From the NCBI GenBank assembly GCA_030601675.1, contig JAUWBN010000012.1, positions 1 through 37,607 of the forward strand: a stretch of DNA of 37,607 bases, in the 5' to 3' direction. Below, one piece after another: positions 1 to 37,607 of this stretch (within the stretch, counting starts at the first letter, position 1; every line of letters starts with the position of its first letter). Under the pieces are notes generated by a model, which did not search any database, was not told the DNA's origin, and saw only the letters and a list, made by a program, of their open reading frames with translations. The stretch is from Hadesarchaea archaeon (lineage in GTDB: Archaea > Hadarchaeota > Hadarchaeia > Hadarchaeales > Hadarchaeaceae). Both the position numbers and the translations under genes were made by a program.

Positions 1-30
1 GCCAACAAGAACAGTCCAGAACCTGCCCAT

Positions 31-216
31 CTAAAAGCGCGGTGGACCTCTGCTCTCTGATCGGTGCTTCTGGAAGCAATCCCTGCAATAAACAGGTCTG
101 CCCTCGGTCGGCTTGAAGGGAACCTCGCACTCCTTGCCACAATCGGCGCATGTCGCCTTGTGCATCTCGCGAGGACCAACATCTCTCCGGCCGCCGAATC
201 CTCCGCCGTATGCCAT
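31..216 (-). CDS. small CxxC zinc-ribbon protein (host, left flank of the island)
   Basis: Two CxxC pairs (CADCGKEC, CRDC) in a 61-aa ORF; CxxC-x17-CxxC style archaeal zinc-ribbon protein. Confidence 0.7.
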   Translation of the reverse strand: MAYGGGFGGRRDVGPREMHKATCADCGKECEVPFKPTEGRPVYCRDCFQKHRSESRGPPRF

Positions 217-386
217 TTTTCTAACACTCCTTTTTTTTCAGACACGGTTTGAAAAACAGTTTAGCTGTTCTCCTCCCGAGATTTTCCACGAGAGATCTAA
301 CGTGTCCTTGCCGCATTGGGCTTGGATGCTTAAATAGGCCACGGTTTCCGTTTATTATGGGTAATACTGGCGAAAATCATGAAAAA

Positions 387-400
387 GTTAAAATTTAACC
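387..400. repeat. Near-palindromic target-like motif GTTAAAATTTAACC (third copy of the casposon flanking motif, one mismatch)
   Basis: Compare 1034-1046 and 10980-10992 (GTTAAATTTTAAC). Confidence 0.5.
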
Positions 401-433
401 TGCTTTTTAATGCCCATTTATCGCAAACAGGGG

Positions 434-588
434 AATTTATGTGCAAGCAGGGTAATTTATGTGCAGAAACGAATTTATGTGCAAAGCCCCTTCGAGCCAT
501 AACTTTTTAAACAGGCCGACTTTATGAGCAAAAACCCGACTTTTGCAACAGAGAGACGACTTTTGCAACAGAAGCGACTATTTCAACA
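434..588 (+). repeat. Array of about 7 degenerate short repeats with ~20-bp spacing (AATTTATGTGCA x3; GACTTTATGAGCA; GACTTTTGCAACA x2; GACTATTTCAACA)
   Basis: Units start near 434, 454, 472, then 518, 538, 558, 576. Confidence 0.6.
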
Positions 589-875
589 AAGCCCCGTGAA
601 CCAAAACCTTTATAAACGGAATCACAGCGCGGTGGGGATTAAAGCACCAAGTGCCCATTTTCCGATGAAGAGTGTCAGAGGCTTTCGCCAGCCTTGGCCT
701 CACGCTGGTGGATTAGCTTGGCTTGGCTGTGGCGCCGGAGCTTCTTCTTGCGGCGCTTTTTTCTATCCCTCCAGCTCGGCTTGTGCCAACGGTATCTGTG
801 TAGGCCTATCTATATCCCGTTCTCGACAATGCTCCACAGCCATATTAGTTAGTTGCGTCAAGCCCTAAGTTTTGA

Positions 876-1033
876 CCCAATTAAAGTGACCATTTTCCCC
901 GCTCAAAAATCAGGCGATTTAATCCGAGTTTGGCATGTTCCCAAGGTGGAAGGGGCTCGGATTGACAAACTCAATACCTGAGAATCCTTAGACGGCATAT
1001 TTTCAAGGTCAAAATGTGGAATATAGTAAAAAA
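876..1033 (+). repeat. Decayed right-end casposon TIR (solo or relict), abutting the left end of the intact casposon
   Basis: CCCAATTAAA (876) and TAATCCGAGTTTGGCATGTT (920-939, 20-bp exact match to 10864-10883) have the same 44-bp offset as in the right TIR, and the distance to the terminal GTTAAATTTTAAC is 114 versus 116 bp. Confidence 0.75.
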
Positions 1034-1046
1034 GTTAAATTTTAAC
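1028..1046. repeat. Left flanking direct repeat AAAAAAGTTAAATTTTAAC (contains the putative target-site duplication)
   Basis: Identical 19-mer at 10974-10992; exact TSD limits are ambiguous because of flanking A/T tracts. Confidence 0.7.
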
Positions 1047-1212
1047 TTTTTTTATCATATTCCCATTTCCAGCCCTGAGTAAACCCAATCTGAGCACGCT
1101 GGAATATCCTTTCAACCAATCCAAGCAATCTCCAAGCGTATAACATGCAAAACTCGGATTAGAGCGGTTATTTTTGGGCGGGGGAAACGGCAAAAATAAA
1201 GGGTCATGGACC
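1047..1212 (+). repeat. Left terminal inverted repeat of casposon
   Basis: Reverse complement matches 10801-10979; outer ~125 bp has one substitution (near 1149) plus a 1-nt T-tract difference; inner part degenerate, ending AGGGTCATGGACCT / AGGGTCATGAGCCT. Confidence 0.95.
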
Positions 1213-1338
1213 TTGTGTGGGGAAATTTTCCGAGTATAATCGAAATTGGTTGGGTCGTCCACCCCCCAATTCGCAGAAATTTTTCATGATAACAAAAATT
1301 AAATGGGGGTACAAAAATATCTAAAGGAGGTAACTTGA

Positions 1339-2217
1339 GTGTCAACAAATCGAGAAATTTGCTTTGTGATTATGCCATTTAGCCAAACGACGGTTGAACA
1401 TACTGAAAACTACTGGACGAAACATTTCGAAGATTTCTTAAAGCCCCTTATCGAGGTGAACCCGGACCTCGAAGCTCGTCGCTCACAGGCACTACGTGGG
1501 GATGTTTTAAAACAAATCATTACTGATCTTGCTGTTTCTCCCGTGGTAGTTGCAGATCTCACAGATAACAATCCCAATGTTTATTGGGAACTAGGGGTTC
1601 GCCAAAGCTTTAAGCATGGTACAGTTACGATAGCAGAAGTAGGCACGCGGCTTTTTTTCGATATTGGTGCCAAAGGTACTCTCTTCTATTATCCAAAGGA
1701 TCACTTAAAGATAGAGGATTTTCGTAAACGGTTCAAGGAAGCTATCCAAGATTGTTTGAAACATCCTGATAGACCTGATAGCCACGTTCTGGAGACTATT
1801 TCCGGTCGAGGAACCCTGTTCGAAATTTTTCGTCGAGACGAGGCAATCCGCCGACTAGACGCAGTGTTATCAGAATGCGATATAAACCTTAAAGTTCTGG
1901 AGTGGGCTGTTAAGTATGCCCAAGATAACCAGAAAAATCCTAGTAAACGGACATTTGCTACCGACCTTTTTAGAACATCAGCGTCTGAATTATTGATAAT
2001 AAATCGCTATGTCGATGAAGATCAATCATTCTACGAATTAATTGAAAGATACTTGATTAGGATTACTGCGATAAATAATCAGATAAACGTTTGGGAAGTT
2101 TCACCCGACTCTACGGAAAAGTGGTTATTAGGAGTGAAGACATCAACGGCAGAACTTCTCAAGGGATTCAAAGCCAGAGTGATGGTTGCTCGTGAGAAGA
2201 TAAGTAAGATACTTTGA
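1339..2217 (+). CDS. TIR-like / nucleoside 2-deoxyribosyltransferase-like Rossmann domain protein (candidate defence cargo)
   Basis: N-terminal CFVIMPFSQ, then VVVADLTDNNPNVYWELGVRQSF motif typical of this superfamily; preceded by AAGGAGGT. Confidence 0.65.
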   Translation: MSTNREICFVIMPFSQTTVEHTENYWTKHFEDFLKPLIEVNPDLEARRSQALRGDVLKQIITDLAVSPVVVADLTDNNPNVYWELGVRQSFKHGTVTIAEVGTRLFFDIGAKGTLFYYPKDHLKIEDFRKRFKEAIQDCLKHPDRPDSHVLETISGRGTLFEIFRRDEAIRRLDAVLSECDINLKVLEWAVKYAQDNQKNPSKRTFATDLFRTSASELLIINRYVDEDQSFYELIERYLIRITAINNQINVWEVSPDSTEKWLLGVKTSTAELLKGFKARVMVAREKISKIL

Positions 2218-2329
2218 TTGCCGAAAATGAGTTTTCGTTTACAGCATGACTATACCAAAAAAATGACGATTAATCGATTAAAAAGTCTGAATAAATCATG
2301 CCTTAAAGTGTAAAAATGTGTTATTGTAA

Positions 2330-2494
2330 GTGACAAAAAAGGATGGCGAAGTAGTGGCTCATAAATTACTAACATGCCCCCGTTGCAAATGGCGAGGAAG
2401 AATAAACACAGATACTTGCCCCAAGTGTGGACATCCATTAAGCTATTCGGTTAAAAGTGGTAAGAAAGGCAGGATCGCTGGCTTCAAAAGATAG
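2330..2494 (+). CDS. small zinc-ribbon protein (~47-54 aa)
   Basis: Not in the ORF track; GTG start at 2330 or 2354; translation contains CPRC...CPKCGHPLSYSVKSGKKGRIAGFKR*. Confidence 0.5.
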   Translation: MTKKDGEVVAHKLLTCPRCKWRGRINTDTCPKCGHPLSYSVKSGKKGRIAGFKR

Positions 2495-2570
2495 ATGAAT
2501 CCAAAAAGAGGAATAAAAATAAATTGCCGAAAATGACGATTAGTTAATTGAGATTGGCACTTTAATTGGG

Positions 2571-3683
2571 TCATGGGCCTTTTTTGCTTGATTCCCTCAG
2601 GATTCTTATCGTTTCCGGGTCCGGAGGTAGGATTCGTAACATCACGGTAGAAGCAGCCGCAATAGTTGCGAGGTATAAAAATAATAACGTAATTTGCAAC
2701 CTTTGCGTAGCAATAATTTGTTGTATTTGTTCTGAACTTTGAGGGAATAAAGCAAGTAATAACACAATCGCTGACACTATCACTGTTGTTAGTGGTGTGA
2801 TTATTTTTTTAAAATTAATTTTGGCGGGAGGCTTGAATTCTTTTAGGTACTGTAGTTCTGGCTTCTCAAAAAAATCTAAAAGTGTTGAGCCTATTTCATC
2901 AATTTTTCTTCTATCAATCGCAGATATTAATTTGTTAGTGAAGTCAAGCATTATTTCACGATCTAAAGAAGGGTCAATTTTTCTCATTTTATAATGAACT
3001 TGAAAAATATTTTCAAGATTAGAAATTTTGAGCTTTTTTCTTTTTCGGAGAGATTCATCCAATGCGAATAAAGAATTTTTAAACGGAACGATCCAGTCTG
3101 AATGATTTTTTTTAATATAATCACGCGAAATAACTAAGTAGAATCTTGCTTCATCCAACCCTTCTAGATATGTTTTTTCTTTAGACGCGTTTCGAAAAGA
3201 AGGCATTGATCCCGAATATCCCATGAAGGCTTTCACGTAAGCATAATGTAAGAACGCTGCAGCGGTTGCAACCCACAAAAGAGTAATAGAGAAGAATAGT
3301 GCTCTAAATCCCGCCAGGGGCGCCTGAGTTATGAGTAACAAAATAGCGATAGGCAGAATTAAAACCAAAAATATTACGGAAAACACAAAAAATATGTAAA
3401 AGATAGATCGGGAAATTTCTGTCGAGCACAAAACATGTGCTGATAAAGAAGTATCCTTTTTAATGTGTTTGATCATGCGGTCATAAAATTTTGGACTCAT
3501 GTGAGTAAGTAAAAATGGTACAACTATCGGGATCACACAAAATAATACCAAAAACGATACGGGAAAGAAGTAGTTTATGTCTTCCTTAAAAGCAAAAAAA
3601 ATAAAAAGTGCCCCCAAAAACACGGAGGGAATTATTGTCGATATAAATACTGTATTAATCTCCTTTTTGATTAAACTCTGCAT
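2571..3683 (-). CDS. multi-pass membrane protein of unknown function
   Basis: 370-aa ORF with several long hydrophobic segments at both ends and a charged central domain. Confidence 0.65.
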   Translation of the reverse strand: MQSLIKKEINTVFISTIIPSVFLGALFIFFAFKEDINYFFPVSFLVLFCVIPIVVPFLLTHMSPKFYDRMIKHIKKDTSLSAHVLCSTEISRSIFYIFFVFSVIFLVLILPIAILLLITQAPLAGFRALFFSITLLWVATAAAFLHYAYVKAFMGYSGSMPSFRNASKEKTYLEGLDEARFYLVISRDYIKKNHSDWIVPFKNSLFALDESLRKRKKLKISNLENIFQVHYKMRKIDPSLDREIMLDFTNKLISAIDRRKIDEIGSTLLDFFEKPELQYLKEFKPPAKINFKKIITPLTTVIVSAIVLLLALFPQSSEQIQQIIATQRLQITLLFLYLATIAAASTVMLRILPPDPETIRILRESSKKGP

Positions 3684-3708
3684 TTGCTCGCCGATCCCTC
3701 AATTCTTG

Positions 3709-4713
3709 TCATCTGAGCATTCCCCTTTTTACTGAGTATATAGAAGCTGGGAGATAGCTTTCTTTCTCCCCTCTCAAATACTGCGCCAACTTAATCGGCT
3801 CCTCTTTGATCGCCGTCCTTATGGTTGAATATTTGCCGAACTTTTTAATCCTCTGGTGTTCGATTCGCTTTTCGAAGAGTTCGTTGATCGCCTTTATCAT
3901 CTTGTAGCTCTCTTTCTGTTTCAAGAATATCCTTTCACCTTTCTTTTCAAAGTTGTTTTCGTTTAGTCTCTGGCTGTAGTTTACGAGAAATTCATCAATC
4001 ATGCCTCTAAAGATCTCTTGGATATCGCAAACTAAAGATGGCTTCGCAAATTGAATCGAGTGCAAGTAACCCAAGTATGGATCTAAGTGGGCATACATCA
4101 CGCCTCTGTAGACTTCTCCTTTCAAAACCTCATAGCCTAAATTCAGGAGGTTGTTTAGCGGGTCTTCAGCGTTATACTTCATCCGCTTAGGTGTTTGCAG
4201 AAAATCTGGGAATAAGGTCTTGACATGCCAGAAATAGACCTTTGAGCACCTCGATTCTATCCCCATCAGCCTAGGTCTTATGTTGTCTACCTTTTCTCCA
4301 TCGATTTTCGGGAGCTTTTCAACGATGTTCAATTTTCGGCCATCGAACCCATGCCTTTCAAGTAAAGCGGTTTGGTTGTTGATTTTTGCGCTCAGGATCG
4401 CCTTCGCTATTTCCACACCCTTCGAGTTGTAGTAAGCCTCATACTGCTTTATCCTAGTTTTAACGTTTGCGTGGGCCGACAAAGGCAACATCATGCTTAA
4501 CGGTCTACCCGTGTTTGAGGCCATCATGAGGTTGACGTTGTAGACCGAGCACCAAAACAAAGCGGATGTAGAGACGGTATTTCCCGGCGTTAGGATGACT
4601 TGTTTCACCTTGTAGAACGGGGTCTTCTTTACTGGCTTTTGGTCTTTGTAAACGATGAAGTTCTCTTTGTCGCTTCCCAAATATTGGCCGAACTCGTTAA
4701 GGATTATTTGCAT
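3709..4713 (-). CDS. cas1: Cas1 family integrase (casposase)
   Basis: Cas1 hallmarks: MGIESRCSKVYFW (catalytic Glu helix) and LDPYLGYLHSIQFAKPSLVCDIQEIFR (His and Asp/Glu of the active site). Confidence 0.93.
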   Translation of the reverse strand: MQIILNEFGQYLGSDKENFIVYKDQKPVKKTPFYKVKQVILTPGNTVSTSALFWCSVYNVNLMMASNTGRPLSMMLPLSAHANVKTRIKQYEAYYNSKGVEIAKAILSAKINNQTALLERHGFDGRKLNIVEKLPKIDGEKVDNIRPRLMGIESRCSKVYFWHVKTLFPDFLQTPKRMKYNAEDPLNNLLNLGYEVLKGEVYRGVMYAHLDPYLGYLHSIQFAKPSLVCDIQEIFRGMIDEFLVNYSQRLNENNFEKKGERIFLKQKESYKMIKAINELFEKRIEHQRIKKFGKYSTIRTAIKEEPIKLAQYLRGEKESYLPASIYSVKRGMLR

Positions 4714-5551
4714 TCTTCTCTACTCCTTTCATGTTCAAAATCCCAAATTGGGACTTGACCTTGATAGTGGGGAGAACTTTGATTTCGCCTCTTATGTTTT
4801 TCACGTCTCCATATTCGACGTTAAGTTTTGTTTCAATCCCTTTACCGTCTGGAACTGAATACACCATTATATCTGCAACAAATGGAAACAGGAAATATGC
4901 ACTCAGAGAGACGCTAGGTGAGGCTGGAATGTTCTCCTTTGGAAACAAGAAATTGTGTAGGCATGAGGGAGACAAACGGAGGATCTGGATTAGATTATCC
5001 TTATCAAGTCCCACTAGATGGCCGTAAAATTCTTTTTTTAATTCATCTGGATTAAATTCCTCGACGGACTTGTTTGGGTATTGCAAGTTAATAAAGCGAG
5101 CATATTCTTTCCACCATTCAGCGGCGAAGTGATCCACAAAATTTTCGTCTACAATGGATTGGAAATATTCAGATCTCATAAATTTGCATATATCATCTTC
5201 CTCAAATTCGTCATTCTTGGATTTGTAAAATTCTTTGACAAGATATTTGAAAGTCTCATAACTCTGATTCAGTTTCCATAAATTAGTGCGGCCTTTCTTT
5301 TCTTCTTTAATCAACACCCCCTTTTCCTCAAGTTCAGCCAAATGAATTTTAACTCCTTTAGGTTCTGAAACCCCATACTCTTCTCGCAAGGTATCACGTA
5401 GGTCAGGCTCCTTCATTCCTTTGGGGAACTGTTTAGCGATAATCAGAACTATCTTTTTTTTAATAAAACCCGGTTGAAACCCCTTTCCTCGCTCCCTTTT
5501 CTTTCTCAGAGGTTTGAATGCCATATTGACCCTCGCCAATATCCTCGTCAT
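4697..5551 (-). CDS. winged-HTH protein, cas1-adjacent
   Basis: 284-aa ORF with an N-terminal wHTH-like segment (KEPDLRDTLREEYGVSEPKGVKIHLAELEEKGVLIKEEKKGRTNLWKL); 17-nt overlap with cas1. Confidence 0.7.
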   Translation of the reverse strand: MTRILARVNMAFKPLRKKRERGKGFQPGFIKKKIVLIIAKQFPKGMKEPDLRDTLREEYGVSEPKGVKIHLAELEEKGVLIKEEKKGRTNLWKLNQSYETFKYLVKEFYKSKNDEFEEDDICKFMRSEYFQSIVDENFVDHFAAEWWKEYARFINLQYPNKSVEEFNPDELKKEFYGHLVGLDKDNLIQILRLSPSCLHNFLFPKENIPASPSVSLSAYFLFPFVADIMVYSVPDGKGIETKLNVEYGDVKNIRGEIKVLPTIKVKSQFGILNMKGVEKNANNP

Positions 5552-5585
5552 TATGTCTTATAAAGGCTATGGTCTAAGATACTAT

Positions 5586-5655
5586 GGTATTTAATCGAAG
5601 CTCAAATACCAGCCTTTTTCGGAAAAAGAGACCGTAGGGGGTCTTTTTAGTCAAA
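5586..5655. promoter_or_regulatory. Divergent intergenic region with dyads (GGTATTT-N11-AAATACC; CTTTTTCGGAAAAAG; GACC...GGTC hairpin with flanking A/T tracts)
   Basis: Lies between the wHTH-cas1 operon (-) and the AbrB-HTH-PolB operon (+). Confidence 0.5.
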
Positions 5656-5689
5656 ATCTATTTTCATTCTCCTTTTCCTAGTAAGACCG

Positions 5690-5884
5690 ATGTACATGTT
5701 CAACTTCGGAAAAAGGAAAATCGTCGGGATGCACTACACGAGGTATATTGCCCTCCCACACCTCTGGCTGAAAAACTGCGGCTTGGAGAAAGGTGACTTT
5801 GTTCAGGTGACTCTCGGCGGCGACGGGAGCTTGGTTCTCCGGCCCATTGTGCAGCGTCGCTCTAAAAGGAGGGGCAGCCGTTGA
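5690..5884 (+). CDS. AbrB/SpoVT-like swapped-hairpin DNA-binding protein
   Basis: KRKIVGMHYTRYIALPHLWLKNCGLEKGDFVQVTLGGDGSLVLRP pattern. Confidence 0.65.
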   Translation: MYMFNFGKRKIVGMHYTRYIALPHLWLKNCGLEKGDFVQVTLGGDGSLVLRPIVQRRSKRRGSR

Positions 5885-6513
5885 AAAAAGTAGACCTTGA
5901 GCGAGAGGCTCGACGGCTAGAGCGGGAGGCCCGACGGCTGAGGAAGAGAGCCAAACGTGAACTGAGGAAGTTCCTCGAACAACAGAAGACCACGAAAGCT
6001 CTGGCCAGATATTACCGGGTTTCGGAGTCAACCATTGAAAGAAGGATTGGACATTATGGTTTGACCGGGTTGAGGAAACGTGGCAGGAAACCCTTCGTTA
6101 AGAAGCCAAAGCCCCCAAAGCCCAAACGGGAGTGGATCTCAACTAAGAAATACATCGATGACTTGAACAATGTCTACAAATTTTTGAACATCCAGTATAT
6201 TCCATTTAAATTCATAAATCCAAAAACTTTGGTCTGCTCGAATACCAAGCGGAATCCAAAAGGAAAGTTCACAACAGTTGGAGTTTACTTCATCGTTGAG
6301 CAAAGCGATGTATATTTTATCAATTATACACGGGTGAGGTACTCAGACAAACCCGCTGACTTAGCTGAGATCCATGACTGGGCAAAAGAGAACATGAACG
6401 ACATCTTGAGCGTGCAATTTCAAAGAGCATCATTCAGCATCGAGCGGATAATTGCCCTGACTTTTCTCTTGCCAGAAAAGAAGCCGAAGGTCATCAAGGC
6501 AAAGGGGCGATGA
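5881..6513 (+). CDS. HTH-containing basic protein upstream of PolB
   Basis: TTG start overlapping the previous stop (TTGA); highly charged Arg-rich N-terminus; ARYYRVSESTIERRIGHYGL helix-turn-helix; ATGA overlap with polB. Confidence 0.65.
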   Translation: MKKVDLEREARRLEREARRLRKRAKRELRKFLEQQKTTKALARYYRVSESTIERRIGHYGLTGLRKRGRKPFVKKPKPPKPKREWISTKKYIDDLNNVYKFLNIQYIPFKFINPKTLVCSNTKRNPKGKFTTVGVYFIVEQSDVYFINYTRVRYSDKPADLAEIHDWAKENMNDILSVQFQRASFSIERIIALTFLLPEKKPKVIKAKGR

Positions 6514-8465
6514 TCGTGGACAAAGAAGTTAATCTACCGAAATATCTCTGGGAGGGCGTCAAACCGTTGAAAAATCATTTTCCGAAGAACGTCAACTTAG
6601 TCGTGTTCGACACAGAGACCGAAGACGGTATCCCATATCTCTTAATCTTCTATGACGGGATTAAGCCGACTTACATCAAGGTAACTCAAGAGACGGTTTT
6701 AGACGAATTCATGAGTTATTTATTTCAAAAATATCCAAAGCACAAGACCAACCTGTTGTTTGCTCATAACTTACAATTCGACCTAACGGCTGTTTTATGT
6801 GAAAAGGAAAACGAGCTGTTTCAATATCTTAATCCTCCAAAACTTGAACACCCGCTCGGCACATTCGAGAAAATCTATTCGCAAAAAGTCTGGTTTGCCC
6901 AGATAAAAATGAAGAAGGGTGCTTACATCAAAGTCATAGATACGGGTAGTTTCCTGAGGGGATCGCTTTATGAATTATCAAGAAGGCTGAATTTAGAACA
7001 CCATAAAAGATATGGGCCAAATTTTGTCCGAGAAGGGAAAAAGCCCCAAACTCGGAAGGATTGGCAAGGCCTTTACCTTTATTGCAGAGATGAAATTTTG
7101 GCTACCTATGATTTGGCTCAATACGTCTTAGACATGCACAGGCATTATGATACAGCGATCTCGATTTCTGCTTCTCAGTTTGCCTCTAAAGTTTTCAAGA
7201 AACACTTCCTGAAGACCAAAATCCCACAAGTCCCTTCTTGGGCTAGGTGGCTTGCCGAGCAAAGCATTCATGGAGGAAGAGCCAGCACCTTCGTTGATGG
7301 AATAGCAGTAATTCCAGATGTGAATTACTACGACTACCATTCATTTTATTCTTGGGCTATGGCTGATCTACCGCTTCTGACTGATGGCAAATGGCAAAAG
7401 GTTAACGACTTCGTGGATGAATTCGAAGGGTTTTATCAAATCGATGGCTACGTGCAAAAATGCAAATATCCAGTAATCCTGAAAAATGCTGGAAACTTCG
7501 AATATGCAAAAGATGAATATGTAAGACGTGCACCTGTTGTTTCTTATGAACTGAGAGAAGCCCTGAAGCATGACGAAATAGATTTGGCAAAAATCAAAGG
7601 ATATGTTTGGACTCCCTCCAAAAACGCTGAGAACCCCTTCAAAAACTATGTCGATGAATTTTACAAACTCAAACAGGGCACGCCAAAAGACGACCCACGC
7701 CATCAGATGTACAAGCTCCTTTTGAACTCCCTATACGGTAAGACGTACCAAACGGTTAGGCAGACCGACTACAAAGAAGAACCTGAATTAGCTTGGAATC
7801 CTGAGTTAGGGAAATGCGTTAGAAACAGAATCTTATACCGGGCGGGTGGGATCTATCTCCCTCACGTTGGTTCTTGGATAACCTCTCTATGTAGGGCAAA
7901 ATTACATGAAGACCTCCACCGTTACGAAGCGATAGACTGTGCAACGGATTCATTCAAAACAAATCGAAATGATATCCCCACAGGTTCAGGTTTAGGCGAA
8001 CTAAAGCACGAACATCAGGGTTTGCTTCTATTGATAAGACCGAAGCTCTACATCATGTTTTCCGAAGATATCCAAAAAGAAGTGATGGAGGGATTCGGTG
8101 GAGATCTGAGAGCGTGGTTGAGGAAAAATCTACCATCAATTGAAGAACATTTGAAAACAAATCCTCAAGATTTGTGGAAGTTCTTCCCAAAATACGCTTT
8201 GCACGGATTTTGGGGTTCTGTTATAGAATTGCTCAGGCTTTACCAAGACAAATCTAACGAATACCTTTCCAAGCACATGACAAAGATCAAGGAAGCAATT
8301 AGGCAGGGAAAGCGAGCGAGGGTCATGGAAGAACAAACTAGGAGGGTTAAGATCGACTGGGACGAAGAGAGGGGTTTATGCGGGTTGAAAATAAAGGACG
8401 CTTTCAAACAAACGGAATTGTGCACTAAAAATTGCTCTAATTGCCCTTATTTCCAAGAATTTTGA
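6510..8465 (+). CDS. polB: family B DNA polymerase, probably protein-primed type
   Basis: ExoI VVFDTETEDG, ExoII FAHNLQFDL, ExoIII YCRDEILATYDL, motif A YDYHSFYSWAM, motif B KLLLNSLYGKTY, motif C DCATDSF, then RPKLYIMF; 651 aa. Confidence 0.9.
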   Translation: MIVDKEVNLPKYLWEGVKPLKNHFPKNVNLVVFDTETEDGIPYLLIFYDGIKPTYIKVTQETVLDEFMSYLFQKYPKHKTNLLFAHNLQFDLTAVLCEKENELFQYLNPPKLEHPLGTFEKIYSQKVWFAQIKMKKGAYIKVIDTGSFLRGSLYELSRRLNLEHHKRYGPNFVREGKKPQTRKDWQGLYLYCRDEILATYDLAQYVLDMHRHYDTAISISASQFASKVFKKHFLKTKIPQVPSWARWLAEQSIHGGRASTFVDGIAVIPDVNYYDYHSFYSWAMADLPLLTDGKWQKVNDFVDEFEGFYQIDGYVQKCKYPVILKNAGNFEYAKDEYVRRAPVVSYELREALKHDEIDLAKIKGYVWTPSKNAENPFKNYVDEFYKLKQGTPKDDPRHQMYKLLLNSLYGKTYQTVRQTDYKEEPELAWNPELGKCVRNRILYRAGGIYLPHVGSWITSLCRAKLHEDLHRYEAIDCATDSFKTNRNDIPTGSGLGELKHEHQGLLLLIRPKLYIMFSEDIQKEVMEGFGGDLRAWLRKNLPSIEEHLKTNPQDLWKFFPKYALHGFWGSVIELLRLYQDKSNEYLSKHMTKIKEAIRQGKRARVMEEQTRRVKIDWDEERGLCGLKIKDAFKQTELCTKNCSNCPYFQEF

Positions 8466-8486
8466 GGAGGTGATAAAACGTCTACT

Positions 8487-8687
8487 GTGATCTCCGTTCG
8501 GGTTAGCGATAAATTATACAGGATACTTTGCCATGAAGCTCAGAAAAATGGGCTGAGCCTGAGCAGATACGTGAGGAGAAAGCTGGTTGAAAGTCTAGTG
8601 AGGGAATACAAGCAAGTCCACGTTGGGAAAGCAGTACCTAAGCCAGAAGCAGAAAGACTGATCATAATACCGGATGGAGAAGCATGA
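8487..8687 (+). CDS. ribbon-helix-helix (CopG/MetJ-type) regulator
   Basis: ISVRVSDKLYRILCHEAQKNGLSLSRYVRRKLVESL; GTG start; GAGGAGGTGAT upstream. Confidence 0.65.
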   Translation: MISVRVSDKLYRILCHEAQKNGLSLSRYVRRKLVESLVREYKQVHVGKAVPKPEAERLIIIPDGEA

Positions 8688-8689
8688 AA

Positions 8690-8960
8690 ACAAAATGTTT
8701 ACATCGATTTTGTATACGTTTACATGTGATTTATTTGCACACATTCTGGCATTTACCGGCATTTATCTACACTTTTCCTGCAATTTCCGGCAATTGCACA
8801 CGTTTACCCACACTTTCCCACAATTTAACGCCAAATAACGCATAATAACGCAATAAAACATGTATACCCGTCAAAAGGCATCTAAATGTATCTTTTGAGA
8901 TGTTTACACATCAAAATGCATGTAAACACACAAAGAAATTTACAAACGTTGGCACTTTAG
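8690..8960. other. Noncoding repeat- and dyad-rich region (candidate replication or control region)
   Basis: AACGC repeated at exact 10-bp spacing (8827, 8837, 8847); TGTTTACA (8901-8908)/TGTAAACA (8921-8928) dyad; TCAAAAG (8871-8877)/CTTTTGA (8892-8898) dyad; multiple GTTTACA and CGGCAATT/GGCATTTA-type repeats. Confidence 0.6.
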
Positions 8961-8979
8961 CTAACCTGTGGATAGAGCA

Positions 8980-9318
8980 CTAATCCTTTCCCCATTTCCA
9001 AGCCATCCAGCCAGTACCACCAATCGCGATGAACACGGCTCCGACTATAAAATATATACCGTAATCATGGGATTCTCTAGCCGTGTCTCTCATCTCTCTC
9101 GCCGTGTCTCGTGCCTCCTGTGCTTCATTTGGATCGCCCAAGCTGTAAAGAAGATCAGCCCAGTCATCGGCCATGTCAGCAAACCAATCACACGTTTCAG
9201 AAAGCATGATAAAATATCCTCCTAAACCAGAACAGATGCCTACCCCAATAGCCGTGATTAAAATAATTTCAAGCGCTTTTCTTAACTTCATTTTGGATAC
9301 CTTTTCTGTTTTTAGCAT
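8980..9318 (-). CDS. small membrane protein, two predicted TM segments
   Basis: 112 aa; hydrophobic helices near the N-terminus (ALEIILITAIGVGICSGLGGYFIML) and C-terminus (YGIYFIVGAVFIAIGGTGWMAWKW). Confidence 0.5.
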   Translation of the reverse strand: MLKTEKVSKMKLRKALEIILITAIGVGICSGLGGYFIMLSETCDWFADMADDWADLLYSLGDPNEAQEARDTAREMRDTARESHDYGIYFIVGAVFIAIGGTGWMAWKWGKD

Positions 9319-9327
9319 TGAGGAATA

Positions 9328-9705
9328 TTAATCATTGTATTTAGGATTTAGGATACTAATAGCAAAATGTTCCAGAAGTCGTGCCTCTTTCTCATTTTTA
9401 AATCCTAGCACCTTAAACTTACATTGGGTTTCTAGAAATTTTCTGACTTTCCCCTTAGTTTTGAAATTATCTAATAATTTTTTATGCAAGATATGGCTTC
9501 TTGGATCGGCGAACAACTCTCTTAATCTTATTTTTAAGGCTCTTTTCGTAAATCCAATATAAATTGTTTTTGAACCTCGACATATTACATATACACACAT
9601 ATTAATGGTCATTTTATTTCTTTCATCGAAATTTTTGCCCTCAGAATTTAGTAATCCCTCTAATTCTAACATTCTTCTTTTAATATTTTGAGATAAGATT
9701 TTCAT
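9328..9705 (-). CDS. GIY-YIG nuclease-like protein
   Basis: CVYVICRGSKTIYIGFTKRALKIRLREL ... EARLLEHFAISILNPKYN matches the GIY-YIG domain layout. Confidence 0.7.
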   Translation of the reverse strand: MKILSQNIKRRMLELEGLLNSEGKNFDERNKMTINMCVYVICRGSKTIYIGFTKRALKIRLRELFADPRSHILHKKLLDNFKTKGKVRKFLETQCKFKVLGFKNEKEARLLEHFAISILNPKYND

Positions 9706-9874
9706 TTCACCAACACTATAATTCCCTTAACTCCTATATTTTTTGTTAATTTCGCCAGTTTAGTCCCTATTTTAATCGATTTATTTGGAATTTTTCGATC
9801 AATTAATCGTCATTTTTCGGCAATTTAAATTGTATTTTTAATCCATTTTTTGCTTCGAGCCATAAGCCATCGAG

Positions 9875-10741
9875 TTGTGTCCAATTCGGTCTTGCGTCAA
9901 ATTAATAAAAGGAGTAAAGCAAGTAAAATGTGTCGTTATGGTATCTTGGAAAGCGAATTTTTATCTCGATAAGGGTAAAAATCCGCGGTATTTCCCTTCT
10001 GAAGATGGCAGCCTATCCATCACAACAATAAAAAATACTGGAGAAAACCGCATTCATATTTCACAAATAACAATTAAATTTGATTGGCAAGGGGACAAAT
10101 ATTGGTATAAGAATTGGACTGCTGAGCTAGATCCGGATGAATCGACGAACTTGCCACCTATTGGATTCACAGTTCCGATTGATGTTAGTCTCGGATCCCA
10201 TACTTACAAATTCGGTATTAAAGTAGAAGAATGGATCGGATCGAATTGGGTAGATAGCGGCATTCTTCAAGGTAAAAAAACTCATCATTTACTGATAGGG
10301 AGATATCCCAAGCGTGATTTTAGAGTTTTCATTAGTCATAGTAATCGCGCAGAAGACGAAAAATTTGTGAACATGATTCATGATTCACTTGAAAATTGCG
10401 GGTTTGATGCCTATGTAGCGGAAAGAGAAGTTGAGTCAGGGGGGCTCTGGCCTAAGTTAGAACGTGAGATCAGAAGATCGGATGCGCTTCTCGTGTTTTG
10501 GACTAGATTCGCTGTTATATCAAGGGATGTCCGAGAAGAGATCGGAATATCAGTGGGGGCGGGAATGAAGCCAGAGCAAATAGTGATAATCAAAGAGGGG
10601 GCTCTCCGTGGATCTCTAATAGGTAACGAATATGCTTCTTTTAATAGGGGGAATCCTAAACAAGGGATTTTAGATGCAATCAAAATGATAATTAAACAAG
10701 CAGAAAAGAAACCCCGACCACCGGCAGCTGCTTCTGAATAA
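9875..10741 (+). CDS. TIR-domain protein with N-terminal beta-sandwich (CARDB/Ig-like) domain; start possibly at 9938
   Basis: KRDFRVFISHSNRAEDEKFVNMIHDSLENCGFDAYVAERE...SDALLVFWTRFAVISRDVREEIGISVG matches TIR fold motifs. Confidence 0.75.
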   Translation: MCPIRSCVKLIKGVKQVKCVVMVSWKANFYLDKGKNPRYFPSEDGSLSITTIKNTGENRIHISQITIKFDWQGDKYWYKNWTAELDPDESTNLPPIGFTVPIDVSLGSHTYKFGIKVEEWIGSNWVDSGILQGKKTHHLLIGRYPKRDFRVFISHSNRAEDEKFVNMIHDSLENCGFDAYVAEREVESGGLWPKLEREIRRSDALLVFWTRFAVISRDVREEIGISVGAGMKPEQIVIIKEGALRGSLIGNEYASFNRGNPKQGILDAIKMIIKQAEKKPRPPAAASE

Positions 10742-10800
10742 GATTTATGAAAGAAATTGCTAAGGCCTAACACATTTTCTCAAGCATTGGAGCTTTGATA

Positions 10801-10979
10801 AGGCTCATGACCCTTTTGGCCCAATTAAAATGCCCATTTCCCACCCCGAAAAAATAACCGCTCTAATCCGAGTTTGGCATGTTATACGCTTGGAGATTGC
10901 TTGGATTGGTTGAAAGGATATTCCAGCGTGCTCAGATTGGGTTTACTCAGGGCTGGAAATGGGAATATGATAAAAAAAA
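10801..10979 (-). repeat. Right terminal inverted repeat of casposon
   Basis: Reverse complement of 1047-1212. Confidence 0.95.
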
Positions 10980-10992
10980 GTTAAATTTTAAC
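10974..10992. repeat. Right flanking direct repeat AAAAAAGTTAAATTTTAAC
   Basis: Identical to 1028-1046. Confidence 0.7.
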
Positions 10993-11032
10993 CTTTCTTT
11001 ACTCTTTCTTAGGTTTTTACAAAAGATTTGAA

Positions 11033-11938
11033 TTATTCAAATTTCTCGACCCACGCCAAGATTTTATCGATCTTAGCATTCATCTCGGCGATCGCGTTGG
11101 ATTTCGAAACGACCTTTGCCCAGATCGTTCGTTGAGACCCGTGGACGTAGGTTTCAGCTTGCCTGATGTTTGTCCAACCCATCTGGCTCATCAATCTAAA
11201 GGGGTCCTGCCATTCAGCGGCTAATTTTGTGGCCGCCGTGTGTCTGAGTGTGTAAAGGATCGCCTTTTCATTTGGAACCCCCGCCTTTTTGCATAGGGCT
11301 TTAAAATCTTTGAAGAGAGCCCACTGTTTTCGCCTGGCTTCTTTTTCATCATCGGGATTTGCATACGCATCGAGCCCAAAGTTTTTCACGTTTTCAATCA
11401 TCTCTTTGAGTCTATCGAAAAGCTCGATGTTTTGAAATTCACGGGTCTTTCTCCTGAATACTCTGATTACCCCCGCTTCCAGGTCGATGTTCTCCGGTTT
11501 GAGCGAGCAAAATTCCGCGGGCCTAAACCCGTGCAACAGGTACTCAATCGCCACCCCCAGGTCCCCCTCGGCCAATTGCTTTAACCTTTCGATTTCTCGG
11601 GGAGTGAAAGCTTCCCGATCAGCTTTTGGGGCCGTAATCGTCTCGACCATTTCAACCGGATTTTCCCCGATCAATCCCCGCTTCGAGCACCAGTTGAAAA
11701 ATACGTTGATTTGTTTCCGGCGGATGACTTTCGAGCGCTGGGACACAGGCAGATTCAAAAGCCACCGCTCTATTTTTTCAGGCGTAAAATCTTCGAGGTT
11801 TTTCAGATCAGGATATGCACGGAACAGCTGGCCCAGGGCGTCCCAGTAACCGCCCAGGGTGGAACCTACCGACCTACCTGCTTTTGACTTTACCTCCCTG
11901 AACCTTTCCCAGGCCTCTTTATAGTCCATTCGCACCAA
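11033..11938 (-). CDS. tyrosine recombinase / integrase
   Basis: LLHGFRPAEFCSL (Arg I), YTLRHTAATKLA (H-x-x-R box region), MGWTNIRQAETYVHG (nucleophile Tyr). Confidence 0.9.
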   Translation of the reverse strand: MVRMDYKEAWERFREVKSKAGRSVGSTLGGYWDALGQLFRAYPDLKNLEDFTPEKIERWLLNLPVSQRSKVIRRKQINVFFNWCSKRGLIGENPVEMVETITAPKADREAFTPREIERLKQLAEGDLGVAIEYLLHGFRPAEFCSLKPENIDLEAGVIRVFRRKTREFQNIELFDRLKEMIENVKNFGLDAYANPDDEKEARRKQWALFKDFKALCKKAGVPNEKAILYTLRHTAATKLAAEWQDPFRLMSQMGWTNIRQAETYVHGSQRTIWAKVVSKSNAIAEMNAKIDKILAWVEKFE

Positions 11939-11973
11939 GAAGGTTACCGAAAGTAATTTATAAGGGTGAATCG

Positions 11974-12810
11974 GTGCCGCGCCTACCAGCGATGTTCGAG
12001 CTCGTCAGGCCCCTGAACTGCTTGCTCGCGGGCTTGGCGGTGTTGATAGGGGCCGTAGTCGCGGGTGGTGGGGAACTACCTTACGCGGCTGGGGTGGCGC
12101 TTGTGGCGGCAGCCCTCATTAGCGGAGCGGGCAACGCGGTCAACGACTATTTTGATAGGGATATCGACGCCATCAACCGTCCCTACCGACCGATACCATC
12201 CGGCAGGCTGAGCGCGCGAACGGCCGTAATCCTTGCAGGTTGCCTGTTCGGGGCAGGTGTGGTTCTGGCAGCCCTCATAAGCCCACCATGCTTTGCGCTG
12301 GCCGCCTTGAACTCGGTGGTCCTTTTCACGTATTCCGCAGAGCTCAAGCGTCGCGGTCTGGCTGGCAACCTGACCATCGGTTACTTGGTCGGGTCGACGT
12401 TTTTGTTCGGCGGTCTGGCGGTAGGTGAAATTTCAGTGGTTGGCATCCTGGCGATCATGGCGGCGCTTTCGACGGTCGGGCGGGAGCTCATCAAGGGAAT
12501 CGAGGACATGCGGGGAGACAAAAAGCTCGGGTTCAGGACTTTCCCGCTACGCTACGGTGCGGGCAAGGCGGCCGCGTTGGCGATAGGCTTCATCGGGGCT
12601 GCCATAGCCATTTCTCCCCTGCCCTACGTGCTCGAGCTCTTCGGCTGGGCATACCTCGCCCTCGTGGTTCCCTCGATCGTTGCTTTCATCGCCGCGGCCG
12701 CAATCATCGTGCGGAGCCGGAAGCCCGAGGCCGCTGGGCGGGCATCGCTCGCGTGCAAAATGGCGATGGGGTTAGGGCTGCTTGCGTTCTTGGCAGGCGC
12801 GCTAGCCTAG
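11974..12810 (+). CDS. UbiA-family prenyltransferase (likely geranylgeranylglyceryl phosphate geranylgeranyltransferase)
   Basis: NAVNDYFDRDIDAINRPYRPIPSGRLS motif; multi-TM; GTG start at 11974 or ATG at 11992. Confidence 0.85.
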   Translation: MPRLPAMFELVRPLNCLLAGLAVLIGAVVAGGGELPYAAGVALVAAALISGAGNAVNDYFDRDIDAINRPYRPIPSGRLSARTAVILAGCLFGAGVVLAALISPPCFALAALNSVVLFTYSAELKRRGLAGNLTIGYLVGSTFLFGGLAVGEISVVGILAIMAALSTVGRELIKGIEDMRGDKKLGFRTFPLRYGAGKAAALAIGFIGAAIAISPLPYVLELFGWAYLALVVPSIVAFIAAAAIIVRSRKPEAAGRASLACKMAMGLGLLAFLAGALA

Positions 12811-12883
12811 CTGTGATGATTGGCTCGTCTGAAATAATGAGATGTCGAATATTCGTCCCGGGCACTAATCAGCGTGGCCGGAA

Positions 12884-14098
12884 TTATCTGACTTTCTTTC
12901 GAGCAATTTCTTCAACGCGCCCGATAACTTCGCGCAACCCCATGCCAGTTCGCTCGGCTATCTGCTTTGCGTCCTCGTACTCCGCGGCAAAACCGACAAG
13001 CTTCCCCCGCTCCCGCGCCACCTTCACGCGCGGCTTGAATTTGCGCCCGGCTAGCCTCAGGTCGACCCGCACGACCTCACGCTCGAGCGCGTAGCGGTGC
13101 ACCGAAGGCAGCACCCGAACCCCGAGCGTCCCGGTCTCCAGCATCAGCACGCGCGCGAGTCGTTCGGCATCCCCGGGTTTCGCGAGCACCTTGATCAAAA
13201 ATCCGGGCCTTCCCTTCTTCATAATAATCGGGGCAGCGCTCGCGTCCAGCGCGCCATCCGCAAGCAGTTTTTCGAGCGTGTAGCCGATGACCTCGCCCGA
13301 GACCTTGTCGACATTCGTCTCGAGCACCGCGATTTTCTGGAGCTTGAGCCCGCGCCCGCTCGCCTCGCCCAAGCACACACGCACCAGGTTCGGCGAGGGG
13401 AGTCGCCGTGCACCCGCGCCGTAGCCAACCGCGTCGATGTTCATCGCGGGGTAAGCGTCGACGAACTGATCGGCGAGCGTGGCGAGCAGGGCGGCCCCGG
13501 TGGGCGTGGTGAGCTCGGTCTTGGATGCAACCCCCCGAGTCGGCTTCCCCCTGAGAATCTCGAGGGTAGCGGGGGCGGGCAGGGGAAGCTTGCCGTGGAC
13601 AAAGGTGGTAGTTCCCTTTCCAACCGCCACCTCACTTGCCAACACCTTACGCTCGAAGAATCCGAGTTCGTTCGCGGCCGTGCAGCAGCCCACGACATCC
13701 GCAATCGCATCTGCGGCCCCGACCTCGTGCAACACGAGCCGCTCGAGGCGCTTGTCGTGCACGCGAGCTTCAGCGCGGGCGAGAGTTCTGAGCGTTTCGA
13801 ACACGGCGCCCCCAACCTTCGACGGCATGGGAAGCCGCCTGAGCCGCTTCACGATTTCCACATAGGTTCGCCCTCCCTCGTCCTTCGTCTCGACCTCGAT
13901 GCGTGTCGCCTTGATCTCGTTCACCCGAACCCGCTTGACCCCGACCTCGATATCGCCGAAGAGTTTACCCGCCCTTAGCATCGCCTTTTTAACTTTCCTT
14001 GGGGGAGCGCCCGCGTCGATGAGCGCAGCTGTTAGCATGTCGCCCGAGATGCCCGCGATGCTGCAGTCGATGAACGCTAGCTTCATGTCACTCCACAC
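12884..14098 (-). CDS. larC: LarC-type nickel insertion protein (DUF111)
   Basis: FIDCSIAGISGDMLTAALIDAG N-terminus, LHEVGAADAIADVVG, ELTTPTGAALLA. Confidence 0.88.
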   Translation of the reverse strand: MWSDMKLAFIDCSIAGISGDMLTAALIDAGAPPRKVKKAMLRAGKLFGDIEVGVKRVRVNEIKATRIEVETKDEGGRTYVEIVKRLRRLPMPSKVGGAVFETLRTLARAEARVHDKRLERLVLHEVGAADAIADVVGCCTAANELGFFERKVLASEVAVGKGTTTFVHGKLPLPAPATLEILRGKPTRGVASKTELTTPTGAALLATLADQFVDAYPAMNIDAVGYGAGARRLPSPNLVRVCLGEASGRGLKLQKIAVLETNVDKVSGEVIGYTLEKLLADGALDASAAPIIMKKGRPGFLIKVLAKPGDAERLARVLMLETGTLGVRVLPSVHRYALEREVVRVDLRLAGRKFKPRVKVARERGKLVGFAAEYEDAKQIAERTGMGLREVIGRVEEIARKKVR

Positions 14099-14183
14099 CT
14101 TGCTGGTGCCTCGGCCTTAAATTTATTCACCTTTTTGAGAGCCAGATTTTCGCACGCCGCCCTCAAGCTTTAAATAGAAATAT

Positions 14184-14201
14184 TTGTTATATATATAACA
14201 A
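14184..14201. promoter_or_regulatory. Perfect 18-bp palindrome TTGTTATATATATAACAA upstream of the 91-aa ORF/CDC48 operon
   Basis: Self-complementary; contains a TATA-like core; abuts the GTG at 14202. Confidence 0.5.
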
Positions 14202-14477
14202 GTGAAGAACATGCGGAAAATCCTGCTGGTTTGGGATGTCAAGACCCGGGGCTCGCCAGCGACGTTCTTCTACCGGGCGCTTCGGGGGTACGATTACCCG
14301 ACGAAGGCTGGCAGGAGCCACTCGGCGGGGGTCCTCGACGAGATCCCGGATGACGTCTGGGAGTTTATAAATCGGAGCACCCTGTTGATCGAGGAGGAGT
14401 ACGCAAAGATGGTCGAAAAGATTTTCAAGGAGTTCAACAAACACTTGGTCTGGCATAGGTTTGAGGTCGAGATTTGA
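14202..14477 (+). CDS. conserved-looking small protein of unknown function
   Basis: 91-aa ORF (ATG alternative at 14211), coupled to the downstream AAA ATPase. Confidence 0.6.
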
Positions 14478-14488
14478 GGGGTGGTGGG

Positions 14489-16690
14489 ATGGCTGAGAAG
14501 GAGCTGAAGCTTGTAGTCTCGGAGAACCGCTATCAGCCCGATGTTGGGCGAAGTATAGCGCGGGTGCCAGATCAAATTGCAAAAAAGTTTGGTCTTAGTC
14601 AAGGAGATCTGGTTAAGATAACCGGTTCTAGCTCCACTGGCGCGATTGTTATGAGAGGTTTTCCCGAGGATCGTGGTCTAGATATCATTCGTATAGATGG
14701 TTTGGTTAGGCGCAACGCTGGCACGTCGATTGGTGAGAAGGTAGCAGTTCAAAAAACTGAAGTAAAAGAGGCGAGGAGCGTTACCATCGCGCCAGCTGAT
14801 CCCCACGTTATGCTGCAGATGATGGGTGGGGGCATAGACCTATTGGGCAAGCCGGTGACCAAAGGGGATGTAATAAGTTCGGCTGGGTTGATGTCGTTTT
14901 TCGGTTTGGGGGAGATAAAATTCGTTGTAACCGATACTTCGCCATCAGGCATAGTGCTCGTGACAGAGGTCACGGACATCAAAGTGTTGCCCCGGGCAGT
15001 AGAGGTCAAAGAAGCTAAAGTCATGGTGCCTGCTGTTACCTACGAAGACATCGGCGGGCTGAAGGAGGAACTCCAGCGCGTCCGAGAGATGATTGAGCTC
15101 CCGCTGAAGCACCCCGAGGTCTTCGATCGCCTCGGGATAGAACCCCCAAAGGGCGTCTTATTACATGGCCCACCGGGCACCGGAAAGACCCTGATAGCGA
15201 AGGCTGTGGCAAACGAGTCGGGAGCGCACTTCATAGATATAGCGGGCCCGGAGATAATGTCGAAGTGGTACGGGGAGAGCGAGGCCCGACTCCGGAAGGT
15301 GTTTGAGGATGCGGAGAAAAATGCTCCCTCGATCGTTTTCATCGATGAGCTCGACGCGATAGCTCCAAAGCGCGAGGAGGTCACGGGCGAGGTCGAGCGG
15401 CGAGTGGTGGCGACGCTCTGCACAGCCCTCGATGGTTTGAAAGCTCGTGGGAAGGTCATCGTCATCGGCGCGACTAACCGCGTCAATGCTTTGGACCCAG
15501 CGATTCGCCGCCCCGGGAGATTTGACCGCGAGATAGAGTTAGGCGTGCCGGATCGTGACGGGCGCAAAGAGATCCTGCAGATTCACACCCGGGGGATGCC
15601 TCTCGCAAAGGACATCGACCTCGATCGCTACGCGAACATCACGCACGGCTTCGTCGGCGCCGACCTTGAGGCGTTGGTAAAAGAGGCCGCGATGAGCGCT
15701 TTGAGGCGCATTCTTCCCGAGATAAAGCTCGAGGAGAAACTCATCCCGCCCGAGGTGCTCGAGAAGCTTCAGGTGACGAAGGAAGACTTCGACAACGCGC
15801 TGAAGATAGCGGAACCCTCGGCTATGCGTGAGGTCTTGATCGAAATCCCGGATGTGCATTGGGGAGATGTCGGTGGGCTGGAGCGCGCGAAGCAAGAACT
15901 GATTGAAGCAGTTGAGTGGCCGATCAAGTATCCGGACGCCTTCAAGCGCGTTGGAATCGAGCCCCCGCACGGTATTTTGCTGTACGGCCCACCCGGTACC
16001 GGTAAAACTTTGCTGGCGCGAGCAGTAGCGACCGAGAGCGAGGCGAACTTCATCTCGATCAAGGGTCCCGAGCTGTTGTCAAAATGGGTCGGGGAGTCGG
16101 AGAAGGGGGTACGCGAGACCTTCCGCAAGGCAAAGATGGCAGCCCCCGCGATAATCTTCTTCGACGAAATCGACGCGCTCGTGCCCCGGCGTGGTTCCGG
16201 GTTCGGGGACGCCCACGTGACCGAGCGAGTGATAAGTCAGCTGCTCACCGAGCTCGACGGGTTGGAGAAACTTAAAAATGTTGTCGTGATCGGTGCGACG
16301 AATCGCCCCGACCTAGTAGACCCGGCGCTGCTCCGCCCCGGGCGCTTCGACAGGCTTGTGCTGGTTCCAGCCCCCGACGAGAAAGCCCGTTTAGAAATTT
16401 TTAAAATTCACACCAAGGGCATGCCGCTTGGGAAGGATGTTGACCTCGCGCTGCTCGCCAAGGAGACCGAAGGTCACGCTGGTTCAGATATTGCCGCCCT
16501 CTGCCGCGAGGCCGCGATGCTCGTGCTGCGAAAGAACATAAAGGGTAAGGAAGTTAGGATGCAACACTTCCTCGAGGCGACGGAGGGCATCAAACCCTCC
16601 ATGACACCAGAGATGGTCAAGGCATATGAAACTTTCACGGAGAGAAAAAGCAAACGTGTGGCGGAAGAAGCGACGGGGATGCACTATTAA
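14489..16690 (+). CDS. CDC48/VCP-type AAA ATPase
   Basis: Two AAA modules ([18 protein letters not shown]...; [18 protein letters not shown]...) with N-terminal double-psi barrel region. Confidence 0.97.
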
Positions 16691-16732
16691 CCTTTTTAAG
16701 GACGAACTCCAAATTAGGGCGGAGGATAGAGC

Positions 16733-17035
16733 TTGGCGCAGATTATGATTAGCAAGCTCCGAGCGATAGGCGTCATCTCGGACAGGGGCATGCAGGTGGG
16801 AAGGCTCCACGACATCCTGTTTGACGAGAAGGACGGAAAGATCCAATCGCTCGTGGTCAGGCCCATCTCGAAGGATGCGCTCGGGAATGTCCCCCGAGAC
16901 TCGAGCGGAAACGCCCTGATCCCGTTCAGCGCCGTTATGTCGATTCGCGATTTCATCGTCGTCAACGAGCGCGTTTTGGCAATTCAGCAGCTCAGGGTGC
17001 GGCCGGGAGCTGGGGCCGGGACAACCCCTGAGTAA
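16733..17035 (+). CDS. PRC-barrel domain protein
   Basis: DRGMQVGRLHDILFDEKDGKIQSLVVRPIS; TTG start. Confidence 0.75.
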   Translation: MAQIMISKLRAIGVISDRGMQVGRLHDILFDEKDGKIQSLVVRPISKDALGNVPRDSSGNALIPFSAVMSIRDFIVVNERVLAIQQLRVRPGAGAGTTPE

Positions 17036-17734
17036 CTACCATCCAAAGAACAACCGTGTCGCGAGTTCGCTGGGCAATCCTGCGGTTTCTATTTTTTCGG
17101 CAGTGTTTTTCACGTCGTAGTCGACCCTATGGAAGCTTGTCTTTACCTCCTCACCCAAATTTAGGATCGCATAGCTAGCTCGGGGGTCGCGATCGCGCGG
17201 CTGCCCCACACCGCCGGGATTGATCACGAGTTTCCCAAAAATCACATGCTCCATCGGCATGTGGGTGTGCCCGAGCATGACGATGTCTGCATCCAGATCG
17301 CGGACGAGCTCCGCGAGCACGCGGTTCGGGATATCTGGAAAGATGTACTCGTTGAGCGGGTCGCGGGGGCTCCCATGCACCATGTACAGCCTTTGCTTTC
17401 CGTAGGTCAGTTCAAGATGAGTTGGGAGGTTCGACAGGTACTCGAGGTTTTCCTTGTGTAGATGCTCGGCGGTCCAGAGCGCCGCTTGGGCAGCGAGCGG
17501 GTTGAAGCCCCGCACATCTCGCGTCACGGCCGCGTAATCGTGGTTCCCCATCACCGTTTGCATTCGCTTTGCCCTAGCCAACTTCACCACCTCGTTTGGT
17601 TCGACAGCATAACCAACCAAGTCGCCAGCGCAGATGAGTTGGTCTACGCGCGGCATGTCCTTGAGCACGGCCTCGAGCGCCGCGAGGTTCGAGTGGGGGT
17701 CTGCTATCAAGCCAATTTTCATCGCTGTCACCAA
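17036..17734 (-). CDS. metallophosphoesterase (YfcE/MJ0936-like)
   Basis: LIADPHSNLAALEAVL, CAGDLVGYAVEP, VMGNHDYA, VHGSPRDPLNEY, LGHTHMP, INPGGVGQPRD. Confidence 0.88.
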   Translation of the reverse strand: MVTAMKIGLIADPHSNLAALEAVLKDMPRVDQLICAGDLVGYAVEPNEVVKLARAKRMQTVMGNHDYAAVTRDVRGFNPLAAQAALWTAEHLHKENLEYLSNLPTHLELTYGKQRLYMVHGSPRDPLNEYIFPDIPNRVLAELVRDLDADIVMLGHTHMPMEHVIFGKLVINPGGVGQPRDRDPRASYAILNLGEEVKTSFHRVDYDVKNTAEKIETAGLPSELATRLFFGW

Positions 17735-17814
17735 AAGAATAGGGTCAAAGCTTGTTTAAATCCGCCGACCACACCACACAAATTTAAGGCGGCGAACCGA
17801 GTTATTTTGGTGCT

Positions 17815-18534
17815 ATGACCCGAATCATAACTTTCGCGTCGAGCAAGGGGGGCACGGGCAAGACCTCCGTGGTCGTCAACCTAGGGGTGGCGATGGCCCA
17901 GCTGGGGCAGAAGGTCGTGCTCCTAGATGCAGACATAACGATGGCCAACCTAGCCCTCATGCTCGGCCTGGAGGGGCAGAAGACGACTCTGCACGATGTG
18001 CTCGCGGGGGAGGCTAGGCTCTCGAAAGCGATTTATGATGGCCCCCAAGGCGTGAGGGTCGTACCATCTGGGATATCGCTCAACGGTATCCGGCGAGCAA
18101 GGCTCGAGCGCCTCAGAAAGGTGGTCGCGGGGCTGGCGAGGAAATCAAAATTCCTGCTGATCGATGCTCCATCGGGCCTGGACCGGGACGCGATCGTGGC
18201 GCTCACGATGGCGCAGGAGGTAATCCTCGTGGTCACGCCCGATATATCCTCCTTATCCAACGCGCTCAAGACGAAAATGGTCGCGGAGCGGTTGGGTGTG
18301 AAATTGACGGGAGTGATAGTTAATCGAGCCACCGGTAGGCGTGTTGACATCCCGGGCGACGACATCGCATCGACGCTTGAGCTCCCGGTGCTCGCGACCA
18401 TCCCCGAGGACTCGGAAGTGAGGCACTCCGCGGCTTTTGGGGAGCCAGTGGTCACCTATCGTTCCCGTTCGCCGGCCACGCATGAGTTCAAGAAGCTGGC
18501 GGCGACGCTTGTGAAGGCTAGCCCCGCAGGCTGA
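17815..18534 (+). CDS. MinD/ParA-family ATPase
   Basis: SSKGGTGKTSVVVNLGVAMAQLGQKVVLLDADITMANLALMLGLE deviant Walker A. Confidence 0.92.
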   Translation: MTRIITFASSKGGTGKTSVVVNLGVAMAQLGQKVVLLDADITMANLALMLGLEGQKTTLHDVLAGEARLSKAIYDGPQGVRVVPSGISLNGIRRARLERLRKVVAGLARKSKFLLIDAPSGLDRDAIVALTMAQEVILVVTPDISSLSNALKTKMVAERLGVKLTGVIVNRATGRRVDIPGDDIASTLELPVLATIPEDSEVRHSAAFGEPVVTYRSRSPATHEFKKLAATLVKASPAG

Positions 18535-19207
18535 TAATTTTTTCAACGGCTTCCACGACGCCCTTCCCGTGGGGCTCCTTGGTCACGTAAGTGCATACGC
18601 GCTTCACCGCTTCGTCCGAGTTCGCCACCGCGAAGCTCAGCCCCGCAACCTCCAACATTTCGATGTCGTTCGGCCCGTCCCCCACGGCCGCCACTTCGAC
18701 CAACGAAACCTTTAGGAGCGAGGCGACCTTCCGGAGCGCGTTCCCCTTGTTCACGTTTGGGCTTCGGAGGTGGATCGCGAAGCCCGAGTCGACGGCAACC
18801 AAGTCGAGCCCCTCACGCCTGAAGAGATCTTCAGCGGCATCCGCTTTGATCGCGCGCTTTAGGGTCAGGCCCGTGAGGCGTGCCGCAGAGCTCCGGGTCT
18901 GCTCTAGGGGGCCGAATTCCCGCTCCAGCGCGGCCAGCCCGCGGTCGGCATCGACACGGTCACCTAGTATGTGCTCCCGCTTGCCGGGCGGATCGAACAC
19001 GACCCCTCCGTCCTCGGCTATTAGCGGCCCCGAGGTTCCGAGCAGGGTCGCGGCGGTTTCCGCGAATGCCAGCATGTTTCCCGTCGCGAGCACCACGGGC
19101 AGGCCCAAACTCTCGGCCTTTCGAAGGGCACCCACGGCGGCGATATCAAGTTTTCGATCTCTAAACGTCAGCGTGCCGTCGATGTCAACAGCAACAAACC
19201 TGATCAA
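18518..19207 (-). CDS. HAD-family phosphatase, phosphoglycolate phosphatase-like
   Basis: AVDIDGTLTFRDRKLD, VLATGN, AAVGDGPNDIEMLEVAG. Confidence 0.87.
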   Translation of the reverse strand: MIRFVAVDIDGTLTFRDRKLDIAAVGALRKAESLGLPVVLATGNMLAFAETAATLLGTSGPLIAEDGGVVFDPPGKREHILGDRVDADRGLAALEREFGPLEQTRSSAARLTGLTLKRAIKADAAEDLFRREGLDLVAVDSGFAIHLRSPNVNKGNALRKVASLLKVSLVEVAAVGDGPNDIEMLEVAGLSFAVANSDEAVKRVCTYVTKEPHGKGVVEAVEKIISLRG

Positions 19208-19219
19208 ATTCCCACCGAC

Positions 19220-20170
19220 TCAGTCCCTTATCCCTTGCCCGGTGATCATGAAGACCGCCTCGGCCTCGGGCAGGTTGGGGCTGTCGAAGATCCGCGCGAT
19301 CCGCTTTCCGCCTTTGGACTTTCGGAGGTAGACGCGGGTCGTGGCGGAGTGGGCGAGCACGTGCCCCCCGATCGGTCGGGTGGGGTCCCCGAAGAAAATG
19401 TCGGGCCTCGCCATCACTTGGTTCGTCACGAAGATGGCTACGTCGTGGAGGTCGGCTGTTCGATGGAGCGTCAGGAGGTGGCGGTTCAACTTCTGCTGAC
19501 GGTTGGCCAGAGCTCCCCGGCCAATGTACTCGGCCCGGAAGTGTGAGGTAAGGGAATCGATCACCATGAGGCGTACATTTTCCTCCTCGATCTTCTCCTC
19601 GGCCTTCTCAGCTATCAGGATCTGCTGGTCGGTGTTGTACGACCTTATGTAAAGGACGTTCTGGAGGGTCTTCATCGGGTCGAGGTTGAGACCGACCGCC
19701 ATGTCTCGGATTCGTTCGGGCCTGAATGTATTTTCGGTATCGATGTAAATCGCCTTTGCCCCCAGCCCTCCCTGCTCCGGGGGCTGCTGGACGTTGACGC
19801 AGAGCTGGTGGGCTATCTGGGTCTTTCCTGATCCAAATTCACCGAAAACCTCGGTCACGGCTTGGGTCTCGATCCCGCCGCCGAGCAGGGTGTCGAGCTG
19901 CTCGCTACTCGTGGTTATCAATCCAATTTTTTCCCGACGCTCGAGAACCTTGTCGGCGGTAACGAAGATGCCGAACTCCGCGATCTCCCCAGCGGCGGCG
20001 ATTATCTTTTTTGCTTGCACCTCGCCTAGCTCGGCAGCTTCGTGCAACTCGGCTACCGCGGCCACGGCGATCGATTCGATCGTCCGATATCCAGCTTCGC
20101 GAAGCTTCTCAGCGGTCGCCTCGCCAACTCCAGGCAAACTTTCAATCGAGCGCTTCACTTCCTCGGCCAA
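19220..20170 (-). CDS. radA: DNA repair and recombination protein RadA
   Basis: N-terminal Hh[45 protein letters not shown]. Confidence 0.97.
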
Positions 20171-20191
20171 AAACTAACCCCCGTTATATCT

Positions 20192-22261
20192 TCACTTTCC
20201 CTCTTTTATCTTTTTGAGCAGCGCCCGCGCCTCCTGTTTCGGCTCGGGGAACTGCACGTCGCTCACCCGGAGTTCGAGCTGATCGAAGTACTTGTCGTGG
20301 CGGGTCGTTCCCGTGAGAACGAGCTCCCGCCCGGCCAGCTTGAACTTGTCGTAGAGCTCGGCCAAGTCAGGGGTGCTCTTGAATAGCTCGAAGACCTGTT
20401 GTGCCCCCATGCCGAGCAAGCGTTCCGCGACCTTGCCGAAGAGGGCGACTCGGAGGTTGTCGGTGCCATCGTCGAGCACGAAGCTCAGCACAACACGATG
20501 TTCCGGGGTCACGATTTTCCCACACTCCTCGCACATCAAGCTGGTGTCAACGCTCCCGAGGCTTCGTCCGCAGTCGGGACAGATGTCGAATACAGGGCGC
20601 CGGTGGAAGACCCGCATCACGGTTCCTCGGACTTGAACCCTCATCCCCTCCTTCTGGATGTCGGCGATGCCTATCTGTTCGGGTGCGGGTGCGGCGAGCT
20701 TGATCACGTCCGCGGGCGGCAGTTCTTCGCCTGTGGCCGGATTTAGCTCGAGCTGTCCCTGCTTGCCGAAGTGGAGTTCGGGCTGGCCAAAGAGGCCCAG
20801 CGTGCTGTAGCAGTCGATGAGCCTGATGACGTCACCAACCTTGATGCCGGCCACCCTATCCGCGTGCTCGTGCCAAAACGATGTCCTCGTCGCACCCGTT
20901 TGGTCGCCAATAGTTATGGACGCGACTTTTCCCTTGCTGCCATCGGCTCGGGTGAACTCACGCGAGGGGGTGACCTCGATCACCCTTCCGATTACCTCGA
21001 GCGCGTCCATGTTCGGCTCGAGCTCGCCGATTTTTATGCGGCTTGGCTTGAGTGCCTCGATGGTCACGCCGGGTGGGTTTACTTCAACCCGGGCGACCTT
21101 GCCGACATGTACCTCTGGTTTACCGGCCAAGCCGGTGCGCGTGTAGGCATTGTGCAGGAGCACGACATCGTTCTGCTGTAGGTTCTGCGCGAGCTCAGCC
21201 GCGCTGTCCCAGAAGGAAGCGCGAACGGTGCCCGTCTCGTCCGCGAGGATTACGCTGATGACCTTCCCGGGCCTTCCATCGTCCCGCTTGAACTCCTGCA
21301 GCGGGAGCTTTCGCCTGACCCTCGCCGCGAGGTCGACCGTCGGCATGCTGGCCTCGAGCTCCTCTAGCTTGAGCAACCGCTCGGCCAGCTCGGGTAGCTC
21401 CGCCACTTCTGGCTCGGACGGATTCAGGAGCAGGCGCCCACGCGAGCCCAAGCTGAGCTCAGGCCCGTCCCTCAACCCGGGCCGTACCGACGCGTTTTCG
21501 AGCTTCACAGCTGTCCCCAGCTTGAGGTCCTTCACGAGGTCTGTCCGCTCGTCCCAGAGGGAGACCCGCACCTGACCTGTCGAGTCCATGAGCATGAGGC
21601 TCGCGACCTTGCCCGTGCTTCCATCGGGGCGCTCAAATTCCCTTATGTCACTCGTCGCCACCACCCTACCGATGATGTCCACCTCAGCGAGCTCGAGTTT
21701 GAGGTCCGCAACCCTGACCTTCGTTTCGACGAGCGGCGGGAGGTCCGACACGCGCGGGTCGTCTGGGTTCACGAGCAGGGAACCTCGCATCCCAAGGCTG
21801 AGTTCGGCCCCCTTGTTCAATCCACGGCGCACGTAGGCGTTTTTGACTTGGACGGCATCCCCCTTCCGGACCTTGTCCCCCTCGATCAGCGAGGTTTTGT
21901 CGTCCCACAGCGCGATCCTGATTTGCCCGGTTTTATCTTGGAGCAGCAGGCTTCCCACGCGCCCGGCATTGCCGCTCTGGCGCTGGAACTCGCGCGGTTC
22001 GTAGATGCGGATGACCCGAGCGACGATGTCAACCTTGGACATCCCTGGGATGAGGTCCTCGATGCGCAGCGCTCGGACTTCAGGTTCCTTCTTCTCGAAG
22101 ACGACACCCAGCTCTCGCCCGATGATGTTGGCCGCGCCCTCGAGGGTCACGAAACCGCTGAGTTCGTCCTGCTTCTGCCGGATGCGTTGCATGATCTCGT
22201 CGTAGCTTATCTTAGCGTGAGCTAGAATCTCTTGGACCATTTGTTCAAAATTTAGCTCCAT
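20192..22261 (-). CDS. rpa: replication protein A-like multi-OB-fold ssDNA-binding protein with C-terminal zinc finger
   Basis: Repeated OB units (VASLMLMDSTGQVRVSLWDERTDLV etc.), CPDCGRSLGSVDTSLMCEECG. Confidence 0.9.
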   Translation of the reverse strand: MELNFEQMVQEILAHAKISYDEIMQRIRQKQDELSGFVTLEGAANIIGRELGVVFEKKEPEVRALRIEDLIPGMSKVDIVARVIRIYEPREFQRQSGNAGRVGSLLLQDKTGQIRIALWDDKTSLIEGDKVRKGDAVQVKNAYVRRGLNKGAELSLGMRGSLLVNPDDPRVSDLPPLVETKVRVADLKLELAEVDIIGRVVATSDIREFERPDGSTGKVASLMLMDSTGQVRVSLWDERTDLVKDLKLGTAVKLENASVRPGLRDGPELSLGSRGRLLLNPSEPEVAELPELAERLLKLEELEASMPTVDLAARVRRKLPLQEFKRDDGRPGKVISVILADETGTVRASFWDSAAELAQNLQQNDVVLLHNAYTRTGLAGKPEVHVGKVARVEVNPPGVTIEALKPSRIKIGELEPNMDALEVIGRVIEVTPSREFTRADGSKGKVASITIGDQTGATRTSFWHEHADRVAGIKVGDVIRLIDCYSTLGLFGQPELHFGKQGQLELNPATGEELPPADVIKLAAPAPEQIGIADIQKEGMRVQVRGTVMRVFHRRPVFDICPDCGRSLGSVDTSLMCEECGKIVTPEHRVVLSFVLDDGTDNLRVALFGKVAERLLGMGAQQVFELFKSTPDLAELYDKFKLAGRELVLTGTTRHDKYFDQLELRVSDVQFPEPKQEARALLKKIKEGK

Positions 22262-22470
22262 GATCCAGCCTCATAACAATTGTCAGCTTCTCGCTTAAAG
22301 GGATTTTTGAGGAGAGGTGAGTGAAAGTATTCAGGCCCGATGACGAAAATTGCAGGCGCACCTTTTCACACCTTTAAATAGTTTAAATATTCCTTTCACC
22401 GACCTCTCTCTTCCGAAGCGGATAAATTATTTTTAGCGACGGGGGTGGATCAAACTTGAAATTTTAGTAG

Positions 22471-22548
22471 TGGTGGACCGGGCGGGATTTGAACCCGCGA
22501 CCTCCCGCATGCCAAGCGGACGATCGTACCAGACTGATCTACCGGCCC
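22471..22548 (-). tRNA. tRNA-Ala (anticodon GGC), CCA encoded
   Basis: Reverse complement GGGCCGGTAGATCAGTCTGGTACGATCGTCCGCTTGGCATGCGGGAGGTCGCGGGTTCAAATCCCGCCCGGTCCACCA; cloverleaf with G3-U70. Confidence 0.95.
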
Positions 22549-22613
22549 ACCGAAAAAAGTTGTCGCATGAGCTTAAGAAATTTTGTGATTGTCCAACGTT
22601 AGACAGACATCAG

Positions 22614-22808
22614 CTAACGAAGCCGCAGCCCTTGAATAGTTTTTACCTTCCAGTTGTAGCGCTTGATGCGACGCGAGCGCCCGTAACCGCAGGCCGCGCA
22701 GACCCCCCGCTGGACGTGGTAAGCTCGCCTCCCGCAGCGTCGACAACGAATGTGCACGACCTTGTGGCGCTTGCCCATCGATGGAGTACCCTTGACCATT
22801 TCCCTCAC
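22614..22808 (-). CDS. rpl37e: ribosomal protein L37e
   Basis: [47 protein letters not shown]. Confidence 0.95.
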
Positions 22809-23098
22809 CCAGCCGGCGAGATGAAGACGACCGAGTCGCCCCGGATCACCATCGTCCCGTAACGCTTCGCCGCCTCTCCGCCTTGAATCTCCTCGGCATC
22901 CTCTATCACCAAATTGATGTGCACGTCAAAGCCGCTTAGCTTTCCCCTGAGCTCTCGGCCGCCCTTGAGCCCCACGATCACCGATGACCCCAAGGCGCGG
23001 TTGAGCACATCGAGAGGTCGCTGCGCCATGAAAATCATCAATTCTTCGCTAGCTGCGTATTTAACCTTATCGAGCCACTTTTGTTTGATGCCACCCAA
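22805..23098 (-). CDS. LSm (Sm-like) RNA-binding protein
   Basis: [43 protein letters not shown] ... [15 protein letters not shown]. Confidence 0.93.
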
Positions 23099-23573
23099 GC
23101 GCCGTTATCACGCGCGAAAAGCTTTGCTCAAGCAACTTACACGGGAAGTCGTCGAGAAGTTTGGCGAGCCCACGGCTGAACTTTTGAAGGGAGCAATCGA
23201 GGTCTTGGAGCTGGAAGAGGGCAGGGAGCTCATCTTAGCCGGTGGTGAAGCGCTCTTGTTCAGGTTGAGCGGCGGGATTTTTCCGACGCTAAAATCACTC
23301 GATCGAATCCCGTTAAAGCGCGTGGTCGTTGATATGGGAGCGGTGCCTCATGTCGCCAACGGGGCTGACGTCATGGCCCCAGGGGTGGTTTCCGCGGACG
23401 GGGAAGTCGCTCCAGGGGAAGGCGTGGTGATCGTGGACGAACGACACGGCAAGCCAATTGCGGTTGGACAAGCGCTCGTGCCAGGGGCCGAGATGCGAGG
23501 CCCGAGGGGGAAGGTGATCAAGAACCTGCATCACGTCGGCGATGAAATGTGGCAGTTTCAAGCAAAGGGTTAA
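23088..23573 (+). CDS. PUA-domain RNA-binding protein
   Basis: [11 protein letters not shown] start; [25 protein letters not shown] motif; true start likely at 23088 inside ORF 22914-23573. Confidence 0.85.
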
Positions 23574-23612
23574 ATAGTTTGAGAGCCATCGACCATTTGC
23601 TAGGGTGATAGT

Positions 23613-23996
23613 TTGAAATCCTTGAAAAGGCTGTTAGGGAGTAAGTCCGAGGTAAAGCCTGAGACGGTCGAGGAAGTACCGATAATGGAGGTTGAGGAAA
23701 AGGTCGTTGGCAGGCCGAGTGGCATCAGCGAGCTCGAGCCCATCTACGTCAAGAGTATGGATCTTCACAGCCTCGTCGACGTCCAGGAGGTCGCGGACCA
23801 ACTCCGAGCTGGCAATATCATGGTCCTCGACATCACCACGCTCATGAACCAAGACCCCGGTGAACTCAAGCGGGCAATCGACCAGCTGAAGGGGATTTGC
23901 CAGGCCATAGGTGGGGACGTGGGCCGCCTGACGGAATCAAAGGTAATAGCCACCCCCAGGTTCATCAACATCCAGTTCAAAAAAGCCATCGCATAA
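23613..23996 (+). CDS. sepF: SepF-like cell division protein
   Basis: YVKSMDLHSLVDVQEVADQLRAGNIMVLDITTLMNQDPGELKRAIDQLKGICQAIGGDVGRL. Confidence 0.85.
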   Translation: MKSLKRLLGSKSEVKPETVEEVPIMEVEEKVVGRPSGISELEPIYVKSMDLHSLVDVQEVADQLRAGNIMVLDITTLMNQDPGELKRAIDQLKGICQAIGGDVGRLTESKVIATPRFINIQFKKAIA

Positions 23997-24011
23997 CTTT
24001 TTGGTGAACTC

Positions 24012-24590
24012 ATGCCGAAGAGGGAGTTTTTGCTCCCTATCGAGCGTTGTCCCATATGTGGAGCCAATGGCACTTTTCACGTCAAGGGCAGGATTGACCA
24101 CATCCCATATTTCGGCGAGATGATGCAGACCTCCGCGAGCTGCACCAGCTGTAAGTTCAGGCACGCGGACGTCATGTGTTTGGGTGAGCGCCCCCCGCTG
24201 CGTTACGAGTTTCAAGTTACATCCGAGGAAGACCTCAAGGTCAGGGTCGTGAAGTCGAGTACGGGAACGATCAAGCTGCCAGAGCTCGGGGTGACCGTAG
24301 AGCCAGGGCCGGCGAGCCAAGGCTACGTGTCGAACGTCGAGGGGGTGCTCGGTCGCGTCAAGGAGGCGATAGAGCTGGCAATCGAGGGGGTCGATGCTGT
24401 CAGGCGCCGGCGAGGCAAAGCGAGGATCAAAAAGCTCGATGAGGTGTGCGCCGGGAAGCGTAGGGCTAGGCTGATTCTCATGGACCCATTCGGGCACAGC
24501 GCGATCGTGGACGAGCGGGCTAGGAAACGCAAGCTGACTAAACGGGAGTTAGCATCGCTTGGGCGGACTAGCCGCATGCGTGCAGCTTGA
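24012..24590 (+). CDS. ZPR1-type zinc finger protein
   Basis: CPICGANGTFHVKGRIDHIPYFGEMMQTSASCTSCKFRHADVM. Confidence 0.88.
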   Translation: MPKREFLLPIERCPICGANGTFHVKGRIDHIPYFGEMMQTSASCTSCKFRHADVMCLGERPPLRYEFQVTSEEDLKVRVVKSSTGTIKLPELGVTVEPGPASQGYVSNVEGVLGRVKEAIELAIEGVDAVRRRRGKARIKKLDEVCAGKRRARLILMDPFGHSAIVDERARKRKLTKRELASLGRTSRMRAA

Positions 24591-24628
24591 GGAAGACACC
24601 CGTCGTTTGGTGTCGTAAATAAGACGCG

Positions 24629-26551
24629 CTAGTGGAGCCTGAGGGTCTCCAAGTTTCGGGGCGCCTTCGTCTCGACATTGAAAAGTTTGTGCAGCGCGCT
24701 CGCCAAGTCGATACACTTGTTCTCATCGCCGTGGACACATATGATGCGCTGCGGTCTGGGTGAGGCCCTCCGCATGTAGTTCAGCAGCTGGGCCCGATCC
24801 GAGTGCCCGCTGAACCCCTCGACCGTTCGGATTTCCATGTCAACCTTTACCTCCACCACCCTCCCCTTCTCGCTGCGCAGGGGGACCTCGCGCCATCCCT
24901 TCTGGATGCGTCGCCCGAGGGAGCCCTCACACTGGTACCCGACGAAGACAAGGGCGTTGCGCGGGTCGGGTGCAAGGGTCTTGAAGTACTCGAGCACAGG
25001 CCCTCCAGCCATCATCCCCGCCGTCGATACGATCACCGCTGGGTCGCCATCGATCACCTGCGCGCGCTGCTCGGGGCTAGTCACCCTCTTGAAGAGCTCG
25101 GAAAGGAACGGGTTCTCATCCACTTGGAATATCCGATCCCGCAGCTCTTGGGACAGGTATTCGGGGTAAGCCGTGTGGATAGCCGTTGCCTCCCATATCA
25201 TCCCATCCAAGTAAACAGGTATCCCATCGAGCATCCCCCTCCGCTTGCAGTCCTCGAGCAGGACCATTATTTCCTGCGCGCGCCCGACCGCGAATGCCGG
25301 CACGACGACTTTGCCCCCTCGTTTCGTGGTCTCGGTCACGATCCGGATGAATTCTTTCTCGGCGTCCGCGCGGAAGGGCTGGATGTCCTCAGCGCCCCCA
25401 TAGGTACTGTCCATGACGAGAGTCTCCAGGCGGGGGAACGTGCAGACAGCAGGGGAGAAGAGACGCGTGCGGTCGAACTTCAGATCACCCGTGTACACGA
25501 GGTTGTAGAGCCCCTCACCGATGTGGACGTGCACGACGGAGGAACCCAGGATGTGCCCTGCGTTGTGGAAGGTAATCCGGATGTCGGGCGCGATGTCGGT
25601 GACCTCACCGTAGTCGAGCGGGATGCAGTAGCGAATGAAAGTGTGGATGTCCCGCTTGTTGTAGGGGAGCGGTCGATCCTCGCGCTCCGCTATGTCCACG
25701 TAATCCAGCTGCAGGAGCACGGCGAGGTCGCGCGTGGCAGGGGTGCAGTAGACCGGACCCTCGAACCCGTACTTGTAGAGATAGGGGATGAACCCACAGT
25801 GGTCTAGGTGGGAGTGGGTGAGGATCACCGCATCCAGTTCGGGCAGCCTGACCTCGGGGACCTCTAGGTGGGGAAAAGCCCGATCCTCGGACGCGACGTT
25901 TACACCACAGTCGAACATGACACGGCTTTCAGGGGTTTGGAGCAAAAACGAAGAGCGTCCTACTTCGCGCGACCCCCCAAGGGTCGTGAAGCGAATCCAG
26001 TCGCCCTTGCCCTTGTGCTCGCGGTGGATCCGCCTGCCTATCTTCCGCAGGTTGTTGCGTCGCTCGGCACCCGCTTGGATCATCGAGAGGCGGATGTTTC
26101 GCACGATGTCCGACTTGATAGGCGGCGCCCGGACCACCCGGGGCGTCCAGCTGATCGTTCGCATTATCTCGCGGAGCAGAGAGCCCCCCTTGCCTATGGC
26201 TATTCCGGGCTTCTGCGCCTCGATGGTGACCTCCCCCACATTTTTGCTGAAAATTATATCGGTTATCCCAGCCTCGGCGGGGACGAGGCGTCGGATGTCC
26301 TTCTCAGCTTTTTCGGACTCGGTCAGGATCCCAGAGTCTGGACGGAGGATTATCCGTTTCCGGATCTTGCGCGCGAGCTCTTTTATCGCCTCACCGTTCT
26401 CCATAAGAAGGTCAAGGTTCTTGCAGTAGAACACGACCCTCGGCCCCTCGAAATCTATATCGGAGATCGCGCCGGCGAAGGGAGTTTCATCTAGCACAAT
26501 TCGTTTGATTTCCTTCAATAGTTCCTCCGCAGCCATGCGGCCACCTTTCAA
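24629..26551 (-). CDS. KH-domain/beta-CASP metallo-beta-lactamase ribonuclease (archaeal CPSF1 family)
   Basis: KH region GIAIGKGGSLLREIM; LTHSHLDHCGFIP; beta-CASP motifs; 640 aa. Confidence 0.95.
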   Translation of the reverse strand: MKGGRMAAEELLKEIKRIVLDETPFAGAISDIDFEGPRVVFYCKNLDLLMENGEAIKELARKIRKRIILRPDSGILTESEKAEKDIRRLVPAEAGITDIIFSKNVGEVTIEAQKPGIAIGKGGSLLREIMRTISWTPRVVRAPPIKSDIVRNIRLSMIQAGAERRNNLRKIGRRIHREHKGKGDWIRFTTLGGSREVGRSSFLLQTPESRVMFDCGVNVASEDRAFPHLEVPEVRLPELDAVILTHSHLDHCGFIPYLYKYGFEGPVYCTPATRDLAVLLQLDYVDIAEREDRPLPYNKRDIHTFIRYCIPLDYGEVTDIAPDIRITFHNAGHILGSSVVHVHIGEGLYNLVYTGDLKFDRTRLFSPAVCTFPRLETLVMDSTYGGAEDIQPFRADAEKEFIRIVTETTKRGGKVVVPAFAVGRAQEIMVLLEDCKRRGMLDGIPVYLDGMIWEATAIHTAYPEYLSQELRDRIFQVDENPFLSELFKRVTSPEQRAQVIDGDPAVIVSTAGMMAGGPVLEYFKTLAPDPRNALVFVGYQCEGSLGRRIQKGWREVPLRSEKGRVVEVKVDMEIRTVEGFSGHSDRAQLLNYMRRASPRPQRIICVHGDENKCIDLASALHKLFNVETKAPRNLETLRLH

Positions 26552-26561
26552 ACAGTTTAGC

Positions 26562-27227
26562 CTAAGCCAACTTTTTTATCTTTTCGGGCGAGAGTTCTCG
26601 ATACCCCTTCCTCGTTATCGCGGCGACCATGACCTCGTTGCCCGTGGCGATGTCGCGCTTCATCGCCGTTCGCACGGCCTTGATCGCGATGGGCAAGGCT
26701 TCCTCGATGCTCATGCCCTCCCTGAACTCGGTCTCGAGCACACCATAGGCAACAGGCGAACCTGAACCCGTGGCTATCATGGTTTCCTCAGTTAGGGTGC
26801 CGTCGAGGTCGATGAAGAACAGCTTGGAACCGGAGATATCTGCACCCCCGACCAGCAGGTTCGCGATGTAGGGAAATAAGCTGTACGCGTGGAGGATGTT
26901 GGCCGCGAGCTTGGCACTTGCTCGCACGTTCATGGGAACTCCCTCGCGCATCAGATGATACCCGGCCTCGACCTGGAGTATGTTTACCAAACTCTGAGTG
27001 TCCGCGACTCCTCCCGCGGTGGTGGCGCCGATGGTATCGGCTATCTTGAACACCTTTCGCGCCTGCTTGCTCGCCACGAGGTAGCCCATTGTGGCCCGGG
27101 TATCCGTAGCGAACACCACGCCGTCCTTGCACGCGAGCCCAACGGTTGTCGTGCCTTCGAGATGTTTGAGCTTTGGTTTCTCCAAGCCTATACCTCGCTT
27201 GAAAAGATGCTGCACTAGAAGCAGCAA
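26562..27227 (-). CDS. psmB: proteasome beta subunit
   Basis: LEGTTTVGLACKDGVVFATDTRATMGYLVASKQARKVFKI (autocleavage Thr). Confidence 0.95.
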   Translation of the reverse strand: MLLLVQHLFKRGIGLEKPKLKHLEGTTTVGLACKDGVVFATDTRATMGYLVASKQARKVFKIADTIGATTAGGVADTQSLVNILQVEAGYHLMREGVPMNVRASAKLAANILHAYSLFPYIANLLVGGADISGSKLFFIDLDGTLTEETMIATGSGSPVAYGVLETEFREGMSIEEALPIAIKAVRTAMKRDIATGNEVMVAAITRKGYRELSPEKIKKLA

Positions 27228-27286
27228 TAGAGAGCTGGCATTATCTGTATATAAAGTTTATCGCCAACAGAAGTGCTGGTAGGCTC

Positions 27287-28333
27287 ATGAAAGAACCCAA
27301 ACGCATCGAGCTTCCTCGAGAGATCTGGATGGGCCCACGCGTGATCGCGCGGGTCACGGATGTCTGCAAGCGCCTGTGCCCTGGCAAACGCGTCCTGATG
27401 GTCGCCGACACCACGACTTTCAAACTGGTCGGGGCTGGGGTCCAGCGTTCGCTCAAGCGTGCTGGTTTTGAGGTCAAGCGCTCGTTGGTTAAACAAGCCG
27501 ACATGGCGACCGTCACCAAGGTGCGTAAGCTCGTCAGGGGCAAGTTCGATTTTCTGTTGGGCGTCGGGGGTGGCACGTGTATAGATGTGGCAAAGTTGGC
27601 CTCGTTTAAGGAGGGCAAGCCTTTCATCTCGGTGCCCACGGCCGCTTCTCATGATGGCATCGCCTCCTCTAGGGCATCGATTAAGGGTGGACGAAAGCCG
27701 ACGTCGATCCAGACCCACCCCCCGATCGCGATCGTCGCCGACACGCTCGTCATCAAACACGCCCCCCACCGCCTGCTCGCGGCAGGTTGTGGAGATCTCG
27801 TCGCGAACTTTACCGCCGTGCAAGATTGGGAACTCGCCCGCCGTTTATTCAACGAACCTTTCAGTGAGTACGCGGCGGCCCTTTCACGCCTGAGCGCCAA
27901 GATTGTGATGGACAACGCGGAGCTCATCCGCCGCCACACCGAGGAGAGCGTACGCAAGGTCGTGAAAGCGTTGATTTCTAGCAGCGTGGCGATGGGGATC
28001 GCGGGGAGTAGCAGGCCCGCGAGCGGCGCCGAGCACATCTTCAGCCACGCGCTCGACCAACTCGCCGTAAAACCAGCTCTTCACGGCGAGCAATGCGGTG
28101 TCGGGGCGATCATGATGGCGTACCTACAGGGGGAAGACTGGCAGATGATCCGGGACGCATTGCATACGATCGGTTGCCCGACGAGCGCAAGGGAGCTCGG
28201 CATCTCCCCGAAATACATCGTTAGGGCGCTCACCGTTGCTCATCGCATCCGGCCCGAGCGCTATACGGTGTTAGGAGATGGCTTGAACAGGCCCGCGGCG
28301 GAGCGGTTAGCCCACGTGACCGAAGTAATTTAG
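27287..28333 (+). CDS. egsA: sn-glycerol-1-phosphate dehydrogenase
   Basis: GVGGGTCIDVAKLASFKEGKPFISVPTAASHDGIASSRASI; SGAEHIFSHALDQL. Confidence 0.93.
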   Translation: MKEPKRIELPREIWMGPRVIARVTDVCKRLCPGKRVLMVADTTTFKLVGAGVQRSLKRAGFEVKRSLVKQADMATVTKVRKLVRGKFDFLLGVGGGTCIDVAKLASFKEGKPFISVPTAASHDGIASSRASIKGGRKPTSIQTHPPIAIVADTLVIKHAPHRLLAAGCGDLVANFTAVQDWELARRLFNEPFSEYAAALSRLSAKIVMDNAELIRRHTEESVRKVVKALISSSVAMGIAGSSRPASGAEHIFSHALDQLAVKPALHGEQCGVGAIMMAYLQGEDWQMIRDALHTIGCPTSARELGISPKYIVRALTVAHRIRPERYTVLGDGLNRPAAERLAHVTEVI

Positions 28334-28348
28334 TTCAACGGGTGTGCT

Positions 28349-28669
28349 ATGGAGCCAAGATCTGTTTTGAGATCCATCAGAGATTTCGCCACGCGGGAGC
28401 TAAAAGAGAAACGGGCAGACCGCGTCGATGTGCGCAGGGTGAAGATGAAGGAGGTGATGAGAAAGGGTAGATTGCCCGACCTGAAGGTGTGGGTGGTAAA
28501 AGGAACCCACTACGTAATCTGTGTTTTCAGTGGTAGGGGTTTGAGGGTATACCACCTGGACAAGTATGGCAAGGTGCTGGGTGCAGACGAGTTCACTGGG
28601 ACCGAACGGGAAAGGGTGCAGGCGGAAATTTTGAAAAGGACCAAAAGTGTATTTCGTCTGCCAGTCTAA
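28349..28669 (+). CDS. small protein of unknown function
   Basis: 106-aa ORF directly downstream of egsA, codon use consistent with the host. Confidence 0.55.
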   Translation: MEPRSVLRSIRDFATRELKEKRADRVDVRRVKMKEVMRKGRLPDLKVWVVKGTHYVICVFSGRGLRVYHLDKYGKVLGADEFTGTERERVQAEILKRTKSVFRLPV

Positions 28670-28866
28670 CCCTTCTCCTCCAGTTCCCTCAACCATTGCT
28701 TTCTAATTTTCCTCGCGAGCTTCCCGTCCTCGATGATGAGCGAACCCCTATATCCACACCCTTGACAGTCGTAGACAGACCAGAGCTGAGGCAAGCCCGA
28801 AGCCCATTTGAGCCTCGAAGAACCGCAACGAGGACAGTATCTCACTTTCGGTACTTGTTTCATCAT
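28666..28866 (-). CDS. zinc-ribbon protein
   Basis: YCPRCGSSRLKWASGLPQLWSVYDCQGCGYRGSLIIEDG. Confidence 0.75.
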   Translation of the reverse strand: MMKQVPKVRYCPRCGSSRLKWASGLPQLWSVYDCQGCGYRGSLIIEDGKLARKIRKQWLRELEEKG

Positions 28867-28877
28867 CTTTGTAACCG

Positions 28878-29534
28878 CTAGAGCTCGAGCAGTTTGGCCC
28901 GAATTTCATCGCCGCGGTTTATCGTTATCTCGGCGGCGTAACCCTTGCTTATCTGCCCGGGGTTGACCATGAGGGTTCGCCCTAGCTTGTCGGTGTTTCG
29001 GGCCTCGTGCACATGGCCGCAGAGCGCCACGAGAGGTTGCTTTTGCTCGATGAACTTGCGTATGCTTTTACTTCCCACGTGGGTGCCTTCGGCGATCTGG
29101 TCGAGCTTGGTGCCGTGCGGCGGGGCGTGGGTAACCAACACCCAGTTTTCGTCGGTGGTACAGGTCAGCGCCGCAAGTTCCTCTTGGATCTCAGCCTCGG
29201 TGAGCTCAAAGGGGGTATTGAATGGGGTCAGGTTTGAACCCCCAAGCCCGACAAACGTGATATTGCCGAGCCGCTCAGACTTGCCGTGGAGATTGACCCC
29301 ATACTTCTCGAGCACTTGCAGGATCTGTTTTGGGTCGCAGTTGCCTGGCACCGCAAATGTAGGCACCCCCGTCGTCTTAATCCGCTCGAGCATGCTTTCC
29401 GCCAGATTAGCTGGGCCGAAGTTCGTGAGGTCACCTATGAGCACAAGGCAATCATAGCCGCGTTTGAGGAACTTGAGGAGGTTGTTTTCGGCACTAGGTA
29501 CTCCATGGAAGTCGGCGGCCGCTAAAATTTTCAA
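28878..29534 (-). CDS. metallophosphoesterase
   Basis: AAADFHGVPSAENNLLK, LIGDLTNFGP, VPGNCDPK, VTHAPPHGT, CGHVHEARN. Confidence 0.88.
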   Translation of the reverse strand: MKILAAADFHGVPSAENNLLKFLKRGYDCLVLIGDLTNFGPANLAESMLERIKTTGVPTFAVPGNCDPKQILQVLEKYGVNLHGKSERLGNITFVGLGGSNLTPFNTPFELTEAEIQEELAALTCTTDENWVLVTHAPPHGTKLDQIAEGTHVGSKSIRKFIEQKQPLVALCGHVHEARNTDKLGRTLMVNPGQISKGYAAEITINRGDEIRAKLLEL

Positions 29535-29557
29535 CAGCTCACCGAAGCTTATAGGCG

Positions 29558-30682
29558 GTGCGGGGCATTAAAAGCGTTTGGGCCTTAAAAATGGCTAGTT
29601 TGGTGCTGGAGAAATTTAGAAATCGTGAAATAGCGGCCCGGGTCTTGCGGGAGATCCGTGAGCTCGACCCCCGACGCAAGGTAAAGTTCATGCACGTGTG
29701 CGGGAGTCATGAAGTAACCATCACGAAGTTCGGCCTCCGCTCCCTGCTCCCCGATTGGCTCGAGGTGATCAGCGGCCCAGGGTGCCCGGTATGTGTGACG
29801 AGCACCGCGGAAATCGACGAGGCGATCGAGCTCGCCAAGCGCGGTTACCTCATCACCACCTTCGGGGACATGTTTCGCGTCCCGGGCACAGGAACATCGT
29901 TGGCTGGGGCTAGGACCGACGGCGCGGACGTCAGGATAGTCTATAGCGTGGCCGATGCGGTCAAGACGGCGAGGCGAAATCCAGGGCGAGAGGTCGTTCA
30001 CGCGGCTGTTGGGTTCGAGACGACTGCACCCACGACCGCCGCTGAGGTCCTTCGTGGGCCGCCCGAGAACTTCAGCTTGCTCGTGTGCCACCGCCTGATT
30101 CCCCCGGCGATGGAGTTCCTGCTTGCATCCGGCGAAGTCGCGCTAGATGGATTTATCTGTCCCGGGCACGTTTCCACGATAATCGGCTCCAAACCCTACG
30201 AGCCCCTCTCGGAGCGCTACGGGGTGCCACAAGTGATCGCCGGGTTTGAGCCCATCGATGTCCTGCTCGGCATCTGGATGCTGCTGAAGCAACTGCGCGA
30301 GGGCAGGCGCGAAGTAGAAATCGGGTACACCCGCTCGGTCCGTCCCGAAGGCAATGTGGTGGCGCAGGAGAAGATGGCCCAGGTGTTTAAAATCGTTGAT
30401 AAAAAATGGCGTGGGTTTCCAACGGTTCCAAAATCCGCCCTAGAACTCAGGCAAGAGTTTGAGGGGCATGACGTGCGTGAAAAATTTGACTTTCAGGCAA
30501 AGGGGATAGAAGACTTCGCAAAGGGATGCAGATGTGGTGAGGTTCTTAGGGGACTGATCCACCCCTCTGAATGTCCACTGTTTAACAAAGCGTGTACTCC
30601 AGAGCACCCAGTGGGACCATGCGCCGTGACCACAGAAGGTGCATGCAACATTGCAATGAAGCACCCAACTGCAATATCCTAA
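29558..30682 (+). CDS. hypD: hydrogenase maturation protein HypD (start probably 29591)
   Basis: KFMHVCGSHEVTITKFGLRSLLP, SGPGCPVCVTS, FICPGHVSTIIG. Confidence 0.96.
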   Translation: MRGIKSVWALKMASLVLEKFRNREIAARVLREIRELDPRRKVKFMHVCGSHEVTITKFGLRSLLPDWLEVISGPGCPVCVTSTAEIDEAIELAKRGYLITTFGDMFRVPGTGTSLAGARTDGADVRIVYSVADAVKTARRNPGREVVHAAVGFETTAPTTAAEVLRGPPENFSLLVCHRLIPPAMEFLLASGEVALDGFICPGHVSTIIGSKPYEPLSERYGVPQVIAGFEPIDVLLGIWMLLKQLREGRREVEIGYTRSVRPEGNVVAQEKMAQVFKIVDKKWRGFPTVPKSALELRQEFEGHDVREKFDFQAKGIEDFAKGCRCGEVLRGLIHPSECPLFNKACTPEHPVGPCAVTTEGACNIAMKHPTAIS

Positions 30683-30895
30683 ATCACTCTTTTCCCCACC
30701 TTGAGTTTATTCTCAGTTCCTCGGGGCCCGTTGAGGATTAGCACGCAATGCCCTTGATTTTTCGTTTTTAAGAGTATATTTCCTGATTTCACAATTTAAA
30801 TGGGAATAAACGACCCTTTTCATAAAAAGAGTTAAAAATACCCAAATTTCGGTAATTTTGGGGAAAATCTTTATAGCACTTGCCCGTAATTTAGC

Positions 30896-31636
30896 TTGTT
30901 CTCGGTGATAGGCTTGGTTGCAGTGAAGAAAAAAGTGGCTGAAATCCTCAACTCGCTCCGCAAGGACGGCAGACGTGAGCTGATGGAGTTCGAATCCAAG
31001 CAGGTCCTTGCTGCATGGGGGGTGCCGGTGAACCGGACGGAGCTCGCCCGCGACCTGAGCGAGGCCGTTAAGGTCGCACGAGAAGTTCGTTATCCCATCG
31101 TCCTGAAAATTACCTCCCCCGACATCATCCATAAGAGCGAGGCGAAGGGCATCAAAGTGGGGTTGAGCTCGGAACTGGAGCTTAGACAATCGTTTGGCGA
31201 GCTGATCGATAACGCTCGTGCATACAAGCCGGACGCGAAAATCCTAGGGGTGACAATCCAGGAATACCTCCCCCCCGCCCGCGAGGTGATCGTGGGTGCC
31301 CTGCGGGACCCCTCCTTCGGCGCCACGGTGATGTTCGGGCTGGGAGGCGTATGGGTCGAGGTACTTAAGGACATCAGCTTCAGGCTAGCCCCGCTCAGCG
31401 CTGAGGACGCGCGCGAGATGATTCAGGAGATCAAGGGCTACCCAGTGCTCGCGGGCATCCGGGGGGCGCCTCAGGCCGATGTCAACGCGCTCGTCGACAT
31501 CATCCAAACGGTCGGGCAGCTCGTGCACGAGTTTCCTGAGATAACCGAGATGGACCTGAACCCGATTTTTGCGTTCGATGACGGAAAGGGCGCGGTGGTA
31601 GCCGACGCCCGGATAATCCTCGGGGAGATCAAGTAA
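30896..31636 (+). CDS. ADP-forming acyl/acetyl-CoA synthetase beta subunit (ATP-grasp)
   Basis: Start not exact; LKITSPDIIHKSEAKGIKVGL, MFGLGGVWVEVLKDISFRLAPLS, EMDLNPIFAF. Confidence 0.92.
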   Translation: MFSVIGLVAVKKKVAEILNSLRKDGRRELMEFESKQVLAAWGVPVNRTELARDLSEAVKVAREVRYPIVLKITSPDIIHKSEAKGIKVGLSSELELRQSFGELIDNARAYKPDAKILGVTIQEYLPPAREVIVGALRDPSFGATVMFGLGGVWVEVLKDISFRLAPLSAEDAREMIQEIKGYPVLAGIRGAPQADVNALVDIIQTVGQLVHEFPEITEMDLNPIFAFDDGKGAVVADARIILGEIK

Positions 31637-32973
31637 TGTCGGGCGAAGTTAAGGCGATTTTCGAGCCGAAGTCAGTCGTACTTATAGGTGCCTCCGATGG
31701 GGGAGGAAGGAGTGTCGTTTCGCCGGCATTCTTTCACTCGCTCGTCCACAACATGCTTCGCTTCTTCAAGGGCAAGACCCACATTGTGGACCTGGGCGGG
31801 AAGCTTGATGGCGCCATCAAAAATTTGAACCTGGTGCCCAAAGGACGCGACCTCGCAGTGGTGGTGCTTCCCCCCAAGCTAGTAATGAAGAATTGGCAAA
31901 AACTGCTTGATCGGAAGGTAAAGGCGATGGTCTTGGTCGCCGGGGGTTTTGATCGACAGCAGCGCGAAGAACTTGCGCGTGGGGTCACCAAGCGAAAGGT
32001 CTGCGTGCTCGGCCCGAACGCGACGGCGGGGGCGATCAACCCAGCGAGGGGCCTGTGTGCAACGCTCGAGCGCGGGCTCATGCCCTCGCGCGGAGGCATC
32101 GCAGTGATTTCGCAGGATGGCGCGGTCGGAACGGCAATACTCGATCGGGCCTGTTTTTATGGTGTGGGCGTGAGCAAGTTTGCATCGACCGGCGATGGTA
32201 TCGATGTCACGGAGGCGGACCTGCTCGAATATTTAACGCGCGACAAGGAGACGAAAGTAATTTGCATCTATCTGGAGAGCGTTCGCGATGGGCGGAAGTT
32301 TCTCGAGTCAATTCGCGAAGCGGTGAAGAAGAAGCCGGTCGCCGTGCTGAAGGGGAACACAGAGCGGGGTGAGGGCAAGCGAGATAGAATATTCGCTGCT
32401 TCCCTCAGGCAGGTCGGAGCCCTTCAGGTCGGCGATGTCGAGGAGTTCCTGGGGGTTGCGGATGCGTTGGCGAAACAGCCCCCCATGCATGGCGATCGGG
32501 TGGCGGTGGTAACCAACGTCGGCGGGCCGGCGGTTTTGGTCGCGGATGCCATCTCCCGCGAGGGGTTGGCGTTGGCGAGGCTCTCCGACAAGGTCGTGAA
32601 GAAGATCACCGGGAAATATCCAGATATCAACATCGCGGATTGGGTGGACTTGGGCATCGGCGCGAAGGGCGATCAGTACAAGTTCATCCTCGAACAAGTG
32701 CTTTCGGATTCAGGCGTGGATGGTGCAGTAGCGGTGAACGAGCTCAAGTTGAGTTTCCTCGAGCCCGAAGATGTTCAAGCGGTAGCGGAGGCAGCGAAAA
32801 AGTCGAAGGGCAAACCAGTCGTCAGCGTGACGATGGGAGGGGAGGACTGTACCCTCGTTCGGGAGGCACTTAGGGGCAGGGATATTCCCGTTTACGACTC
32901 GCCACAGAAAGCTGTTCGAGCGTTGGGTGCGCTTCGTTCTTATGAGAAAACTCGCGCGAGGGTTGAGAAATGA
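31636..32973 (+). CDS. ADP-forming acyl/acetyl-CoA synthetase alpha subunit
   Basis: CoA-binding/succinyl-CoA ligase-like; VLGPNATAGAINPARGL, GGIAVISQDGAVGTAILD. Confidence 0.9.
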   Translation: MSGEVKAIFEPKSVVLIGASDGGGRSVVSPAFFHSLVHNMLRFFKGKTHIVDLGGKLDGAIKNLNLVPKGRDLAVVVLPPKLVMKNWQKLLDRKVKAMVLVAGGFDRQQREELARGVTKRKVCVLGPNATAGAINPARGLCATLERGLMPSRGGIAVISQDGAVGTAILDRACFYGVGVSKFASTGDGIDVTEADLLEYLTRDKETKVICIYLESVRDGRKFLESIREAVKKKPVAVLKGNTERGEGKRDRIFAASLRQVGALQVGDVEEFLGVADALAKQPPMHGDRVAVVTNVGGPAVLVADAISREGLALARLSDKVVKKITGKYPDINIADWVDLGIGAKGDQYKFILEQVLSDSGVDGAVAVNELKLSFLEPEDVQAVAEAAKKSKGKPVVSVTMGGEDCTLVREALRGRDIPVYDSPQKAVRALGALRSYEKTRARVEK

Positions 32974-33131
32974 AAGAGGGAGTAAAGGAGTTGCACCAGA
33001 ACGCCGTGCTCCGCGTGGTCGTGACGAAGGAGCAGCGCGAGCGCCTACAAGGGCTGATTGAGAAGAAAAAATTCAAGGACGAGTCCGAGGCTGTGCGGAA
33101 GGCGCTTGACGTTTTGCTGGAATCTATCTAG
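32970..33131 (+). CDS. small RHH-like protein (53 aa)
   Basis: Below the track length cut-off; ATGA overlap with the upstream stop; MKEGVKELHQNAVLRVVVTKEQRERLQGLIEKKKFKDESEAVRKALDVLLESI. Confidence 0.65.
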   Translation: MKEGVKELHQNAVLRVVVTKEQRERLQGLIEKKKFKDESEAVRKALDVLLESI

Positions 33132-34458
33132 TCAAGAACTGCCCATGTCCCGGGTTTCCGATTACATCCCCATCTTCGGCCACTACAATACCTCGTGAAA
33201 TAGTCATCACTGGCGCCCCTTTAACCCTCATCCCTTCGTAGGGGGTCCAGCCAACTTTGTAGTGCAATTTCTCGGCCGTTATCGTCATCTCTTTTTTGAG
33301 GTCCACGAGCACGAGGTCGGCGTCGGAGCCCTCGCGGATGACTCCCTTGCGTGGGTGAAGACCGAAGATCTGCGCGGGTCGAGTGCATAGAGCGTCGACT
33401 AACCTCTCAAGCGTCAGCCTGCCCTTCGTGACGCCTTCGCCGAGCATGAGCGGCAGCAGGGTTTCTACACCTGGTATCCCGATTTGCGCCGTCCAGATGT
33501 TTTTCCACCCTATCTCCTTCTCCGCCTTGGTACCGGGCGCGTGGTCGGTCGAGACGATATCGATCACCCCCTTGGCCAATGCATCCCAGAGTGCCGCACA
33601 GTCCTCGCCCGTCTTTAACGCGGGATTCACCTTAAGGTACGGCCCTAGCCTTCGCATATCTTCTCGCGTGAAAAACAAGTAGTGCGGGGATGTTTCGGCG
33701 GTCACCGGCATTCGCTTGTCTTTCGCTTTTTTGACGAGCTCGGTGCCTTGGCGTGTCGTGATGTGGGCTAGGTGCAATTTACAGCCGGCCCGCTTGGCGA
33801 GCTTGATCACTTTGTCAACGGCTTTTTCTTCGGCCTCGTTCGGGCGCGATTCCGCATGGGCTAATGGATCCTTCCGTCCTTCCTTGACGAGCCGCTCGGT
33901 TTGCTCCTGCAGAACTTTGTCGTCCTCCGCGTGGACAACTACTATGCCATCAACATTTTTTATCGCGGTCATCAGCTCTCCTAACATCGGGTCTTTGATA
34001 CAATAGGGGGCACATGTGAATGCCTTGAATGATTTGATGCCGAGCGAGGCGAGCTTGGGAATATTTTTAATCGAGTCGGTGGTCATGTTTCCAGCATGGA
34101 TGGCGAAATCGATGAGGCTCTCCTTCTGCCCGAGCTTGATGATGTTTTTTATCGCTCTCGGCGTCAGCATCGGAGTGTCGAGAGGCATCATGATTACGCT
34201 GGTGACGCCTCCCACTGCGGCCGCGGCGCTACCGTTTCCGAAATCCTCCCGGGGGAGGTAACGGCGATCGTAAAGGTGGACGTGGGTGTCGATGGCCCCG
34301 GGCATCACAATTTTCTCTTTCGCATCGATTTCTCGATCGGCTTTGGGTAGCCCGCTCGCGGCGATTTCGAGGATACGTCCTTTCTCGACCGCAAGCTCTC
34401 CGCGGATGATTCCCTCGGGCAAAACAAAGCGCCCATTTCGAATAACTAAATCGGCCAA
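33124..34458 (-). CDS. cyclic amidohydrolase: dihydroorotase/allantoinase/dihydropyrimidinase family
   Basis: MPGAIDTHVHLYD, HAEDDKVL, LHLAHITT, ETSPHYL, DIVSTDHAPG. Confidence 0.9.
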   Translation of the reverse strand: MADLVIRNGRFVLPEGIIRGELAVEKGRILEIAASGLPKADREIDAKEKIVMPGAIDTHVHLYDRRYLPREDFGNGSAAAAVGGVTSVIMMPLDTPMLTPRAIKNIIKLGQKESLIDFAIHAGNMTTDSIKNIPKLASLGIKSFKAFTCAPYCIKDPMLGELMTAIKNVDGIVVVHAEDDKVLQEQTERLVKEGRKDPLAHAESRPNEAEEKAVDKVIKLAKRAGCKLHLAHITTRQGTELVKKAKDKRMPVTAETSPHYLFFTREDMRRLGPYLKVNPALKTGEDCAALWDALAKGVIDIVSTDHAPGTKAEKEIGWKNIWTAQIGIPGVETLLPLMLGEGVTKGRLTLERLVDALCTRPAQIFGLHPRKGVIREGSDADLVLVDLKKEMTITAEKLHYKVGWTPYEGMRVKGAPVMTISRGIVVAEDGDVIGNPGHGQFLTR

Positions 34459-34482
34459 AACATCACCGGGGTCAAGATTAGG

Positions 34483-34695
34483 TCATGCGCGTATCCTTGA
34501 AGCAGCTGCACGGATATCGCTCTCGTTCACGGTTTTCGCGCCGCGATGTTCAGTTAGCTTTATCGCTTCCTTTGAGAGCTCGATCGCGTATTCTTCGAGG
34601 ACTGCGCCGAGTTCGAGGGCAGCGCCGCGCGACACACGGACTTTGGCTGCGTTTCGAATGAGTCGATCCATCGTGGATACTGAAAATTCCGGCAT
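34483..34695 (-). CDS. archaeal histone
   Basis: FSVSTMDRLIRNAAKVRVSRGAALELGAVLEEYAIELSKEAIKLTEHRGAKTVNESDIRAA. Confidence 0.93.
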   Translation of the reverse strand: MPEFSVSTMDRLIRNAAKVRVSRGAALELGAVLEEYAIELSKEAIKLTEHRGAKTVNESDIRAAASRIRA

Positions 34696-34762
34696 ATTCT
34701 CCTCACCATACCCAAGTGATTTGGGGGGTTTATTTGCGTTTGCTAGTGCACCGAAAGCTTAA

Positions 34763-36145
34763 ATGTATGCTGACGTTTTTGTTGTTAGGGATTGGATGGT
34801 TGACTTGTTGATCAAGAATGGTTTGGTCGTCACGATGGATAAAGATCGTCGAATAATTGCTGATGGCTCTATCGCTGTCGAGGATGGCCGCATCGTTTCG
34901 GTTAAACGCGGCAAGTCGAAAATCAAGAGCAAACCGGAGGAGGTCATCGACGCCCGCGGTAAAATCGTCATGCCCGGTCTGATTTGCTCGCACACCCATC
35001 TCTACGGCATGCTCCTGCGCGGCGCCCCTTTGAAAATTGAGCCCCCAACAGATTTCTTGCAGATTCTGCAGCGCGTCTGGTGGCCGATGGACGAGGTGAT
35101 GACCCGCGAGGACGCGTATGCGAGTGCCCTGATTTCCTGCCTTGAGTTCATCAAGACGGGCACAACCATGTTTGCCGACACTTTCTCGGGTCCGAACGCC
35201 ATAACCGGTGTGCTGGATCGGATTGCTGCCGCGGTCGAGCAATCGGGGATGCGAGGCATTATAGCGTTTGAGGCGACCGAGCGTCGCACCCACGCTGAGG
35301 GGGCCAAGGGCACCAAAGAGAACGAGCGATTCATCCGGAAGGTCAAGAAGGAGCGCATGCGCCGGGTGCAGGGGATGTTCAGCATTCACGCTTCTTTCAC
35401 GGTCTCGGATGAGCTTTTCCACTATGTCCGAGAGCTCGCGAGTCGCTACAAAGTGCCCGTGACCATCCACACCTCTGAGGGGCTGGCGGACCTTTATCAC
35501 AGTTTAGAGCGGTTTGGCAAGCGCACCATCGAGCGGCTGAATGATGAAAGGCTGCTCGCGCAGGATGTCGTGCTCGCTCATTGCGTACACGTCAACGATG
35601 ATGAGTTGGCAATCCTCAAAAAGACTGGAGCAAAGGTTGCCCACAACCCAATGAGTAACATGCTCAACGCGGTCGGGGTCGCGCCAGTGGTAAAAATGCT
35701 TTTGATGGATATTCCCGTGGGATTGGGCAATGATGGTTATATCTTCGATGGGTTCGAGAACCTGCGCGCCGCCTTCCTGTTGCACAAGGTCGCCCTCCGC
35801 GATCCCCGCGCGATTTCACCCATGGAGGCGCTCGAGATGGCAACGATCCGTGGAGCAGAACTCTACGGGTTGGGGAACGAGCTAGGTTCGATTGAGTCCG
35901 GGAAGCTCGCGGATATCATCATCATAAATCCAGCCCTCGCGCCTACACCCGTGCGTCCCGAAAGCGTCGTCGGGCACGTCGTTAACACCGTCGATGGCGA
36001 TGATGTCGAAACAGTCATCGTCGGGGGTAAGGTCGTGATGCGCGAGAGAAAAATGCAAACGCTTGACGAGGCGGAGGCGGTGAAGGTGGCGCGGAAGTCA
36101 GCGGAGAAGCTCTGGCAGAAGCTCGGGGCGATAAAGCGGAAGTGA
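34763..36145 (+). CDS. amidohydrolase, MTA/SAH deaminase (chlorohydrolase/cytosine deaminase-like) family; start probably 34796
   Basis: GKIVMPGLICSHTHLYGMLLRG, VTIHTSEG, VLAHCVHVNDDELAIL, LGNDGYIF. Confidence 0.88.
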   Translation: MYADVFVVRDWMVDLLIKNGLVVTMDKDRRIIADGSIAVEDGRIVSVKRGKSKIKSKPEEVIDARGKIVMPGLICSHTHLYGMLLRGAPLKIEPPTDFLQILQRVWWPMDEVMTREDAYASALISCLEFIKTGTTMFADTFSGPNAITGVLDRIAAAVEQSGMRGIIAFEATERRTHAEGAKGTKENERFIRKVKKERMRRVQGMFSIHASFTVSDELFHYVRELASRYKVPVTIHTSEGLADLYHSLERFGKRTIERLNDERLLAQDVVLAHCVHVNDDELAILKKTGAKVAHNPMSNMLNAVGVAPVVKMLLMDIPVGLGNDGYIFDGFENLRAAFLLHKVALRDPRAISPMEALEMATIRGAELYGLGNELGSIESGKLADIIIINPALAPTPVRPESVVGHVVNTVDGDDVETVIVGGKVVMRERKMQTLDEAEAVKVARKSAEKLWQKLGAIKRK

Positions 36146-36149
36146 TGGT

Positions 36150-37238
36150 GTGGTTGACCTATCGGTTGAGATATGTGGTTTAAAATTCCGTAATCCCATT
36201 CTGCCCGCAGCTGGTCCCACGGTGCGCGATGGCGACGCTTTAGTAAAAGCTGCTGAGGGAGGCGCTGGCGGGTTGGTCGCGAAGACGGTGAGCGTTTCCC
36301 CAGCCAATGTGCCTCGTCCTAGCATGGTGAAAGTTAAAGACAGCATCCTGAGCGCCGAGCTCTGGAGCGATTTGCCACTCGAGCAATGGCTTCGCCACGA
36401 GTATGCGAAGGCGAAGAAGACGGGGCTGCCGTTGATAGCGAGCGTGGGCTACAAGGCCGAGGAAATTCGAGCGGTTGCGCCGAAAGTGAAAGCGGCTGGC
36501 GTGAATGCCCTTGAACTATCGACGCATCACCTCGGGAAGGACCTGGCGCTGGTGACCGAAGCCACGAAGGCGGCGAAAGAGGTCGTCGATATTCCGGTGT
36601 TCGTGAAGCTCAGCCCGAACGCACTCGACGTGATCCAGTTCGCGCGAGCGGTGGAAGGGGCGGGGGCAGATGGAATAGTGGCGATAAACACGCTGGGGCC
36701 GGGCTTGGCAATCGACATAGAAAACACGATGCCTATGCTGGGAAGCGTTTCTGGCTACGGTTGGCTTTCGGGCCCCGCCATCAAGCCTCTCGCGGTTCGG
36801 TGTGTGGCTGACATCTGCCGTGCGGTGAAAATACCAGTTATTGGGGTGGGCGGCATCAGTAATGGGCGCGACGCCGTTGAGTTCATTATGGCTGGGGCCT
36901 CGGCGGTGCAACTCTCAACTGCGGCGATAGTTCGAGGATACAAAATCTACGGGCTCATGGCAGATGAAATGGCCAAGTTCATGCGCGCAAAGGGTTACAA
37001 CTCAATTGGGGATTTCAAGGGGATTGCGCTCCGCCACCTGCCAGAGCAGCCTTTTCGTACTACCGCCAAACCACCGGAGGTCATAGAGTCTAGATGCACG
37101 GGCTGCGGGCTCTGCGAGCGGTACTGCGTTTACGAAGCGGTTAAAGTGGTGGGAAAAATTGCAAGAATCGACCCAGTTAAGTGTTATGGATGTGGGATGT
37201 GTGTTTCGGTTTGCCCGACGAGGGCGGTGCGGTTCTAA
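36150..37238 (+). CDS. dihydroorotate dehydrogenase-like / PreA-like flavoprotein with C-terminal 2x[4Fe-4S] ferredoxin domain
   Basis: GLKFRNPILPAAGP, GVGGISNGRDAVEFIMAGASAVQLST, CTGCGLCERYCVYEAV...CYGCGMCVSVCPTRAV. Confidence 0.9.
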   Translation: MVDLSVEICGLKFRNPILPAAGPTVRDGDALVKAAEGGAGGLVAKTVSVSPANVPRPSMVKVKDSILSAELWSDLPLEQWLRHEYAKAKKTGLPLIASVGYKAEEIRAVAPKVKAAGVNALELSTHHLGKDLALVTEATKAAKEVVDIPVFVKLSPNALDVIQFARAVEGAGADGIVAINTLGPGLAIDIENTMPMLGSVSGYGWLSGPAIKPLAVRCVADICRAVKIPVIGVGGISNGRDAVEFIMAGASAVQLSTAAIVRGYKIYGLMADEMAKFMRAKGYNSIGDFKGIALRHLPEQPFRTTAKPPEVIESRCTGCGLCERYCVYEAVKVVGKIARIDPVKCYGCGMCVSVCPTRAVRF

Positions 37239-37378
37239 AAATCTATAAACGTTTCCAAAGCTCCGAAGCCAATTGAGAAGCCTTTTGGGTGATGGATTTC
37301 TCGTCCAAGTCTACCTGGTTTTTTCGTGTATCAGTTTTCCTTTGATGGGTGCTGGTAGCCTCAGCAGAGATATTAGCT

Positions 37379-37570
37379 TCAGGCAAAAGGCAGGAAATGC
37401 AAGGAGGTGGTAACCCCATTGAGGATTACGTACATCTCAGCTGGGCCGACCAAGGAAAACTCTCCTCGGAAATCCTTTTTCAATTTCATGCTTTTGATTC
37501 GAAAGTCGAAGGAGAGTCTCATTCTCAACCACTCATTTTCGAAGATCATCTCTTCGGTCTCGCTCTCCAC
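37379..37570 (-). CDS. uncharacterised ORF, possibly truncated by the window edge
   Basis: 63-aa ORF only. Confidence 0.25.
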   Translation of the reverse strand: MESETEEMIFENEWLRMRLSFDFRIKSMKLKKDFRGEFSLVGPAEMYVILNGVTTSLHFLPFA

Positions 37571-37607
37571 AGACAGACGCGACTCTTTCCCGCCTTCCCG
37601 CCTTCGG

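Follow-up and report, generated by a model that had tools for sequence, protein, structure and literature searches.

Casposons are proposed ancestors of CRISPR adaptation. The question raised by the present locus is whether an archaeal contig carries such an element, with its own Cas1 as the integrase. The window, i.e. the whole stretch of DNA that was analyzed, is an entire contig of 37.6 kb (C8) of the Hadesarchaea genome G000, a MAG of 937 kb with a completeness of 85.6%. An earlier sequence-only reading had proposed an essentially intact casposon. The present analysis leads to the same view, with a probability of about 94%, for window positions 1047-10979 (9.9 kb), with Cas1 as the putative integrase. 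For comparison, the Hadarchaeota sample comprised 28 genomes of about 1 Mb, and the order comprised 27 genomes.

Boundaries and gene content of the element

An inverted-repeat search of the window yielded two arms of 151 nt (1037-1187 and 10838-10988) that are 94% complementary. Direct alignment of these terminal inverted repeats (TIRs; the abbreviation refers to DNA unless a TIR domain or effector is named) revealed that the outer ~129 bp are one substitution (A/C) and one T-tract indel apart, as the sequence-only reading had described them, and that the likeness is lost beyond GGTTATTTTT. The TIRs of published casposons range from 25 to 602 nt (PMC4046053). The flanking direct repeat, which had also been noted, is an exact 13-bp repeat, GTTAAATTTTAAC, at 1034-1046 and 10980-10992, and therefore the TIRs begin at 1047 and finish at 10979. 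They are directly bordered by these putative target-site duplications (TSDs). The near-identity of the TIRs makes the proposed relatively recent movement a reasonable assumption.

The GC content of the element is 35-44%, compared with 52-64% for the neighboring host DNA from 12 kb on. The proposed contrast of an AT-rich element with its surroundings was thus found, but the immediate neighbors are not housekeeping genes: the left neighbor is a casposon-like remnant and the right neighbor a tyrosine integrase gene. The cas1 gene is located away from any CRISPR-Cas locus. An array search detected no CRISPR-like array in the window, in agreement with the earlier claim, and the Cas1 at 3709-4713 is the sole full match to the Cas1 family in the MAG. 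No Rfam family was matched in positions 1-13000. The features of the element and its borders are listed below; G023 is a genome with a second copy.

387-399, minus strand: third copy of the 13-mer, in opposite orientation, at the junction with a host zinc-finger gene locus
870-1033, plus strand: remnant of the right end of another, diverged casposon-like element, directly next to the left TSD
1034-1046, plus strand: left 13-bp TSD, GTTAAATTTTAAC, in common with the right end of the neighboring casposon remnant
1047-1187, plus strand: left TIR, with its outer ~129 bp almost the same as in the right TIR
1339-2217, plus strand: cargo, 292-aa protein, a segment of which resembles TIR effectors (PADLOC TIR "Effector", E 2e-7; PHROG 3634, E 2e-20)
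2217-2551, plus strand: inner repeat copies of the ATTGCCGAAAATGACGATTA type, inverted relative to 9770-9827, at the left edge of the core module
2571-3683, minus strand: 370-aa protein, membrane-like by eye, no family match
3709-4713, minus strand: putative casposase Cas1, 334 aa, without a C-terminal HTH extension of the family 2 kind (PF01867, TIGR00287)
4697-5551, minus strand: 284-aa winged-HTH-like protein (weak HTH match), overlapping cas1, with a positional counterpart of 30% identity in G023
5690-5884, plus strand: small MazE/AbrB-type DNA-binding protein (weak match)
5881-6513, plus strand: HTH protein (weak HTH match) directly upstream of polB, with a 64% identical homologue upstream of the G023 polB
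6510-8465, plus strand: protein-primed-type family B DNA polymerase, 651 aa (PF03175)
8487-8687, plus strand: small ribbon-helix-helix-like protein (weak PHROG repressor match)
8980-9318, minus strand: small membrane-like protein, with a homologue (39-44%) in the G023 casposon
9328-9705, minus strand: GIY-YIG nuclease-like protein (E 2e-4, just under the Pfam cut-off)
9770-9827, minus strand: inner repeat to the right of the core module
9875-10741, plus strand: cargo, 288-aa protein with a C-terminal TIR domain (PF13676, E 1e-10; ThsB-like, E 2e-5) and an N-terminal part without a family
10838-10979, minus strand: right TIR
10980-10992, plus strand: right 13-bp TSD, GTTAAATTTTAAC
11033-11938, minus strand: tyrosine recombinase (XerA/phage integrase family), just outside the casposon

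The family B polymerase, the HTH proteins, and the nuclease-like ORF that had been named earlier were all recovered, although the matches of the HTH proteins were weak. Together with the TIRs, the exact TSD, and a Cas1 without CRISPR partners, this gene content speaks for the casposon reading. The two cargo genes with TIR-domain-like products both lie outside the pair of inner repeats, and hence core and cargo look modular. A full-length relative of the 1339-2217 protein was found in none of the other 26 genomes of the order, and for the 9875-10741 protein these 26 genomes gave just one weak partial match. Both are plausibly defence genes, as judged from their domains. The AlphaFold model of the 1339-2217 protein was too poor for a fold search (mean pLDDT 45.2).

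A second copy, Cas1, and the polymerase

A scan of named genomes for relatives of the window Cas1 retrieved only the copy in G023 (JAPDJF010000054, Hadesarchaea), which belongs to another family of the same order. The Cas1 of this second casposon is 81% and its PolB 80% identical to the window proteins. The two elements share the core of the HTH-PolB pair, an HTH protein, and Cas1, and also a similar small membrane-like protein. The G023 TIRs have a length of 210 nt, are 99% complementary, and have termini that can be aligned with the window TIRs. The G023 copy resides at a site unrelated to that of the window copy and is bordered on both sides by GTTAAGGTTTATA, a 13-bp TSD unlike GTTAAATTTTAAC. 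The equal length and different sequence of the repeats in the two copies fit target-site duplications, not attachment sites of one integrase. The host RadA proteins of the two genomes are 72% identical, compared with 80-81% for Cas1 and PolB, which points to horizontal movement of the element within Hadarchaeota. The second copy thus supports mobility, horizontal spread, and a true target-site duplication. Its 99% TIR identity makes it look younger than the window copy. A search for joined flanks in relatives retrieved no empty site for the G023 insertion.

The requested profile searches of the Cas1 ORF yielded E-values of 7e-59 (PF01867) and 2e-61 (TIGR00287), and the match spans residues 3-320 of the 334 aa. 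The protein is compact and contains neither a fused HTH nor a zinc domain. The catalytic context seen earlier could be specified as E153, H218, D230, and E233, which are invariant in comparison to the Cas1 of A. fulgidus and the M. mazei casposase; the latter is 27% identical to the window Cas1 across the aligned part. Comparison with the G023 copy indicated strong purifying selection, with a dN of 0.115 and a dN/dS of about 0.05, at a dS near or past saturation. The AlphaFold model of Cas1 was too poor for a fold search (mean pLDDT 46.5).

For the phylogenetic trees, CRISPR Cas1s were taken from plasmids, from PDB entries, and from Hadarchaeota, including four hadarchaeal loci that have cas2- or cas4-like ORFs and array-like repeats beside cas1. 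The two hadarchaeal casposon Cas1s stood apart on a long branch and fell into none of the sampled CRISPR clades. In the best tree of the cleaned set, which included no family 1 casposase, both joined the M. mazei casposase with weak support (73/53). The AU test did not reject a grouping with CRISPR Cas1 clades (p 0.095 for the archaeal clade and 0.40). The weakly resolved tree is therefore consistent with membership of the casposase clade without proving it, and the placement inside a CRISPR clade with a linked array that would have spoken against a casposon was not observed.

For the PolB, a PF03175 match (E 1e-18) and a match to a PHROG DNA polymerase family (E 2e-27) were obtained. The best annotated match in the phage collection was the protein-primed PolB of the archaeal virus LCBv1 (OM716002), with 26% identity over two thirds of the length. 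Judged from these matches, the enzyme is a member of the protein-primed-type family, with a predicted priming mode. Apart from the homologous polymerase, LCBv1 is unlike a casposon, as it is a virus genome without an annotated Cas1. The window PolB retains the residues of motifs A and B as well as the first exonuclease motifs, whereas motif C is ATDS in both hadarchaeal copies and DTDS in LCBv1. The two copies have been under purifying selection (dN 0.140 with saturated dS), and because ATDS is common to both, it is a fixed lineage variant and not a fresh knockout. With the first aspartate gone, the polymerase may be altered or inactive.

Recurrence of the 13-mer in related genomes

In the 27 genomes of the order, 27 copies of the 13-mer GTTAAATTTTAAC (GTTAAAWTTTAAC) were counted, spread over 12 genomes, compared with two copies of the reversed control, and hence its recurrence is beyond chance. 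When the flanks were read by eye, about 17 of the 27 sites abutted sequence like a casposon TIR terminus. Ends of the CCCCAAACCC type, which lack casposon-type TIRs, also abut the 13-mer. In six genomes the 13-mer follows ndk, with differing elements on its far side; it is absent at ndk in G000 and G013. Relatives contain casposon relics that have the 13-mer and similar TIR termini, and most of these genomes hold fragments only. For 13 other ends adjacent to the 13-mer no partner TIR was found, so these elements either lack a part or are cut off by the end of a contig. The analysis is based on MAG contigs, and degenerate relatives are frequently located at contig ends. Scattered C-terminal fragments of Cas1 were considered as a separate gene, but they are short, several contain stops, and some are near TIR pieces; they are likelier to be decayed casposons.

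Within the window, positions 870-939 are 80% identical to 10814-10883 (inner TIR), and the outer architecture matches as well. By this likeness, 870-1046 is a decayed casposon-like right end that shares the left TSD, in the manner of the tandem insertions described for family 1 and family 2 casposons (PMC6563490). This remnant had gone unnoticed in the sequence-only reading, as had the recurrence of the 13-mer and a Druantia system at the integrase-side site of a sister genome, G011. There, the 13-mer beside the integrase bounds Druantia (DruA, E 6e-175; DruD-like, 4e-10), while it bounds the casposon in G000. The right-hand boundary, i.e. integrase and 13-mer, is 94% identical on contig C16 of G011, and other DNA replaces the casposon. 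The suggested search for an empty site was thus successful for this boundary only; a site joining both flanks of the window copy was not found. A presence/absence polymorphism is nevertheless apparent from G011:C16 and from the G023 copy, which is located elsewhere.

The collinearity of G009 with the window at the zinc-finger locus extends to position 381, after which G009 has no 13-mer, and at the G000:C35 locus the collinearity of the sister genomes is confined to one side. The 13-mer sites thus often coincide with synteny breaks. G000:C35 and G011:C52 had been regarded as a clean pair of an empty and a filled site, and this candidate was weakened by the one-sided collinearity of G013, G006, and G009.

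Two readings of the spread of the 13-mer were considered. The first would be a casposase whose palindromic target is unusually strict, followed by later recombination between copies. According to the other, which we regard as tentative and rather unlikely, GTTAAATTTTAAC is not a pre-existing host target; instead, the element would seed new loci with its near-palindromic target, and the seeded sites would serve as lasting docking points for casposons, for other cargo (Druantia, host genes), and for chromosome rearrangements, similar to a CRISPR repeat outside CRISPR. Such a carried target would fit the observation, made in M. mazei, that the casposon on moving appeared to swap the resident target sequence for its own (PMC10359463). 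The different TSD of the G023 copy argues against the view that the 13-mer is, in general, a constant component of the element.

Mode of movement and relation to known casposons

The following route is proposed from homologues, with casposase biochemistry as background (PMC6977970, PMC6614799). Excision or copying of the element would leave the 3' ends of the TIRs free, and the casposase would join these to the two target strands with an offset of 13 bp. Fill-in would then yield the 13-bp duplication, comparable to the insertion of a spacer at the repeat by CRISPR Cas1. Copying would rely on the protein-primed-type polymerase that the element itself encodes, and the HTH proteins may regulate the element or assist targeting. 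The two TIR-domain-like genes beside the TIRs would be passengers, plausibly for immunity. The target is near-palindromic and starts with GTTAA, and a new copy could therefore insert to the left or to the right of an old one, so that tandem arrays form; the decayed neighbor at 870-1046 may be the record of such an event.

It was also considered that the direct repeats are attachment sites of the tyrosine integrase at 11033-11938, so that the casposon-like segment would be a cassette moved by this integrase and not by Cas1. In G000 as in G011, about 40 bp separate the integrase from the 13-mer, beyond which the two genomes carry different cargo (casposon versus Druantia), and the 13-mer is near-palindromic, the same at many loci, and abutted also by segments without casposon-type TIRs. 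However, the integrase gene lies outside the repeat-bounded segment, and tyrosine recombination does not need TIRs. Among the compared 13-mer loci the integrase was seen in G011:C16 only, and the G023 stretch that was read contains no homologue, although its TIRs end at the equivalent position and are followed by a 13-bp duplication of another sequence. An integrase cassette is therefore very improbable. Capture of a CRISPR adaptation Cas1 by a transposon, which would then work like a casposon with an enzyme of non-casposase lineage, is also improbable. It would agree with the missing HTH extension, with the AU tests, and with the search scores, in which the CRISPR Cas1s of A. fulgidus and Herpetosiphon at least equal the M. 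mazei casposase. However, family 1 casposases are likewise compact and without HTH (PMC4046053), and in the best tree the long branch joins the M. mazei casposase and belongs to no sampled CRISPR clade.

The element might also have moved formerly and be immobile now. The ATDS motif, the slight differences between the TIR arms, and the predominance of fragments in relatives would be in congruence with this view. It is nevertheless doubtful, as the core ORFs are intact, strong purifying selection has acted since the window and G023 copies diverged, and the G023 copy also has ATDS, with TIRs that are 99% complementary.

Compared with published descriptions, the element resembles a family 1 casposon with its own gene set. 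Family 1 casposons are defined by their compact Cas1 together with a protein-primed PolB, and reports of them come from Thaumarchaeota, including Nitrosopumilus (PMC4046053, PMC6563490, PMC9939771). The protein-primed-type PolB and the compact Cas1 without HTH extension are shared, and so are the presence of small genes upstream of polB (here the small HTH gene and the AbrB-like gene, as putative counterparts), insertion after protein-coding genes, and tandem insertions at one site. The differences are the host phylum, Hadarchaeota, the GIY-YIG-like nuclease, two TIR-domain-like effectors as cargo, one near each end, the ATDS motif, and a 13-bp near-palindromic target that is unchanged at many loci. 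Host, polymerase type, gene set, and cargo together support the earlier suggestion of a new variant. With family 2 (Methanosarcina, Aciduliprofundum; structure 6OPM) the element shares the Cas1 transposase, TIRs, TSDs, the preference for gene 3' ends, and tandem copies. Family 2 casposons differ in their PolB, encode an HNH nuclease, carry an HTH at the C terminus of Cas1, and have a TSD of 14-15 bp of which mainly the first nucleotides are conserved (PMC4046053, PMC6614799, PMC6977970); the present element has neither a C-terminal Cas1 extension nor an HNH match, but the GIY-YIG-like protein instead. CRISPR-Cas adaptation by Cas1-Cas2 is similar in its homologous integrase and in the repeat that is duplicated on insertion, whereas here the window contains no array and a 10-kb element with TIRs is inserted.

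Scans of viral contigs for Cas1 or PolB yielded no casposon. One of them retrieved four Cas1s, and the three loci that were read adjoin large ORFs resembling type II effector genes. From plasmid and phage collections only annotated CRISPR Cas1s, unannotated Cas1s, or distant polymerases were obtained. A literature search, which reached few subscription journals and no supplements, found no paper that pairs "casposon" with "Hadesarchaea" or "Hadarchaeota".

In the literature found, casposons with a protein-primed-type polymerase were described from Thaumarchaeota only, and the window copy is from another archaeal phylum. The two intact copies, with core proteins that are 80% identical and with different duplications, together with the many relics in sister genomes provide a natural series for the target choice of casposases. 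The target of the casposon is nearly palindromic, as CRISPR repeats often are. The Druantia system at the integrase-flanked site of G011 suggests that casposon sites can double as hotspots for defence genes.

Repeats and polymerase of the casposon

The family B DNA polymerase (PolB, window 6510-8465) carries ATDS instead of DTDS at motif C, near residue 478, in both hadarchaeal casposons. A repeated motif, AATTGCCGAAAATGACGATTAAT, lies on both sides of the casposon core (window 2217-2285, 2523-2551, and 9770-9827) and also near the ends of other elements (loci L044, L100, L106, L108, and L113); it is a possible binding site. The inner TIR sequence TTAATTGGGTCATGGGCC is copied within the casposon at 2552-2577, so that the gene at 1339-2217 lies between two inner-TIR copies, and this arrangement may stem from recombination of tandem casposons. 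In the left flank, window 416-490 is a tandem repeat with a unit of about 20 bp (GCAAGCAGGGGAATTTATGT), copies of which were found at many loci in Hadarchaeota genomes, including that with the second intact casposon (G023).

Scattered Cas1 fragments

Short and often broken pieces of the C-terminal half of Cas1 are dispersed over the genome of the window and related genomes. About 20 further places were found in the relatives, and contig C11 of G005 contains three consecutive fragments spaced by about 650 bp.

Cas1 C-terminal fragments in the genome of the window
C12:475-579
C24:5588-5677
C15:27305-27388

Other sequences at the 13-mer

Two other kinds of sequence abut the 13-mer, the direct repeat flanking the casposon. 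L097, L100, and L106 form a distinct class in which CCCCAAACCCAAACC directly adjoins it and a casposon-type TIR is lacking, and L101, L104, L108, and L114 have a second type of end, GGGGGAAACGTCAAAAAA, perhaps that of a sister casposon family. At L103 (5747-6807), two direct 13-mer copies bracket a gene that is DUF116-like by eye, and one flank has a casposon-like end. In two relatives (G008 and G009), similar DNA was found elsewhere, a distribution as if the segment had relocated.

At L102 (contig C16 of G011), a Druantia-type system comprising DruA, DruB-like, and DruD-like genes (2595-6840) begins directly at the 13-mer, which adjoins an integrase copy 95% identical to that of the window. 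The site that the casposon occupies in the genome of the window is taken up by a defence system in G011.
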